Below are positions 1 through 64,000 of a DNA stretch of 64,000 nt, piece after piece. The stretch covers positions 86,129-150,128 of the forward strand of contig JAGXRP010000006.1 in assembly GCA_018335795.1 (NCBI GenBank), in the 5' to 3' direction. Every line of letters starts with the position of its first letter. Position 1 is the first letter of the stretch. Under the pieces are notes generated by a model. The model did not search any database and was not told the origin of the DNA. It was given only the letters and a program-made list of their open reading frames with translations. A program made the translations under genes and the position numbers. This DNA comes from Desulfobulbaceae bacterium (GTDB lineage: Bacteria > Bacteroidota > Ignavibacteria > Kapaibacteriales > UBA2268).

Positions 1-1
1 A

Positions 2-175
2 GTTGATGGACAACAAAACTTTTCTGATACTCAAGTAATTGCTGAAAATTTGCTTCTACCCCATTGGTTTTGGGCATTTACTATTTTAGCTTTCTCGGTT
101 TATATTATTTATCTGAGTTTCAAATATGTGCTAACAAAGAAATCACCGAACAAAATCAATGCAGTTGGGGTTTAG
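2..175 (+). CDS. C-terminal fragment of a membrane protein (cut by window start)
   Basis: An open frame enters from the left edge and stops with TAG at 173-175, giving about 57 residues. It contains one clear hydrophobic segment (roughly residues 21-43, rich in F, W, I and Y) followed by a short basic tail with three lysines, typical of a final transmembrane helix with a cytoplasmic end. Too little is present to name a family. Its end overlaps the end of the convergent lipoprotein gene by 33 bases, so the two genes meet tail to tail. That it is a real gene is inferred from the membrane-protein composition. Confidence 0.5.
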   Translation, partial: VDGQQNFSDTQVIAENLLLPHWFWAFTILAFSVYIIYLSFKYVLTKKSPNKINAVGV

Positions 176-1237
176 ACCGACGGGGATTTTTCTGGCGGTG
201 CTATTTCCACTAATTTGAGATATTGTGCCGTTAGTTTGATGATTTTTAGCATTTGCGACCCAAACTGAGCCATCAATTGGCGAAACCGAAAGAGCATAAA
301 GTATATCATTATTATCAGTGGAAATTAGGTTTCCATAAATTCCACTTTGAAAAGCAATAAATGATATAGCAGCGTTGGTTTGAGTCTTGTCAGAGCGCTT
401 TTGGTCAATAAAAAATAATGAATCACCTTGAATTGATAGCGACAATCTGAAAGGATTGCATCGCCAATGTCGCCCTATCGAGTTATCCGATGTATTGATT
501 TCTACGATACCGCCCAAAGAATCGGTTAGAGAAGGTAAATTATAATATGCCGCATATAGCATTTGATTTTTCGGGTTATAGACTACTTCACAGACATTAG
601 GGCCTATTTCGATTTTATTGATTTCAGTTTTTGAATTAATATCAATGACTGAAATCGTTTTCGCATACTCATGATTTGCATTGAAATCGCCATAAGCAGA
701 ATTGGCGACGTAAATTATTCCTGAGCTTTCAAGGCAAATTCCTTCGGGTTGCGGACCAACATCAATCATTTCACCTTTGAACTCAAGCGTTGAACGCTCT
801 ATCAATGCTACTTTGCTTTCAAAAAGCAATGTGCAGTAAATATATTTTGAATCAATTTCCATTTTTCGAGGTCCTGAATTCTCCGGAAGACTGATTCTTT
901 TAATCGTTTTTAAATTTTTGAGATTTATTACCTCGATAAAATTTCCGATTGTGGATGATATATATATGGTATCATTCTCGATTATAATGTCGTTTGCAGT
1001 ATCGCCCAAGCGAAACCCGACATTGCTTTGCGAATACGCTTCAACAACTGTCTTTCCCGAAGCAGTATTGATATAAGTAATTTCCGAATTGTCATAGCCC
1101 ATCAAACCTTCGCACAGAACGAGACAATCGCCATAATTCACTTCGAATTCTTCCGAAATTGCAGGATTACTCGGTGTTTTCACACATGAGGTAATGCCCA
1201 AAATGATTAATAAAATTGAAATTAATTTAGTAATCAT
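143..1237 (-). CDS. BtuG-like beta-propeller surface lipoprotein
   Basis: A 364-residue lipoprotein: hydrophobic signal followed by a lipobox ending at Cys18 (GITSC). The mature part reads as YncE/YVTN-type propeller blades, with repeated patterns such as 'GPQPEGICLESSGIIYVAN' and 'GNLISTDNNDILYALSVSP', each a short strand-turn-strand unit. Known biology: BtuG of Bacteroides is a surface propeller lipoprotein that binds cobalamin and sits on BtuB. Here the gene is the last of four behind a cobalamin riboswitch, and its start overlaps the preceding gene by 4 bases, so translation is probably coupled. I infer a B12-capture role from fold plus context. Another ligand-binding YncE protein is the alternative. 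Confidence 0.72.
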   Translation of the reverse strand: MITKLISILLIILGITSCVKTPSNPAISEEFEVNYGDCLVLCEGLMGYDNSEITYINTASGKTVVEAYSQSNVGFRLGDTANDIIIENDTIYISSTIGNFIEVINLKNLKTIKRISLPENSGPRKMEIDSKYIYCTLLFESKVALIERSTLEFKGEMIDVGPQPEGICLESSGIIYVANSAYGDFNANHEYAKTISVIDINSKTEINKIEIGPNVCEVVYNPKNQMLYAAYYNLPSLTDSLGGIVEINTSDNSIGRHWRCNPFRLSLSIQGDSLFFIDQKRSDKTQTNAAISFIAFQSGIYGNLISTDNNDILYALSVSPIDGSVWVANAKNHQTNGTISQISGNSTARKIPVGLNPNCIDFVR

Positions 1238-2154
1238 AGTTTGACAAATTTGTAAATTGATAAAATTTGACCTTGTGAATCTGCTATTTGCATTAAGTAA
1301 ATGCCTGAACTATAGCCGCTAATTGGAATTTGCAAATAATCGCTAAAATTGTGAGAATTTACTTTACGACCATACATATCAAAAACTGATGCAATTAAAT
1401 TAATATTAGATTCATTGCTAATAACTTGAATATAATCATAGTTAGAATGAATTGTAAAATCATATTTATTATCAAATTGGATAATACTTGCCAATGATTC
1501 ATCGGCTAAATAACGGGCTGAAACTGCGTCCAAATCAAATCCTGAGAGAATATGTTCGGGATTATAATATTTGTGTTTTGTGTCCAATGTTAAAATAATG
1601 TCAGTAAAATCTGTGAGTTTAATATGAGTGATGAACGACAAGCCCACGTCATCTAAATCGAAAGCATCGCCACCACATGCAGGATGAATGAATGGGTCTT
1701 TTGTGCCAATAACCGGAGTTAATCCTGCCAAGCCTTCCAAAGTTTCAGTATCATATGGAAACTCGATAAAATGTATTCCATCTTGGCTAACAGCAACCTT
1801 TGCAGGTTCAGCGAAAATCCCTTTATTTATTGGATTCAAAAAGGCATTTTCAAATATAATGAAATCATATCCGGGACCGTTAAACAATGCTTTACCCTTG
1901 AAACCAACTATGATTTCGCCGCCAATACCAATCGGAAGCACATCTGCAGTGGCTGAAGCCGGCACCTGCAAACTTGCTTTGTCGGAGGGCGGTCCGAAAA
2001 TATTTTCAGGGAAATGACTTTGCCATTCATACTCTTCAATGTAAACACCCGGTGTGAATTGATAAACTGTATCAATGAAGCCTTGCTCATATTCCTGCGA
2101 AAACAACATAAAAGGTATAAAAATGAATAATATTATTGAAAAATAGATTCTCAT
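1234..2154 (-). CDS. Exported beta-sandwich cell-surface protein of the B12 locus, T9SS substrate
   Basis: 306 residues with a signal peptide (cleavage after about residue 20, ...LFSQ). The central domain (about 25-215) has the pattern of a widespread 'cell surface protein' family: a hydrophobic stretch GPGYDFIIFENAF, then 'VAVSQDGIHFIEFP' and a late 'GFDLDAVSARY'. The last 75 residues form a T9SS type A sorting module (VFDMYGRKV... SGIYLMQIADSQG), so it should be carried across the outer membrane. It overlaps the genes on both sides by 4 bases, which ties it to the riboswitch operon. Surface proteins adjacent to BtuB in Bacteroidota can bind cobalamin, so an accessory B12-binding or docking role is inferred and not proven. 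Confidence 0.65.
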   Translation of the reverse strand: MRIYFSIILFIFIPFMLFSQEYEQGFIDTVYQFTPGVYIEEYEWQSHFPENIFGPPSDKASLQVPASATADVLPIGIGGEIIVGFKGKALFNGPGYDFIIFENAFLNPINKGIFAEPAKVAVSQDGIHFIEFPYDTETLEGLAGLTPVIGTKDPFIHPACGGDAFDLDDVGLSFITHIKLTDFTDIILTLDTKHKYYNPEHILSGFDLDAVSARYLADESLASIIQFDNKYDFTIHSNYDYIQVISNESNINLIASVFDMYGRKVNSHNFSDYLQIPISGYSSGIYLMQIADSQGQILSIYKFVKL

Positions 2155-4094
2155 TGATTTTCTCCGTAAATGAATTGCAAAGATGCTCTGAAGATTCTGC
2201 CCGGCATGGGATAATTTTTGATGATTTCAAAATCGGTATCAAACAGATTTTTCACATCAAAACGCAATTGAAATGCGTATTGCTCGAAATTAAATTTCCT
2301 CGTCAATGAAACATCATAAATCAAATAATTATCAATTATCGAGCTGTGATTATTGTCACGTAGTGAATATGCAAAAGATGAGTAATTAAGCGTGTTGCCG
2401 AGCACGAAATCTTTATAAGTAACAAACAAAGTCAAGCCCAAACTTTCTTGCGGAAAGTACGGCAGTAGCTTGTCATAGTTTGGGGATTCGAGTTGTTTGT
2501 CAATCACATTCATACGAGTGTAAGCAAAACTATACGAGAGCAAATTATCGAATAAAATCCCGCTCAAATCCAATTCAAAACCGTATGAATCAACTTTTCC
2601 AACATTTTGAGCACTCCATTGAACCGGCGATTTCGGCACTGAAAGTATCATATCGGTAGTATTGATGTAAAACACATTGCTTTGGATATTAAAATACTCA
2701 CTCATTTGTGCTCTGGCACCAAGGTTCACAGAAGTCGAACGCTCGGGCTTTAAATCGGAATTGCCATAATTCAAATAGTACAATTCATTGAAGGAAGGCA
2801 CTCGAAAATTATACGAAATATTAATTGGAATTTCAACCGCACCATCGAATGGCATTAATATCACGCCCAAAAATGGCGACAAAGCGGATGAATTATCGCT
2901 GAACATATCCAATCTCGTAGCCGCAACAACTCGCAAATAGTCTGAAATTTGACGAAATTCAGATGTCAATCCAAGGGAAAATCCACTTCGCTCAACTTCT
3001 CCGCCGAGAGTCTTGTCAAGCATATCGCCTGTCAACTGCGAATGAAATAGTTCAGTTGAGAAATTCAAATCAAAATATTTTTTTTTCAATCGTAAATTAC
3101 CTGAAAAAGTCAAATCGTTTGTGTAGAAATTTGTGTTGCCGGAATAGTCGAGTGGTACGTATTTGCTGTCGGCAAAATGATTTTCAGAATATTTATACGA
3201 AAGAGATGATTTTAAAAACATAGATTCGGAAAATAGCTTAGAATAATTAATGCTCGTAATTGAGTAAAATTCCTCGCTACGTGCTGTAAGCGATTCTATG
3301 CTTCCTTGCAATATTGCACCAGGCACACCTTTATCGGTAATATTTGTTATTGATGATAATCGCAAATGGCTGGATGAATCGAGCGAAAAGCCTGAAATTA
3401 GCCCAAAAGAGTAAGATGAGTAATCAGCATTTACGCGGTGATAATTATATTTTTTGCCGTATTGATTGATATTTAAACTATAATCGCCGTTTGTAGTCCG
3501 ATATTCCCCAAATGCCGAAATATTTAATCTGCTCAAATTAGTTCCGCCGCTCAGACTGAGGAGGCGCTCACCGAAACTACCTATATTGGTGATGAACTTG
3601 GTTGATTGCATATTATAATTACTTCCAAAATCAATCACTCCTCCCATTGCATTGCTACCGTGCATAGCGGACATTCCTCCGCTCGTGGTAAGAATTCGGT
3701 CAATCAAAGCGACCGGAATCACGTTCAAATCAATCATACCGTTCTGCGAGGAATTAAGTTTTATGCCGTCAAGCATTATCACAGTTTGCGATGCCATGCT
3801 ACCACGCATAGATATTGTTTTGATTCCACCCAAGCCACCGTAATCTCGGATTTTAATCCCGGGAGTAAAATTCAATATTTCGGAAATTTGCATAGGCATG
3901 ATTTTATTAATGAATTCTGCATTGATAACGCTTGTACCGGAAAAAACCGCCAAGGGTGTCATGATATCTCTCGTCGCAACTACAGAAATAGTCGGGAACA
4001 CAACTCTCGAACTGTCGTTTTCTATGGATTCGCCTGCAATAGAATTCCCATAAGAAAAGAAAAACTGCATTAGCGATATAATAAGAAACTTCAT
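2151..4094 (-). CDS. btuB: TonB-dependent outer-membrane receptor, BtuB-like
   Basis: A TonB-dependent receptor of about 647 residues, predicted to import cobalamin into the periplasm. After a signal peptide (MKFLIISLMQFFFSYGNSIAG) comes a plug domain with the usual landmarks: 'TISVVATRD' region, 'ISEILNFTPGIKIRDYGG', 'SMRGSMASQTVIMLDGIKLN' and 'AMHGSNAMGGVIDF'. The remaining 450 or so residues are a 22-strand-type barrel ending in 'PGRIFRASLQFIYG'. I prefer the ATG at 4094 because it puts the signal peptide at the N-terminus. An upstream ATG at 4142 adds 16 unneeded residues. The size is close to BtuB and smaller than SusC receptors. Cobalamin specificity is inferred from the riboswitch. Confidence 0.85.
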   Translation of the reverse strand: MKFLIISLMQFFFSYGNSIAGESIENDSSRVVFPTISVVATRDIMTPLAVFSGTSVINAEFINKIMPMQISEILNFTPGIKIRDYGGLGGIKTISMRGSMASQTVIMLDGIKLNSSQNGMIDLNVIPVALIDRILTTSGGMSAMHGSNAMGGVIDFGSNYNMQSTKFITNIGSFGERLLSLSGGTNLSRLNISAFGEYRTTNGDYSLNINQYGKKYNYHRVNADYSSYSFGLISGFSLDSSSHLRLSSITNITDKGVPGAILQGSIESLTARSEEFYSITSINYSKLFSESMFLKSSLSYKYSENHFADSKYVPLDYSGNTNFYTNDLTFSGNLRLKKKYFDLNFSTELFHSQLTGDMLDKTLGGEVERSGFSLGLTSEFRQISDYLRVVAATRLDMFSDNSSALSPFLGVILMPFDGAVEIPINISYNFRVPSFNELYYLNYGNSDLKPERSTSVNLGARAQMSEYFNIQSNVFYINTTDMILSVPKSPVQWSAQNVGKVDSYGFELDLSGILFDNLLSYSFAYTRMNVIDKQLESPNYDKLLPYFPQESLGLTLFVTYKDFVLGNTLNYSSFAYSLRDNNHSSIIDNYLIYDVSLTRKFNFEQYAFQLRFDVKNLFDTDFEIIKNYPMPGRIFRASLQFIYGENQ

Positions 4095-4153
4095 GCACAA
4101 GGCTTTTGAAGAAAATACTTTATCAATAATGCAGTTTAACATTTTAATACCAT

Positions 4154-6523
4154 TTACTTGACAATAGTCAAGGGCTGTGTTTTGCTGATTTTACCGTCTG
4201 AAACCGTAATATAATATGCTCCTGATGCCAAATTCTCGATTGGGAGCACCAAATGAATCATATTATTTGATGGAATAATATTTTCCAACGAAAAGACAAA
4301 TTGACCGAATTGGTTAAATATATCCACTCTGATATTCGACATATTGTACCTTTCATCGTTTAGAACTATAGCCAAACTACCGTTTGTTGGATTAGGATAA
4401 ATCAAATCACTATTGACATTTCTTGGATTCGTTTCAACAGATACCGGATTAGTATTAACGAAAATCACTTCGCTTGAGTAAGCCCCGTCAGACTCATACG
4501 GCGTGACGAAAAGTACTGATAGAGGTTTGGCATCATCCAATACCATATCTACTTGTTCAACTTTATATCTAAGCAATATGATTTCTTCTAGATAAACTTG
4601 TTCATTAAAATCGTCCATTGATAAAGTCCTAATATCGCTATTATAAGTAGGAACCAAAATCATATCGAACAAAGCGTAAGGTTGTCCGGGGTATCCGGAA
4701 CCAATTGTACCAAGTTTTGTTGATTTAGAAGTATTATCGCTTAGGAAAAGCTGATGAAGAGCATAATCATCTTTTGAAGTGACAAAAAGCGATTGCAAAT
4801 ATTGCGAAAATAGTAAATGATTCGCATTCAATCCAACATCTACAGCATTGTCGAGAGTAAAATGTTCCATATGTTTAATAGCACCGAACAAAAGTTGAGA
4901 TTCGGAACTTGATTCATTTTTATTTGTCAAAATAGCCAAACTAATTATTGGCTTGGGATTTCCTTCAACAAAATGAGGATAATACATGATATCACGAACG
5001 TGCATACCTGCATAAACTCGTTGTATAACCGAATTTGACTGTAAATTAATCACTAACACAGAATCCCCACCATCAAAATGGACAGCTGCCAATAAATGAG
5101 AACCAGCTAAATCAAGTGCTATTGCATCAATTGGGACTATTTCCGGGTCGTCTATAGTAAAATCATCCAAATTATACGAAGCTATATAGTTATAATGAGG
5201 GATGTAGATTGTGCGGTTTTCGCCATCAATAGCCGGTTTGAATGGCTCTTTCAAGCTGCCTAAAGGAAAAGTATATTTATTTGTACTGACGCCTTCTTTA
5301 TCAATTGTCCACCATGAAGGAGATTGGGAATCGTCACCGAGGCAAAAGACGTGATACAATTCCTGCACATCATCATAATATGAGCCTATTGGTCTGATGC
5401 CAACTAAGGGATAGGAAACAATTGCTTCATCAAATGGTGATTCATCTGTGAATTTATTTATAGTTATATAATTTGCACTTGAATATGATTCATCGTAAGA
5501 TGCCAACATAAAGAGGTATTCATTGAGAGGAAGAACAGTTTCGATTTTCTCACTATATTCACCGGAAATTAACTCTACACAACCTGTTTGGAGATTTATA
5601 ACACGTACATCGCCTTGATAAGTGGCTACATACAATTTACCTTCTGAAACAAAAATATCTCGTGGACCATTGAATGCAATTGTACCTGTATAAAATGTTC
5701 TGGTTTCATGAGTTTCTACGTCAATCTCGACAATTTTATGGTCTCCATTGACTGAGACATACAATTTGCCATTATTGAATATCATATGGTTAGGACTTTT
5801 CCCGACAATAACTTCGTCCTCTAAATCAAAACTAAACATATGGTTAATAGCGCCATATTGGACAACTCCGTTTGCTTCTCCGTAAGGACCATTAGACAAC
5901 ATTGCTATCGAAATGCCTTTTGTGGATTGGTAGTAAACTGATTGCATTACGTTTTCTTTGGCAGTAACACTTTGCAAGACTTGCCCCGAAGTTAAATTCA
6001 AAACATCAAGTTTGCCTACTTGGTCGGCTCCCGGGGTTACGGTCAACAAAAGGTGCCCACCAGCTAAAGCAACAGAAGTAGCATTGATAAAGGCTACCTG
6101 GTCATCGTGAATATCAAAATCAATCATATCGAAGGCTTTGATGACTCCTTCGAAAGGTATATAAACTACATCGTTAGCCCAATCGAAACCCGGACGAAAA
6201 ACTTCTACACCGCTGGGAAATTTGAAGAATGAGTCAAAGTCAAATTTCTTCTCAGCTTTGAAGATGATTTCCCCCATTTCTTCGGACTCTTTGATTATCC
6301 ACCACGATGGATACTCGTCGCCTTCGTCAAGCAGACCATTGTAATTTGCATCTTTTCCGGCACAAAAAACATGAGTCGTGCCATCGTTCGGGGATTTGAC
6401 AATATGAACCGGAGTGTATCCTACTCCTACCATATCGTAATAAGAATACCCCTGTGCTGATAAAGGTGACTCAGATGCAAAAAGTATGACCAATATAGCA
6501 GCAAAATAATAGAATTTAGCCAT
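4154..6523 (-). CDS. Tandem beta-propeller T9SS protein, first gene after the cobalamin riboswitch
   Basis: 789 residues: signal peptide 1-24 (...PLSAQ), two homologous halves (about 28-345 and 370-680) and a T9SS type A sorting module from about 708 (IYPNPTNGS... ASGAYYITVSDGK). The halves share landmarks in the same order: HVFCAGKD/HVFCLGDD with SWWIIK/SWWTID, YIPFEGVIKAFD/YIPHYNYIASYN, ALAGGHLLLTV/DLAGSHLLAAV and GAINHMFSF/GAIKHMEHF. Blade-like strands and DVRVINLQTG-type turns suggest two YncE-like propellers made by an internal duplication. It is directly downstream of the riboswitch and upstream of the BtuB-like receptor. I infer a surface B12-binding protein that is not lipid-anchored like BtuG. 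The sequence does not prove ligand binding. Confidence 0.7.
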   Translation of the reverse strand: MAKFYYFAAILVILFASESPLSAQGYSYYDMVGVGYTPVHIVKSPNDGTTHVFCAGKDANYNGLLDEGDEYPSWWIIKESEEMGEIIFKAEKKFDFDSFFKFPSGVEVFRPGFDWANDVVYIPFEGVIKAFDMIDFDIHDDQVAFINATSVALAGGHLLLTVTPGADQVGKLDVLNLTSGQVLQSVTAKENVMQSVYYQSTKGISIAMLSNGPYGEANGVVQYGAINHMFSFDLEDEVIVGKSPNHMIFNNGKLYVSVNGDHKIVEIDVETHETRTFYTGTIAFNGPRDIFVSEGKLYVATYQGDVRVINLQTGCVELISGEYSEKIETVLPLNEYLFMLASYDESYSSANYITINKFTDESPFDEAIVSYPLVGIRPIGSYYDDVQELYHVFCLGDDSQSPSWWTIDKEGVSTNKYTFPLGSLKEPFKPAIDGENRTIYIPHYNYIASYNLDDFTIDDPEIVPIDAIALDLAGSHLLAAVHFDGGDSVLVINLQSNSVIQRVYAGMHVRDIMYYPHFVEGNPKPIISLAILTNKNESSSESQLLFGAIKHMEHFTLDNAVDVGLNANHLLFSQYLQSLFVTSKDDYALHQLFLSDNTSKSTKLGTIGSGYPGQPYALFDMILVPTYNSDIRTLSMDDFNEQVYLEEIILLRYKVEQVDMVLDDAKPLSVLFVTPYESDGAYSSEVIFVNTNPVSVETNPRNVNSDLIYPNPTNGSLAIVLNDERYNMSNIRVDIFNQFGQFVFSLENIIPSNNMIHLVLPIENLASGAYYITVSDGKISKTQPLTIVK

Positions 6524-6606
6524 AGTAACTCCTAAAAGTTTATATAAAATTTTTTCGTAAGAAAAATCGGTAAGTCATTTCGATGTGGCGGTACCAATTT
6601 CTCATT

Positions 6607-6626
6607 ACGTTTGTTTACGCAAACGC
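6607..6626 (-). promoter_or_regulatory. Hairpin downstream of the B12 aptamer, possible expression platform
   Basis: On the minus strand GCGTTTG and CAAACGT form a 7-bp stem (one G-U pair) with a 6-base loop. It follows the aptamer and precedes the first operon gene by about 84 bases. No run of T follows it. A role in switching is inferred from position only. Confidence 0.4.
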
Positions 6627-6654
6627 TGTGTCAAATTACACTCCAATGAGTATC

Positions 6655-6822
6655 GTTAAGTCTGTCTTCTGGCTTCGGTATCATCCTTTGCAACTTGCCT
6701 TCCCACCTAATCCGGTAGTGGCTGTCTTCCGACATAAGTTGCATCGTACTCCGTTACAGCGGCGTAACCGCACAGGATTCTCACCTGTTTCCGAAAAACA
6801 TTTTCATGTTTTATCACTTAAC
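6655..6822 (-). promoter_or_regulatory. Cobalamin riboswitch (AdoCbl-type)
   Basis: On the minus strand the leader carries the class hallmarks: GGAAACAGGTGAGAATCCTG, then the C-G-rich GCCGCTGTAACGG region, GGAAGACAGCCACT, and near the 3' end GAAGCCAGAAGAC. A closing P1 helix is visible: GTTAAGTG (around 6815-6822) pairs with ACTTAAC (6655-6661). It lies about 130 bases upstream of the tandem-propeller gene, so it should repress the four-gene uptake operon when cobalamin is plentiful. A further hairpin at 6607-6626, between aptamer and gene, could be part of the expression platform. It has no U-tract, so translational control is more likely than termination. Confidence 0.93.
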
Positions 6823-6830
6823 GACGCATA

Positions 6831-6838
6831 CAAATATA
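6831..6838 (-). promoter_or_regulatory. Bacteroidota-type -7 element (TATATTTG) for the B12 operon
   Basis: TATATTTG matches the TAnnTTTG -7 consensus of Bacteroidota sigma-ABfr promoters and lies 9 bases before the 5' strand of the riboswitch P1 helix, where a transcript start is expected. A TTG at the ideal -33 spacing is not evident, so the match is partial. Confidence 0.5.
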
Positions 6839-6982
6839 AACAAATTTGTAATTATTTTGCGTTTAATTTGTTTATAACAATGTTGAAAAGCAAATTTTTC
6901 TTTTGGTAATTTGAATAAATGCACTTACTTTGAAATTTGCTAAATTTAGAAAATGAAGTTTTTATTTTTAAATGGTATCAAT

Positions 6983-9763
6983 ATGAAACAATATGTAGTT
7001 TTTACTCGGATTCTTTTACTAACGTTAACTTTTATTTTACTCAGCTTTTCCTCCAACGCTAAAAAACTCTTCACTTTAGATGATGCGATGAAGTTCAAAT
7101 CGCTACACAATGCGGTAATTAGCGAAAATGGTTTTTGGGTGGCTTATCATGTATCTCCCGACAGAGGCGACCCAACCGGCTACATTCAATCAACTACAGA
7201 TTCATCAAAATTTGAAATCGAAAGAGCTACTCGACCAGTGTTTACACGTGACGATGTTTATACAGGATTTACATGGGTGCCAAAGTCACTTGATATTGAG
7301 AATGCAAAAACTCCAAAGGACAGACCCAAAAATGGTTTCGTGCTTGTAAAAAATACAACCGGAACTATTGATAAAATCAAAGATGTCAAAAAATTCGAGT
7401 TTTCGGATGATTCAAAGTGGTGCATATATCATAAATTTGAGAATGATGAAGAAAAGAGCGAAAAAATGAAGAAGAAGCCTATTGGGTCCGAACTTGTTAT
7501 CAGGCATTTATTTTCGCAAACTGAAATTCGTGTTGATTATGTGACTGAATACACTTTGGATAGTGCCGGAGCTTACATTTTTTATAGTGTTTCATCGCCG
7601 GATGGGGAACGGGACGGATTATATTTGCGGAGACTACTTGAAACATTCGCTCCTGAAGTAACCGTTAACAAAGCCGAAAACACACTCTATTCCGGATTAG
7701 CATATGCTCCAAAAACTAAAGCATTGGGATATATTTCCTCAACATTGACTAAAGAGGGCGTTCCAAAAGAAGGCACCTTGATGATTTGGGAAGAAATCAG
7801 GGCTCAACAATACCAAATCGCTTTGACCCCACAGACGGCTCCCAAAGGTTGGTACATACCATATAATAATAGTACAAAATGGAGCGATGACGGTCTGAGT
7901 TTGTTTATCGGGCTAAAACCCGATGCAGAACGTGACACAATCGAAACGAAACCAATCACTTATACTGATGATACTTTCTACAATATTGATTCAGTACGGA
8001 CAAAATCATCTGAGTTTGTATGGCATTGGGATGACCCATTAATCAGTTCCAATCAAGTTAATTGGTGGAATAAGAGCAAAGACAGAACATTCACATCGGT
8101 TTACAATCTTCGAAGTAAAAGATTTTTTCAATTAGCAGATTCGACTTGCAATAATGTTGTTGCAGCTGATAATTCGATTTTCACAATCGGCTATGACAAC
8201 ACTCCATACCAAAAAGAAATCACTTACGATGGTTGGTTTTTCGATTTATATGTATTCAATTTGGCAACAGGAGCTAAGAAAAAAATTGCAACAAGAATTT
8301 CCGAATCGGCACATTTATCACCTCAAGGAAAATTCGTTTTATTCTTCCAAAATAAACATTGGCATATTTATGATACGAACAAAGACTTGTTGTCGAACAT
8401 CACCAAAGATATACCAATACCATTTTATGATGTAGATAACGACATTCCTGCAGAAGCCGGAAGTTACGGCATAGGTGCATGGTTTGAAGATGACATGTAT
8501 GTTTTAATAAACGAGAAATATGATTTTTACAAGTTTTTCACGACAGACCCCGGCTCATTTATCAACATGTCAGCCACTATTGGACGCAAACATCAATTAC
8601 AATTCCGATATACAAATCTTGACCCGAGAAAAAAAGTTATAATGACAAAAGATACTTTCTATGTACATGTATATTCAGAAAAGTTGAAATGCACCAATAT
8701 GTTCTTTTTCGAAGAGCATATATCTGGCGGAATCAATGTAACAACAGAATCCGGTGCAGGACTTTACGAGGAAAAGACATTCACAATTCTTGGCAGATCT
8801 AATAATAACAAGTTGATTTTCTCACGAGAAAGTTATGATGAATTCCCTGATATTTGGTTGGCAGACAATCCATTGCTCGATAATCCCATAAAAATTACGA
8901 ATATAAACCCTCAAATGAGGAATTTGAAATGGGGTACAACAGAAATTGTACGATGGGTAACTCCTCTGGGAGATTCATTGGACGGATATATCATCAAACC
9001 CGACGGTTTCGACCCGAAAAAGAAATATCCTGTTTTAGTGTATTATTACGAACGATTTTCTTCGAGAACTTTTACTTTTTATCAACCTAGAATAAATCAT
9101 CGTCCAATTTATCAGCTTTATACTTCTGATGATTACTTAGTATTTGTCCCTGATGTAGTATATAAGACAGGACGCCCTGGTTATGATGCAACCGATGCCA
9201 TACTTTCGGGACTCAAAGTACTGATAGACCGTGGAATTGCTGACCCTGATAGACTTTGCATTCAAGGGCATTCTTGGGCAGGTTACCAAACAGCATTTGT
9301 GATTACCCAAACAGACATATTCAAAGCAGCTTCAGCCGGAGCACCCGTAGGGAATATGACGAGTGCTTATAGTCAGATCAGAACCGAGAGCGGGCTTGCA
9401 CGCCAATTCCAATACGAAAAGCAGCAAAGCCGAATTGGTGGAAATTTGTGGGATTCCTTGGATAATTATATGAATAATTCGCCTGTTTTCCTCGCACGAA
9501 ACATCAACACTCCTTTACTGATATTGCATGGCAACGAAGATGAAGCAGTACCATTTTCGCAAGGTGTCGAGCTATATTTGGCACTTAGGAGATTAGAGAA
9601 ACCTTGTGTGCTTGTTGAATACAACAAAGAGCCCCACCACCCGAGAAAATACGAGAACAAATTGGATTGGCAAATAAAAATGAAAGAATGGTTCGACCAT
9701 TACGTTTTAGGCAAAGAAGCTCCAAAATGGATTACAGACGGCAAACCATATTATGGGAAATAG
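6983..9763 (+). CDS. Exported S9-family prolyl oligopeptidase-like peptidase
   Basis: A serine peptidase of about 926 residues with a signal peptide (MKQYVVFTRILLLTLTF...SSNA) if translation starts at 6983. The ATG at 6953 would add ten residues ahead of it. The N-terminal two-thirds is a propeller-like domain (for example 'KFEFSDDSKWCIYH' and 'ARISESAHLSPQGKFVLFF'). The C-terminal alpha/beta hydrolase has the nucleophile in GHSWAG (about residue 764), the acid in HGNEDEAVP (about 850) and the base in KEPHHP (about 884). The triad is complete, so it should be active in the periplasm on peptides. It runs divergently from the B12 operon and its end overlaps the next gene by 11 bases. The exact subfamily is not resolved. 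Confidence 0.88.
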   Translation: MKQYVVFTRILLLTLTFILLSFSSNAKKLFTLDDAMKFKSLHNAVISENGFWVAYHVSPDRGDPTGYIQSTTDSSKFEIERATRPVFTRDDVYTGFTWVPKSLDIENAKTPKDRPKNGFVLVKNTTGTIDKIKDVKKFEFSDDSKWCIYHKFENDEEKSEKMKKKPIGSELVIRHLFSQTEIRVDYVTEYTLDSAGAYIFYSVSSPDGERDGLYLRRLLETFAPEVTVNKAENTLYSGLAYAPKTKALGYISSTLTKEGVPKEGTLMIWEEIRAQQYQIALTPQTAPKGWYIPYNNSTKWSDDGLSLFIGLKPDAERDTIETKPITYTDDTFYNIDSVRTKSSEFVWHWDDPLISSNQVNWWNKSKDRTFTSVYNLRSKRFFQLADSTCNNVVAADNSIFTIGYDNTPYQKEITYDGWFFDLYVFNLATGAKKKIATRISESAHLSPQGKFVLFFQNKHWHIYDTNKDLLSNITKDIPIPFYDVDNDIPAEAGSYGIGAWFEDDMYVLINEKYDFYKFFTTDPGSFINMSATIGRKHQLQFRYTNLDPRKKVIMTKDTFYVHVYSEKLKCTNMFFFEEHISGGINVTTESGAGLYEEKTFTILGRSNNNKLIFSRESYDEFPDIWLADNPLLDNPIKITNINPQMRNLKWGTTEIVRWVTPLGDSLDGYIIKPDGFDPKKKYPVLVYYYERFSSRTFTFYQPRINHRPIYQLYTSDDYLVFVPDVVYKTGRPGYDATDAILSGLKVLIDRGIADPDRLCIQGHSWAGYQTAFVITQTDIFKAASAGAPVGNMTSAYSQIRTESGLARQFQYEKQQSRIGGNLWDSLDNYMNNSPVFLARNINTPLLILHGNEDEAVPFSQGVELYLALRRLEKPCVLVEYNKEPHHPRKYENKLDWQIKMKEWFDHYVLGKEAPKWITDGKPYYGK

Positions 9764-10265
9764 TGTGAATATAAAAGCAAGTGAATATATTGAAGCTCTC
9801 AATATGCAAAAACATATTGAGGGCGGATATTTTTGCGAAACATTTAGGTCTCAATATTCAGTGTTATCGGATAATTTACTTGATAGATTTAGTGGAAAAC
9901 GCACTTTGATGACCTCGATTTACTTCTTATTGGAAGGCAAGGACATTTCAAAATTGCACAAAGTACGTGGAGATGAAATTTGGTTTTTTCATGACGGTTC
10001 ACCTGCAATTATTGAAATTCTCAATACAAATGGGTCAATTGATAAAATGGTTCTCGGGACAGATGTCAAATCCGGGCAATTACCACAGATAATCATTCCC
10101 GCAGACACTTGGTTTACAGCAAAAATTGCTGTGGAAAACAGCTTCATATTGCTTGCTTGCACAGTAGCACCCGGATTTGAATATGATGATTTTGAATTGG
10201 CAAAACCCGAAAAACTCTTAGTCGAATTTCCGCATTTAAAAGAATTTATTTTAAAAACAACCTAA
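9753..10265 (+). CDS. DUF985 cupin-fold protein
   Basis: 170 residues resembling the DUF985 (cupin_5) family: 'HIEGGYFCETFRS' near the start, 'TSIYFLLEGKDISKLHKVRGDEIWFFHDG' in the middle and 'WFTAKI...LLACTVAPGFEYDDFELA' near the end. These are the strand and loop signatures of a small double-stranded beta-helix. The His and Glu in the 'LHKVRGDEIWFFH' stretch are candidate metal ligands. It starts 11 bases inside the peptidase gene in another frame, so it is co-transcribed. No signal peptide, so cytoplasmic. Substrate unknown. Confidence 0.82.
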   Translation: MGNSVNIKASEYIEALNMQKHIEGGYFCETFRSQYSVLSDNLLDRFSGKRTLMTSIYFLLEGKDISKLHKVRGDEIWFFHDGSPAIIEILNTNGSIDKMVLGTDVKSGQLPQIIIPADTWFTAKIAVENSFILLACTVAPGFEYDDFELAKPEKLLVEFPHLKEFILKTT

Positions 10266-10280
10266 ACGGAGTTTAATGCA

Positions 10281-11408
10281 ATGGATTTGAAAGTCACAAC
10301 TGTAAAATCAAAGTCAGATTTGGTGAAATTCATCAAATCGCAATGGAATTTTTATCAAAACGACAAGTATTTCATACCACCTATAATTGCTGACAGAATC
10401 AAATTACTCAGCAAAGATAGGAATCCATTCTTCAAACATGCCGAAATGGAGTTGTTCATGGTCGAATCCGACGGCAAAGTTGTCGGAAGAATTGCTGCAA
10501 TCAAAAACGACAATCATAATATTATTCACAAAGATAAAATCGGATTTTTTGGCTTTTTCGAGTGCATTGACAATCAAGAAGTTGCTGATTTGCTTTTCCA
10601 AAAAGCTACGGATTGGCTGAAAAGCAAGGGACTGACTCATGCAAGAGGACCACTTAATCCGTCTATTAACGACGAAATCGGAACATTGATTGAAGGATTC
10701 GACGATAGCCCGCAGATACTTATGACTTACAATCCCCGATATTATCCAAAACTTATCGAAAACGCAGGATTCGCCAAAGTGAAGGATTTATTTGCATACA
10801 AGTTGCATTACAGGGATTTCGCAACAGACAAGATGAAAAGATTGCAGGGACTATTGCGTGAAAAATACAAAGTCACCGTTAGAGAAGTAAATTTCAAGAA
10901 CAAGAAGCAATTTCTTGAAGATATCGAAACACTCAAAGGGATTTATAATAAAGCGTGGCAAATGAATTGGGGTGCCGTGAAAATGACTGATGAAGAATTC
11001 GACTATTTAGCTGCAGATTTGAAACCAATAGCTGAACAAAGTTTAGTTTACATTATTGATGTCAAAGGCAAACCTGCAGGATTTCATATCGCTTTGCCGG
11101 ATTTGAACCAAGTTTTCAAATATAATCGGAGTGGAAGTATGATTGGGGCTATTTGGCACATGTTGACCAAAAAACGTACAATTAACAGAGTTCGAATCAT
11201 GGTGCTCGGCGTTTTGCCTGAATACCAAAAGCTCGGACTTGATGCCATTTTATATTATGAATCGGGCGAAAGAGCCGACAAATTGAAGCTGAACGACGCA
11301 GAAGCATCATGGATTCTGGAAGACAACGAGATGATGAACAAAGGGTTGACCACGTCTATGAACGGAAAGGTTTACAAAAAATATCGCGTTTACGAAAAAG
11401 CAATTTGA
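10281..11408 (+). CDS. YghO-like GNAT-fold acyltransferase family protein
   Basis: 375 residues, no signal peptide. The start (KSKSDLVKFIKSQWNFYQND, then 'FIPPIIADR...NPFFKHAEMELFMVESDGKVVGRIAAI') matches a family of large GNAT-like proteins typified by E. coli YghO. Later, 'RVRIMVLGVLPEYQKLGLDAILYYE' resembles the acyl-CoA binding motif region of GNAT folds. These proteins are usually annotated as putative N-acetyltransferases, and their substrate is not established. The gene follows the cupin gene by 15 bases and probably belongs to the same transcript. Confidence 0.72.
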   Translation: MDLKVTTVKSKSDLVKFIKSQWNFYQNDKYFIPPIIADRIKLLSKDRNPFFKHAEMELFMVESDGKVVGRIAAIKNDNHNIIHKDKIGFFGFFECIDNQEVADLLFQKATDWLKSKGLTHARGPLNPSINDEIGTLIEGFDDSPQILMTYNPRYYPKLIENAGFAKVKDLFAYKLHYRDFATDKMKRLQGLLREKYKVTVREVNFKNKKQFLEDIETLKGIYNKAWQMNWGAVKMTDEEFDYLAADLKPIAEQSLVYIIDVKGKPAGFHIALPDLNQVFKYNRSGSMIGAIWHMLTKKRTINRVRIMVLGVLPEYQKLGLDAILYYESGERADKLKLNDAEASWILEDNEMMNKGLTTSMNGKVYKKYRVYEKAI

Positions 11409-11503
11409 TTTTTATTTGCAAAACGAGCAATCATGATTATAATTTCAGAGGATTGATTCGTCTATTGTTTTTATTACTAAATGAGAATAAGACAGAAGAA
11501 TAA

Positions 11504-13600
11504 ATGAATTTTCTGAATCCTTTGATTTTAATTGGTCTTGTAGCAGCAGGAATACCATTACTACTACATCTTTTGAATCTCCGTAAATTAAAGACGGTGG
11601 ACTTTTCCACGTTAAAATTTATCAAGGAATTACAAAAGACAAAAATACGCAAACTCAAACTGAAGCAAATTCTGTTGCTGATTCTTCGGACTTTAATTGT
11701 CATTTTTGCAGTTATGGCATTTGCCCGACCTACAATCGAAGGCTCACTTCCTTTTTTTGAGTCTTATGCCAAATCAAGCGTTATTATCATTGTTGATAAT
11801 TCGTTCAGTATGGATATTTCGGACGAATACGGAAATAGATTGAATCAAGCTAAAAACGCAGTTCGAGCATTAATGAAAAACATGAACGAAGGCGACGAAA
11901 TAGCACTTTTCGAAATGGCAAATAATAAATTCGACGTTTTGAACACATTTGCGACCAGCACAGAACTAATCGAATCGAATTTAAATAATATCAAAATCTC
12001 TCCTCTACCGGCAAAGTTGGACAATAGTCTGAAATTTGCTCAATTAATTTTGGAAGATGCTAAAAATTTGAACAAAGAGATTTTCATTATATCAGATTTC
12101 CAATCAAATGTATTCGAAACGGCAGAATTTGATTCAATTAAGTTGAAAGACCCGTCAGTAAGTATTTTTTTACTACCAGTAGGAGCAAATTCTAAAGCAT
12201 CGTTGAATAATTTGAGCATAGATTCGCTGAATTTATTGAGTAGTATTTTCATCCCCAATCGTCCCGTTGAAGTAGAAGCATTCATACGCAATAGTTCCAA
12301 TAAAGATATTAAAGGTGCTGTGGTCAGTATGTTGTATAATGACCAACGAGTGGCACAACGGGCGATTGACGTTCCGGCAGGTAAAAGCATTTCGGTAGCA
12401 ATTGCTGCTCCTCCCCAATCACGCGGACCTATCAAATCAACTATAATGACCGAAAATGATGTTTTGGATTATGATAACACGAGTTACTTCGGATTCCATA
12501 TTCCCGAATCGCCTAGAATTTTGATTGCGGGTGAACAATCAGACGTCTTTTTTATAGAAAATGTATTGAGAGCATCTGATGAAAATAAAGAAAATTCGCT
12601 GACTGTAGTTAGTCCACAGTTGTTTGCATCGCAAAACCTCGCATCGTTCGACCTTTTGATTTTAGCCGGTGGCGATTATTCCAAATCCGATTTTGACAGA
12701 ATTACACAATATCTTGAGAATGGTGGCTCTGCAATAGTATTCCCTGTGAATGTCAAAAACATTGCAGATTTATCATATTTTACATCAAAGCTGGGATTAG
12801 GCAATTCGACTGAAATAGTATTTGAACCAAACAAGCCCGGAAACTTTACAATTGTCGAATCTTCGCATCCAATTTTTGATAATGTCTTCAAAAAGGGCGA
12901 ATCGGAAATCAAAAATGTCGAATCACCAAAAATTTACAGAGCCGTAAAAGTTGACGGTGGCAGAACAATTATCAAATCAACCGATGGCGTATTTTTCGTA
13001 GAAAATGAAGTCGGCGAAGGAAAAGTTTACTATTTCGGCGTTAAACCAACAACACAATGGAGTGATTTCCCTTTTGTAGGAATTTTTCCGGCTTTGATAC
13101 ATCGCAGTATGATACTACTTACATCATCATCGGACAAAGCAATCGAATCGATTATTGGCAATTCAGCTAATATAATAATCCCAAAAAGATATGCAGGAAC
13201 TAATCGCTTTAGAATCGTTGACCCAAGCGGTAACGATTTGTATCGTGAAGTGGTCAACTTACCCTCAGGTGCTGTTGTCACCCTTGAAAACCTGACTCTT
13301 AAAGGAATTTATCAAATTTTCGATGAAAAAGGTAACTTTATCACCCAAATAGCCGTCAATCATAATAACAGTGAATCTGAAATATTGAAACCAGATATGT
13401 CACAAATTTCAGAACAGGTAAAAACAAGACTGCATGGGGATAATAATTTGAATATTATTGAAGATATTGATAGTATTGATTTAAGACTAAGCCAAGCAAG
13501 GGTTGGGACAGAATTATGGCAATTATTTTTGTTACTGACTTTGATTACAGCCGTTATAGAGATGTTAGTCGCGAGAGTAACTAAAAATGAACAAGTTTAG
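11504..13600 (+). CDS. BatA-like membrane protein with VWA domain
   Basis: 698 residues. The N-terminus has the BatA-type double hydrophobic segment (residues 1-75, including 'LLHLLNLRKLKTVDFSTLKF' and 'LKLKQILLLILRTLIVIFA'). A von Willebrand factor A domain follows, with an intact MIDAS start DNSFS at about residue 98. A glutamine-amidotransferase-like segment around 380-430 (LLILAGGDYSKSDFDRITQY) is common in the longer versions. A final transmembrane helix sits near 672-690. Such proteins are linked to aerotolerance/Bat-type systems, but the MoxR ATPase and other partners are not in this window. Envelope-associated protein complex assembly is a family-level inference. Confidence 0.82.
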   Translation: MNFLNPLILIGLVAAGIPLLLHLLNLRKLKTVDFSTLKFIKELQKTKIRKLKLKQILLLILRTLIVIFAVMAFARPTIEGSLPFFESYAKSSVIIIVDNSFSMDISDEYGNRLNQAKNAVRALMKNMNEGDEIALFEMANNKFDVLNTFATSTELIESNLNNIKISPLPAKLDNSLKFAQLILEDAKNLNKEIFIISDFQSNVFETAEFDSIKLKDPSVSIFLLPVGANSKASLNNLSIDSLNLLSSIFIPNRPVEVEAFIRNSSNKDIKGAVVSMLYNDQRVAQRAIDVPAGKSISVAIAAPPQSRGPIKSTIMTENDVLDYDNTSYFGFHIPESPRILIAGEQSDVFFIENVLRASDENKENSLTVVSPQLFASQNLASFDLLILAGGDYSKSDFDRITQYLENGGSAIVFPVNVKNIADLSYFTSKLGLGNSTEIVFEPNKPGNFTIVESSHPIFDNVFKKGESEIKNVESPKIYRAVKVDGGRTIIKSTDGVFFVENEVGEGKVYYFGVKPTTQWSDFPFVGIFPALIHRSMILLTSSSDKAIESIIGNSANIIIPKRYAGTNRFRIVDPSGNDLYREVVNLPSGAVVTLENLTLKGIYQIFDEKGNFITQIAVNHNNSESEILKPDMSQISEQVKTRLHGDNNLNIIEDIDSIDLRLSQARVGTELWQLFLLLTLITAVIEMLVARVTKNEQV

Positions 13601-13623
13601 AAAATAAATTAAATATAAATGGT

Positions 13624-15315
13624 ATGATTATGAAAAAACTAATAATAGTAACTTTGATGTTGACGGTGTTCGGTATTAGCCGTATAAACGCTGAAGAAGC
13701 CGTTTTTCGAGCGATGCAGACTGAAATAAAACGCAGCATTAGTGAGCTCAAAAAGCAAGAATTCCCGCCCTATTTCATCTCCTATAACATTACAGATGTA
13801 GAAGTAATGGCTATTGTAGCAAGTTTTGGCAAAATTTTGAGCTCCGGCGAAAACAAATCTCGCGTTTTAGATATAGATTTGCGAGTCGGAGATTATGATT
13901 TCGACAACACTCACATAATTCGCGGCAATCCTTTCAATTTCGGTAGTACAGGTGGAGCAATTACTTTACCCTTAGAAACTGATGAAAATGCAATAAGAAA
14001 TATGATTTGGTTTGCTACTGACAGACGATTCAAGAATGCTATCGAAAGGTATGAAAAGGCTATTACCAATAAAGCTGTTAAAGTAGCTGAGGAAGATTTA
14101 TCTGCAGACTTTTCACGCGAAAAGCCCGTTACTTATACCGGTAAAAGAATTGAATTTAAAGTTGATACTTCAAAATGGAGCAATTTAGCACGTGAATTAT
14201 CCGGAATGTTTAATGCACACCCTCTCATTTTTGGTGCATCAGTTCGATTCAATACCGAAATCAAGCATAAATACTATGTGAATACCGAAGGTAGCAAGAT
14301 GAGTTGGTCAGAAACAAATGCAAGAATTTTTGTAAATGCTTATACCAAAGCTGATGACGGCATGACCTTACCTTTATATCGGAGCTATTTTGCATTTACA
14401 CCGGAGGAATTACCAAGTAAGGAACTAATCGCGAAAGACATTGAAGATATGATTAGTTTGCTAAATGATTTGCGAAATGCACCTATTGCCGAAACATTTA
14501 CGGGTCCTGCAATCTTATCAGGAGAAGCTGCAGGTGTATTTTTTCACGAAATATTCGGACATAGAGTAGAAGGTCACAGAGAAAAAGACCCGAATTCGAG
14601 TCAGACATTCAAAAAATCAATCGGGCGTAAAATTCTCCCGGATTTCATTGATGTAGTGTTCGACCCTACAAAAAATGTTCTTAACGGCACTCCTCTTTCA
14701 GGATATTATAAATATGATGACGAAGGCGTAACGGCGGAGAAAGTAGTCACAGTGAAAGATGGCGTTTTCAGCAACTTCCTAATGTCTCGCTCACCTATCG
14801 AGGGATTTTCGCATTCAAACGGTCATGGCAGAAGACAACAAGGATTTCAAGTTGTTTCTCGCCAATCAAATATGATTGTCACGTCTTCTAAAACTGTCAA
14901 AAACGAAGATTTGCGAGAAAATCTTCGTGAAGAAATCATAAAACAAAATAAAGACTACGGGCTACTATTTGTAGAAGTATCGGGTGGTTTTACGTTTACA
15001 TCGCGGACAATCCCGAATGCTTTCAATGTAACACCATTAGTTGTATATAAAGTATATGCTGACGGAAGACCTGACGAACTTGTTCGTGGAGTTGATTTGA
15101 TTGGTACACCTCTTACAACATTTTCGAATATTATTGCAACCGGTGACGATATGGGTATTTTCAACGGCATTTGCGGTGCTGAATCCGGTGGTGTTCCTGT
15201 ATCAGCGTGCTCGCCAAGTTTGCTTGTCAGTACGATTGAAGTGCAAAAGAAATCAAAATCTCAAGCCAAACCGCCAATCCTTGATTCACCTGTTCTGACA
15301 AACAAAGCCAATTAA
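13624..15315 (+). CDS. tldD: Exported TldD-like metallopeptidase
   Basis: 563 residues with a signal-like N-terminus (MIMKKLIIVTLMLTVFGISR, INAEE). The TldD family zinc motif HEIFGH is intact at about residues 308-313, inside 'GEAAGVFFHEIFGHRVEGHR', and the C-terminal 'GGVPVSACSPSLLVSTIEV' end is typical. In E. coli TldD acts with TldE as a cytosolic heterodimeric protease that trims peptides. Here the hydrophobic leader suggests export. The next gene encodes a paralogue lacking the zinc motif, matching the TldD/TldE arrangement. An in-frame ATG at 13630 is an alternative start that would still keep the leader. Confidence 0.85.
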   Translation: MIMKKLIIVTLMLTVFGISRINAEEAVFRAMQTEIKRSISELKKQEFPPYFISYNITDVEVMAIVASFGKILSSGENKSRVLDIDLRVGDYDFDNTHIIRGNPFNFGSTGGAITLPLETDENAIRNMIWFATDRRFKNAIERYEKAITNKAVKVAEEDLSADFSREKPVTYTGKRIEFKVDTSKWSNLARELSGMFNAHPLIFGASVRFNTEIKHKYYVNTEGSKMSWSETNARIFVNAYTKADDGMTLPLYRSYFAFTPEELPSKELIAKDIEDMISLLNDLRNAPIAETFTGPAILSGEAAGVFFHEIFGHRVEGHREKDPNSSQTFKKSIGRKILPDFIDVVFDPTKNVLNGTPLSGYYKYDDEGVTAEKVVTVKDGVFSNFLMSRSPIEGFSHSNGHGRRQQGFQVVSRQSNMIVTSSKTVKNEDLRENLREEIIKQNKDYGLLFVEVSGGFTFTSRTIPNAFNVTPLVVYKVYADGRPDELVRGVDLIGTPLTTFSNIIATGDDMGIFNGICGAESGGVPVSACSPSLLVSTIEVQKKSKSQAKPPILDSPVLTNKAN

Positions 15316-15357
15316 TCAGCTCAAATTGTAAATAAATTAAAAAAAACGGAAAATTTG

Positions 15358-17127
15358 ATGAATAAAATATTTTTGATAATTGTTATTTTCTTGGTTAATG
15401 CCACATTCAGCCTATCTTTAATCAACGATACCAAAAATGACGATGAAATAATGAACGCATTAAGAGATGAAATTTCACGTTCACTCAAGAAATTGAAATT
15501 GGAATCTATCAGAGCACCCTATTACATAGAATATTCGCTTCGAGTAAGAAATCTGTATAATATAAAATCGGATTATGGTTTATTGACTGAGTCTAACTAT
15601 ATGGCATTCGCTCAACTCAATGTAGGCGTTCGTGTAGGTGATTATAAATTCGACAACACTAATTTTTTCGATGTAGGTCTGAGTTTTTTTGGCAGTAGTG
15701 ATGATGAAGAGAATTTCAGGAATCGTCAGATTCCGGTTGAACTTGATTATTCGACATTGAGACGTGAGTTATGGCTCGCAACAGATGCCGCATACAAACA
15801 AGCTGCGGAATTATACTCCAAAAAAGAGGCAATTCTTAAGAGCTTAATGAGACGGGATACAATTCCTGACTTCTTGGAAACAGCACCCACGAAAAATAAA
15901 ATCATCAAAAATATACCGGCATTTGAAACCAAAAAGTTTGAAGATTTGGCGAAAAAGCTGTCCCAATCTTTCAGAAATTATCCCGATATTATTAATGCAA
16001 CAGTCGGAATCGAATATTTACCCGAAAAAGCTTACTACGTCAATAGCGAAGGCACGGAATACATCACGACTGATTATTATACAGGATTGGAAATTGTTGC
16101 ATTCACGCAAGCAACTGACGGAATGCCACTTACGAATTTTTTTACGGCATTAGGGAAAACCCCAAATGACTTGCCTTCGGCAGATTCGCTCATGAAAGCG
16201 GCAAAATCTGTTGCTGATGTTTTGAGCAAAATGACAAAATCAGTCCCGTTAGATGAGCCTTATGCCGGACCTGTAGTATTTGCGGATGCAGCGGCTGGAG
16301 AATTGATTGGGCAAGCTTTCGCACCAAATTTCGTGACCCAAAGAGCACCACTTGCCGAAGGCGGTACAGCTTTTAATGACCGTTTCGGTGCATTTCAAAA
16401 CAAAATCGGGGGACGCGTTCTTCCCGAATTCCTGAGTGTAACAGCAGACCCAGTTAGCGAAAGCATGTATAATACAAGATTTCTCGGTAGTTTCGAACTT
16501 GACGGCGATGGATTGAAACCAAGTAAAGTGAGTTTAGTCGAGAATGGGTATTTAAAGAATTTGCTATCGGAGCGAATCCCCACTCGCAGGGTTAAACAAT
16601 CGAATGCACATAAAAGGGGTGGCTCGGCAATGCTATCGAACATTATTTTCACAAGCGATAAAGAGCATTCCGTTAGTAGTGATTCTTTAATCAACCGAAT
16701 GATGGAACTTTGCAAAGCACGCGAATTGCCCTATGGAATCGTTGTAACTAAACTTTTGAACCAAAATATACTCTTTACGACATTATTCAGGATTGCATAC
16801 GGTGCTTACCAACCTGCAACGGGCAACAACGTAATTACAATTGTGGAAGCATATAAGGTATTTCCCGACGGCAAACGAGAAATAATTCGCGGTGGCGAAT
16901 TGTCTGGTGTAAATGTGCAATCTTTCAAGGACGTACTTTTGATGGGCAACAGTAACTACGTTCATAATTTTCTTTCACCTTCGGTAATTTCGCCATTCAT
17001 AACCGGTGGCGACCAATACTTAGGTGTATCAATCGTTTCGGGCGATTTATTGTTCGAGGATGTTGAAATCAGAAATAGCGAACGTGATTATAAAAAACCA
17101 CCAATTTTAGACAGTCCTTTAAAGTAA
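15358..17127 (+). CDS. Exported TldE/PmbA-like non-catalytic partner
   Basis: 589 residues from the ATG at 15358 (a TTG just upstream is also possible). A leader peptide (MNKIFLIIVIFLVNATFSLS) is followed by a TldD/PmbA fold that aligns with the preceding gene: 'GPVVFADAAAGELIGQAF' corresponds to its active-site helix, but the HExxxH residues are replaced, so no zinc site is visible. The shared tail 'KKPPILDSPLK' resembles the preceding protein's 'KPPILDSPVL'. It is most likely the inactive half of a heterodimer, as TldE is for TldD, though the two share more sequence character than the E. coli pair. The gene lies 42 bases downstream, probably in one operon. Confidence 0.8.
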   Translation: MNKIFLIIVIFLVNATFSLSLINDTKNDDEIMNALRDEISRSLKKLKLESIRAPYYIEYSLRVRNLYNIKSDYGLLTESNYMAFAQLNVGVRVGDYKFDNTNFFDVGLSFFGSSDDEENFRNRQIPVELDYSTLRRELWLATDAAYKQAAELYSKKEAILKSLMRRDTIPDFLETAPTKNKIIKNIPAFETKKFEDLAKKLSQSFRNYPDIINATVGIEYLPEKAYYVNSEGTEYITTDYYTGLEIVAFTQATDGMPLTNFFTALGKTPNDLPSADSLMKAAKSVADVLSKMTKSVPLDEPYAGPVVFADAAAGELIGQAFAPNFVTQRAPLAEGGTAFNDRFGAFQNKIGGRVLPEFLSVTADPVSESMYNTRFLGSFELDGDGLKPSKVSLVENGYLKNLLSERIPTRRVKQSNAHKRGGSAMLSNIIFTSDKEHSVSSDSLINRMMELCKARELPYGIVVTKLLNQNILFTTLFRIAYGAYQPATGNNVITIVEAYKVFPDGKREIIRGGELSGVNVQSFKDVLLMGNSNYVHNFLSPSVISPFITGGDQYLGVSIVSGDLLFEDVEIRNSERDYKKPPILDSPLK

Positions 17128-17180
17128 TCGTTAAAATGACTATTTTTGATGTTATGAAATATTAATTTATCTGAGAGGAT

Positions 17181-18338
17181 ATGTCAACTGAATTGAATCA
17201 AAAAAATGAGGAGTTCTCTTCGATACTCTTCTTAGCATTTTTATTAAAGCACAAGTGGTTTATATTAATATTCACCTTGGTAGTAACCGGAATATCAATT
17301 TGGGTGTCTATATTGATACCTAATCAATATAAATCCACCGTGAATTTAGTACCACCTCAAACTAATGATGGAATAATGGGTGGTTCGATGGGTGCTATTT
17401 CTTCAACTCTCAAAGATTTCGGATTGACTAAATTGGGTGGCCAAGCCGGCGAAGGATACTCATTTATAGTAATCTTACATAGCCGAACTGTAATTGATTC
17501 CATAATCAAAGAATTTGATTTGCCCAAAGTATATGATATTCCTGATACAATGATGTCAAAAGTCAGAATGAAATTCGGTTCGAATTTGGACATTACATAC
17601 GAAAAGGAAGGAAATTATTTTATCAGTATAATTGATGAAAGCCCACAAAGAGCTGCCGACATGGCTAACAGATTTGGTGAAGTTGCTAACGATTTGGCTA
17701 CAAAACTTTTTAATGAAGAAGCCGCTTTTAATTTGCAATTCATGAATAAGCAGATTCATGCTACCGATTCTGTCATTGCTTTTATTGCCGATACATTAGA
17801 AAAATTCTCGCGTCGTACTTTGATTTTTTCGCCAACCGACCAAGCATCAGCCATGAGCAAAGCATTGTCGGATTTGAAAGCCGAAGAAATCAAAAATGAC
17901 ATTGCATATGAATACTACAAATCATATTTGGGCGAAGATGATTACATGACAAAATCTATTTTGACTTTGAAGGAACAAACTCGCAAAAAAATTGGCGAGG
18001 TCACTTCACAACCCGGATTTGCAGGTAATTTTTCACTTGAAAGTGCTGCCGAAGAAGGCATGGAATTCATGAGATTATTCACCGAATTCGAAACGTATTC
18101 GAAAGTAAAAGCATTTATCTTGCCGATGGTTGAAAAAACTAAATTGGACGAGATTAAAAAGGTTAAGAATTTGTTTGTCTTAGATGCGGCAGTTCCTGCT
18201 GAACGTAAAGAAAAACCAAAGCGAATGTTCATAGTTGCAGGAGCGTTTATCGGAGCTTTTATATTTTCAATATTCATACTCGTACTCCTTCGGGGCTTCC
18301 AAAATATAAGAACTCAATTACGTTCTATCGGCAGCTAA
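17181..18338 (+). CDS. Wzz/GumC-like polysaccharide co-polymerase
   Basis: 385 residues with the Wzz topology: a transmembrane helix at about 25-48 (KWFILIFTLVVTGISIWVSILIP), a 'NQYKSTVNLVPPQ' strand directly after it, a long coiled periplasmic region, and a second helix at about 348-370 preceded by the proline-containing 'VLDAAVPAERKEKPKR'. Proteins of this class set chain length or assist export of surface polysaccharides. It has no tyrosine kinase domain. Its neighbour 3 bases downstream is a Wzy/ligase-like membrane protein, which supports the assignment. Confidence 0.85.
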   Translation: MSTELNQKNEEFSSILFLAFLLKHKWFILIFTLVVTGISIWVSILIPNQYKSTVNLVPPQTNDGIMGGSMGAISSTLKDFGLTKLGGQAGEGYSFIVILHSRTVIDSIIKEFDLPKVYDIPDTMMSKVRMKFGSNLDITYEKEGNYFISIIDESPQRAADMANRFGEVANDLATKLFNEEAAFNLQFMNKQIHATDSVIAFIADTLEKFSRRTLIFSPTDQASAMSKALSDLKAEEIKNDIAYEYYKSYLGEDDYMTKSILTLKEQTRKKIGEVTSQPGFAGNFSLESAAEEGMEFMRLFTEFETYSKVKAFILPMVEKTKLDEIKKVKNLFVLDAAVPAERKEKPKRMFIVAGAFIGAFIFSIFILVLLRGFQNIRTQLRSIGS

Positions 18339-18341
18339 GAA

Positions 18342-19775
18342 ATGCTAATGCTTGATGCTCATAAAAAGCAGTTTTTGTTCTCAGATAAATTGCTGATTGT
18401 CGGACTAATCCTTTTCAGCATATTTTTTTCTGTGATAATAATTGCTTCAGTTTATTTTGATGTTCTCCTTTATGTCTTACCTATAATAGCAATATTACCC
18501 ATATTCTACTTTGTAACAGTAAAGCCGAAAATTTGGCTCTATACGCTTTTGATTTTAACAGGGATTTTCTTTCAAACGACAGGTGAAGGAGTTTCGGTTT
18601 TAGATGCAGTTATGGCTTTCTATTTCTTGGGCAGTATTCTTGCATGGTTTTTTCATCGTGCTTTTATAATCCGAAAAAAAGTTGCTGAAAATGTTGGTGA
18701 CTGGCTGATTCTCGCATTTTTCATTTTAATTCCCTTAAATTTGATAATTGTTTTGATAAACGATGCCGACCCTGAACTCTGGCTACGCGAAACACTAATG
18801 ATGGCAATAGTATTAATGTACTTCCCAATTCGTGATATTGTCCGGACTGAAGATGACATCAAGAAAATGCTTCTTGTATTTGCTGTTGTGATTGCGGGCG
18901 TGGGGACATTCCAGCTTTATGATTATTACATCAGGGTTACTGCTAAGATGGTATATGCTTATGAATTGATTCATTCGATGAGTACAAATCAAACCCTTTA
19001 TACTGCAGCTTCATTAGTTGGATTGATATTCTTGATTACGACCGATAGCCTTAAAATTAGGATTTTTTCGATAATTTTCACTGCAATGTCTGTAGCATTT
19101 TTATTCAGCACTTTTTCCCGAACATTCTGGCTGATACTTGTTTTATCAGCTTTTCTAATCTTTTTGATTGTGCCATATCGGAAAAAGATTCGAATGGCTT
19201 TATCAGTCGGATTATTAATCATATTCATAGGTTCATCTGCATTTTTGTTAATGCGGGATAATATTACATTGCTTTACGAGGCTTCGAAGACGAGATTATT
19301 ATCATCTACGAAAGTAAAAGATGATATTTCGTTGAGGTCAAGATTGATAGAATGGGAACATGTCTTGAATTTGATTTACGCAAATCCACTAGGTGGAAAC
19401 GGACTAGGAAAACAATTTCATTTTTATGAGCCGATAAAAATGCAGACCAAGCATACATCAATCATTCATAACGGTTATTTGTTTCTGCCATATAGATTGG
19501 GAATTCCGCTATCAATGTTTTACTTTTCTTTTTTAATGTTTTATGTGTTTAAAACTATTAATTTGCTGCCCAAAGCAAGAAGTGATTTCGAGAAATCTCT
19601 GATTTACTCCATAATTGGTGTTTTTATGTCGTTATTTATATCGAATTATACAAGTTCACAATTCTTTTATCGTGATGGAATATTTGTAACTGCGATGATA
19701 ATTTCATTAATTTGTATATTGGAAAGAATCATAAATCAAAAGAGTTTATCGGAATCAACAGCAGATGCAAATTAA
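18342..19775 (+). CDS. O-antigen polymerase/ligase-like membrane protein (Wzy_C type)
   Basis: 477 residues, strongly hydrophobic, with roughly eleven or twelve transmembrane helices. A large loop near residues 320-385 contains the arrangement seen in Wzy_C/WaaL proteins: 'RLIEWEHVLNLIYANPLGGNGLG' followed by 'HTSIIHNGYLFLPYRLGIP', where the His-Asn pair is the usual conserved spot. It should polymerise or ligate a lipid-linked glycan on the periplasmic side. The gene follows the Wzz-like gene by 3 bases and overlaps the PBP2 gene by 11 bases, so the three are likely one operon. Confidence 0.8.
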   Translation: MLMLDAHKKQFLFSDKLLIVGLILFSIFFSVIIIASVYFDVLLYVLPIIAILPIFYFVTVKPKIWLYTLLILTGIFFQTTGEGVSVLDAVMAFYFLGSILAWFFHRAFIIRKKVAENVGDWLILAFFILIPLNLIIVLINDADPELWLRETLMMAIVLMYFPIRDIVRTEDDIKKMLLVFAVVIAGVGTFQLYDYYIRVTAKMVYAYELIHSMSTNQTLYTAASLVGLIFLITTDSLKIRIFSIIFTAMSVAFLFSTFSRTFWLILVLSAFLIFLIVPYRKKIRMALSVGLLIIFIGSSAFLLMRDNITLLYEASKTRLLSSTKVKDDISLRSRLIEWEHVLNLIYANPLGGNGLGKQFHFYEPIKMQTKHTSIIHNGYLFLPYRLGIPLSMFYFSFLMFYVFKTINLLPKARSDFEKSLIYSIIGVFMSLFISNYTSSQFFYRDGIFVTAMIISLICILERIINQKSLSESTADAN

Positions 19776-21654
19776 TCTCAGATATGCAGACAATACTTTT
19801 GAAAATAAGGGCAGAAAGCTCTTTCTAAAGATATTCATAATTACAATATTCTTAGTATTTACAGGTAGATTGGCTCAATTACAAATTATCGAAGGCAAAA
19901 AGTACCGTTCCGATAGTGAAGCTCAAGCCATCAAAACTGTTAGAATAGAGCCGTTTCGGGGCAATGTATTTGACAGAAATGGTGAAATGCTCGTGCATAA
20001 TGAACCTTCGTTTTCAGTTACTCTAACTCCAAATGAATTCAAGAAATCTTCGATTCCATTGCTTTGTTCAATTTTGGAAGTTGACCCTTCGGAAATACTA
20101 AAATTGTATGAAGCTAACAAATCTGCTTCTAAATTTATACCTTTAAAAATACATCGTGATGCAGATTTCAGGACTGTCTCGCTAATTGAGGAATATAGTG
20201 ACCACTTGCCCGGAATTGAAATAATGATTGATTCTAAGCGGCTTTATGAATTTGAAGGTCATATGGCTCATTTGCTTGGTTATACGCGAGAAATATCGAA
20301 AACTCAGTTAGCAAATAGTCCCTTCTTATATCAAGGTGACCAAATCGGACAATCCGGAATTGAAAGAACTTTTGACGATGATTTGAGAGGAAGAGAAGGG
20401 ATACAATTTGTTACGGTCAACAAATTTGGTCAACGAGTAGCAAGTTTTGATAATGGACGAAGTGATATCCCATCAAAAAACGGATTCGACATTCATCTTG
20501 GCATAGATAAACGATTGCAAGAACATGCAGAATTACTCCTCAAGGACAGACGCGGTTCAGTAGTAGCTATCAATCCTCAAGATGGCTCTGTTTTGGCATT
20601 AGTCAGTAAACCTGATTATGACCCTCGAGATTTTAGTGGCAAAATTTCATCAAGCCTCTACAACGGACTTATGAATGACCCTGCATCGCCAATGTTGAAT
20701 AGAGCCATACAATCGCAATATCCTCCGGGCTCAACGTGGAAAATGCTTATAGCAATCGCTGCGCTCCAAGAAGGCATTGTAAATGAAAATACAACAATTT
20801 ATTGCGGTGGCGGATTGCAATATGGAGGCAGATTCTGGAAATGTCATGGCGCTCACGGGAATATCAGTGCCAGAAGAGCAATCCAAACATCATGCAATAC
20901 TTATTTCTACACTTTGGGAATGAAATTAGGTATAGATTTATTCGAGAAATATACAGATATGTTCAGTTTCGGGCATAAAACCGGAATTGATTTACCACAC
21001 GAAAATCCCGGACTTATCCCAACTCGAGAGTGGCTGGAAAAAAGATTAGGGAAGATTTCTTTCGCAGGGAGAATGGTTAACTATGGAATCGGTCAGGGTG
21101 AAATTTCAACAACTCCATTGCAAATGGCTGCTTACACAGCTGCAATTGCAAATGGAGGCACTTATTACCGACCACGCGTTGTAACCCATATTCGGAATAA
21201 TTTATCCAACAAAATGGAACCACTCGAAATTTATGCCAAAAAACTTGAAATTGACAGTAGGATAATGGATATAATCAAAAACGGAATGTCCGATGTGGTC
21301 AATCTTTCAGGTGGTACGGCGGCAATCGCTCGTATGCCGGACGTAGAGGTTTGCGGGAAAACAGGAACCGCACAAAACCCACACGGCAAAGACCATGCTT
21401 GGTTTGTTTGTTTCGCACCCAAAGAAAACCCGACTATAGCAATGTGCGTATTTATCGAAAATGCCGGTTTTGGTGGAGCAGTTGCTGCACCGATTGCATC
21501 GCAATTATTGAAAGCATTCTTCAATCCCGAACTATACGAAACACCCGAACAACATAAATTGATGGCAATCACAGAAAATCCTGAAATTATTGATGATATG
21601 ATTGAAGAAGTGATATTAGAAGAAATCTTAGATGTGATTGAAGAATCAAATTAA
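19765..21654 (+). CDS. mrdA: Penicillin-binding protein 2 (peptidoglycan transpeptidase)
   Basis: 629 residues: an N-terminal transmembrane anchor (about 20-40), PBP dimerisation domain with 'RGNVFDRNGEMLVHNEPSFSV', and a transpeptidase domain with all three motifs: STWK (about residue 324, nucleophile Ser), SCN (about 375) and KTG (about 531). This order and the 'FRGNVFDRNG' signature identify PBP2, the elongation transpeptidase that normally works with RodA. RodA and MreBCD are not adjacent. The start lies 11 bases inside the Wzy-like gene, so its expression is tied to surface polysaccharide genes. The C-terminal tail is acidic (multiple Glu and Asp). Confidence 0.93.
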   Translation: MQINLRYADNTFENKGRKLFLKIFIITIFLVFTGRLAQLQIIEGKKYRSDSEAQAIKTVRIEPFRGNVFDRNGEMLVHNEPSFSVTLTPNEFKKSSIPLLCSILEVDPSEILKLYEANKSASKFIPLKIHRDADFRTVSLIEEYSDHLPGIEIMIDSKRLYEFEGHMAHLLGYTREISKTQLANSPFLYQGDQIGQSGIERTFDDDLRGREGIQFVTVNKFGQRVASFDNGRSDIPSKNGFDIHLGIDKRLQEHAELLLKDRRGSVVAINPQDGSVLALVSKPDYDPRDFSGKISSSLYNGLMNDPASPMLNRAIQSQYPPGSTWKMLIAIAALQEGIVNENTTIYCGGGLQYGGRFWKCHGAHGNISARRAIQTSCNTYFYTLGMKLGIDLFEKYTDMFSFGHKTGIDLPHENPGLIPTREWLEKRLGKISFAGRMVNYGIGQGEISTTPLQMAAYTAAIANGGTYYRPRVVTHIRNNLSNKMEPLEIYAKKLEIDSRIMDIIKNGMSDVVNLSGGTAAIARMPDVEVCGKTGTAQNPHGKDHAWFVCFAPKENPTIAMCVFIENAGFGGAVAAPIASQLLKAFFNPELYETPEQHKLMAITENPEIIDDMIEEVILEEILDVIEESN

Positions 21655-21742
21655 TAAATTTTTTTCAAATTTTTTGTTTCCTTTTTCAGTTTCATGTGTA
21701 TATTAAATTATCGTATAATTATATATTTTTAGGGAGTTTATT

Positions 21743-23995
21743 ATGAGTAATTTCAAATACCTGTTTTTAGCAATAGCGCTTGTTGCGATTTTGTTTGTTT
21801 CTTGTAGCGACAATTCATCAAGTCCTGCATTGACCGAAGATTTCACCGGTTTTGTAAAAAATAGTCAAGACCAAGCAGTTGAAAATGCAACTATCGAGAT
21901 AATCGGCTTGGAAAACAATCTGATTGCAAGCGATATTACTGATGTAGAAGGAAAATTCACCCTCACTTCAATTCCTATTAAAAAAGAAGGATTGACATAC
22001 AGAGTCAGTCATGCTGAATATGCAACAATATCCGGTGACTTTCATACATTCTACGAATCACATAAATCTGACGCAGGAAAAACTCCTGTAATATTTAAAT
22101 TATTGCAAGCAGATTCTTGTTGCGGAGATTTGACCGTTCAAGTTTTAGATTATGAATCGGGGGACCCACTTGAAAATGTAGAAGTAAAAGTTGCACGAGG
22201 GAATGATTGGAGCGAAAAGAAATATACTGATGCCGAAGGTGTACAAAATTTTGGTGCATTATGCTCAGGAAAATATTGGCTGAGATTTGCTCTCGAAGGT
22301 TATCAAGTAATTGAAGAAGATTTTACAATTGTTGAGTGCGATACTTTGAATTTGACTATAAAAATGAAAGTCAAAGAAGCAGAAGAATGTTGCAACAATA
22401 CTTTAAATTTTGTTGTCATAGATGAAGATGGTAATGCGATCAGCAATGCAAGAGTAAACCTTTATCGAGATGGCAAGTTAGTAGAAGACAATAAAACAAA
22501 TGAAGAAGGCAAACTCACATATAAGGAGTTATGCAAAGGCAAATATTCCTACGCTATTATTAAAGATGGCTACAAAGGCATTGAAGGTTACCAAATCTTT
22601 GATTGCGAAGAAAACATTACCGTCAACAAAACCTTAATAAAAGAAGAAAACTCAGAATGTTGCAACAACACTTTGAATTTCCTAGTTAAAGACGAAAATG
22701 GCAATGCAGTTAACGATGCAAAAGTTATACTTTACCGTGACGGGAAGGCTGTTCATGATGGAAGAACAAATGACCAAGGAAAAATCACTTTCAGTGAACT
22801 TTGTAAAGGCAAATATTCCTATGCTATCCTAAAGGAAACTTACAAAGGGCTTGAAGGATACCAAATTTTCGAATGCGAACAAAACGTAACTGTTGAAAAG
22901 ACTTTGCTTAAAAAAGAAGAAGAATGTTGCAATAATAAATTGACAATATTTGTGGGTGATGACGCCAATAATCCGATTGCGAATGCAACCGTATTGCTCT
23001 ACCGTGACGGAAAAGTTGCTAAAGAAGGCAAAACCGGAAATGACGGTTATGTCAGCTTCACTGACCTATGCAAAGGGAAATATGGTATAGTGATTAAGAA
23101 AGACGGTTTCAAATCGATAGAGCTTAATCATACTTTTGGATGTGATGAAGACATAAAGTATAATAAGACAATGGTTAAAGACGAAAGCGGAGATTGTTGC
23201 GGAGTGTTGAAATTAACTGTAATTGATAAAACTACTAATACACCAATTCCCTACGCAGAAGTCAAAATCACTCGTGCTGATAACAAATTCTATGATATGA
23301 AGAAAAGCGGCAATGACGGTAGTGTCGAATTCACTAAGCTTTGCATGAGCAAATATTGGATTCGCGTAGCTCATGAGAATTACAAAGTCCTCGAAGATTA
23401 TGTTTATGTTGAAAATTGCGACAAAGCTGTCGAAAAAACGATTAAATTAGAATCAAAAGAGAATACAGAATGTTGCGACAATAGTATTGCCTTTATAGTA
23501 AAAGATGGCGAAGGTAATCCATTAAGCGGAGTGAAAATCAAGTTGATGCAGGGCGGTATAGTCAAGAAAACTTTGGAGACACAAAACGGTACTGCTTCTA
23601 CAGGAAAAAACATGTGCAAAGGAAGCTATAAAGTAGTGATGATGAAAGAAGGCTTCAAAACAATTGAATTTGAAACCAGTGTTGATTGCAACCAAGACAT
23701 AACAATTGATAAAAAGCTCGAAAAAAATTCTATATGCTGCGATGCTCAAATCAAAATTTCAGTCCAAGATGCCGACGATGAAAAAGCATTGAACGGGGCA
23801 AAAGTCAGGCTTTGGAAAGATGGCAAAGTTGTACGCGAAGGCACTGTCGAAAACGGCTACGTTTGGTTCAAAGAATTGTGCGAAGGCAAATACGGTATTG
23901 ACATTATGCACGAAGGCTATAATGGAATGGAATTCCAATATGAAATTAGCTGTAAAAATGAAAATTATTTAGTAAAGAAATTAAGCAAGAAATAA
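21743..23995 (+). CDS. Lipoprotein with seven four-cysteine carboxypeptidase-regulatory-like repeats
   Basis: 750 residues. Lipobox VSC with Cys21, a Cys-free first domain (about 35-118), then seven tandem repeats of about 90 residues beginning with a CC pair near residues 126, 216, 306, 394, 485, 577 and 665. Each repeat has CC, then a Cys in the 'LCKGKY' motif and one more before the next repeat, so four per unit. The fold resembles carboxypeptidase-regulatory/transthyretin-like domains ('NDAKVILYRDGK...GKITFSELCKGKYSYAI..GY'). Units 2 and 3 are the most alike, also in DNA, which suggests recent duplication. Export implies disulfides. Function unknown; adhesive or structural surface rod is an inference. 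An agggag motif precedes the ATG. Confidence 0.8.
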   Translation: MSNFKYLFLAIALVAILFVSCSDNSSSPALTEDFTGFVKNSQDQAVENATIEIIGLENNLIASDITDVEGKFTLTSIPIKKEGLTYRVSHAEYATISGDFHTFYESHKSDAGKTPVIFKLLQADSCCGDLTVQVLDYESGDPLENVEVKVARGNDWSEKKYTDAEGVQNFGALCSGKYWLRFALEGYQVIEEDFTIVECDTLNLTIKMKVKEAEECCNNTLNFVVIDEDGNAISNARVNLYRDGKLVEDNKTNEEGKLTYKELCKGKYSYAIIKDGYKGIEGYQIFDCEENITVNKTLIKEENSECCNNTLNFLVKDENGNAVNDAKVILYRDGKAVHDGRTNDQGKITFSELCKGKYSYAILKETYKGLEGYQIFECEQNVTVEKTLLKKEEECCNNKLTIFVGDDANNPIANATVLLYRDGKVAKEGKTGNDGYVSFTDLCKGKYGIVIKKDGFKSIELNHTFGCDEDIKYNKTMVKDESGDCCGVLKLTVIDKTTNTPIPYAEVKITRADNKFYDMKKSGNDGSVEFTKLCMSKYWIRVAHENYKVLEDYVYVENCDKAVEKTIKLESKENTECCDNSIAFIVKDGEGNPLSGVKIKLMQGGIVKKTLETQNGTASTGKNMCKGSYKVVMMKEGFKTIEFETSVDCNQDITIDKKLEKNSICCDAQIKISVQDADDEKALNGAKVRLWKDGKVVREGTVENGYVWFKELCEGKYGIDIMHEGYNGMEFQYEISCKNENYLVKKLSKK

Positions 23996-24019
23996 TTTTT
24001 TTTATCTTGTAAAACTTTT

Positions 24020-24060
24020 GAGTGCCATTACGTCTATACTAATGGCACTCATTTTTTTTA
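24020..24060 (+). terminator. Rho-independent terminator
   Basis: Stem GAGTGCCATTA / TAATGGCACTC (11 bp), 9-base loop, followed by ATTTTTTTTA. It closes the Cys-repeat lipoprotein gene and separates it from the subtilase gene that starts 15 bases later. Confidence 0.92.
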
Positions 24061-24074
24061 TTTTGTGAGTAAAG

Positions 24075-27000
24075 ATGAATAAAAACATTAGAATTATAAT
24101 AACTTATGCAATTGTTGCATTATCATTACAATTAAATCCTTCAATTGAGCTACATTCCGCCAATAGCAAGTCATACATAATCAAATATAACGGTAACTTG
24201 GAACAAAGGATTTCAAGTGTTAATTTCGATTTAGAAGTTAGGAAAGTATTTCGGGACGAAATGGTAAATGCCGAAAAAATCTCAGACCAATTAATGAATT
24301 CAGAAGCCAAAAACTTGCTAAGGGTGCTTGGTAATTACTACGAAGTAAAAATTAAAACTAGCGAAATTGATAAATTTAATGAATTATTCCAAAATGATGA
24401 AAGCCTCATTAGTATCACCCCGAATCATATTTATTCAATAAATAATGTAGTCAAAACAAATGACTCTCTATTTCTACAGCAATGGAATTTGAAGCAAGTC
24501 AATGCACTAAAAGCATGGGCAAAGGCTGACGGAAAGGGTGTAATCGTTGGAGTAATTGATACTGGGATTGACTTTGAACATCCAGATTTAATTGGCGGCT
24601 TGTGGATTAATACTCTAGAGGACATAAACGGGAACGGACGATTTGATGCATGGAGTGTTAATGAAGTTCGCGACGGAGTTTCAGGTGATTTAGACGGAAT
24701 TGATAACGACGGAAACGGATTTGTTGATGATGTGATTGGCTATGATTTTGTTGACCAAGATGTGGTTAATTTTGGCGATTATAGAGACCCTGACCCTATT
24801 CCCGAAGATGAAGGCGACCATGGTACAAGTGTATCGGGTATAATTGCAGCATCTACTAATAATGAAATCGGAATAGCAAGTGTGGCGCCGGGTGCACGTT
24901 TACTGACCTCGAAAGCGTTCGATATATCGGGTAATGCGGAAGCAGATGATATTGCCAAAGCAATCATCTATGCAGTTTTGAATGGTGCTAAAGTACTAAA
25001 TTTCAGCTTTGGTGAGCGTTACGAATCGCCTATTATGTATGATGCAATCAAATTCGCATATAATTCAGGTTGCGTGATGGTTACTTCAGCCGGAAATACA
25101 GGATGGTTTGGCGAGCATTATCCTTCGATATATCCCGAAGTTATTAACGTCGGAGGAACGAATTCGATGGGTGGCAGATACGGAAGGAGCAACTATGGCT
25201 CATTCTTGGATTTAGTCGCACCTGGTGAACAAGTCATGACTACAATAGCAGGTGGCGATTATGCTAATGTTTCAGGTACTTCGATAGCTGCTCCACACGT
25301 TTCGGCAATTGTTGCCATGCTATTAGAAATTGACCCGACTTTGAAACCGAGCGAAATTCATGGTATTTTAGCAGCATCGTCTTATGACATTGGAGCTGAA
25401 GGCTGGGATGTGTTTTTCGGTTCAGGCATTTTAGATGCTTACGAAGCAGTTAATTTCGTTGGCTCTTCAGTATTTATGATTGATTCCCCTAAAAATGAAG
25501 CAGAATTTTACAGTAATAGAACTCCAATTCTTGAAATTTATGGTTCAGTAGCTACTCCACTTTTTGATAGCTATGTAATAAAAATCGGCAGAGGAATACT
25601 TCCGGAAGTTTGGACAGAAGTTCATACTGAAAATCGCCAGAAAATCAACGAAAAACTCGGCTCAATTGATATTAGCAATTTGATGACCGGAAAATATAAT
25701 GTATCCTTATTTGTAAATCTCAAAAATAAAAAAACCATCGAACGCAGGATGACACTGAATATCACAAATGAAAACGATCCTGCAAAATTTGAATATCTCA
25801 ATGTCGTATCGGCTTATGCCAATGATAAAAGAGTGATTTTAATCGGCGCTAAAACGTCCAAAAAAGGCACAATGACCTTGAAATACAGAGCCAATGAAAA
25901 TGATGACTATACATATCTGAAGCAATCTAAACATAAAAGCATTTTTCATTCAATCGAAATCTTTTCAGGTTTGACACCCGGGCAAAAATATCAAGCAATT
26001 GCTGAAGTAATAACAAATTCCGGTGATACTTTAACTCGCGAATTTGAAATCTCAGTTGAAAATGATGTTTGGACAACTGAGAAATTCGACCCAAAGCCCT
26101 ATTCAATACACAGGTCATATATAAATAACAATCATTTCGATTTATATGGCGACGGCAATCCTGTATTTGTTGTCAATGATATGTCGAGTTTGAATATCGG
26201 AACAACGAAAATATATCAGTATCAATCCGGGCAACTCGTGCTGAGAGACACTTCAGTCGCTGCTTGGATTCCTGTGGGCATGGGTGATTCTAACGGCGAT
26301 GGTATTCCTGAAATTTTTGCAACTGCCCAATTTAATTCAGTTTCGGAGCAAGGTAATTCATTAGGAGATAATCCATTTACAAAACAAGTTTTCAAAAATC
26401 CTATCGGAACAACATTTTGGGGCGAACAAATGTATGACCTTGATGGCAATGGAAAAAAGGATTTAATCGGATACCGTTACGAAGTCGAAAATCGCCACTA
26501 TCTTGTGTATGAACATCAAAATGGCGAGTACAAAATAAAAACTACAGCAGAATTGCCTGAAAATCTGAGAAACGTGCCAATCACAAGAAATTCTGCAATT
26601 GCGGATTTGGACGGAGACGGCTATTTGGAATTATGCTTTGTGAATACGAATAGCAATGTACTGATTTATCAATATCAAAACGGTCAATTTAATATAGAAT
26701 GGGTTGATTCTACTAAAAAATCAAATTCAAATCAATTTCTGACATCTGCGGATATTGATGGTGATGGTATCCCTGAAATCATCCATATGTTTGCTGAATC
26801 AGAAGTCTTATTCCAAAATAATGAAGCGCCGTCGAATATTTGGACTGCACGAGTCTTAAAATCGAATTCTCAGAACAGTTACGAGGAAATTTGGAAGGAA
26901 CATTTTTACGGTGTCAAACAAGGTTTCGTCAGAACGCTATTTAGCTACAGAAACGGCGTTTCGAGTGGAGATTTAGATGGAGAATCAGGCGATGAAATCA

Positions 27001-28382
27001 TTTTCTCACCATTTCCAAATCTTTATGTTTACAGATATAACAAAGAAAGCAAAGAATTTGAAAAATTTTGGTGGTACCCGTCAACTTTGTCCAATTCAGC
27101 ATTAATCGCAGATATTGACGGAAACGGCATGAACGAAATCGGATTCACTACATTCAATTCGATGCGATTTTTCGAGTATCGCAAAGGATTTGATGGACCC
27201 GGAGTACCAACTAATTTCAAGGGTGTGGCAATTGATGCCGTAAGCGGTAAATTGACATGGGATATGATGCCGGATGCTGAAATGTATTTGGTATATCAAT
27301 TAGTTCAAGATGGTAATAACGTGAATGCAGTATTGATTAAAGAAACCACTTTTCATGAGCTTGAAATTCAGGGATTGACTCCCGGTGGCACTTACGAATT
27401 TGTCTTGCGAAGCTTCAATTCTACTATGCCTGACAAGTTGAGTGATTACTCAGATGTTGCTTTTATCACTGCAATTGCACCGGCAAAATTCAAAAGTACC
27501 GAAAGCATCGAAAAGAATGTTTTAGAGGTTGTTTTTAGCGGGTTTTTACCTTACAATCACCTTGAAGCCGGAATATTCATCTTATTCGATGATGAAGGAA
27601 AATACTTAACTACAAGTTCGAGCGTTGTTACAAGAAATGATTCAGTTGCTATCGTAACATTTCCACTAAATTTTGAAGAGAATAAAAACTACAAACTTTT
27701 TATAAATCAGTTTCGGGACAGATTTGATAATTTAGTGAATGCTGATTCTGCATTTTTTACATATTCGGCAATACCGAGCGATAATGAAATGTTTTTGATT
27801 AAACTCGAATTTTTATCCGAAACATTATTGCAGTTAGAGTTTTCGGAGCCTGTTGAATCGGAAAGCTCTTCAAATAGGTCAAATTATGTGATGAAGCCTT
27901 TCGGAGAAGTCCTTTTTGCTGAACGTAGCAATACTGATTCTACATTAGTTTTACTCAATATCAGTCAAAGTCTCAGAGAAAGAGGTTCGAGAGGATTTGA
28001 CTATACAATATCAGCCTATAACATCAACTCTACAAACGGAACCCCAATTACAAAGGGTCCGGGTAATACACTTGGTTTCGTAATTTCATCCGATGACCTT
28101 TTAGATACTTATGTTTTCCCACATCCGATTGTTCTTTCCGAAGAACCAAATATATTTTTCGCAAATTTAACTCAATTTTCAACAGTCAAAATCATGAGTC
28201 TTGACGGTGTAGAAATAATCAGTTTGTTCGAAAACAACGGGAATGGTGGCGTTGAATGGGACGGCAGAGACAGACATGGTTCACTCATTCCGCCCGGTAT
28301 TTATACATATGAAGTGAGTGGCAAAAACTCCGATGGAATAGAAGTATTTGCGAAAAAGAACAAATTCGTTGTATTGCCATGA
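24075..28382 (+). CDS. Giant subtilisin-like (S8) protease with FG-GAP and FlgD-type C-terminal domain
   Basis: 1435 residues with a signal peptide. The S8 catalytic domain lies at about 145-470, with Asp in VIDTGIDFEHPDL, His in GDHGTSVSG and Ser in SGTSIAAPHVSA all present. Downstream are about six FG-GAP/VCBS-like calcium-loop motifs of the form D-x-[DN]-G-[DN]-G (SNGDGIPEIF, DLDGNGKKDL, DLDGDGYLEL, DIDGDGIPEI, DLDGESGDEI, DIDGNGMNEI). A fibronectin type III-like segment at about 1050-1140 and a FlgD-Ig-like end ('GGVEWDGRDRHGSLIPPGIYTYEV') follow. That end is a common alternative sorting/anchoring tail in this phylum. It is likely a secreted protease. The next gene overlaps it by 4 bases. 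Confidence 0.88.
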   Translation: MNKNIRIIITYAIVALSLQLNPSIELHSANSKSYIIKYNGNLEQRISSVNFDLEVRKVFRDEMVNAEKISDQLMNSEAKNLLRVLGNYYEVKIKTSEIDKFNELFQNDESLISITPNHIYSINNVVKTNDSLFLQQWNLKQVNALKAWAKADGKGVIVGVIDTGIDFEHPDLIGGLWINTLEDINGNGRFDAWSVNEVRDGVSGDLDGIDNDGNGFVDDVIGYDFVDQDVVNFGDYRDPDPIPEDEGDHGTSVSGIIAASTNNEIGIASVAPGARLLTSKAFDISGNAEADDIAKAIIYAVLNGAKVLNFSFGERYESPIMYDAIKFAYNSGCVMVTSAGNTGWFGEHYPSIYPEVINVGGTNSMGGRYGRSNYGSFLDLVAPGEQVMTTIAGGDYANVSGTSIAAPHVSAIVAMLLEIDPTLKPSEIHGILAASSYDIGAEGWDVFFGSGILDAYEAVNFVGSSVFMIDSPKNEAEFYSNRTPILEIYGSVATPLFDSYVIKIGRGILPEVWTEVHTENRQKINEKLGSIDISNLMTGKYNVSLFVNLKNKKTIERRMTLNITNENDPAKFEYLNVVSAYANDKRVILIGAKTSKKGTMTLKYRANENDDYTYLKQSKHKSIFHSIEIFSGLTPGQKYQAIAEVITNSGDTLTREFEISVENDVWTTEKFDPKPYSIHRSYINNNHFDLYGDGNPVFVVNDMSSLNIGTTKIYQYQSGQLVLRDTSVAAWIPVGMGDSNGDGIPEIFATAQFNSVSEQGNSLGDNPFTKQVFKNPIGTTFWGEQMYDLDGNGKKDLIGYRYEVENRHYLVYEHQNGEYKIKTTAELPENLRNVPITRNSAIADLDGDGYLELCFVNTNSNVLIYQYQNGQFNIEWVDSTKKSNSNQFLTSADIDGDGIPEIIHMFAESEVLFQNNEAPSNIWTARVLKSNSQNSYEEIWKEHFYGVKQGFVRTLFSYRNGVSSGDLDGESGDEIIFSPFPNLYVYRYNKESKEFEKFWWYPSTLSNSALIADIDGNGMNEIGFTTFNSMRFFEYRKGFDGPGVPTNFKGVAIDAVSGKLTWDMMPDAEMYLVYQLVQDGNNVNAVLIKETTFHELEIQGLTPGGTYEFVLRSFNSTMPDKLSDYSDVAFITAIAPAKFKSTESIEKNVLEVVFSGFLPYNHLEAGIFILFDDEGKYLTTSSSVVTRNDSVAIVTFPLNFEENKNYKLFINQFRDRFDNLVNADSAFFTYSAIPSDNEMFLIKLEFLSETLLQLEFSEPVESESSSNRSNYVMKPFGEVLFAERSNTDSTLVLLNISQSLRERGSRGFDYTISAYNINSTNGTPITKGPGNTLGFVISSDDLLDTYVFPHPIVLSEEPNIFFANLTQFSTVKIMSLDGVEIISLFENNGNGGVEWDGRDRHGSLIPPGIYTYEVSGKNSDGIEVFAKKNKFVVLP

Positions 28383-29410
28383 GAAAAGTAGGAACATTGC
28401 ATAGGAATTTGCTTTTTTTATCCCTTTGCTTTGTTTTGCCTATTTTGTTATATGTAATAGTATATTTTTATTATGTTACCGCTTACACTCACGGAAGTTT
28501 CACGGAACTTTCTTTTGAGTCTCAATATTATTCCGGAATTTATAAGTATCGAATATTAAGCTATGGCTTGATGGAAATGCTATTTGATTTTTTACGAGAT
28601 TGGCAATCACAATTGGGTGAAATCAGCAGAATCGGAATTATTACTCAACAGCTTGATGCCGAGCCACATGTCTATTTATCTTATTTCTTGCTGAATACTT
28701 TTTTTGGTATTCTAACAATGATAATGCTATTTATCTATAGGGTAAGTCAATTGTCTCTTGAATATTCAGTCAAAAATTTGATAAATGAGATGCTTTTAGT
28801 GAATTTATTGATTGCAATTTCTCACTATGTAATTGTATCGTACGATAATATTTCATATTATCTTCAAATCATTGGGTTTATGTTCATTTTAAGCCATTTA
28901 AGAAAGCATGATAACACAATGTTCATCGCTTATTTGATTGTGATAATTATTAGTACTTTGAATCGCGAATCATCCGCTCTCTTGTTGTCCATGCACGCAG
29001 CTGTATTAGTATTGTCGGATGGCTCGAAAAAGAGGATAGTCGAGCTTGTCTTCAGTACTTTGATTTTCGTGACGACGTATTTATCTTTGAGATTTTATCT
29101 CGGTTTTGAGCAATCTGTGATTCAAGAAATCACGTATATTTCAAATATTTTTAGCATCTACAATATTATTGGGATTGCTTTTTTTGCTGCAATAACATAT
29201 CTTTTACTCATGAGGAATGAGTCAGAATTGGAAAAAAGAGCCGGACTTGCTTTTTTGATATTTGCTCTGCCCTATTTGCTTTTATGCTTTTTAGGCGGAT
29301 ATTTAATCGAAATCCGATTATGGATTCCAATTTTTTTGGGGCTGATTTTAATTGGCAATATGAATATTTCAAACAATCTTAGACAAGATTCACTTCTCGT
29401 TCCAACTTGA
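28379..29410 (+). CDS. Polytopic membrane protein of unknown function
   Basis: 343 residues with about nine or ten hydrophobic helices (for example 11-35, 95-118 and 290-312) and few polar loops. It starts on an ATGA overlap with the subtilase gene, so translation is coupled. A 'STLNRESSALLL' stretch between helices resembles motifs in EpsG-like or glycosyltransferase-like membrane proteins, but that is not enough to assign it. The coding end overlaps the convergent murB gene by 32 bases. Function unknown. Confidence 0.7.
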   Translation: MRKVGTLHRNLLFLSLCFVLPILLYVIVYFYYVTAYTHGSFTELSFESQYYSGIYKYRILSYGLMEMLFDFLRDWQSQLGEISRIGIITQQLDAEPHVYLSYFLLNTFFGILTMIMLFIYRVSQLSLEYSVKNLINEMLLVNLLIAISHYVIVSYDNISYYLQIIGFMFILSHLRKHDNTMFIAYLIVIIISTLNRESSALLLSMHAAVLVLSDGSKKRIVELVFSTLIFVTTYLSLRFYLGFEQSVIQEITYISNIFSIYNIIGIAFFAAITYLLLMRNESELEKRAGLAFLIFALPYLLLCFLGGYLIEIRLWIPIFLGLILIGNMNISNNLRQDSLLVPT

Positions 29411-30395
29411 TACCAAATTTAGCATGTACAGATTTGATAATTAATTCAGATAATTCAAATACTTCTCTGCCAATAGCACCACCGTAATTAACGAGTACCA
29501 GAGCGTGTTTATCTGACACACCGGCGCCACTATCAGCCATTTTGTATCCTTTCAATCCGACTAAATCAATCAACTGCCCTGCGTAAATTTTCACTTTATC
29601 GCCATTAATGAATCCACCGATTTCTGGGAAATTAGACTTCAATAATTCGTAGCTTTCAAGACAAATTTCCGGATTTTTGAAAAAGCTTCCCGCATTTGGA
29701 GTATTTTCGGGATAAGGGATTTTCCTGCGTCGGATATCACAAATTGCCTCGAACATTTCGGTAGGTTTAATATCCTCAAACTTAACTTCTGCAAATCTAT
29801 CACTCAAATCCTTATATGAAATATTAGGAGAAAATTCATTTGATAATTGATATTTGACAGAAGTGATAATATAACGATTTTTGTTTCTTTTGAAAAAGGA
29901 ATCACGGTAAGCAAATTGGCAATCATCATGAGCAAAAGTTGTAAATTGTCCGTATTTGACATCAAATGCTCGCAATGATTCAAAACACGATTCTTGCTCA
30001 ACACCATAAGCTCCGATGTTCTGAATTGGTGCCGCGCCTACAGTTCCCGGAATGAGAGCTAAATTCTCCATACCGTATGCTTGATAGCGGATGCAATTTT
30101 CCAGAAATTCGTGCCAATTCTCACCGGCACCTGCTATGATGCTTTTTGAATCTGCAAAATCTTCAAATTCTAAACCTTTTATTTCAATTTTTAGAATATG
30201 TTTCTTCACATTATCATCAACAAAGACGACATTAGAACCACCACCAAGAACAATGAATTCATTTGATTCAAAGAAATCACTCTTATATAAGTCCATCAAA
30301 TCAGATTCAGATTCGATAACCAGCAAAGTTGACGCAATTGCATTAATTGCAAATGTATTAAAACTTTCAAGCGAAATATTTTTATATTCAATCAT
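29379..30395 (-). CDS. murB: UDP-N-acetylenolpyruvoylglucosamine reductase MurB
   Basis: 338 residues. MurB reduces UDP-GlcNAc-enolpyruvate to UDP-MurNAc in the cytoplasm using FAD and NADPH. Visible signatures: 'NTFAINAIAS' at the start, FAD-binding 'VLGGGSNVVF', 'GMENLALIPGTVGAAPIQNIGAYGVE', 'CQFAYRDSFFK', and NAGSFFKNP with the catalytic Ser at about residue 228. The C-terminal 'GYKMADSGAGVSDKHALVLVN' fits the long type I form found in Bacteroidota and E. coli. A small hairpin precedes the start by 9 bases. Confidence 0.95.
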   Translation of the reverse strand: MIEYKNISLESFNTFAINAIASTLLVIESESDLMDLYKSDFFESNEFIVLGGGSNVVFVDDNVKKHILKIEIKGLEFEDFADSKSIIAGAGENWHEFLENCIRYQAYGMENLALIPGTVGAAPIQNIGAYGVEQESCFESLRAFDVKYGQFTTFAHDDCQFAYRDSFFKRNKNRYIITSVKYQLSNEFSPNISYKDLSDRFAEVKFEDIKPTEMFEAICDIRRRKIPYPENTPNAGSFFKNPEICLESYELLKSNFPEIGGFINGDKVKIYAGQLIDLVGLKGYKMADSGAGVSDKHALVLVNYGGAIGREVFELSELIIKSVHAKFGIKLEREVNLV

Positions 30396-30404
30396 AAAAT
30401 AATA

Positions 30405-30429
30405 TGCGGTACAGTTGAACTATACCGCA
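30405..30429 (-). other. Hairpin between fumC and murB
   Basis: TGCGGTA and TACCGCA form a 7-bp stem with an 11-base loop. On the minus strand it follows fumC and stops 9 bases before the murB start, and only a weak T-rich stretch follows. It could be a leaky terminator or a translational element. The sequence does not decide. Confidence 0.35.
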
Positions 30430-30456
30430 AATGTATCAAAAATTTCGTGATAATCA

Positions 30457-31851
30457 TTATTTAATATTCGGACCAAGCATATCAGCAGGATTCACAAGTC
30501 TGTCAAATTCTTCATCACTCAAGATTGCAAGCTCGATTGCAGATTCTTTCAATGTTTTTCCATGATGATGAGCATGTTTGGCAATTTTTGCGGCATTGTC
30601 ATACCCGATATGAGGATTGAGTGCAGTTACGAGCATCAGAGTATTATTCACAAAATGACTAATTTGAGCCCTATTCGGTTCAATGCCAATTGCACAATGT
30701 TCGTTGAACATAACGCATGTATCAGCAAGTAAACGTGCACTTTGCAAGAAATTAAAAATCATGACGGGCTTGAAAACGTTCAATTCGAAATTGCCTTGTG
30801 TACCAGCGAAATTGATTGTAGCGTCATTGCCCATTACTTGAGCAACGACCATCGTCATTGCTTCAGATTGAGTAGGATTGACCTTTCCGGGCATAATTGA
30901 CGAGCCGGGCTCGTTTTCGGGAATTGTTAATTCTCCAATGCCACATCTTGGACCTGAAGCCAACCAACGAATATCATTAGCGATTTTCATCAGCGATGCT
31001 GCTAATGTTTTCAATGCTCCGTGAGCGAACACTAAAGCATCGTGTGCTGCGAGAGATTCAAATTTATTTGGAGCTGTTATGAATGGCAATCCCGTTAGAG
31101 CAGCTATGGTTTCAGCTGATTTGACTGCGAATTTGGGATGAGCATTAAGTCCGGTACCAACGGCTGTGCCTCCGAGTGCCAATTCGAGCAATCCGGGCAT
31201 GACTAAGCGGATTCGCTCAATTCCATTTTCTAATTGCTTTACATAGCCTGAAAATTCTTGACCTAAAGTGAGAGGTACTGCATCCATCAAATGCGTTCTG
31301 CCGACTTTGATGATATTGTCGAATTCGGTTGCTTTTTGATTTAAGGTATCCATCAACAATTTCACTGAGGGAATTAATTTATTATTTAAAATTTCGGCTG
31401 CGGCTATGTGCATTGCAGTTGGGAAAGTATCATTGGAACTTTGCGATTTATTTACGTCGTCATTCGGATGAATTGGGCTTTTACTTCCCATTTCTCCACC
31501 GGCAATTTCGATAGCACGATTGGAAATCACCTCATTTGCATTCATATTTGATTGTGTGCCCGAACCTGTTTGCCAGATTGAAAGCGGGAAATGTGCATCT
31601 AAAGTGCCGTCAATAACTTCATCTGCCGCTTGAATGATAAGCTCCAATTTTTCGGTACTCAAAGTACCAAGTTCGTGATTTGTCATAGCAGCGGCTTTTT
31701 TCAAAATGCCAATAGCTCGAATAATTTCGCGTGGCATTTTTTCTGTTCCAATATCAAAATGTATCAAAGACCTTGCCGATTGTGCTCCCCAATAGACGTC
31801 GGAAGGAACTTCAATTTCGCCCATAGAATCTTTTTCGATTCGCATATTCAT
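30457..31851 (-). CDS. fumC: Class II fumarate hydratase
   Basis: 464 residues matching the full length of class II fumarases, which interconvert fumarate and malate in the TCA cycle without an iron-sulfur cluster. Signatures: '[17 protein letters not shown]' at the start, '[17 protein letters not shown]', '[21 protein letters not shown]', and the superfamily signature [11 protein letters not shown] near residue 317. The '[20 protein letters not shown]' C-terminal region distinguishes it from aspartase. ATG codons at 31851 and 31845 are both possible starts. Confidence 0.95.
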
Positions 31852-31903
31852 TAGTTTTTCTCCAAATGTTTTTCAATTTTCGTTTTGTGAACTTTCTAAA
31901 GTA

Positions 31904-34900
31904 TTAAAGTAATAAAATTTCATCAAAATCTGTTTCGATTTTGTTATTTAAATTGCTAAATTCTGATGAATCAATTATGTGAGTAAAGCACCAATCATCA
32001 TTATCGTCAGTTGCAAGATTGGTAAAAATTAGGCGACAAGTTATACTTTTGACATTCTTGTATCGGCGCCAAATGAGATAAGAATAAAATTCTAGTTGAG
32101 GAATATAGCTTAGTGCGACTTCTTCAATTTGTTCATTCGTTATCGCATTGGATTTCCAATCCCAAATTTCGATTTGGTCGCTGTTTCGTTCAAAAAGTAA
32201 ATCTAAAATCCCAACTAAGGATGAATTCCTAAATGGCATATTGAGTACGATTTCCTGTTCGGAATTCAACAAATTAGCGGCATGATTTCTGAAGAATTTT
32301 GTTGAAGCAACTTTCAGGATAATTTTCAAAACTTGTGCAATAATTTCAGATTTTGTAATGCCAAATTTCTCCGAAGAGTCTATACATTGTTTTTGCAAAA
32401 ATGATTTATTTACACTTCCATCTTGCTCTACCCATAATTTCAGATGCTCAAATACATGATGCACAATCAAACCAAACTGAGTGCCTGGAGTGTCATCTTT
32501 TGTATCATTCAATTCAAGAACAGCATTTCCATTATAATGTGAATCTGACAATCCAAGTATATATCTATCTAAAAAGGCTTTTTTGTCATTACGGAATAGT
32601 GCATATTTAGATGCAGAGATAAAATTGACTTGCTCCAAACTATCAGGAATGAATTGCCCAAGAAGTAGTTTAATTTGCTCATCATTACCGAGATTCAAAT
32701 ATTTATAAGTCCGAGTTTCGGGTGTATCACCTTGGAAATGAAAATTAATGTTGAATTTGAATGGAACGGATTCTACTTGAACGCGGCCATCAGAATAAAT
32801 GCTCAGTCGAGATGAAAGAGTTCTTATTTCGACTGGAACATTTAATCTTTGCATAGCAATGAGAGATGCAGGATTAAAGACTTGGTTAGCGTCTCGAAGT
32901 AATTCTGAAAATTCCTTGAGTGATGCCATACCGTCTTTATTGAGTTTCAATTCGGTTGAAAGAATTAGATGGTCTTTAGCTCTTGTGCACGCGACATAAA
33001 GTAATCTTTTAAGTTCGGCAGTTTCGGCTTGTTTGTTCTTTTGCTTAACGTATAATTGTGCAGGAATACTCGTTTTTAGCGGAATATTCGAATCTTTCGC
33101 AACATGCTTGAAGCTCATCTTGACACCGCAATCCTTATTTGTATCCAAGATTGAATTTTTGCCTGCTCTCTCGTTCATATTGTATAAAAACACAATTGGG
33201 AATTCCAATCCTTTAGAAGCGTGACAAGTCATTAATTTAACGGCATTGGCTGATGTATTGAATGATGCTTCTTTCTCGCCGGATATTTCCGATAGGATTT
33301 CAAATTGTTTGATAAAATCGTGCAACATCGAAAATCCTCGTCTTTCAAATGCAATCGAGAATTTGATTAATTGTTGCAAATTTGCCTTGATTTGCTGAAT
33401 GGCAGGTTGCCCGTACCAACTACCAATATATGCAGTTTCGGAAATTATCTTATTTATCAATCTCGGAAGTGGCAATTCTACCGAAATTTCAAGAAAACTA
33501 TTGATAATACCATATGCTCGACGAGTTCTTTCGTTAGAATTCAAGTCTGAATTTGAAACAAAATGCTCCATTTTTTCATACAAAGTATCTAATTGATTCA
33601 AGCGAGAGATACGTAAAATCGTCGAATCTGCTATCCCAAACATTGGTGACCTGAGAATAGAAGCCAAAGCTAAATCATCAGCCGGATTATTGATAAATGT
33701 CAGAAATGACATCACATCTATTACTTCTTGAGCGTCGTAAAAACCACGTCCCGAGCTGATTACATATGGCAAATTATGTTGCATCAAAGCGTTTGCAATT
33801 TTCTGAATGCTTTTCTTTTTTCTGCATAGAATTGCTATATCGCCCAGACAAGGCAATCTCTCCCCTGTTTCTTCATCTAGAACCGTTAAGTCTGTCTCGC
33901 CATTTACAATTTTAAGAATGAAATTTACTACCAAATCTTCTTCTTTATTTTGAGCATCTGATTCATTTCCCAAAACATTTGTCAAATCATCTACAATCGG
34001 GTTTGTATCATCGTTTTCATCAATGGCAACCAAACAATGGACGCTCCCGAAATGATTACCTAATGTCTCGCTCTCAATCACACTTTGCTTTAACTCCTCT
34101 ACCATTCTGCCCGCAACAAATGGCGAATATGTTACTTCGTATTCAGACGATTTCAAATGCCCTTCGTCTCCCATCAAGCTACTGAAAATTATATTGTTGA
34201 AAGCAGTCAAAACCGGACGAAGTCGGAATGTAACTGTCAAATTTTGTTTGCCAATTTTATCACGCTCATCGCAGACTTCTTTTGTCAATTCTGAGTTTAA
34301 CTTTACAATGTCCTCAGTAGCTGTACCGAATACTTTCACATCTGCTGAACGGAAACCGTAAATACTTTGTTTGGGGTCGCCGACTATGAAGAGTTTGTTT
34401 TGTGGAAGAACAGATTCGTCAATTTCAAGGATGTGTTTAATGATTTCATATTGAAGTGCATTAGTATCTTGAAACTCATCCACCATCAGATATTTGATAC
34501 GACTTGCAATTTTTTTCCGAGCATCGAAAGCATTTCTTTGCAATAAATCGAGTGTAAAGAGCATCGAATCGTCGAAATCATATTTTGCTTCATCGTGCTG
34601 CTTATTCATTAAGGCTTCGAGTGCAATTTCAGAAATATTAATCAAAGTACGGACATCATTGAAATATTTACCGTTTAAATCCCAATTCTCGTAATATTCC
34701 TTCCTGAATTCACTAATTAACTTAGTATCAATTTCGGGAAAAAAATCAACAAGGAACGCCATGTACTTTGTGAAAAAGTTGCTCCTGCTCAATTTAATCG
34801 AAGCTAATTTATCGTAAATTTCAACATAATCACTCAATTGTAACTCTCCGCCGACAATTCTCAACAAAGCTACATTTACAACATCTTCGGCTTCCGGTTT

Positions 34901-35617
34901 TATCTTATAATAATCATAGTCAAGGCTTGAAGTAAAATCTTTTAATCCGCTGAAAAATTTGGCTAAGGCAGAGCTAAAAAAATCGTTCAAATCCTCAACG
35001 AGTAAGGAATTTTCCCGCATATAAAGTTGTTTAACTTCGCGAAATTTCTCCTTAGAATTGAGCATCAACACTACATTGTCATTAATTGAATTCATTCCAT
35101 ATCGGGCGATTAGTTCAAACTCTTTCGGGTAATTATCAGGTTCAGCATAGATGTTTTCGATAACTTCGTCAATCGCCGATTTTTTGTACAAGAAAGCTTC
35201 ATATTCATCAAGTTCAGAGTAATTAGGTGAAATATCGGCTTCGATTGGAAATTCTCTAAGAAGGGAATAGCAAAAGCTATGAATGGTCATTACCGGAGCA
35301 ACGCTCATTTTTTCGCAAATGATTTTCAAATCATGAAGATTTGTATTGTATTCCCTTTTTATATCATCGTTAAATTCATCAATCAGCTTTTCGATTTTGA
35401 TGATTATGCGTGAGCGCATTTCTTGTGCTGCTAATTTGGTAAAAGTGATAGCAACAACAGAATTGATATTTCGATTTCCATTAGCAAATTCGTTCAAAAC
35501 TAATCGTAGGTATCGTTCTATAAGAACTGAAGTTTTGCCGGAACCTGCATTTGCATTAACTGAGATATGAATATTTGAATCAAAGGCATTAAGCTGTTCA
35601 TCTGTGAAGCGATTCAT
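31904..35617 (-). CDS. addA: AddA/RecB-like UvrD-family helicase-nuclease
   Basis: 1237 residues. Superfamily 1 helicase with Walker A ANAGSGKTS (22-30), motif Ia 'VAITFTKLAAQEM', Walker B VDEFQDT (379-385), 'GDPKQSIYGFR', and 'VKLMTCHASKGLEFPIVFL' with 'RLLYVACTRA' later. The C-terminus has a RecB-family nuclease: GILDLL at about 1136 and DWKSNA at about 1153, the D-x(n)-DxK core, preceded by 'GLIVHHVFEHL'. It should resect double-strand breaks as the helicase-nuclease half of an AddAB system. The AddB partner is not in the window; it may be encoded elsewhere. Confidence 0.88.
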   Translation of the reverse strand: MNRFTDEQLNAFDSNIHISVNANAGSGKTSVLIERYLRLVLNEFANGNRNINSVVAITFTKLAAQEMRSRIIIKIEKLIDEFNDDIKREYNTNLHDLKIICEKMSVAPVMTIHSFCYSLLREFPIEADISPNYSELDEYEAFLYKKSAIDEVIENIYAEPDNYPKEFELIARYGMNSINDNVVLMLNSKEKFREVKQLYMRENSLLVEDLNDFFSSALAKFFSGLKDFTSSLDYDYYKIKPEAEDVVNVALLRIVGGELQLSDYVEIYDKLASIKLSRSNFFTKYMAFLVDFFPEIDTKLISEFRKEYYENWDLNGKYFNDVRTLINISEIALEALMNKQHDEAKYDFDDSMLFTLDLLQRNAFDARKKIASRIKYLMVDEFQDTNALQYEIIKHILEIDESVLPQNKLFIVGDPKQSIYGFRSADVKVFGTATEDIVKLNSELTKEVCDERDKIGKQNLTVTFRLRPVLTAFNNIIFSSLMGDEGHLKSSEYEVTYSPFVAGRMVEELKQSVIESETLGNHFGSVHCLVAIDENDDTNPIVDDLTNVLGNESDAQNKEEDLVVNFILKIVNGETDLTVLDEETGERLPCLGDIAILCRKKKSIQKIANALMQHNLPYVISSGRGFYDAQEVIDVMSFLTFINNPADDLALASILRSPMFGIADSTILRISRLNQLDTLYEKMEHFVSNSDLNSNERTRRAYGIINSFLEISVELPLPRLINKIISETAYIGSWYGQPAIQQIKANLQQLIKFSIAFERRGFSMLHDFIKQFEILSEISGEKEASFNTSANAVKLMTCHASKGLEFPIVFLYNMNERAGKNSILDTNKDCGVKMSFKHVAKDSNIPLKTSIPAQLYVKQKNKQAETAELKRLLYVACTRAKDHLILSTELKLNKDGMASLKEFSELLRDANQVFNPASLIAMQRLNVPVEIRTLSSRLSIYSDGRVQVESVPFKFNINFHFQGDTPETRTYKYLNLGNDEQIKLLLGQFIPDSLEQVNFISASKYALFRNDKKAFLDRYILGLSDSHYNGNAVLELNDTKDDTPGTQFGLIVHHVFEHLKLWVEQDGSVNKSFLQKQCIDSSEKFGITKSEIIAQVLKIILKVASTKFFRNHAANLLNSEQEIVLNMPFRNSSLVGILDLLFERNSDQIEIWDWKSNAITNEQIEEVALSYIPQLEFYSYLIWRRYKNVKSITCRLIFTNLATDDNDDWCFTHIIDSSEFSNLNNKIETDFDEILLL

Positions 35618-35700
35618 GTAATATCTATTAATAAATGATAAAAAAACTAAGTAATATTTGGTTAAGTCAATAAAAATGCGTATTTTTGAAGTCTAATGAT

Positions 35701-35773
<73 letters not shown>

Positions 35774-35784
35774 CAAACTAAAAC

Positions 35785-35808
35785 AAGGGGCATTTCTGCC
35801 CCTTTTTT
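35785..35808 (+). terminator. Rho-independent terminator after the initiator tRNA
   Basis: AAGGGGCA / TGCCCCTT stem (8 bp), TTTC loop, then a T run. It lies 12 bases after the tRNA. On the other strand it could also serve the end of ppk2, which stops at 35825. Confidence 0.9.
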
Positions 35809-35824
35809 ATTTGTTAAGCCTACC

Positions 35825-36631
35825 TTAATAAATTTCATGTACATATCTTATTTCATTTTTGGGTGGTCGAACGTAAGTACTGTCAATATTTCGTTCGGGT
35901 AGTTCCAAAGGTGGTGGTATGACATCTTTGTAAGGGATTTGACCTAACAAATGAGCGATACAATTGAGTCTCCCCTTCTTTTTGTCGTTGCAATCAACAT
36001 TATACCACGGCGATTCGGGTATATCGGTTAATCGAATCATAATATCTTTGGCTCTTGAATACTCCTCCCATTTGTCCCATGAAGCAATATCAATATCGGA
36101 TAACTTCCATCTTCGGCTTGGGTCGGTGGACCTGTCTCTGAACCGTTTTTCTTGTTCATCTTCATCAACAGTAATCCAATATTTTATAAGAATAATACCG
36201 GAACGAACTAACATTTTCTCAAACTCGGGGCATGACCTCATAAATTCATCATATTCGTGTTGGTCGCAGAAGCCCATAACGCGCTCTACCCCTGCACGAT
36301 TATACCAGCTACGGTCAAAAATCACAATTTCACCGGCTGCCGGCAAATGCGTGATATATCGTTGGAAATACCATTGAGTGAGTTCTCTCTCCGTTGGCTT
36401 GGTTAGTGCTACTACACTTGCACCACGCGGGTTGAGAGGCTCTTGAATACGTTTGATAATGCCACCTTTTCCTGCGGCATCACGCCCTTCAAACAGTACA
36501 CATACCTTAAGCCCCTCCTTTTTAATCCAATATTGCAACTTAACAAGTTCTAATTGAAGCCTTGCTAACTCGCTCTCATAGAACTTCTTGTCTAAACCAT
36601 TGTTCTTAGAATTTTTTTTGTCCTTTGCCAT
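35825..36631 (-). CDS. ppk2: Polyphosphate kinase 2
   Basis: 268 residues with a Walker A loop GRDAAGKGG (49-57) and the lid-region signature DRSWYNRAG (106-114), both diagnostic for PPK2. The enzyme transfers phosphate between polyphosphate and nucleotides in the cytoplasm. Length and 'QWYFQRYITHLPAAGEIVIF' fit a single-domain class I PPK2, so it most likely makes GTP/ATP from NDP and polyphosphate. The N-terminus is lysine rich. Confidence 0.93.
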   Translation of the reverse strand: MAKDKKNSKNNGLDKKFYESELARLQLELVKLQYWIKKEGLKVCVLFEGRDAAGKGGIIKRIQEPLNPRGASVVALTKPTERELTQWYFQRYITHLPAAGEIVIFDRSWYNRAGVERVMGFCDQHEYDEFMRSCPEFEKMLVRSGIILIKYWITVDEDEQEKRFRDRSTDPSRRWKLSDIDIASWDKWEEYSRAKDIMIRLTDIPESPWYNVDCNDKKKGRLNCIAHLLGQIPYKDVIPPPLELPERNIDSTYVRPPKNEIRYVHEIY

Positions 36632-36812
36632 ACAAACACTCCAAATTAATTATTCAAAGCAGAAAGAGAAAAATTACTTTACAAACATAAGAAAATTCAA
36701 ATTTAATCACAAAAACGACTTATTGAGTCGTAATAATAAATTGTTTATATTTGCATTGTTTTGTGTGAGTTTTTTACAAATTTGTTAGTTATAGTATAAT
36801 TTAGGCTTCATA

Positions 36813-38147
36813 GTGAAAAACAGGCGTATTAGATTAAAATGGATTATAATATTGGTTTTATTGCTGTTTATCGTAACAGGTGGTTCATTATTGCTGATGC
36901 TATATCTTACTTTCGGCGACCAGTTTACAAGACCTGAAAATATCTCATCTCTATATTCAAACTTAAAGCTCGATTCATCAGACGATGAGGAAAATAATGT
37001 AAAGACATTTGACTCAACATTCTTAAAATCTATCATGCCTGACTCAGATACAGCGATTAAAATCATCAGATTAAGCAGTGACCCGGGTTATAAACCTGAA
37101 ATTGAATTCGATGATAAAGCCGGGAAGTATGTGCGAAAAGTATATAACGGAAAACGAATCAATATTGCAATAACTGGAGTGGATTCGAGACTTGGACAAC
37201 GTTTCAAGCATGCAGATGCAAATCACGTGATTTCAATTTTAGCTGATAGCGGCAAAATTGAAATTATTTCTATTCCTCGAGATACCTATGCAGATGCCGG
37301 ATTTGATGATACAACCGGATTCAACAAACTCACGACGATGCGAGCCAAAGGTAGAAACGCTTATTTGAATGAAGTGGCTTCAATTGCAGGTTTAGATAAA
37401 ATTCATTATTTTGGCGAATTTGGGTTTTCTCAAGCGATGGGCATAATCGAGTGGTTTGGACATGATAAACCAAAGTCAACTTTGAAAATTTTACGCTCCA
37501 GACAAGCTCTTGGTGGCGATGATTATCAAAGAGTTTATAACCAAGCTCAATTCATGCGACAAATGATACTGAACAATTTCTCAAAGTTAAACGGTATTGC
37601 AGGTGAAGTAATCATCAGAGGCGCATTATCAATGATAGAATCCAATATGAATACGGCTAAATTTAAAGAAGTGCTCAAGATTCTTAAATCAAGCGGTTTT
37701 AGTGGAAATCCAGAAGATATAAGTATCAAAATCCGACCTTCTTTCCCTATTGAATTCAAAGTTTATGATTTTACTGACCCATTAACGCTTTTACATCTGA
37801 CATCAAAAATTGATGCAGCTCACTCCAAATCTAAAAAAGATACGAGCCATAGCAATCAGGACAAAGACCCTGAATATATTTACAAAGTTTTGAAACAAAG
37901 AATTCATAAGATTGTTGGTGATACTATCAAAAATCCTTCACAAGTTATAAATAATTTGAAAATATATTTTGAACAAAAAGCTTGGTTTCAGATTGAAGAT
38001 TCAACTGATAGACATGAGATTCGGACTGTAATTAGCGACAATTTACAAACAGCTTATAAAATGATGAAAGATAGTGCTAGTGCTATGGATATAAAAAATA
38101 TTATCAAAAATGAAGACGATTTATTCAAATTAAAGAATAATCAATGA
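36813..38147 (+). CDS. LytR-CpsA-Psr (LCP) family protein
   Basis: 444 residues starting with GTG at 36813. A short cytoplasmic basic tail and one transmembrane helix (about 10-32) are followed by an extracytoplasmic LCP-type domain: 'INIAITGVDSRLG', 'ADANHVISILADSGKIEIISIPRDTYA' and 'KLTTMRAKGRNAYLNEVASIAGL', with the arginine and aspartates of the pyrophosphate site in the expected places. LCP proteins transfer undecaprenyl-linked glycopolymers to cell-wall or protein acceptors, and they are less usual in Gram-negative relatives. The C-terminal third is less conserved. It overlaps sixA by 4 bases. Confidence 0.75.
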   Translation: MKNRRIRLKWIIILVLLLFIVTGGSLLLMLYLTFGDQFTRPENISSLYSNLKLDSSDDEENNVKTFDSTFLKSIMPDSDTAIKIIRLSSDPGYKPEIEFDDKAGKYVRKVYNGKRINIAITGVDSRLGQRFKHADANHVISILADSGKIEIISIPRDTYADAGFDDTTGFNKLTTMRAKGRNAYLNEVASIAGLDKIHYFGEFGFSQAMGIIEWFGHDKPKSTLKILRSRQALGGDDYQRVYNQAQFMRQMILNNFSKLNGIAGEVIIRGALSMIESNMNTAKFKEVLKILKSSGFSGNPEDISIKIRPSFPIEFKVYDFTDPLTLLHLTSKIDAAHSKSKKDTSHSNQDKDPEYIYKVLKQRIHKIVGDTIKNPSQVINNLKIYFEQKAWFQIEDSTDRHEIRTVISDNLQTAYKMMKDSASAMDIKNIIKNEDDLFKLKNNQ

Positions 38148-38659
38148 AAACAATCGTTTTAGTCAGACATGCTAAATCAAGTTGGGACAATCCTGATTGG
38201 AGTGATTTTGAACGACCTTTGAATAAACGCGGTTTACGGGATGCTCCTTATTTGGCTGAAGTTTTAAAATCAAAAGTATTAAAGCCGAATTTGGTGATTT
38301 CTTCACCGGCAATTCGTGCTAAAACGACAGCAACAATTTTTGCAAATGCTTTTGAATATGAAGAAAAAGACATAAAATTCGACATAGGACTTTATGAAAA
38401 AGGGCAAAAGTATGTATCCAAGATTATTTCCCAAATAGATAACCAGGTCAGTTCAGTATTCTTTTTTGGGCATAACCCTGATATAACTTCGTTAGCCGGC
38501 TTTTTGACCGGTGATTATTTTGAGAATGTACCTACATGCGGAATCGTCTGCATTGATTTTAATGTTCAAAATTGGGAACAAGCCCTGAATGATAATGGCA
38601 CACTTAGATTCTTTATCTTCCCGAAATTATTTTTCCACAAAGAAAACTTGTCAGATTGA
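38144..38659 (+). CDS. sixA: SixA-like histidine phosphatase
   Basis: 171 residues of the histidine phosphatase superfamily. The catalytic RHA motif (Arg8, His9) opens the protein; 'ISSPAIRAKTTATIFA' provides the second Arg and 'FFGHNPDITSLAGFLTG' the second His. Length and the RHAKSSW start fit SixA, which dephosphorylates phosphohistidine domains. The start lies on an ATGA overlap with the LCP gene. No kinase with an HPt domain is next to it, so the partner is unknown. Confidence 0.85.
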   Translation: MKTIVLVRHAKSSWDNPDWSDFERPLNKRGLRDAPYLAEVLKSKVLKPNLVISSPAIRAKTTATIFANAFEYEEKDIKFDIGLYEKGQKYVSKIISQIDNQVSSVFFFGHNPDITSLAGFLTGDYFENVPTCGIVCIDFNVQNWEQALNDNGTLRFFIFPKLFFHKENLSD

Positions 38660-38668
38660 TATTGTACT

Positions 38669-41287
38669 TTATCTTGCAACGCTCAATTTGAAATACTCCG
38701 TTGAGTTTCCAGAAGTTGCAACGAGCAAATAGTTGCCTGAATTTAACTTTATTCCTGATAAATTTTGCAAATTGATATCTAAAGTTAACTGAGCACTTTC
38801 GGCAATTGCATCATATAAAATTGCAAGGACATTGCCTTCGATGTCGTATAACTTAACAACTGTACGTTTGCCAATCAAAGTGCCGAATTCAATATTTACT
38901 AAATCTGATGTAGGATTAGGGAATACTTTCAACTTATTGAGGCTCAGATTCTGCTCTTTTTCAATTGATGTAGTTGATAGATGCGATATTTCGAAATCCC
39001 AAATACCTCTGCCATAAGTAGCAAATCGAGCCACTTTTTTATCGTCCAAATAATTTACCGACCAATAATTTTGGTCAGGGCTTTCTAAACCGCCAATATG
39101 ATACCATTTATTGTGGCTTTTGATGTATATATATGGTCCGGACGAGGTTGCTGCAAAGAGCACTTCTTCGTCTGCAGATGAAGCCAAATCATATACCATA
39201 GTAGGAGGCATTCCATTATTTACAGCGTCGAAAGTAGCTCCATTATCATGAGAAACGTAAACAGGAGAAGATGAATACCCGCTACCGGAAAGATATACGG
39301 TGCCAAGATTGATTCTTGAGGGTAAAATCTTTGTACCGTGAAGGTAATTATATCCCGGACCTGTAAAAGCATTTGTTTCAGTCCAACTACCACCTCTGTT
39401 AGTTGAATAATAAAATTTACCCAATCTTGTTGTAACATACATATAATCAATATCTATATCAGAAATGCCAATGGCAGTGACATCATTTTGTCCATTGTTT
39501 TGGTCAAATTTATAAGGTAATTCACCTGCCGAAATTCCTCCTCCGGGGAGATATTCTAGACGCCAAAGAGTAGAAAAATTCCCTGACCCGCCCGGAGCTA
39601 TGTATGCAAGACGCGGAAATCCCGGTACTGCGACTATTGGTGGCATCCAAACTCTGTTATTACCTGATTGTGGAAAGTTCCAAGTATAGTGAATCTCTGA
39701 TTTTGCTGCATCAGGATATATCATTGCAAAGCCGGGATAAACTGTCCATATACTTTTTCCATAATCGCCGGAAGTGATGTTTCCATAGTCGCCACTTATT
39801 GTTTGCTTGAAATCAAGTATAGCATCTCGAAAAGGTTCACTGCGTTGAAATCCTTGGTCTTGACTTCCGGCATAAATTAAATGATTCGGAGTGTTATAAG
39901 TATAAATTGAATAGTATTGCGAGACGTTTAGTTTGTTAAGTGAAATGTTTTTGATATTATCAGAATCCCCATAGGTACGATAAATTCCGCCATCAGTAGA
40001 AATCAAAATAATCTCTTCGCCTTCGGGTGAAATAAAGGATTTGATTTCGGGTATATCTGCATGGAGTTTGTTAAGTGGGTCACCGTAATAATCGTACCAT
40101 TCGTTTATTAGTGCCCAAGAACTACCGCCATTATTACTTTTGAAACAATTTACTCCTCCTATGAACATTACATTAGGGTCTAAATTTGAAACTCCGAAGC
40201 TATTCCACATGAACATATCAGTAGGTGTCAGTCCGGCATCTTCCCAAGATTTACCGCTATTAGTCGTTTTGGTAACGAATCGAAAAGATTCATTGTCAAT
40301 TTTGAAAGCTAAAAATACCGAAGTTTTACCATTACTCACAGCACCCTTGGCATAATAACGCGGGTTTCCAAGAAATTCGTACCCTATAAATAATGATTGT
40401 AATTTGATTTTGTCAGTCTCAGCAACTGCATTGATAACAAATGATGAATCGCGATGAAATAAGTATAAGTTTGGGTCGCCGTAATCACTTCCCCAAATAT
40501 CAATCGGTTCACGGCGATTATGAATTCGGAACGAAACGAATGATTCACCATAATCAGTTGAAAAGTATATGCTTGTTTTTTGACCGTTAATATTTTCGTT
40601 AGCAAGCAAGTACAATATGTCAGATTCATCGCCTTCGACAGCACCTTGTGATGACTTCACATTTGTTGATATCCCTCGAATAATATTTCCTGTGGATTCA
40701 ACTGTTTGAAGCCCATTTGATTTTTGCCAGATTATTCCCTCATCATCAGAATAATATACATTACGATGGTCGAATACAATTATCCGATTTTTGTCGCCAA
40801 CTTTTCGAATTCTAATATCCCTGATGTTGAATTGGAATGAATTATTGAGGCAAGTCCAATCTTCACCGTCGAGCGAACCACGCCAAACGTTTCCACCGGA
40901 TGAAGCAGCATATATTAGCCCACGAGTAAAATCAATATCGGCACAATGAATTCTACCGGATTGGTTATTGCTACCTCTTTCTTTCCACTTTCCAACAACA
41001 TTCCCGTTAGCTGCAACTGTATTCAAGAACATATTCGGGTCTTTATAACCAAGTTCTTGTCGTAATTTGTTATTTTCATTCCGCCGATATTCTCGCACTT
41101 CACGTTCGATGATTTTCCAATAAACTCCGGGTTCTGCACGGTGCATGGTTTCGAGCCATTCTCGTCTTTGCTTGTGAAAATCGGGATTTGATTCACTTCG
41201 TCTTACTTTGTCCGGTACAATTGACTGTGAAAATGATTCAATGCTTACAAAAGAAAATAATAGAATTAAATAGATAGCCTTTTTCAT
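38669..41287 (-). CDS. BNR/Asp-box beta-propeller protein, T9SS substrate
   Basis: 872 residues with a signal peptide (MKKAIYLILLFSFVSIESFSQ). The body has Asp-box (S/T-x-D/N-x-G-x-[ST]-[WF]) turns in series: SDDEGIIW, STDYGESF, TTNSGKSW, SNNGGSSW, STNRGGSW, SHDNGATF, as in sialidase or sortilin-like propellers. A T9SS type A module closes the protein (VFPNPTSDLVNIEF...LNSGNYLLVATSG). No catalytic residues of a sialidase are evident, so an enzyme role is not claimed. It is convergent with sixA at a distance of 9 bases. Confidence 0.85.
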   Translation of the reverse strand: MKKAIYLILLFSFVSIESFSQSIVPDKVRRSESNPDFHKQRREWLETMHRAEPGVYWKIIEREVREYRRNENNKLRQELGYKDPNMFLNTVAANGNVVGKWKERGSNNQSGRIHCADIDFTRGLIYAASSGGNVWRGSLDGEDWTCLNNSFQFNIRDIRIRKVGDKNRIIVFDHRNVYYSDDEGIIWQKSNGLQTVESTGNIIRGISTNVKSSQGAVEGDESDILYLLANENINGQKTSIYFSTDYGESFVSFRIHNRREPIDIWGSDYGDPNLYLFHRDSSFVINAVAETDKIKLQSLFIGYEFLGNPRYYAKGAVSNGKTSVFLAFKIDNESFRFVTKTTNSGKSWEDAGLTPTDMFMWNSFGVSNLDPNVMFIGGVNCFKSNNGGSSWALINEWYDYYGDPLNKLHADIPEIKSFISPEGEEIILISTDGGIYRTYGDSDNIKNISLNKLNVSQYYSIYTYNTPNHLIYAGSQDQGFQRSEPFRDAILDFKQTISGDYGNITSGDYGKSIWTVYPGFAMIYPDAAKSEIHYTWNFPQSGNNRVWMPPIVAVPGFPRLAYIAPGGSGNFSTLWRLEYLPGGGISAGELPYKFDQNNGQNDVTAIGISDIDIDYMYVTTRLGKFYYSTNRGGSWTETNAFTGPGYNYLHGTKILPSRINLGTVYLSGSGYSSSPVYVSHDNGATFDAVNNGMPPTMVYDLASSADEEVLFAATSSGPYIYIKSHNKWYHIGGLESPDQNYWSVNYLDDKKVARFATYGRGIWDFEISHLSTTSIEKEQNLSLNKLKVFPNPTSDLVNIEFGTLIGKRTVVKLYDIEGNVLAILYDAIAESAQLTLDINLQNLSGIKLNSGNYLLVATSGNSTEYFKLSVAR

Positions 41288-41371
41288 AATAATAATCCAA
41301 ATTTATTGAGAACCATATTGTTATAACACATTAAAGGTGCAAAAAATTACAAAGAGAATGAATATTTTTTT

Positions 41372-42154
41372 TCAAACCAAAAAATTCTCATCTCCAACAA
41401 GTTTGACAGCCGGAATATCTGTAAAGTAAGTCCTTAGATACAGCATTTGGAGAGTTTGGTCTAATGCCGAACGTACTTCATCGTTCCATTTCGTTATTAC
41501 CGAGCCGCTCCGCACATATTGTCCGGTGTTCTCATCAATATGCTCATGTACGGGGTATTCGGTAGGTAATTCATCAGCGGCTGATGATTTGATAAAATCG
41601 ATAAATTCGGGGATGATTTCCTCATTTCGCCCTACCCAAAAGGCAATCGGCAAAGGAAATTCAAATGAGTCAAACCAATCCTCACTTAAATCGAGTGAGC
41701 TTTTATCTGGGAAATCACCAATGCGTAAGATGGCGGACAACTCTTGCGGGATTTCGGTTGAGCTACCGGAATACTCAACGAATTGAGGTTCAATATCGTA
41801 TCTTTCGGAAAACAAGATTTTGGCGATTACAGACAAATAATCGTTAATATGCAAAGCACCAACTTTTGATAAGTTCTTTTCACCTTGTCGGAAAAGAATA
41901 CTTGATTTTCCGTTAAAACCCACAAATGCCAGACATTTTTCAGGTATTATTCTTAGGTCAGCTTTATTCATGCACATGCCGTAAACTAATGGACTGACAA
42001 GAGCCAAATCGGCGTGATTACTAGTTATTGCTTTAAGCATATTTTTTTCGTCAACTAACTTTAATTCAAAGTCGAAGTGCTCTGAAGCAGATTTTGCATT
42101 TGCTGTAATGATGTCACAAATGTCGTTATTTGATATATATATTTTTTTTTTCAT
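41372..42154 (-). CDS. MqnA/MqnD-like periplasmic-binding-fold protein
   Basis: 260 residues, no signal peptide. The second half carries 'LDLSEDWFDSFEFPLPIAFWVGRNEE', closely resembling the stretch conserved in MqnA (chorismate dehydratase of the futalosine menaquinone route) and related DUF178 proteins. 'NHADLALVSPLVYGM' matches the ligand-lobe region of such folds. The N-terminus is divergent and the usual MqnA opening is missing, so it could be a paralogue with another small-molecule substrate. No other menaquinone genes are in the window. Confidence 0.5.
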   Translation of the reverse strand: MKKKIYISNNDICDIITANAKSASEHFDFELKLVDEKNMLKAITSNHADLALVSPLVYGMCMNKADLRIIPEKCLAFVGFNGKSSILFRQGEKNLSKVGALHINDYLSVIAKILFSERYDIEPQFVEYSGSSTEIPQELSAILRIGDFPDKSSLDLSEDWFDSFEFPLPIAFWVGRNEEIIPEFIDFIKSSAADELPTEYPVHEHIDENTGQYVRSGSVITKWNDEVRSALDQTLQMLYLRTYFTDIPAVKLVGDENFLV

Positions 42155-42187
42155 TTTTTTTCATTTTATCTGACACAAAATTGAGTT

Positions 42188-42733
42188 TTATGTGTTATTA
42201 TAGATATGCCATTGACGAATTGAAGAATAAAGTGCAATTCCGGATGCAATTGAGACGTTGAGTGAATGTTTAACGCCATACATTGGAATCTCGATGGAGA
42301 AATCGCAAAGCTCAAGCACAGCATTGTCAACACCTGTCAATTCGTTGCCGGCAATGATACATAGTGGGAAGTTTTCTCGCTCGAGCTTGTCATAGTTTAT
42401 TGCATTGTCAGTGATTTCGAGTGCGGCAATATGAAAGCCCTTGTTTCTTTGATATTCGATTGCATCGGATATATTTGGAAAATATTTCCATGGCACTGTA
42501 TCAACAGCACCGAGAGCAGTTTTTTCGATTTCCTTTCGGGGCGGGTAAGGAGTGAATCCTGTAAGAATGAGTTCTGAGACGAATCCTGAATCGCAAGTCC
42601 TGAACATGGAGCCGACATTATAGAGGCTACGGACATTCGACAGAATGATTGAAATGGGATGACGTTCAAATTGATTAAGAACAGATTCTTTTTTTCGGAT
42701 TTTTAGTAGTTCGCTATGAGAAAGTTTTCGCAT
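42188..42733 (-). CDS. TrmH/SpoU-family RNA 2'-O-methyltransferase
   Basis: 181 residues with the three SPOUT motifs: N-x4-N-x-G-x-x-x-R ('NVRSLYNVGSMFRTCDSG'), 'PLCIIAGNELTGV' and 'IPMYGVKHSLNVSIASGIALY', which form the trefoil knot and SAM site. It should methylate a ribose in tRNA or rRNA. There is no N-terminal L30e-like substrate domain, so the target is probably tRNA, but that is not shown. Confidence 0.88.
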   Translation of the reverse strand: MRKLSHSELLKIRKKESVLNQFERHPISIILSNVRSLYNVGSMFRTCDSGFVSELILTGFTPYPPRKEIEKTALGAVDTVPWKYFPNISDAIEYQRNKGFHIAALEITDNAINYDKLERENFPLCIIAGNELTGVDNAVLELCDFSIEIPMYGVKHSLNVSIASGIALYSSIRQWHIYNNT

Positions 42734-42868
42734 CTTTATAAGTTTTTGCTTCTATTGTTTTATGTATATAGCACTTGTGTAATAAAAAGAAATTAAAACG
42801 TGGTTATTTATTACAGTACAAATTTAATAATTTAGTATTTAAGTCAGTTCAAATAAATGGGGTCAGTA

Positions 42869-45800
42869 ATGAATTGTCGTAAAAAATTTTTCTTAGGGTT
42901 AAGCATTGTCATCGTGATAATGATATCAGGGCTGAATATTTCATTCGGTGCTGATGAAGAGAACGGTAGAAAGTTTTATATGACTTTTCTACCTAACTAT
43001 CACAACAATAAATGGCAAAGCGAATCGCAATTAAAGTATGGAGACTCACTTTATGTGATAATTTATGCAGACATGGAACCAACAAACGGCACTATCACTT
43101 ACACAGATGAAAACAGAGTAAAGCATTTCCATTCGTTTACGATTTCAGACCCCGACAAACCTCATATTTTTTCAGTACCTTACAATGATTTTGAATTGGT
43201 TGGTTATAATGACGCCGGTTTGATAAGAAGTACTTCAGATAATGAAAGTATCAGTTTGAAAACATTTTATATCGAAACCGACAAAAACGTACTTGTATTA
43301 GGGCATAATCAATCAATAATGACAAGTGAATCTTTCAGTGTATTGCCCTTAGAGCTATTAGCTGAAGACTATATGGTAATGGCTTACAATTCTGACGGAA
43401 TTTCTGGAACTCCTGAAAGTCCAAATGCCACATCAGTTACACCTTCTCAATTTGCTATTATTGCAACTGAAAATAATACTGTTGTAGATATTATCCCGAG
43501 TGCTCCAACCTATGTCAATCGTTTAACACCACAAAGAGTTACAATGAACAGAGGTGAAGTTTATTTAGTACAAGCATATGGATTTGAACAATACAGCCGT
43601 GCCGATTTGACCGGAACCGAAGTTCGTTCCGATAAGCCTATTGCAATTATTGCAGGTCATCAAAGAGCAAGAGTACCGAGTGATTTACCTCAGTCAATAG
43701 TTTCACGCGATATGCTGATGGAGCAAGTGCCCCCAATTAAATACTGGAATATGTCATTTCCGGTTATCCCATTACCTAATCCGGTAGCGCAATTTGATTC
43801 ACGCAATTTGAGTGATAAATTACGAGTTCTGGCTGCATTTGACGGTACAGAATTACTCGTGGGCGATGTTATGATAGCTCAATTAAACAAAGGTGAGTTT
43901 TTTGAAACTGATATTATTGAGCCATTCATGTTGAATGCTACGGCGCCTGTTTTGCCAATGATATACCGCAGATCGGCACAACTAGCCCAAAACGGGAATT
44001 CGGTTGGTGACCCGTTGATGCAAATAGTACCGTCAATTGACCAATTTAGCAATCGCCAAAAATTTTATTCCCTCGAAGTTAAAGAGCCCAGATTTTCATG
44101 GGGCAATCCGGTTACCCATCAAAGAGTTTACTCAGAGCATTTTGCTGTTATCATTAGTCCGAATGATAACTTTGCCAATATAACTATGAATGGAACTGTT
44201 GTCAATCCTGCTTCATTCAGACCAATTTTAGAAAGCGAACTGTCATATTCGATTCTGGCAGTCAATCCGGGAACAAACTTGTTAAATTCAATTGCAAATG
44301 TGGGGCTATTTGTTTGTGGTTATGGCTATGCTAATTCTTACGGATATTTTACTGGTACATTACGAGCAAGAGACGATTGGGAGCCTCCCTTGCTTCAATC
44401 CTCATCAGATTGTTTCGAGATAGAAGGGGTTGTTACTGACAAAGGTGTTAGAGAAGTCCGAGTACAAGATGGGTCGGCAATCAATGTAGATGTTGAAATT
44501 CCTACTTTCACTGAAGGCGATACTACAGTTTCTTTCAAAGCAAAAATAATCAACCCATTTTTAGATGGACATTTTAAGTTGATTGCTTCCGATATGATTT
44601 GGCAACAAGTTAGAAAAGATTTGAGCATTCCGGGATTCACTATTGCTGTAAATGGAACTCAATATTCAGAAGACACGATTGAAGTCAAAAAGAAAATTCG
44701 TTCAGATATCAAGTATTGTATGGATTACACATTATACAATTATGGTTCTTTCCCACAAGATGTATATATGAAACCATTTGTAAGTGATAATTTTGAAACC
44801 GACTTTCCGAGCACTGTTAACTTAGAACCCGGTGAAAGTTTCACATTTGAAGTATGCTTTAATAGTGAGATTGACGTCGTAGAAGTGGAATCTTTAGTTT
44901 TGTATAATGATTGTTTAGAAAGACAGTTTGCTACATTGGCATTTGAATCGAAAGAAGACCAAAATGACCCAATCATACTTGCAACTCCTGACCCTTGCAA
45001 TAAATTTGTCGGTTTGAAAATTACTGATGATGATGATTGGGAATGGGGATTGATGGATGTAATTTTTGAAAATGTTAAAAATGTTGAAATTGAAGTTACC
45101 GAGCCCGGAGTATATTCTCAGGAAATTATGGTAACTGTAATTGACCCTTACCAAGATGCATATTTTATGCTTTCTGTTAAAGATTCATCAGGCAAAGTTG
45201 CAAATTATGAAGCCATATTGCCAGGATTTACACTCGAATTTGAAGAGTTAACACTATCAGGCTCTTCCGACCGGTACGAAGAATACGAGTTCTCGAATAC
45301 GACAATTGGAGGCTTAAACTGTACTCAATTCAAGGTTAATAATTATGGTAGATTTGACATAAACTTAGACAATTTATTTATGTTGAATAATAGCCTATTT
45401 ACTGTACCTCAAGCACAAATGCCATTGTTCATAAAGTCGGGAACGAGCAGAGAATTGACTCTTTGTTATCGCCCATCCGAATCTGATGGCGAAATTGATT
45501 TTGATACACTGAAATTGACATATAACTGCATTGACCGTTTTGTTCCTGTATCGGGTTTAGCATTAAGTATCGAATTTAACGAAGATACAAGATGCAATGT
45601 CCCATTGACGATTACAACTTCAAGTGTTCCGACAACTACATATTTATCGAGCAGTTCACCAAATCCAACACAAGGAGTTGCCAAAATCGAATTTGGATTG
45701 CAAGAAGATTCTTATGTTGAAATCAAAGTTTACTCAACATTAGGACAGCAAGTATTGAACCTTGTAAATAGCGAGCTAAAAGCGGGGCATTTTGAAATGG

Positions 45801-45895
45801 ATTTAGATTTGAATAATCAACCAAGCGGAATATATATTTATACTTTGCAAACGGATTCGATAATAATCACAAAAACATTGCTAATAAATCGCTAA
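42869..45895 (+). CDS. IgGFc-binding-domain-like surface protein, T9SS substrate
   Basis: About 1008 residues. I prefer the ATG at 42869 because it starts the signal peptide directly. An ATG at 42857 adds four residues. The N-terminal 400 residues show an IgGFc_binding-like pattern: 'FAIIATENNTVVDIIPS', 'RGEVYLVQAYG', 'TGTEVRSDKPIAIIAGHQ' and 'MLMEQVPPIKYWNMSFPVIPL'. Two repeated Ig-like segments (about 510-700 and 700-890), each ending in 'Y.L..C', follow. A T9SS type A tail closes the protein (SSPNPTQGVAKIEFGL...SGIYIYTLQTD). Outer-surface adhesion or matrix role is inferred. Confidence 0.8.
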   Translation: MNCRKKFFLGLSIVIVIMISGLNISFGADEENGRKFYMTFLPNYHNNKWQSESQLKYGDSLYVIIYADMEPTNGTITYTDENRVKHFHSFTISDPDKPHIFSVPYNDFELVGYNDAGLIRSTSDNESISLKTFYIETDKNVLVLGHNQSIMTSESFSVLPLELLAEDYMVMAYNSDGISGTPESPNATSVTPSQFAIIATENNTVVDIIPSAPTYVNRLTPQRVTMNRGEVYLVQAYGFEQYSRADLTGTEVRSDKPIAIIAGHQRARVPSDLPQSIVSRDMLMEQVPPIKYWNMSFPVIPLPNPVAQFDSRNLSDKLRVLAAFDGTELLVGDVMIAQLNKGEFFETDIIEPFMLNATAPVLPMIYRRSAQLAQNGNSVGDPLMQIVPSIDQFSNRQKFYSLEVKEPRFSWGNPVTHQRVYSEHFAVIISPNDNFANITMNGTVVNPASFRPILESELSYSILAVNPGTNLLNSIANVGLFVCGYGYANSYGYFTGTLRARDDWEPPLLQSSSDCFEIEGVVTDKGVREVRVQDGSAINVDVEIPTFTEGDTTVSFKAKIINPFLDGHFKLIASDMIWQQVRKDLSIPGFTIAVNGTQYSEDTIEVKKKIRSDIKYCMDYTLYNYGSFPQDVYMKPFVSDNFETDFPSTVNLEPGESFTFEVCFNSEIDVVEVESLVLYNDCLERQFATLAFESKEDQNDPIILATPDPCNKFVGLKITDDDDWEWGLMDVIFENVKNVEIEVTEPGVYSQEIMVTVIDPYQDAYFMLSVKDSSGKVANYEAILPGFTLEFEELTLSGSSDRYEEYEFSNTTIGGLNCTQFKVNNYGRFDINLDNLFMLNNSLFTVPQAQMPLFIKSGTSRELTLCYRPSESDGEIDFDTLKLTYNCIDRFVPVSGLALSIEFNEDTRCNVPLTITTSSVPTTTYLSSSSPNPTQGVAKIEFGLQEDSYVEIKVYSTLGQQVLNLVNSELKAGHFEMDLDLNNQPSGIYIYTLQTDSIIITKTLLINR

Positions 45896-45973
45896 TCTCA
45901 CTTTGCGTGAAACTTATTTGCCCTTTCAGACGTTATATAAGAGAAAGAAAATGTATAATTACGGAGTTTTCAG

Positions 45974-47632
45974 ATGAAACAAAAAATCATGGGGTGGTTG
46001 TTAGCAATAATACTTGGCGTTACTATAGGTATTATCGTAACACCAATGGTATCAAACGACAATGTTTACAGTCAATTAGAAAAATACAAAAAAGTATTTG
46101 GGTTGACAGTAAAAAATTACGTAGATGATGTAGATACTCAAAAACTCACAGAAGCCGCAATTAAGGGCATGTTGAACGACCTTGACCCCCATTCGGTTTA
46201 TATAAATGCTGAAGATATGAGAGCTGTCCAAGAAGATTTCCAAGGCAGTTTCGAAGGAATTGGTGTCCAATTCGATATGATTAATGATACAATTACAATC
46301 ATTACTCCCATTTCCGGCGGACCGAGCGAGTTACTTGGTATTTTAGCCGGAGACAAAATCGTCGCAATTGATGGCGAAAATGCCGTAGCGATGAATAGAG
46401 ACGACGTCCCCAAAAAATTGAAAGGACCCAAAGGAAGCAAAGTTTCTGTAGATATTATTCGAGGTTCGCAAACAAAACCACTCAACTTTGTCATTGTTCG
46501 CGATAAAATTCCGCTCTATACAGTTGACGCTTCATTCTTATTTGAAAACTCAGATGTAGGGTTCATTCGTGTAAATAGATTTGCTGCTACCACTCACCAA
46601 GAATTAAGAGAAGCATTGACAAATTTGAAAGATGAAGGTATGAAGAAACTCATACTGGATTTGCGTGGAAATCCCGGCGGATTCTTACAACAAGCTTATT
46701 ATATGGCAGGAGAGTTCCTCAAAGCAGGCGATACAATTGTTTACACACAAGGCAGACGCCCTGAATTTGACGAAATGATGCGTGCAGAACGCACCGGACA
46801 ATTCAGCAATTTGCCTATTATCGTGTTGATTAATCATGGTTCGGCATCAGCAAGCGAAATCGTTTCCGGTGCAATCCAAGATTTGGACAGAGGATTGGTA
46901 GTCGGAACTACATCATTTGGCAAAGGACTCGTCCAACGTCAATATGATATAGGTGACGGTTCCGCATTCAGATTGACCGTTTCAAAATATTTTACACCTT
47001 CAGGCAGAAGTATTCAACGCCCTTATGAAGACAAAATAAACTATCGCAGACTTTTCGGCAGGCTTGAACTCGAAGAAGGTGCCAATATCGAACACGCTTT
47101 GGAAACCGTTCGCAAAGAATTCAAGGACCAAAAAATAACAGGTAAAGATAGCAGCAATTATGTTAATATGGAAGAGCTTCCAATTCATTACACCAAAAGC
47201 GGCAGAACTGTCCTCGGTGGTGGTGGAATCACTCCTGATTACATTATCAAATCTGATACATTGACTGATTTATCGGTTCAGCTTAGAATCAAGCGCATAT
47301 TTTACGAATTTGTGAACAACAATTTACGTAATGGTGAAGATGTGAAAAAGACTTATGGCAAAGATTTCAAGGCATTCGCAAATGATTTCAAAATGTCGGC
47401 AAAGATGCACGCTGACTTCAGAAAACTTGCTGAAAGCAAGGAAATCGAATGGAATGAAGAACAATTCAAGATTGATGAAGACTTCATCAACGCTGAAATA
47501 AAGGGAACTCTTGCGAGCATCGTTTGGGGCACAAAAGAACGTTCACAATTATTCTATTCAACAATTGACCGCCAAGTCAAAAAGGCTTTAACACTATTCC
47601 CCGAAGCGGAAAAAATCGCAAAATTGAAATAA
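45974..47632 (+). CDS. C-terminal processing protease, S41 family
   Basis: 552 residues. An N-terminal hydrophobic anchor, a PDZ domain (about 85-175) and an S41 catalytic core with the nucleophile Ser in GSASASEIV (about residue 292) and the general-base Lys in TSFGKGLVQ (about 318). The Ser/Lys dyad is intact, so it is likely an active CtpA-type protease in the periplasm that trims C-termini of substrates. A GGAG lies about 8 bases before the ATG. The gene is closed by a strong terminator. Confidence 0.92.
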   Translation: MKQKIMGWLLAIILGVTIGIIVTPMVSNDNVYSQLEKYKKVFGLTVKNYVDDVDTQKLTEAAIKGMLNDLDPHSVYINAEDMRAVQEDFQGSFEGIGVQFDMINDTITIITPISGGPSELLGILAGDKIVAIDGENAVAMNRDDVPKKLKGPKGSKVSVDIIRGSQTKPLNFVIVRDKIPLYTVDASFLFENSDVGFIRVNRFAATTHQELREALTNLKDEGMKKLILDLRGNPGGFLQQAYYMAGEFLKAGDTIVYTQGRRPEFDEMMRAERTGQFSNLPIIVLINHGSASASEIVSGAIQDLDRGLVVGTTSFGKGLVQRQYDIGDGSAFRLTVSKYFTPSGRSIQRPYEDKINYRRLFGRLELEEGANIEHALETVRKEFKDQKITGKDSSNYVNMEELPIHYTKSGRTVLGGGGITPDYIIKSDTLTDLSVQLRIKRIFYEFVNNNLRNGEDVKKTYGKDFKAFANDFKMSAKMHADFRKLAESKEIEWNEEQFKIDEDFINAEIKGTLASIVWGTKERSQLFYSTIDRQVKKALTLFPEAEKIAKLK

Positions 47633-47651
47633 GGCATACAGCATAAATAAG

Positions 47652-47680
47652 AAAAGGCAAGCGATAGCTTGCCTTTTTTT
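47652..47680 (+). terminator. Rho-independent terminator after the S41 protease gene
   Basis: AAAAGGCAAGC / GCTTGCCTTTT stem with GATA loop and a run of T. The stem merges into the T run, giving a strong terminator. Confidence 0.93.
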
Positions 47681-47744
47681 GTTGAATTAATCAATATAAT
47701 AATTTTTCATTCGTTGAAACTATTGACTATTACATGGAGAATTT

Positions 47745-47954
47745 ATGAAAACATATTCGGCAGTCATTGAAAGATGCAAAGAAACAGGGTATTATGTCGG
47801 TTATATCCCGGGTTTTGTGGGAGCGCATTCACAAGCCGAGACGATTGAAGAATTAAGAGATAATTTGATAGAAGTGATACAATTACTTCTCGAAAACGGT
47901 GAACCCGACTTAGAGAGCGAGTTCATTGGTACTCAAAATTTAGTCATTACATGA
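47745..47954 (+). CDS. hicB: HicB-family antitoxin
   Basis: 69 residues with the HicB-type start 'YSAVIERCKETGYYVGYIPGFVGAHSQAETIEEL' and 'NLIEVIQLLLEN'. HicB neutralises the mRNA-cleaving toxin HicA. This is the short form, with little or no C-terminal DNA-binding domain. The antitoxin comes first and the toxin gene follows after 1 base, the reverse of the most common hicAB order. The next gene is frameshifted. Confidence 0.85.
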   Translation: MKTYSAVIERCKETGYYVGYIPGFVGAHSQAETIEELRDNLIEVIQLLLENGEPDLESEFIGTQNLVIT

Positions 47955-47955
47955 T

Positions 47956-48179
47956 ATGCCGAAGTACCCTATTCTTAGACCACAAAAGATAATAAGGATA
48001 TTGAAATTGCTCGGATTTGACGAAATCCGCCAAAAAGGTTCTCACAAGCAATTCAAACATTTCGATGGAAGATTTACTACACTGCCGTTCCATAAAGGTA
48101 AAGATATTTCACCAATTTTACTCGTCAAATTCTAAATGATATCAAAGTTGATTTGGATGAATTCAAGAAATTAATGTAA
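47956..48179 (+). pseudogene. hicA: Frameshifted hicA toxin gene
   Basis: From ATG 47956 the first 55 codons read as HicA: 'ILKLLGFDEIRQKGSHKQFKH' with the catalytic His in GSH, then 'LPFHKGKDISPILL'. At about 48121-48123 the frame breaks and stops at 48135 after 59 residues. Reading from 48123 in the next frame gives the missing C-terminus, RQILNDIKVDLDEFKKLM, ending with TAA at 48177-48179. A single base has been lost where CTCCGT is expected. The shortened protein keeps the His but lacks the last helices. A sequencing or assembly error is an alternative. Confidence 0.75.
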
Positions 48180-48196
48180 TCATAAATTTCAGATTT

Positions 48197-48268
48197 GATT
48201 GTCTGAACTATGATTAGTATGATTGTCTGAACTATGATTAGTATGATTGTCTGAACTATGATTTGTGT
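48197..48268. repeat. 24-bp tandem repeat, three copies
   Basis: Three adjoining copies of a 24-base unit beginning GATTGTCTGAAC and ending TGATTAGTAT; the third is slightly diverged. It continues into a degenerate GATT-rich stretch up to 48289. No spacers, so not a CRISPR. Its third copy also forms the left arm of the inverted repeat at 48251-48359. Confidence 0.9.
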
Positions 48269-48359
48269 GATTAATGTGATTGATGTGATAAAACTGAATA
48301 CACAAACACCACATTATAAAATCATAAAAATCATTCAAATCACAAAAATCATTGTTCAC
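48251..48359. repeat. Long imperfect inverted repeat (two 39-base arms)
   Basis: Arms 48251-48289 and 48321-48359 pair at about 29 of 39 positions around a 31-base spacer. Both arms carry the outer TGAAC and a run of ATGATTTx-TGTGATT motifs. The outer end reaches the stop codon of the decayed sorting domain at 48356. Looks like a palindromic intergenic element or the scar of one. Confidence 0.7.
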
Positions 48360-48534
48360 ACTTTCACAAACATCTGCGTCCTATTGCCAATACGGACATA
48401 ATACACCCCACGAGAAAGATTCGATACATCAATGCGTTGTAGATGTCCAACATCTCCAAGATGTTGGACATCTGCAAATTCAATCACGCATTCGCCAAGT
48501 GTATTGAAGATTTTGATTTCCGAACCTTCGGAAG
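48356..48534 (-). pseudogene. Remnant of a T9SS sorting domain
   Basis: About 59 codons on the minus strand, ending in TGA at 48356-48358. They read 'SEIKIFNTLGECVIEF', an eleven-residue insert, then 'IDVSNLSRGVYYVRIGNRTQ' and 'MFVKV', the full second half of a type A sorting module. A stop lies just upstream and there is no start codon or passenger domain, so this is the tail of a lost surface protein gene. Residues DVQHLGDVGHL are encoded by a perfect 33-base palindrome inside the frame. Confidence 0.8.
48441..48473. repeat. 33-bp palindromic element, in frame inside the sorting-domain remnant
   Basis: AGATGTCCAACATCT and its exact reverse complement, separated by 3 bases: 15 of 15 pairs. 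Its length is 11 codons. It inserts DVQHLGDVGHL into the loop between two sorting-domain strands without breaking the frame. It has the same size and outer AGATG...CATCT ends as the element at 48723-48755. Confidence 0.9.
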
Positions 48535-48537
48535 GTT
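48523..48537. repeat. Small palindrome AACCTT-CGG-AAGGTT
   Basis: Six-bp stem with a 3-base loop at the broken 5' end of the sorting-domain remnant. Same 3-base-loop geometry as the two 33-bp elements; could be a shorter family member. Confidence 0.6.
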
Positions 48538-48560
48538 AAGAATGCATGTCTTTCAACTTA

Positions 48561-48603
48561 AATTCCCCTCTTGAGGGGTGGATGCGCCAGCAGACGGGGT
48601 GGA
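48561..48603. repeat. CCCCTCTTGAGGGG palindromic repeat with GC-rich tail
   Basis: AATTCCCCTCTTGAGGGGTG followed by GATGCGCCAGCAGACGGGGTGG. The CCCCTCTT...AGGGG core recurs at 60541-60580. From general knowledge similar sequences are scattered between genes in many environmental Bacteroidota; no search was possible. Confidence 0.6.
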
Positions 48604-48626
48604 TGGCATTTCCTAAATATTCATTT

Positions 48627-48646
48627 CCCGCGAATAAATTCATGGG
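48627..48646. repeat. Imperfect palindrome CCCGCGAAT-AA-ATTCATGGG
   Basis: Nine-base arms with 7 of 9 pairs around AA. Part of the repeat island between hicA and leuD. Confidence 0.5.
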
Positions 48647-48663
48647 CTTTATTTTGCGGACAG

Positions 48664-48714
48664 TACGCTGTTGCTGTCCCTACAGGATTCAGATACGCTG
48701 TTGCTGTCCCTACA
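48664..48714. repeat. 21-bp direct repeat, two copies 30 bases apart
   Basis: The 21 bases from TACGCTGTTG to TCCCTACA occur identically at 48664-48684 and 48694-48714. No open reading frame with recognisable protein similarity covers them. Confidence 0.9.
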
Positions 48715-48722
48715 AAATTTTC

Positions 48723-48755
48723 AGATGGACTCCACCTCGCAGGTGGAGCCCATCT
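48723..48755. repeat. 33-bp palindromic element downstream of leuD
   Basis: AGATGGACTCCACCT pairs with AGGTGGAGCCCATCT around a CGC loop: 14 of 15 pairs. Five bases past the leuD stop on the minus strand. Same length, loop size and outer AGATG/CATCT as the element at 48441-48473, with a different, self-complementary inner stem. No T run follows, so not a classic terminator. Confidence 0.85.
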
Positions 48756-48760
48756 AATCA

Positions 48761-49261
48761 TTAACTTATTCCCAGTTTTTGTTTCAGCTTTAATCGGGTG
48801 TAGGGAATTAAGCCACCGGCTTCGACGATGGCTCGGCGAGCTTCGGGTAATGGAATTATCGGATGTGTTGTTCCGCGTGTTTGGTTCACGACTTTGTCAT
48901 CGTGAATTTCCAAAACGTCACCGGCGACGGCTTCAATATCCGGACAAATGATGGTTCGCAAACCAAGATTGATAGCATTTTGCAAAAAAATACGTGCAAA
49001 ATCTTTGGCGATGATAATCACATTGTGCCCGACTAAGGTAGAAGCGGCTTGTTCACGCGATGAACCGCACCCGAAATTATTTCCGGCAACGATGATGGAT
49101 TGCTCGTCGGTGGATTTGCCATTGAGCAACTGATTGAGGTCTTTCATGTCATCGAAGGCATATTGCGGCGTTTCGGTTGGTAATACAGTCGCCATGTACC
49201 TTCCCGGATATATTATATCGGTAGAAATATCATCTTCCAATTTATAAATTACTTTGAGCAT
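48761..49261 (-). CDS. leuD: 3-isopropylmalate dehydratase small subunit
   Basis: 166 residues; the swivelling domain of the aconitase-family enzyme that converts 2- to 3-isopropylmalate in leucine synthesis. Signatures: 'DDISTDIIYPGRY' at the start, NNFGCGSSREQA in the middle with the substrate-specificity loop, and 'AKDFARIFLQNAINLGL'. It is the short, LeuD2/HacB-like type that pairs with the roughly 430-residue large subunit encoded upstream, 1 base away. Homoaconitase-type activity is a possible alternative. Confidence 0.93.
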   Translation of the reverse strand: MLKVIYKLEDDISTDIIYPGRYMATVLPTETPQYAFDDMKDLNQLLNGKSTDEQSIIVAGNNFGCGSSREQAASTLVGHNVIIIAKDFARIFLQNAINLGLRTIICPDIEAVAGDVLEIHDDKVVNQTRGTTHPIIPLPEARRAIVEAGGLIPYTRLKLKQKLGIS

Positions 49262-49262
49262 T

Positions 49263-50555
49263 TTAATATCCTCCTTTGATTGGATTTGTGATTACACCCG
49301 TAATTGCAGATACTGCCGCTACAGCAGGCGATGACAAGTAAACTTCGGCAACGGGATTGCCCATTCTGCCTTTGAAATTGCGATTTGTAGTAGCAAGTGC
49401 TACTTCGCCGTCACCCAAGGCACCTTGGTGAACGCCCAGACATGGTCCGCAACCGGAATTCATGACGACGGCGCCTGCGTTCATCAAATCCGCAACATAG
49501 CCCAATTCCAAAGCTTCGCGATAGATACGTGATGATGCCGGAAATACCAGCATACGCACGTTCTTGGATACTTTTTGTCCGCGGAGCAAATCTGCAGCGA
49601 TTTTTATATCGTCTAATCTGCCGTTTGTGCATGAACCGATTACTACTTGGTGAATCCTTGTCCCTTCTACTTCGCTGACAGATTTGACGTTGTCAACTGT
49701 GTGGGGGCAAGCGATTTGAGGTTCAAGTTTGGACACATCAATATGTACTGTTTGGCAATACTCGGCATCATTGTCCGGCAATACGGGCTCAAATGCTCCT
49801 GTAAATCCGGCAACTTCTCTCAAATATCGCAAAGTTTCGTTATCGGCAGGAATGATACCCGACGTGGCACCTGCTTCGACGCTCATATTGCTGATTGTCA
49901 GTCGTCCGGATGTATCCATAGCCGAAATTGTCGAGCCGTGAAATTCCAGAACTTTGAAATTTGCTCCTTGGGCGGATATTTTACCAATTAAATGCAAAAT
50001 GATGTCCTTTGCAGAAACGAATTTTTGCATTTCGCCATCAATTATGACTTTGATTGTATCGGGTACTTCTACGTTGAGAACGTGACCCAAAGCCCAAACT
50101 GAAGCCATTTCTGTGGCTCCGATGCCAAATGAAAATGCTCCAAGGGCGCCATGAGTTGTAGTGTGGCTGTCAGTCCCGACAACGACATATCCGGGCAAAA
50201 CGTAGCCCATTTCAGGTAGGATTTGGTGGCAAATACCACCTTCGTCGCCGCGGATGTCATGAAATTTTGCAATGCCTTGTTCGGCAACAAATTCACGGAT
50301 TTTTTTCTGATTTGTGGCAGTTTTCTTGCTTTCGGCAGGCACTCTGTGGTCTAAGATAATAGAGATTCTATTCGGGTCCCAAACTTTTGGTTCTGCATTG
50401 AGCCCCGAGTAAATTTCGAAGAATTGATTCATTACCAAAGCGGCATTTTCGTGCGACATCGCTAAATCTACTTGCGGTTCGATTACATCGCCGACATTGA
50501 CTTGTGATTGTCCAACAGCTTTGGCAAGTATTTTCCTCACAACTGTTTGTTTCAT
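49263..50555 (-). CDS. leuC: 3-isopropylmalate dehydratase large subunit
   Basis: 430 residues from the ATG at 50555, chosen because 'MKQTVVRKILAKAVG' is the family start and GGAG lies about 8 bases before it; an ATG at 50576 adds seven residues. The [4Fe-4S] cysteines are in IGSCTNGR (about residue 309) and SGCGPC (about 372 and 375). 'VGTDSHTTTHGALGAFSFGIGATEMA' and 'ATTNRNFKGRMGNP' are aconitase-family landmarks. Length fits the LeuC2/HacA class. It is co-transcribed with leuD. Confidence 0.93.
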   Translation of the reverse strand: MKQTVVRKILAKAVGQSQVNVGDVIEPQVDLAMSHENAALVMNQFFEIYSGLNAEPKVWDPNRISIILDHRVPAESKKTATNQKKIREFVAEQGIAKFHDIRGDEGGICHQILPEMGYVLPGYVVVGTDSHTTTHGALGAFSFGIGATEMASVWALGHVLNVEVPDTIKVIIDGEMQKFVSAKDIILHLIGKISAQGANFKVLEFHGSTISAMDTSGRLTISNMSVEAGATSGIIPADNETLRYLREVAGFTGAFEPVLPDNDAEYCQTVHIDVSKLEPQIACPHTVDNVKSVSEVEGTRIHQVVIGSCTNGRLDDIKIAADLLRGQKVSKNVRMLVFPASSRIYREALELGYVADLMNAGAVVMNSGCGPCLGVHQGALGDGEVALATTNRNFKGRMGNPVAEVYLSSPAVAAVSAITGVITNPIKGGY

Positions 50556-50663
50556 AATAACTCCATTTTTTTTCAAATCCGTATTTTAACGGACATTAAA
50601 CATAATACTTCGGAATTTAACCGAAGCACTATACAAAATTAAGGAATTAAAGCATACGTTGTA

Positions 50664-51080
50664 TCAAGCAGGAGAACTTTCAAGTAGTGGTTTTTCAAGT
50701 ACAAATTGTACTTTCTCTTGTAGAACTACTTCAGTGAAAGGTTTGGAGATAAATGCCTCCGCACCGTTAGCGAGAGCGAAGCGGAGTAGTTCTTTGTCGA
50801 TGTTAGCAGAAATTATAACAACCGGAATTGCTTCGGTGATTTCGATTTTCTTGAGCAATTTCAACATAACATCTCCCCTGATTTCAGGCAGAATATAGTC
50901 CAAAAGTATAACATCGGGTCTGTTATTTATAGCCATTACTAAGCCATCAAAAGGATTGAGAGCCGAAAAAACGGTAATGTCTTGTTTTTCCAGATAATGA
51001 ATTACAGCTTTATGAACCCAGTTATCGTCGTCAATCAGTAAAACTGACTTAGAATTGTTCCCGGATAGATCCTCAAACAT
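50664..51080 (-). CDS. Stand-alone response regulator receiver
   Basis: 138 residues, a receiver domain only. Acidic pocket 'LLIDDDN' (17-19), phospho-acceptor Asp61 in LLDYILPE, Ser91 in the Thr/Ser position and Lys113 in ISKPF. All functional residues are present. No output domain. It follows the kinase-like gene by 9 bases, and a second receiver lies on that gene's other side, so the three make a signalling cassette. Confidence 0.9.
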   Translation of the reverse strand: MFEDLSGNNSKSVLLIDDDNWVHKAVIHYLEKQDITVFSALNPFDGLVMAINNRPDVILLDYILPEIRGDVMLKLLKKIEITEAIPVVIISANIDKELLRFALANGAEAFISKPFTEVVLQEKVQFVLEKPLLESSPA

Positions 51081-51089
51081 AACATAATC

Positions 51090-53303
51090 CTATACCTTAT
51101 TGAATGGAATTCTGAAAGTAATCAAATTGCCATCTTCAACGCCCAAAGAATCAACAGTGAGTTTGGCACCCATTATATTAAAATATGCATTAATTTTTGA
51201 AATCTTGAGCAATATGTCATCTTTATCATATTTAAGGGCTTCTATTGTATTTTCAGAATTCAATTTATACATGCCAATCATTTCCGAAACTAATTTGTTT
51301 GCACTACCTAGAATTTGAACTTCGACAATTCGCTCATAATTATTTTCTTGAGCTTGGATAATAATTTCAGTTTTTTCTATACCGGTAGAAAGGATGTCGA
51401 ACGCACTATACATTGCAATTGTAATAGTTTCAATATTTCCAAAAACCTTGACTTTCTTAGTGTCGTCATCAATTATGAATTTAACGTTATGATTAACATC
51501 CTTATCCATTGTATAATGACTTTGAGCGGCATTATAAATATCAGCTAACTTTGATGATTCAAATGAAACTGTGCCCTTATCTTGAATCACAGTTGCTTCA
51601 ATCATATCAGACACGAAAGTAAAAATCTCTTCGCTCGATTCTTCAGCCAATTTCACATACGAATCGCGTTCTTCTTCAGTTTCGTATATTTTCCCGGTAA
51701 CCATTTGCAAAAATCCTAATATACCTGTCAGAGAATTACGTAATTGGAAACTCATTTTTCTCATGAAAAAGTTCTTCGATTCTATCGCTTCTCGAGCAAA
51801 AAGTTCAGCAAGTTTCAATTGCTTTTGTTGGAGCATAGTTTGTTCTTCGGCGAGCTTTTCTATGGTAACATCACGCCCGATACAATAAATCAAATTGTCT
51901 TTAGGTGATATAGTGAACGACCAATTGACCCATCTGAATTTCTCAGTCTGAGATTTCATTTTCAAATAAGTTCTTTCAGTTACTTCGTGGTCAGCTTTTA
52001 TATTCAATATTTTGTTGAATTCGCGGAGATTTTCGTCATCATAGACGTAATCATCGAATGAAGTACCTATAACTTCGATTTCATCCACTCCGAAAATATC
52101 CTTAGCTGCGGGATTCATACTAATCCAATTTCTGTCAAATTTCATGACAGCGATAATGTCTTTAGAAGTTTCGACTATTCTGCGTTGTGACCTTGTCATG
52201 CGGTCTGCTAATTCAAGTGCTCGAGAACGCGATGTGACCACAGCATATACAAAACCAAAAAAGGCAAAGCTGATAAGTATAGAGATTATTAATGAAGCTA
52301 AAGGCATATTGGCAGTTAATTGACCACCAAAAGTAGGTGTAGTGTAAAATCTGATTGTGATTTCTCTATCGCCTATCAATATAGTTTCATCTTTCTTAAT
52401 CATAGGTTTATAGTCTGAATCTATCAAATCTGCATTTGTAGATGAATAAATCGTAAATAATTCGCCGTTTTCGTCTTTATCATAAATTTTGTAAGCAATT
52501 GTTGTGTCAATCGGTGTATATGTAGTACCTACTAAAAATTCGTTCAAAAGAGCTGTTTCGAAAAACTTTTGAGCATTAAGTTCTACTGCAACCACACCTG
52601 CAAAATTATTTCTCCTGTCATTCAAATCCTCTCTTTCAGTGCCATATTTGTATATAGGAGTAATGAGATATATACCCAAAGTATCGGGGCGAGTATTGTA
52701 AAACCCTGTCGAAGTAGCTTTGTTATTATCACGAGCATATTCAATAGCATTGAACATTTGCTTTTCAGGAGCTAAATCGAACCCGATTCTGTGGATATTT
52801 CGGCTATATGGAATAGAATGATTGATAAGATAATACAAATCACTTTCGTTATTGCTTTGTACTTCAAAGTCATAATAGCCTTGCGAGCGAACATAGAAAA
52901 CGAACTCACTCAAAGATCTTTTTGGTACTTGAGCTATATATGAAATCCCGGATATCGAAGTATAAGTTCTTGTGGGAATTGTAGCATAAAGCTCGAAATA
53001 ATCGCGAACAACATCTATAATCAAATCATACAATCCGCTCATAGAAAAGAGAACTTCTAAATTTCTCAGATTTACTGTTTCAATACGAGATATTACGTTA
53101 GTAGTGGATTTATTGAATTCACTTTGCAATTCACCTTCAATTTGATTACTAACAATATCCCGAACAAAAAAGCTCAGAACCAATAAAATAATAAGAATCA
53201 GATATGCAGGATAAGTTTTCTTTATTGAATGTATGCCTGCTCCTTTATGGGCAGCATCCCTTAAAATCTTATCATACGATACCGTTTGTTTTTCGTCGCT
53301 CAT
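51090..53303 (-). CDS. CHASE-PAS membrane protein with degenerate histidine-kinase core
   Basis: 737 residues. Transmembrane helix 33-51, CHASE sensor domain (about 80-255, with 'ISYIAQVPKRSLSEFVFYVR' and 'IGFDLAPEKQMFNAIEYARD'), second helix about 334-357, PAS domain 372-480 and a HisKA-like helix at 510-575. The helix reads MSFQLRNSLTGILGF where kinases have MSHELRTPL: the phospho-acceptor His is Phe519. The following region (about 580-735) is shaped like a HATPase but lacks clear N and G boxes. It probably cannot autophosphorylate in the usual way. I infer a sensor that regulates partners by binding. It is flanked by two receivers with intact Asp. Confidence 0.85.
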   Translation of the reverse strand: MSDEKQTVSYDKILRDAAHKGAGIHSIKKTYPAYLILIILLVLSFFVRDIVSNQIEGELQSEFNKSTTNVISRIETVNLRNLEVLFSMSGLYDLIIDVVRDYFELYATIPTRTYTSISGISYIAQVPKRSLSEFVFYVRSQGYYDFEVQSNNESDLYYLINHSIPYSRNIHRIGFDLAPEKQMFNAIEYARDNNKATSTGFYNTRPDTLGIYLITPIYKYGTEREDLNDRRNNFAGVVAVELNAQKFFETALLNEFLVGTTYTPIDTTIAYKIYDKDENGELFTIYSSTNADLIDSDYKPMIKKDETILIGDREITIRFYTTPTFGGQLTANMPLASLIISILISFAFFGFVYAVVTSRSRALELADRMTRSQRRIVETSKDIIAVMKFDRNWISMNPAAKDIFGVDEIEVIGTSFDDYVYDDENLREFNKILNIKADHEVTERTYLKMKSQTEKFRWVNWSFTISPKDNLIYCIGRDVTIEKLAEEQTMLQQKQLKLAELFAREAIESKNFFMRKMSFQLRNSLTGILGFLQMVTGKIYETEEERDSYVKLAEESSEEIFTFVSDMIEATVIQDKGTVSFESSKLADIYNAAQSHYTMDKDVNHNVKFIIDDDTKKVKVFGNIETITIAMYSAFDILSTGIEKTEIIIQAQENNYERIVEVQILGSANKLVSEMIGMYKLNSENTIEALKYDKDDILLKISKINAYFNIMGAKLTVDSLGVEDGNLITFRIPFNKV

Positions 53304-53321
53304 ACTTTATTCCATTTAAAA

Positions 53322-53693
53322 TTACGAATTAAAAACTCTTCCGATTTCAGTTACAAAAGTATTAACATCTACCGGTTTTGTCATATAATGTTTAAAACCA
53401 AAGTTAAGAAATTTCTCCTTGTCATCATAATCAGAATAACCGGTAACTGCAATTGCAGGTACATCCTTATTGAGAGGGGATTGTCTCACCAAATTTAAAA
53501 CTTCGTTCCCCGAAATATCAGGTAAAAGTATATCAGTTATTATGCCAAAACATTTGTTAGTCTTTAACCATTCAACTGCAGTTTGCCCATTTGGAAAATC
53601 AACAACCTCGTACCCTGCTTTTCTTAATAATGTAGAGAACAACATTCGGATTGGGTTGTTATCTTCAATAACACATATTTTTGATTTCGACAT
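53322..53693 (-). CDS. Stand-alone response regulator receiver
   Basis: 123 residues, a single receiver domain with acidic pocket 'VIEDNN', phospho-acceptor Asp54 (IITDILLPD), Thr84 and Lys106 (MTKPV). No output domain. It lies 18 bases upstream of the CHASE-PAS gene on the same strand, so it is probably the first gene of the cassette. Confidence 0.9.
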   Translation of the reverse strand: MSKSKICVIEDNNPIRMLFSTLLRKAGYEVVDFPNGQTAVEWLKTNKCFGIITDILLPDISGNEVLNLVRQSPLNKDVPAIAVTGYSDYDDKEKFLNFGFKHYMTKPVDVNTFVTEIGRVFNS

Positions 53694-53728
53694 ATCTGCC
53701 TCTATTATTGTCTATGTTTTAAAATAAA

Positions 53729-55099
53729 CTATTTTGAACTAATAACTATTTCTATTCTTCTGTTTTGTCGTCTTCCAGCTTCAGTATTGTTCGGAGCAAC
53801 CGGACTAAGCGAACCGCTGAAAGTGGAAAGTACTTTACCACCGGGCACTCCTCTTGCAATCAAATACTGCCGAGCATTGTTGGCTCTTGCCCGAGAACGT
53901 TCCGTATTTTCCGATAATGAACCTTGGTTGTCGGAATGACCGACAATTCTGACTTCAGCATTCGGATTTGCTAATAAATAATTTGCGACGGCATCTAAAT
54001 ATTCTTTCACATCTTTTGACAATCCTGTTGATGTTGAAGTTGGGAATCTGAATTGATTTGCTTGCCCAACTGTCACATTTATCAAAGGCGTTTCAGGAGT
54101 TGTAACCTTTGGGCGTTCAGTTTCTTTCAATTCAGATGGACGTAATTCGCCTAATAAAACAGGGTTTCGGACTAAATCAATAGTTGCTGATGGCAAAGCT
54201 TCAGCAGGGATATATTTGGCAAATTCTATTCCACGTGAATCTTGAACTGAAGCAAAATATGCCGGAGGCGGCTCAAAAAGAGGGTCATATTTTAAGGTAT
54301 CATAAAGGATTTTGTCTTTGCCAAGTTTTATTGCAAGTCCGGCTTTTCCATATACCACATTCCATTTGCTATCATTATCACCGATTGATGAACTTGCGAT
54401 ATGCAAAGAAACAAATGGCGTCATCATCAAACGACCCCAATTGATTATATCAGCAGAAAAAATGTCATACCCAATTCCGATGTGAAAACCGATACCGGCT
54501 TTGAGATTGTTGATGGCAACAGTTTGGTCTTGAGAAATATCGCCTGTGTTTATGAACTTTTTCCGCTGTTTGAAATCATCACCTACCATCAAATCAAGAT
54601 CAAATCCGATTAAGCCATGCAAGCCCGGAAGTGGGAAATTATATCGCCCGTAAAGGTTTAAATTCACGAATGAATTTGCCCCTACAACTTCATATTTTGT
54701 ATCTAACGAATCTTGAATTGGTCTGGTTTCGGAAGTAAATGTTCGTTTGTCTAAGAAATTGACGCCGAAGCCGGCTCCCCAAACTTCATTGACTGGAATC
54801 CATTCGGCAGTTAGCCCAATGAAATATCCTAATCCTGAGCCTGATGAATAATTCAATATCGAATTGAAAGGATTTTCGATTTCACCCGGGAATTGAAACA
54901 GATTTAAATCACCAAAATACAATAAAGCACTTGGTCCGCCGCGAGCACCAAACCACCAATCTCCATAACTTCTATTTAGGGCAATTGTATCTCGGTTTTT
55001 ATCAATATGCATGGTCTTGAATTCACCTTTCGGGGCTTGCCCCGAAGCATCAATATTAAATAAAACTATGAGTATGAGTATAATTATAGTGCTTTTCAT
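53729..55099 (-). CDS. OmpA-family outer-membrane protein
   Basis: 456 residues: signal peptide (MKSTIIILILIVLFNIDASGQ), a barrel-like N-terminal 300 residues ('WWFGARGGPSALLYFGDL', 'GIGFHIGIGYDIFSADI'), and a C-terminal OmpA peptidoglycan-binding domain from about 340: 'AEVRIVGHSDNQGS', 'RARANNARQYLIARGVP' and 'NRRIEIVIS'. It links the outer membrane to the cell wall. The codons around the signal-peptide cleavage site form a near-perfect palindrome at 55029-55046. Confidence 0.88.
   Translation of the reverse strand: MKSTIIILILIVLFNIDASGQAPKGEFKTMHIDKNRDTIALNRSYGDWWFGARGGPSALLYFGDLNLFQFPGEIENPFNSILNYSSGSGLGYFIGLTAEWIPVNEVWGAGFGVNFLDKRTFTSETRPIQDSLDTKYEVVGANSFVNLNLYGRYNFPLPGLHGLIGFDLDLMVGDDFKQRKKFINTGDISQDQTVAINNLKAGIGFHIGIGYDIFSADIINWGRLMMTPFVSLHIASSSIGDNDSKWNVVYGKAGLAIKLGKDKILYDTLKYDPLFEPPPAYFASVQDSRGIEFAKYIPAEALPSATIDLVRNPVLLGELRPSELKETERPKVTTPETPLINVTVGQANQFRFPTSTSTGLSKDVKEYLDAVANYLLANPNAEVRIVGHSDNQGSLSENTERSRARANNARQYLIARGVPGGKVLSTFSGSLSPVAPNNTEAGRRQNRRIEIVISSK
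55029..55046. repeat. Palindrome TTCGGGGC-TT-GCCCCGAA inside the ompA-like gene
   Basis: Eight-bp perfect stem with a 2-base loop, in frame within codons for the signal-peptide cleavage region (SGQAPK on the minus strand). GC content far above the surrounding AT-rich DNA. Confidence 0.75.
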
Positions 55100-55105
55100 A
55101 TTTGA

Positions 55106-57013
55106 TTATTTGCTCACTTGAAACTTATAATTCATTTCGTTCTGCTTCCATTTTATAATTACGAAGTAGGTGCCATTCTCAAAATCCGACAAATCTATGT
55201 AGTAATCATACGAACCATGATTCAAATGACCATTATGAATAATATACCGTTCGGCACCGTTTATATCAATCAACTTAATTTCATACTGGCCAGTTTCTAA
55301 CAAATCAAATTCTAATTTTGCTGATTCTTTAGTGGGATTCGGTGAAAGTGCAATTCCGTTTCTTTCGTTGCCGACATAGACTCTTCTGACATATTCTCCC
55401 TCGCAATCATACACTATCACAATCAATCCATTTATATAACGAATTGTAGGGATTTCTAATCCGACAATTTCGAAATTTAAAATTCTGACTGAATCTCTAT
55501 CAATATACGAATATAATGCAAGAGAATTAAAATCGAAAATCTGTTCGTCTCCAAGTTTGAAAGCTCCTGCAAAAGTAATTGTATCATACCTATGTCCGGG
55601 TTGTGAACTTATACCTATTTCCGGTTCCATTAATAAAATCGGTAATTCCAATGTCAAATTGAAATCAAAATTATCTAAACCTGATTGCTCCAGTGCTTTT
55701 GAAATATTGCTAAATACTGGCAATTCAAAAACTCGACCAGCCGTAACAACTTTATCGGGCACATGAATATATAAATCGTTTTCCAAATCATAATTTGCCG
55801 AAGTTTCATGCATATAGATTTCATCATTACTCCAAACTTTGAATGAATTATCGCGTCCGGCAGAAGCAATTGTGTCCAAATTAGGGGTGATATCGAGGCT
55901 CAATACCGAACCTCCGTGGTTTAAAGTAATTTGATTCAATTCTGTCATATTCCGAACACCATACTGCCTAATAAAATTATCTAATGAACCGGAAATCACT
56001 CTGCTTGCGTCAATTGACATTCTTACGGCTCGAATATGTTGGGTGTGGGAATTGAACAAAGCCAATTGATTATCTTGTTCATAATCCCACAAGCGTACTG
56101 TACGGTCAACACCACATGAAACTATCCTCGAATAACTACTATCTGTGTCAGCAGACCAAACAACGGTGTTTGTATTATTATTTCCGTGTGTCCCCTTACT
56201 TTCTATTGTTCCTGACTCTATATCTACTATATGAGTATAACCTTCGTAATCGGTATATAGTAGTTTTGAACCATCGTAACCGAATTTTACAGAATAAATT
56301 ATAGATGAAGTGCCTGTTTCATAAATTTCTACCAATTCACCATTAGGGTAAAAAGTATAGACTTTACCATTCTCAGTTCCGACCGCTATTAATGCATTGA
56401 AATCTGAATAGCTGACATTTCTGAAAGTGGTGACGTAATCTCGAGCATAGACCTCCTCACGAATGTCATTCAGCAAATCATAAAGAATCAAAACACTATC
56501 TGTGACTGCAACAAAACCATCCGAAAGGAAGAAAACTGCTTGTTTCAATACTCCGGGCTCAATTAAAAACTCATCAATCATAGTGCGGCTCGGAATGTCC
56601 CAAATTTTTACTTTGTTGTCTTTTCCGGTCGTAATCAATCTATTTCCATCATCAGAAAAGTCTATTGAACTTACTTCATCAATATGAGCATCGGGTTGGT
56701 GCCAAATAAGGAAAGGCATTTCTTGTTCGTAACTTTTGACTACTATATCCAATTCATCGGTATTCAAATATGGAACTAACCATTGATATGGCGGAGCAAC
56801 GATATTTGATGCTACGAGGTATTGATTCCCTGCGTATGAGTAGTAAATATCCACAGGATTAGATTGCTCCATAGTCCAAACGATATTGACGGTCTCGCCT
56901 GATAGGAGTTTTGAGCCCGGTATGGGTTCAACGATAGTAATTTCATTCTGAGCTTTAGCCGGCAAAATGAAAATAATTAAGAAACAACAAAATATCGTTG
57001 ATTTAATAAACAT
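55106..57013 (-). CDS. WD40-repeat surface protein, T9SS substrate
   Basis: 635 residues: signal peptide (MFIKSTIFCCFLIIFILPAKAQ), an N-terminal Ig-like domain 'ITIVEPIPGSKLLSGETVNIVW' (Kre9/KNH-like), four or five WD40 blades (about 105-390; 'GKDNKVKIWDIP', 'GVDRTVRLWDYE', 'GSLDNFIRQYG', 'GRDNSFKVWSND'), a C-terminal beta-sandwich and a T9SS type A tail (LSPNPTKESAKLEF...NGTYFVIIKW). The WD40 motif is well kept, unusual for an exported bacterial protein. It lies 6 bases upstream of the OmpA-like gene on the same strand. Confidence 0.85.
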   Translation of the reverse strand: MFIKSTIFCCFLIIFILPAKAQNEITIVEPIPGSKLLSGETVNIVWTMEQSNPVDIYYSYAGNQYLVASNIVAPPYQWLVPYLNTDELDIVVKSYEQEMPFLIWHQPDAHIDEVSSIDFSDDGNRLITTGKDNKVKIWDIPSRTMIDEFLIEPGVLKQAVFFLSDGFVAVTDSVLILYDLLNDIREEVYARDYVTTFRNVSYSDFNALIAVGTENGKVYTFYPNGELVEIYETGTSSIIYSVKFGYDGSKLLYTDYEGYTHIVDIESGTIESKGTHGNNNTNTVVWSADTDSSYSRIVSCGVDRTVRLWDYEQDNQLALFNSHTQHIRAVRMSIDASRVISGSLDNFIRQYGVRNMTELNQITLNHGGSVLSLDITPNLDTIASAGRDNSFKVWSNDEIYMHETSANYDLENDLYIHVPDKVVTAGRVFELPVFSNISKALEQSGLDNFDFNLTLELPILLMEPEIGISSQPGHRYDTITFAGAFKLGDEQIFDFNSLALYSYIDRDSVRILNFEIVGLEIPTIRYINGLIVIVYDCEGEYVRRVYVGNERNGIALSPNPTKESAKLEFDLLETGQYEIKLIDINGAERYIIHNGHLNHGSYDYYIDLSDFENGTYFVIIKWKQNEMNYKFQVSK

Positions 57014-57028
57014 AAATTTAGGTACGAA

Positions 57029-58342
57029 TTATCTTACGCCATCTTTGACGAGCTGGACTTTGACTACTGCACGGGATATTTCAATAGTTGGGTCATTAAT
57101 GGGGTAAGCAATCAAAACTATATTGTAAAGCCCTTGTGAAGCAAGTTCAGGGGCATTAAAAATTGTATAATGTTCACCCATTGGCATAAGCAACTTATCA
57201 AATTTTTCACCTGTTTCGGGATGAGTTAGAAATTTGACTTGCTTACCTAACAAATCACTTACAAAAGCTGTCAAGTAAACGTCATCATCAAGTTTGTAAT
57301 TTATTTTAGTCGAAATATTAAAAGGATTTGGAGTAGCATTTGCCTGCACAATTACAGCATGAGGCACAGGTACATCACGAATAGAAAGCAAAGAGTCAAA
57401 TTCAAAGCCCTCATCGTTTATTAATCGTCCCCACAAAGCATAGGAATACTCGCCACCACGGTATTGAACTTGGTCATCGAAATCACCATAGATAAAACCC
57501 GTAGGCGAAATACCTTGACTCAGAAAGTCAGCGATGTAATGGTCGTAATCTACAAAAGTTCCGATTGTATCAGTATATAACACTTGAGCATCGCTAAATT
57601 TGTATCCACGCAAAACAGTATAACCCACAGCGTTTATCTCTCGTCTGGTTGACCATCCGTATTGAAGATTTGTTTGTCCGGCATAACGTACCCAGAAATC
57701 TTCTAATTCAAATCCCCAAGGACGTCTATCATCATAGCCTATAGAGAAAGTATTATTCCTTCCATCGTGAATATCGATATTATCATCACTATAATACCAA
57801 GTGACATTGCTTTCGATTGAATCTATCTCGATTTTGTAGGCTACTGCTTGATAGTAATTTTGGGGAGTTAGCCAATCAATTCGATTCGGAATCGGATCCC
57901 CACCGGTTTTGATAAGTCTGAACTGACCCAAAAGCAAAGAAGTGTCGGTAGGCACATCCACACAATCAATATAATTTTCGGGTCCCAGAATTGTAATACT
58001 AAACCGTTCGTCAAATTTTTGATACTCGATTAAATACTCTTTTTTGGGCAATCCGGCACCCGAAATTACTGTTTCCGGTAAGTCAGTCTGATACAATTGA
58101 ATTTCAAATTCATTCGAATCAATTGTTATTCCTTGCGGAAAAGTAAACTGAAATGTTCCATTGACAAATTTTAGCCACTTTTCCGAATTTCTCTGAATCC
58201 GAAGTTGGAACTCAAGAGTATGCGAATTTACTAAATAAGTATTATTTACATTTACATAAGCAAGTGTATCTAAAGCATAAATGTTAATTTTGCAATTTAC
58301 AAGAAAAATCATAATAATTATGAATATTTTTATATCTTTCAT
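57029..58342 (-). CDS. Exported protein with cohesin-like N-terminus and T9SS-like tail
   Basis: 437 residues from ATG 58342, which opens a signal peptide (MKDIKIFIIIMIFLVNCKINIYA); an upstream ATG at 58411 would overlap the next gene and push the signal inward. The N-terminal 150 residues form a beta-rich domain beginning 'AYVNVNNTYLVNSHTLEFQLRI' with 'FQFTFPQGITID', reminiscent of cohesin/Ig-like sandwiches. The C-terminus 'ATPNPFNISTKINYKL...' resembles a T9SS module. Function unknown. Neighbouring genes suggest a shared surface structure. Confidence 0.72.
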   Translation of the reverse strand: MKDIKIFIIIMIFLVNCKINIYALDTLAYVNVNNTYLVNSHTLEFQLRIQRNSEKWLKFVNGTFQFTFPQGITIDSNEFEIQLYQTDLPETVISGAGLPKKEYLIEYQKFDERFSITILGPENYIDCVDVPTDTSLLLGQFRLIKTGGDPIPNRIDWLTPQNYYQAVAYKIEIDSIESNVTWYYSDDNIDIHDGRNNTFSIGYDDRRPWGFELEDFWVRYAGQTNLQYGWSTRREINAVGYTVLRGYKFSDAQVLYTDTIGTFVDYDHYIADFLSQGISPTGFIYGDFDDQVQYRGGEYSYALWGRLINDEGFEFDSLLSIRDVPVPHAVIVQANATPNPFNISTKINYKLDDDVYLTAFVSDLLGKQVKFLTHPETGEKFDKLLMPMGEHYTIFNAPELASQGLYNIVLIAYPINDPTIEISRAVVKVQLVKDGVR

Positions 58343-58373
58343 GCAAGACTTCTTCCGATTAGCATAGTTCTTA

Positions 58374-60467
58374 TCATTGTCTTCTATTATTCCAACTGAT
58401 GTTAAAGTCACGAGTATTGATTAAACCGTCCATGTTGTAATCTGCGTTGAAAAAGCCATATTTTGTAAAACCAATCCATGAACCTTCGTGGTCGTAATTC
58501 ATTGTATAAATTTGAGTGACGTTGAAGATGCCATTCATTAAAGACACGTCTTCGTTCAGGAAACCACCCTTCAGAGCGTAAATTCTTTCCCCTAAGTCGT
58601 TTACTTCAACAATTTTCAAAGATGCTGATGTACCTTCAATCAAACCCGGCTGACTAAAATCATACAAAAAACTGTTATTTTGCGGAAATATCGCTAAAGG
58701 CTCTGCTGTTATAATAGGAGAGTGATTTCTATGACGAATAACAAGGTGATAATTTCCGCCACCGGAATCAATTCCATCTTGACGAGTAATTCTTATGTTC
58801 GAATCTCCATGAATATCAAACAATCTGCCATCCGGATGCAAATATACTGTCTTATAGAAGCTTGCTTGCTCATTTCTTTGCTTTCTAAATTCGAGAACAA
58901 CGAAATCAACTGCCGAATCAGGGATTTGAGTTATCAAAGTTGGGTCGAATTTTGTATCGAGATTAATCGGATAAGCATCATAATTTGTCTGTGCCAGCAA
59001 TCCCCTATTATTCAGTTCTGTATGCATTCTGCCTTGACTACCCTTCAGGTAAGCCCCTTCGAGATACATCCGAGCGTTTAGAATAATTGAAATCATTCCC
59101 GGCAAACCAATTGCAAATTCGCCAAATTGCGAAATTGATTTCACATCGCTATATGCCCAATTTGTTGCGAAATCAATCGTAGGTTCTTCGGAATCGAAAT
59201 CAAACCAATTATTACCAATCCAAAGTTGCAAAAGCAGTTCAGGAACAGGTAAATTGCCTGTTTCGTGAAACTGTGCAGCTTGCAAATGTCTCCAACCAAA
59301 ACCGAAACTTGCAGCCATGCCTTGGTCTATAGGATTGTTCGATAAATCGAAACCTTGTAAATTAATTATTCTCTGCACTTTTTCATCGCCACCGGGATAC
59401 GGTTGATAAGTCAATGGTCTGACAGTGCTCACAAGTCTTGTAATTCCTGCCATATCAGATTGATTAGCAAAAAGCAACCATGTATGGTGGTTGTTTAACA
59501 AAATAGTATCGCCAATGACTAAATTTGTGCGTTCAAAGTTACCTGCAATTTCAGCCGCATCATTATATTCGGCAAAAACAGGATTTTTTGTTGAAGTCAG
59601 AGAAAGTGTATCATCAAGAGTATTGACGACAGCACCTACAAACAATGAATCATTGACAGTAATATTCCGAGATAGTTCGGTTTCGCCCGTATTTTGGACA
59701 TACAAATCTTTTAGAACAGTTTTATTAGAAGGTGTTTCGGGTCCTGTGACTAAATCACCTGTGCCGATATAGCGAATGTTTACAGATGCTTCGAATTGTG
59801 GCTCTACAGCGAGTGAAGCTCCGACATTTCGGACAATCAAAGATGTATCTTTCATTGTAAAATTGTTTTCCTGTGTATTCCGAAGCTCACCTCTGTTGAG
59901 TTTGAGTTCTTCATCAATCAAGAAACCACCACTAATAACGTTGACACCATACGGATTATCTATCATTAATTTCGAAAATGAACCGTTGCCCATCAAATCT
60001 TGGGGTTTATTTTCGGCATTAAGGATGATATATCGTGGTCCTGTATATTTCGCATTATTTTTAACAGTTGACTTTGCTTGTACGTCCTCAGGTTCATAAC
60101 CTATCCACCGTGTAGTAAGATGAGCGCTATCAATAACTATCAAAGAATCAAGAACCACCAAAGGTTTAATCAAATTATTGGCATCTCTCAAATCATGAAC
60201 GATTTTTTTTGCTTGATTTCCGATAACTAGCTGATTGAAAACGATATTCGGAATCACTTGCTGGGAAGATTCTACCTTTTGCAAAAATTCCACTCTACCA
60301 CCAAGTGTATCCGGGAAGCTTTTTACCTGTCCATTTTTTACTCTTATAATGCCGGAGTTTTTGAGAGCACCGCCGGTATTGTCAATAGAGTTTTGGGCAT
60401 TAGCTCCCAAGCCTGCAATTAATAGCAAGATGAAGGTGATGGTGGTATATAGTGTAATTTTTTTCAT
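58374..60467 (-). CDS. Exported beta-rich protein with a dockerin-like C-terminal motif
   Basis: 697 residues with signal peptide (MKKITLYTTITFILLLIAGLGANAQ). The opening 'TGGALKNSGIIRVKNGQ' resembles the last residues of the two adjacent surface proteins. The middle has beta-helix-like 'NRGELRNTQENNFTMKDTSLIVRNVG' rungs. The last residues, 'FNADYNMDGLINTRDFNISWNN', match one EF-hand/dockerin type loop (D-x-N-x-D-G-x-I-N-x-x-D) and end the protein without a T9SS module. Together with the cohesin-like gene 31 bases downstream, a noncovalent surface assembly is conceivable but unproven. Confidence 0.75.
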   Translation of the reverse strand: MKKITLYTTITFILLLIAGLGANAQNSIDNTGGALKNSGIIRVKNGQVKSFPDTLGGRVEFLQKVESSQQVIPNIVFNQLVIGNQAKKIVHDLRDANNLIKPLVVLDSLIVIDSAHLTTRWIGYEPEDVQAKSTVKNNAKYTGPRYIILNAENKPQDLMGNGSFSKLMIDNPYGVNVISGGFLIDEELKLNRGELRNTQENNFTMKDTSLIVRNVGASLAVEPQFEASVNIRYIGTGDLVTGPETPSNKTVLKDLYVQNTGETELSRNITVNDSLFVGAVVNTLDDTLSLTSTKNPVFAEYNDAAEIAGNFERTNLVIGDTILLNNHHTWLLFANQSDMAGITRLVSTVRPLTYQPYPGGDEKVQRIINLQGFDLSNNPIDQGMAASFGFGWRHLQAAQFHETGNLPVPELLLQLWIGNNWFDFDSEEPTIDFATNWAYSDVKSISQFGEFAIGLPGMISIILNARMYLEGAYLKGSQGRMHTELNNRGLLAQTNYDAYPINLDTKFDPTLITQIPDSAVDFVVLEFRKQRNEQASFYKTVYLHPDGRLFDIHGDSNIRITRQDGIDSGGGNYHLVIRHRNHSPIITAEPLAIFPQNNSFLYDFSQPGLIEGTSASLKIVEVNDLGERIYALKGGFLNEDVSLMNGIFNVTQIYTMNYDHEGSWIGFTKYGFFNADYNMDGLINTRDFNISWNNRRQ

Positions 60468-60540
60468 TTTATTTTTAAACTAAAAGACTATCTTTACAAG
60501 ACGATTTAGAAAACTTAGCCCTCAAAATTTGTTTCTTAAC

Positions 60541-60580
60541 ACCCCCTAACCCCCTCTTAAAAGAGGGGGAATTGGGAGGG
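60541..60580. repeat. CCCCCTCTT...AAGAGGGGG palindromic repeat
   Basis: ACCCCCTAACCCCCTCTT followed by AAAAGAGGGGGAATTGGGAGGG; the inner arms pair 9 of 9 around AA. It lies 8 bases past the stop of the 719-residue surface protein gene on the minus strand. Shares its core with the repeat at 48561. No T run; not a typical terminator. Confidence 0.8.
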
Positions 60581-60587
60581 ATTAATA

Positions 60588-62747
60588 TTATTCGCCGACT
60601 TCGATTACGCCTTCGTTGTTGATTGTACCCGTGTTTTCAATTTGGTATGTTCCAAAGCCCGGAGTACCGGCACCAAGTGAGTTAATCAACCAAAGACCAT
60701 TAAAGTTAGCCTTTGCAGCAGAGGCTTTAGCAATTGCATAAGGGAATGCTGCACCAGGAGCATTTGTATTGTTGTTCAAGAATGATGAACCACTAGCAAA
60801 TGAAGTACTGAAAATATAACTTGCAGGGTTATCTTCATTACCAATAACAAGTGAAGCATTAGCATATCCACTGGCAATATTTATAGTTCTTGCTGCTGCA
60901 TCTGTACCATAATGGTCAGATTCGGCTAATGTGTTGTTAGCAGCTGTGTTATCAGCGCCACCGATAGTTCCGGCAAAAGGACCATCAATACCGACATAAA
61001 CCATATGTCTTAGCTCAGTATCGTCAAGTGAAGAAGGTTGCGTACCTTCGTCCCAAGTGTTCGGGTTTGTCCAACGACCATCGTCAACAGTGTAGAAAGT
61101 TGTAGGTCCGGCGCGAAGAATCACGTCGTTGCCACTTGCAAATCTGTCAATGTCGTTAGGTAATGCCTGAGCAGCAGCTCTTAAGATACCTGCTAATGAT
61201 ACTTGACCTAAGTCAGCACCGGCAGCAGCAGTTCTGTTATAAACTTGACCTGTACCGATTTTTTCATCGTCTGGTCCATTACCTTCATGGAATCTGATTG
61301 ATGCTTGTGTATTTGGTGCAGCCCAAGCTCCTGGACCTTCACTAAACAAATAACCAACTGCTAATTCCATGTCGAAATCATTGGCAGCGTTATGAGTAAG
61401 ATTTACACTTCTGTTTACGTCTCTCGCACCATCCCAAGCTCCCATTGAGGAACCTTGACCTGGACGCATTTCAATAGTTGCTAATGTTGGGTTGTTTGCA
61501 TCTGCATCTAAATCAATAGTTGTGTTTCTGTTGTTGAAAGTATATGAACCTGCCGCAGCATCCATAGTACGAGCCATTGAACCTACGACTTCTTCGTTAC
61601 CGGGACCGCCACCATAAATTGCAGTACCAGCAACAGCTTGCATAGTAAGAGTACCAGTGTTAGTGAACATATCGAAATTGCCGCCTGTAAGAGCAAAGTT
61701 ATTACAAAGGAACACGTCGTTTGCATAATTTGAAGCAGCATCACCGCGTTTAGCACCGCCTGTCAAAACCAAGTTACCATAAGGATTTGAGGTTAAAGTC
61801 GGCATTACTAATTGTGGGTTTTGAGTACCGTCATAAGTAACAGTTGACAAACAAGCAAAAAACAAGTTAAGACCATTACCGCTATTGATGATATCGCCTG
61901 TGATTGTTAAATTAGTGTTATCAGCAAAATCCAAGATTGAATCGTCACCGCCAAGTGTCAATGTAGAAGTAGCTCCAATAGTAACTTCGCCTGCACCTGT
62001 CGCAGCAGAAATTGTACCTGAATTGACATCTACATCACCATTGAAATCTACAGGACCTGTACCAACAATCAATTCAGCATTTACATCGTTGAATTCAACA
62101 TCACCATCTAAAGTCGAAGTGCCTGTACCTGTATATAATTCGCCGACAACAGCTAATGTTGTTCCTGCATCAGAGTCAATGTTTACTGCAGTCCCAACGT
62201 CGTCAGCACCAAGTATAGTTTTAGTACCGCCGCCGGTCAAAGCAAGAATATTGTAGTCAGTTCCACTTGAACCGGTCGTTTCGGGGAAGATATTCTGAGG
62301 GTCTGAACTGCCGTAAGTGAATGTACCGGCATATGTTCTGTCACCACCTGTCGCATAGTAAGGGTATGTAGCTAAATCATCATAACCCGGTAAAAATGTA
62401 GCACAAGCACCACCCATTACAAATACTCCATCTTCTACGTTTTTAGTAGAAGAACCCGAAGTATAAAGCAAAGAATAGTACAAACCTTGAACAGTTTGTG
62501 CACCACCATTGCCTGCCCAATCTACAACACCCGGTATAACATTTGCGGATGAACCTAAGTTTGCAGTATTGATATTCTGGATTGCACTTGAGTTACTTTT
62601 CATGCGGATAACTGCACCGCAAGTAGCATTGTAATCAGCAGTAGCTCCATCACTAATAAAGTTCTGGGCTGTAGCATCGCTTAAAGCGAAGAAACTAATA
62701 AAACATACAGCAAGTGCTGATGTTTTGAGTAAAAGTTTAAAATTCAT
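60588..62747 (-). CDS. Large Gly/Ala/Thr-rich secreted surface protein with beta-helix-like repeats
   Basis: 719 residues with signal peptide (MNFKLLLKTSALAVCFISFFALSDATAQ). Composition is unlike its neighbours: very rich in G, A, T, N and D, poor in Lys. 'GELYTGTGTSTLDGDVEFND' and 'GTISAATGAGEVTIGATSTL' stretches look like parallel beta-helix rungs. 'DDGRWTNPNTWDEGTQPS' (about 555) is the G-x-W-T-x-x-N-T-W motif also found in the next gene. It ends 'TGTINNEGVIEVGE' with no sorting module. I infer an abundant structural or S-layer-like protein; no family is recognised. Confidence 0.75.
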   Translation of the reverse strand: MNFKLLLKTSALAVCFISFFALSDATAQNFISDGATADYNATCGAVIRMKSNSSAIQNINTANLGSSANVIPGVVDWAGNGGAQTVQGLYYSLLYTSGSSTKNVEDGVFVMGGACATFLPGYDDLATYPYYATGGDRTYAGTFTYGSSDPQNIFPETTGSSGTDYNILALTGGGTKTILGADDVGTAVNIDSDAGTTLAVVGELYTGTGTSTLDGDVEFNDVNAELIVGTGPVDFNGDVDVNSGTISAATGAGEVTIGATSTLTLGGDDSILDFADNTNLTITGDIINSGNGLNLFFACLSTVTYDGTQNPQLVMPTLTSNPYGNLVLTGGAKRGDAASNYANDVFLCNNFALTGGNFDMFTNTGTLTMQAVAGTAIYGGGPGNEEVVGSMARTMDAAAGSYTFNNRNTTIDLDADANNPTLATIEMRPGQGSSMGAWDGARDVNRSVNLTHNAANDFDMELAVGYLFSEGPGAWAAPNTQASIRFHEGNGPDDEKIGTGQVYNRTAAAGADLGQVSLAGILRAAAQALPNDIDRFASGNDVILRAGPTTFYTVDDGRWTNPNTWDEGTQPSSLDDTELRHMVYVGIDGPFAGTIGGADNTAANNTLAESDHYGTDAAARTINIASGYANASLVIGNEDNPASYIFSTSFASGSSFLNNNTNAPGAAFPYAIAKASAAKANFNGLWLINSLGAGTPGFGTYQIENTGTINNEGVIEVGE

Positions 62748-62814
62748 ATAAACTCCATATAAAAAATAAGAAAAAATAAGATTTCAGATTTATTAAAACT
62801 TCTCATTGCTATTT

Positions 62815-62822
62815 CAAATATA
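62815..62822 (-). promoter_or_regulatory. TATATTTG -7-like element upstream of the 719-residue surface protein gene
   Basis: Same TATATTTG motif as before the B12 riboswitch, 67 bases ahead of the start codon in an AT-rich gap. A well-placed -33 TTG is not obvious. Confidence 0.4.
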
Positions 62823-62937
62823 ATCATTCCAATAAATACTAAATTAAGTACAAATACTTAATTATAATACAATTTACAAAAATTTTGTCAATTGTTGCTA
62901 TAATACACAATATATTACTAATAAATCTAATGCCAAA

Positions 62938-64000
62938 TTATTGTCCTAAGTGAATAATACCTTGATTTACGATAGTAGCACTATTAATTACGTTGCCCAA
63001 TATGTACAAACCATCGGCTTGTAAGTTATTCAGAGTTGATGAATTACGAACACTCATATTCCCTCTGACTAATAATTGACTATTAACAGTCTTATTTCCG
63101 GGATTTGTTACAAAAACGCCACCAAGCCCACCCGTATATAATACAACATCTTGAAGCAAAGTAATCGGTAAATCGCTAATTGTCTGGTCAGTTCCGTTGA
63201 AATCAATCCAACTATCAACCGGTAAATTGTAAGATAAGTAATTGTTCAAAGCTGTTTCGAGTGAATTAGTCCCACCCACACGTAAGATAGTATTGCTTTC
63301 CTGCCAATAGCGTGAATTCCCAGCCGAATTGGCGGTCTTTGCTTGTAAGTCCAAAATTCCTAAAATAATTGAAAGCGAATCTCGAGTGATAACATCATTT
63401 GTCATAGTGACGATATTTAGCCCCGGCAGTCCTGAATTAATAACAGTCAGACTTCTGACGCTATCGGGTAATCCATTTCCGGTGACTTGATTAGTTGCGG
63501 CTTGGTAGTAAAATTTCCCGTTTTTGCTAAATGAGCGAGCAATAACGGATTGGACATTTCCTTGTGGATTGCCAAGACTTGTAATGCCGTCAGGAGAACC
63601 GATATATAATGAAGAGAAATTCTCCATAGTGAAATGGTCTGCTGAAATAATATTATTGCCTGTGACTAAAGTACCGGTGTTTGTAATTCCTGTACCGAGA
63701 GCAATACCACTTTCAAATCCGGGCAATATCGGGTCGTTGATGTCAAGATTGACCACATGATTGCCGATGCCCGCATTTCCACCACCAATTATAGCCGAAT
63801 CTTGGAGCATATTCGGGAAAATTCCTGGTCCTGAAATTGGTCCTGCATGTGCTGGATTATAAGTCCAAGTGTTTTCGTCTGTCCAATTTCCTGTTTGACG
63901 GCTATAGAAGATGCGACGGAAATAATCCACACTGCCCGTAGTCCAATCACCACGGAATTCATTATAATTATAACCCGCATCAGTTTGGAAGAAGTTTCCG
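62938..64000 (-). CDS. Surface protein related to its neighbour, C-terminal part (start lies beyond the window)
   Basis: The frame is open through the right edge at 64000, with no start inside that is clearly real (a GTG at 63930 is internal). About 353 residues are visible. It carries 'RQTGNWTDENTWTYNPAHAGP', the G-x-W-T-x-x-N-T-W motif of the preceding protein, then beta-helix-like rungs and ends 'NSATIVNQGIIHLGQ', close to the ends of that protein. Likely a paralogue. Function unknown. Confidence 0.75.
   Translation of the reverse strand, partial: GNFFQTDAGYNYNEFRGDWTTGSVDYFRRIFYSRQTGNWTDENTWTYNPAHAGPISGPGIFPNMLQDSAIIGGGNAGIGNHVVNLDINDPILPGFESGIALGTGITNTGTLVTGNNIISADHFTMENFSSLYIGSPDGITSLGNPQGNVQSVIARSFSKNGKFYYQAATNQVTGNGLPDSVRSLTVINSGLPGLNIVTMTNDVITRDSLSIILGILDLQAKTANSAGNSRYWQESNTILRVGGTNSLETALNNYLSYNLPVDSWIDFNGTDQTISDLPITLLQDVVLYTGGLGGVFVTNPGNKTVNSQLLVRGNMSVRNSSTLNNLQADGLYILGNVINSATIVNQGIIHLGQ

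Follow-up and report, generated by a model that had tools for sequence, protein, structure and literature searches.

A four-gene operon in the 64,000-nucleotide stretch of DNA analysed here (the window) probably encodes a B12-repressible scavenging system made up of a BtuB-type receptor and three surface capture proteins, and the product of its first gene, the lead protein, would be a permuted propeller of the BtuG family. We put the probability of this reading at about 0.7. BtuG is described as a surface B12-binding propeller lipoprotein of Bacteroides that forms the lid of BtuB (PMC6143338, PMC10404256). Behind the riboswitch the 789-aa lead comes first, followed by genes for a BtuB-like receptor, a T9SS-tailed surface protein and, last, the BtuG lipoprotein (Table 1). 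That a cobalamin riboswitch stands over a four-gene operon had been claimed in the first-pass annotation, and this was confirmed: RF00174 scores 71.1 bits against a gathering score of 31.5 in cmscan, covers the full model (1-189) and lies upstream of four close-packed genes on the (-) strand. The genes had also been said to overlap or nearly abut, and there are 11 bp between the lead and receptor genes and a 4-bp overlap at each of the next two junctions. The distance from the end of the riboswitch to the ATG of the lead gene is 118 nt, and this leader is predicted to fold into a hairpin with z -1.84, matched by 9 of 200 shuffled sequences, to which we ascribe no role in control. Since the source genome has MetH, gave no match to CobI/CbiL and has SprA (957.5 bits), the organism is a B12 user with a T9SS and likely scavenges the vitamin.

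Table 1. Features of the putative B12-capture operon, in positions of the window
Feature	Position	Strand	Basis
Cobalamin riboswitch aptamer RF00174	6642..6836	(-)	cmscan 71.1 bits, E 1.6e-15
Lead gene, 789 aa	4154..6523	(-)	ORF; signal region, two propellers, T9SS type A tail
Lead N-terminal propeller, residues ~30-352	5468..6436	(-)	AF2; 25/32 family-conserved positions kept
Lead C-terminal propeller, residues ~365-690, degenerate	4454..5431	(-)	Profile A1; 13/32 positions kept
Lead T9SS type A sorting domain, residues 708-784	4172..4402	(-)	PF18962; TIGR04183
BtuB-like TonB-dependent receptor, 663 aa	2151..4142	(-)	PF07715 + PF00593; TIGR01779
T9SS-tailed surface protein, 306 aa	1234..2154	(-)	BtuH-related domain (A4, A10 profiles); PF18962
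BtuG lipoprotein, 364 aa, canonical blade order	143..1237	(-)	phmmer to 8ptd/8ptf and 3dsm

The receptor and the BtuG-like propeller lipoprotein named in the first-pass annotation were both recovered. The receptor has a Plug domain and a TonB barrel, and its best NCBIfam match is the vitamin B12 receptor TIGR01779 (E 1.4e-38); the score of 132.9 bits is under the equivalog cut-off of 599.7, and it is this match together with the context of the gene that points to a BtuB function. The 364-aa protein matches 8ptd/8ptf (E 1.5e-24), 8blw_B (E 3.1e-24) and 3dsm (E 1.5e-7) in phmmer. The last of these is BtuG2 (PMC6143338); 8ptd/8ptf and 8blw_B carry the label "YncE family protein" and are taken here as probable BtuGs from their length and match. 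A lipobox-like ITSC was read by eye in the 364-aa protein, and the BtuG profile A6, which has this protein among its rows, matches the genome nowhere else at E up to 1e-8.

The 306-aa product does carry the tail of the T9SS surface protein that it had been claimed to be (PF18962, 28.8 bits, cut-off 27), and no Pfam domain was found in it apart from this tail. Its family profile A4 aligns to residues 396-497 of 8blw_B with an E of 3.2e-6, and the tail-free profile A10 with an E of 1.3e-5. The alignment extends over about 100 positions of the BtuH region (GGxIxVGF...DF...NAxx...EPxxVxVSxD), BtuH being described as BtuH2 and the C-terminal domain of BtuG1 (PMC8941943); the BtuH2 chain 7biz itself is reached only at E 0.075 (A4) and 0.24 (A10). 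By its sequence the domain thus appears to be a remote relative of the BtuH domain, which binds B12. Unlike BtuH2, the 306-aa protein has no room for the N-terminal Ig-like/PKD domains, and it has a T9SS tail. It also matches NF033170 (LIC_13355-family lipoprotein) at E 1e-9, but with 38 bits against a cut-off of 120, and AlphaFold2 (AF2) gave a poor model (pLDDT 55.8) from a five-row alignment. The BtuJ/DUF4465 proteins are described as B12-binding jelly-roll proteins (PMC13398666, PMC12751083). The proteins of the window are like them in being extra surface proteins, and putative B12 binders, of a riboswitch-regulated locus but have no listed DUF4465 match in Pfam, and the 306-aa protein was rejected as a BtuJ/DUF4465 protein on this ground.

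The lead protein had been described as two propeller-like halves with a T9SS tail, and each of these parts was found. Its tail scores 36.8 bits with PF18962 (cut-off 27) and 27.1 bits with TIGR04183 (cut-off 23), and an N-terminal signal region was read by eye; with a sorting domain above the curated cut-off and a T9SS in the genome, the protein is predicted to be exported as T9SS cargo. AF2 predicts for the N-half a seven-bladed propeller of 28 strands (pLDDT 85.8, pTM 0.87), so that the propeller fold, on which the original proposal had been made to depend, is upheld for this half. In a VIA search the model matched E. coli YncE (3vh0_A, Z 29.7) and human RACK1 (4aow_B, Z 29.6), and the Foldseek and VIA rows are mostly WD40/RACK1-type propellers. 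No BtuG chain is among the 50 rows listed in the structure search, which we do not hold against kinship with BtuG. The C-half is recovered at E 8.3e-36 by profile A1, which was built from N-halves and single propellers and has the N-half of the window as one of its rows.

PorZ, an essential surface component of the T9SS, resembles the lead protein in architecture, with two propellers, a C-terminal domain of T9SS type and about the same length. This common architecture, and a weak PorZ match (E 0.0023) from one of 15 A1 members, would suit a PorZ-like role of the lead protein within the T9SS. However, the genome has a separate PorZ in a 770-aa frame (327 bits, NF052228 cut-off 260), and for the lead of the window and four other tandem leads no PorZ match is listed at E up to 10. 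The lead family, moreover, is mostly single-propeller and sits behind cobalamin riboswitches, which speaks against PorZ. Alike as they are in architecture, the two belong to different families; the PorZ reading is largely refuted by the genome having its own PorZ elsewhere and by the lack of a match of the lead, and we regard it as very improbable.

By its sequence the lead protein appears instead to be a distant, circularly permuted relative of BtuG with the blades in the order 5-6-7-1-2-3-4 of BtuG, a call based on profile scores, in a protein built of repeats. Homology to BtuG is seen in the matches of A1 to 8blw_B (E 1.6e-24, chain) and 3dsm (E 4.7e-10). A1 positions 161-300 align to the N-terminal blades of 8blw_B (47-193), and positions 80-162 align weakly (14.4 bits) to its later part (290-379). 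The hhalign score of the lead against BtuG is 188.5 in linear form and 260.3 against a doubled BtuG, where the alignment spans the junction. In a rotation scan of BtuG the score rises from 192.4 unrotated to 266.6 at a rotation of 150-165, about half, whereas a control of BtuG against BtuG (steps of 45) has its maximum at 0. The same blade order could also have arisen without a true permutation of BtuG, if repeats were duplicated around a shared unit of blades 1-4 to give a propeller of independent origin. The weakness (14.4 bits) with which the first ~160 positions match the later BtuG-type blades would fit such an origin, as would two further observations: propeller repeats are like each other, and hhalign finds non-permuted registers that cover much of the length with scores of 97-99.5. 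These scores exceed the 72.6 (E 2e-13) that the first part of the permuted alignment (lead 1-179 against BtuG 155-323) reaches by itself but are far lower than that of the whole permuted alignment. The significance of this first part, the 260.3 of the whole, and a rotation scan in which score and aligned length both grow toward the permuted register all argue against repeat duplication, and we consider it unlikely.

The xEG motif is placed as a permutation of BtuG would place it: it is at residue 35-61 (start motif ~38) in 31 of the 34 motif-bearing BtuGs (47 in total) and at residue 172 or later (~200) in 54 of the 58 motif-bearing single leads (66 in total), with slightly different search patterns for the two groups. 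By profile comparison the lead thus departs from the canonical order of BtuG, in which the xEG blade comes right after the lipid anchor. The lead family has the same majority residue at 21 of 34 aligned BtuG columns (at least 70% conserved and chosen by conservation, so that they speak to the B12-binding site only indirectly). Among these 21, the residues E43, G44, N82, P123, R124 and E165 in the numbering of the window's BtuG are retained in 91-100% of leads. The lead therefore shares with BtuG the seven-bladed propeller family, a cobalamin-riboswitch operon with BtuB, and conserved residues in the blades that correspond to blades 1-4 of BtuG. It differs from BtuG in its permuted blade order, in having a T9SS tail in place of the lipid anchor, in its two propellers in tandem, and in being the first gene of an operon that also has a canonical BtuG.

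As had been anticipated, related operons do carry cobalamin riboswitches. The lead family is the first recognised gene behind 83 of the 110 cobalamin riboswitches of the order, in a count that also took in 25 from the rest of the class, considered ORFs starting within 900 bp, had few genes available near contig ends, missed some ORFs (G077, scored "other", has a lead and G055, scored "none", has a BtuG) and gave the LEAD label where the lead-profile score was at least the BtuG-profile score, with some ratios near 1. Conversely, 90 of 102 merged lead matches sit downstream of a cobalamin riboswitch; the 102 come from the best 113 lead matches among those listed (to E 9.4e-23), contain one ORF (G125) counted twice as well as fragments split between contigs, and the weaker matches left out are mostly BtuG-type partial matches and some lead fragments. 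Leads in six genomes, and second copies in two, have no detectable riboswitch. Neighbouring genes in genus g9 (CheB) and family f4 (spermidine synthase) are seemingly unrelated to B12. Most leads of the order are a single propeller of ~450 aa, and in a sample of 395 genomes of the phylum the full-length form was confined to this order and one additional family. The tail profile is unmatched in 24 of 84 complete leads, two leads have a lipobox-like start and no tail, and a simple lipobox pattern is found in 8 of the 84 as compared to 34 of 47 BtuGs. The lead is ruled out as a replacement of BtuG because both are present in 89 of the 91 lead-bearing genomes of the order, G003, G069 and G136, whose best BtuG match is only ~1e-20, being scored as BtuG-lacking.

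The same 89 of 91 genomes imply that a second binder is not strictly needed. The lead could then be a B12-regulated accessory that does not bind the vitamin, such as a docking or assembly factor for BtuB-BtuG or an adhesin, with its BtuG-like residues left from ancestry. One half of tandem leads is indeed often degenerate, the C-half in the window (13 of 32 family-conserved positions kept, as against 25 in the N-half) and the N-half in other genera. Yet 17 of 18 tandem leads, G125 being the exception, keep at least 24 of the 32 positions in at least one half, and both halves of the leads in families f6 and f8 keep at least 23. Furthermore, at 20 loci of family f2 the lead stands behind a riboswitch, and in the 1.3-14 kb fetched neither a btuB nor a btuG was recognised on the strand of the lead (further genes there were read by eye only); an assembly-factor role is ill-suited to these leads. 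An accessory role is therefore rather unlikely in our judgement. Against the capture reading, BtuG-like propellers may also serve other ligands, possibly in iron piracy. The best-supported reading of the lead is that of a second capture protein, as the first-pass annotation had presumed, because its family is related to BtuG, it shares the operon with BtuB and BtuG, and its linkage to riboswitches is conserved; cobalamin binding is predicted from these relationships.

We propose that when cobalamin is scarce the riboswitch, through which B12 presumably represses the operon, would permit expression of the receptor together with the capture set, namely the BtuG lipoprotein lid, the BtuH-like protein and the tandem propeller, the latter two exported by the T9SS. 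In the permuted lead the chain would begin and end at the place that corresponds to the passage from blade 4 to blade 5 in BtuG, and the C-terminal T9SS tail would replace the N-terminal lipid of BtuG as the attachment, probably to the cell surface. The N-half most likely binds cobamides through those conserved residues that lie in its counterparts of BtuG blades 1-4, and the lead may hold the cobamides at the cell surface for hand-over to BtuG/BtuB. For the C-half, degenerate as it is, a role as spacer or docking domain is probable.

A BtuG relative that is permuted, carries a T9SS tail, has been duplicated and stands behind most of the cobalamin riboswitches found in the order suggests a second architecture of surface B12 capture in the Bacteroidota, and it connects the T9SS with vitamin scavenging; our literature search found no publication joining BtuG and T9SS in this sense. 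The lead also offers a natural way to test which tethering point BtuG needs for B12 hand-over. More tentatively, the permutation of BtuG might have given a lineage of the Bacteroidota a second system of B12 capture, in which the protein is anchored by a C-terminal T9SS tail and a different face of it points to the medium or to BtuB. Tandem duplication, occurring repeatedly and often leaving one active and one degenerate propeller, could then have made a secreted, cobalophore-like trap that feeds BtuB-BtuG; this is a possibility that we hold with less than even confidence. Tandem leads probably arose more than once, on a lead tree with long branches whose three label changes may be one gain and two losses. 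One genome has three tandem lead genes in a row, that is, six propellers.

Four genes lie at the left end of the window behind a cobalamin riboswitch, as the first-pass annotation had claimed, and they are packed tightly, with 11 bp between the first two and a 4-bp overlap at each later junction. The T9SS tails claimed for the first product (the lead) and for the third also stood, both being of type A. The top NCBIfam match of the receptor is the vitamin B12 receptor family, far under that family's strict cut-off. The lipoprotein matched the solved chains 8ptd/8ptf (E 1.5e-24) and 8blw_B (E 3.1e-24), which carry only the label 'YncE family protein', and 3dsm (E 1.5e-7), which is named as BtuG2 in PMC6143338. 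Beyond this BtuG itself, two surface proteins of the operon are, judged by sequence, akin to known B12 binders.

Features of the cobalamin operon in the window
Feature	Position	Strand	Support
Cobalamin riboswitch	6836-6642	-	RF00174, 71.1 bits
Lead, 789-aa protein	6523-4154	-	T9SS type A tail (NCBIfam/Pfam)
TonB-dependent receptor, 663 aa	4142-2151	-	Plug and barrel (Pfam/NCBIfam)
306-aa protein	2154-1234	-	T9SS type A tail (Pfam/NCBIfam)
Lipoprotein (BtuG), 364 aa	1237-143	-	Matches to solved chains

The genome (3.5 Mb, 82 contigs) encodes SprA and a full-length MetH, and no match to CobI/CbiL was found in it. Thus, the host has a T9SS and uses cobalamin, which, judging from CobI/CbiL alone, it is probably unable to make de novo. 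Outside the window, a second cobalamin riboswitch (G000:C80:1173-1366, 102.5 bits) precedes a second BtuB-like receptor gene that is truncated by the end of its 3.2-kb contig.

The propeller fold claimed for the lead was recovered for its N-half (residues ~30-352) in an AlphaFold2 model made from 19 rows (pLDDT 85.8, pTM 0.87), whose 28 strands fit seven four-stranded blades and which gave VIA-align Z scores of 29.7 against E. coli YncE and 29.6 against human RACK1. For the C-half (residues ~365-690) the assignment is by sequence: it was picked up at E 8.3e-36 by A1, a profile of N-halves and single propellers of the lead family that was built without it. PorZ was excluded as the identity of the lead. 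A 1437-aa open frame elsewhere in the window has a T9SS tail-like match (28089-28355) to the end of the PorZ model and is unrelated to the operon.

Several comparisons point to a circular permutation of the lead propeller relative to BtuG. Residues 47-193 of 8blw_B, its N-terminal blades, align with positions 161-300 of A1, and its residues 290-379 align weakly with positions 80-162 (14.4 bits). An xEG motif lies near residue 38 in BtuGs and near residue 200 in single leads; among motif-bearing proteins it is at 35-61 in 31 of 34 BtuGs and at 172 or later in 54 of 58 single leads. When profiles of 66 single leads and 47 BtuGs were compared with signal and tail regions kept, the linear order scored 188.5 over 208 columns and a doubled BtuG scored 260.3 over 370 columns, the alignment crossing the junction. 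Other registers spanning much of the length scored 97-103, so more than one alignment of the inner repeats is possible, though these are much poorer. With signal and tail stripped, BtuG scored 192.4 (E 1.3e-26) unrotated and 266.6 (E 3.1e-37) when rotated by 150-165, and the control, BtuG against BtuG rotated in steps of 45, had its maximum at zero. The lead starts opposite residue 207 of the window BtuG, which we read as the boundary between blades 4 and 5. Leads share the majority residue in 21 of the 34 alignable BtuG columns conserved at ≥70%, most strongly E43, G44, G78, N82, P123, R124, and E165 (window-BtuG numbering). According to the available text of PMC10404256, blades 1 to 4 of BtuG2 supply the hydrogen bonds to B12 and the bonding residues are highly conserved; we infer that the residues shared by the leads are these. 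Less probably, the lead is a non-binding accessory.

Related operons also have cobalamin riboswitches; their absence would have counted against the first-pass reading. When 149 relatives were searched with RF00174, 125 of the genomes proved to have riboswitches, 135 in all, and open reading frames called downstream of all 135 were classed by iterated profiles. Kapaibacteriales, the window's order, accounts for 110 of these riboswitches, and the first gene recognised behind them was a lead in 83 cases, a TonB receptor in 8, BtuG in 7, a member of the 306-aa family in 7, another gene in 3, and none in 2; after the 25 riboswitches from the rest of the class it was a receptor in 16, BtuG in 3, a lead in 3, a 306-aa family member in 1, and another gene in 2. 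Conversely, 90 of 102 merged lead matches found with A1 have a riboswitch upstream on their own strand, and the median distance between riboswitch and propeller domain is 224 bp. Of the remaining 12, four are fragments at contig starts, two are second copies, and six, from five genomes of genus g9 and from G024, have no detectable riboswitch; eight of the 12 could be fetched, and a lax Rfam search found no riboswitch in these. Genus g9 (L220, L222-L225) retains the lead-receptor pair with no cobalamin riboswitch upstream even by that lax search. At 20 loci of family f2 the lead stands behind a riboswitch, and in the 1.3-14 kb fetched neither a receptor nor a BtuG was recognised on that strand. 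Since 89 of the order's 91 genomes with a lead also have BtuG, leads supplement BtuG and do not replace it.

A typical lead is ~450 aa long, a single propeller with a C-terminal tail. The tail profile is matched by 60 of 84 complete leads, and most of the other 24, many of them in f2, have ends that by eye resemble divergent tails. Two of the 24 (G009, L088; G027, L105), short permuted propellers 357-367 aa in length, lack a T9SS tail and start with a lipobox-like sequence, which suggests that the permuted family can change its mode of anchoring. In 395 sampled genomes of the phylum, only the window's order and G125 gave full-length lead matches; G125 belongs to family f13, from which the G135 and G144 leads also come. 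Elsewhere the match was limited to the part common to lead and BtuG.

The 306-aa protein appears related to BtuH. A profile of 19 family members matched residues 396-497 of the 663-residue chain 8blw_B (E 3.2e-6), as did a tail-free profile of 16 members (E 1.3e-5). BtuG1, of ~70 kDa, has a C-terminal extension homologous to BtuH in the available text of PMC10404256. Because of the position of the match, and because the same motif matched the BtuH2 chain 7biz more weakly (E 0.075 and 0.24), it follows that the match would fall in the BtuH-homologous domain. The window protein also matches NF033170 (LIC_13355 family lipoprotein) at E 1e-9, well below the cut-off, and its AlphaFold2 model, from five rows only, had a pLDDT of 55.8. 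The lead's tail profile is matched by 16 of 35 family members and PF18962 by 11 of 19. In seven genomes of genus g44 (L142, L147, L153, L167, L169, L171, L174), a riboswitch is followed by a gene of ~190-250 aa and then by a divergent family member, with no recognised BtuB adjoining. In L167, the only one of the seven to be scanned, the gene next to the riboswitch is DUF6580, which may be part of a cobamide transporter.

The best reading is that this is a B12-starvation operon: starvation would turn it on, and several surface proteins, putative binders, would capture cobamide and hand it on to BtuB. In the available text of PMC10404256, BtuG2 is a lid over BtuB2 and holds the nucleotide loop in the cleft between blades 7 and 1. 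The permutation would take the chain ends of the lead away from this cleft and, whereas BtuG has an N-terminal lipid, the lead has a C-terminal T9SS tail in its place; the gain, we guess, may be that the lead reaches further or that its capture site is turned towards the medium. A search of mostly open-access literature gave no paper linking BtuG and T9SS in this sense. In their available text, a BAM-complex paper mentioning both is concerned with other matters, a Flavobacterium psychrophilum paper has a riboswitch upstream of a TonB-dependent transporter and does not tie T9SS to it, and a paper on Kapabacteria and cobalamin describes no B12 uptake in Kapabacteria.

Tandem leads number 18, in 15 genomes. 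Single leads have 32 conserved positions, of which they keep 28 on average; the window lead keeps 25 of the 32 in its N-half and 13 in its C-half, and genera g1 and g19 show the same pattern. The N-half is degenerate (6-11 kept) and the C-half retained (24-29) in genera g25 and g4, both halves are retained (23-30) in families f6 and f8, and f13 is intermediate (15-26). On the starred branches of a tree of 102 domains, no fewer than three label changes are needed for the tandem N rows, and likewise for the tandem C rows; therefore, the tandem forms probably had more than one origin, with long branches and gain followed by loss as caveats. In G051 (L085, G051:C1) three consecutive tandem genes, with up to six propellers, stand after the riboswitch and ahead of the receptor, and in L083 (G046:C106) two consecutive tandem-propeller genes lie between riboswitch and receptor.
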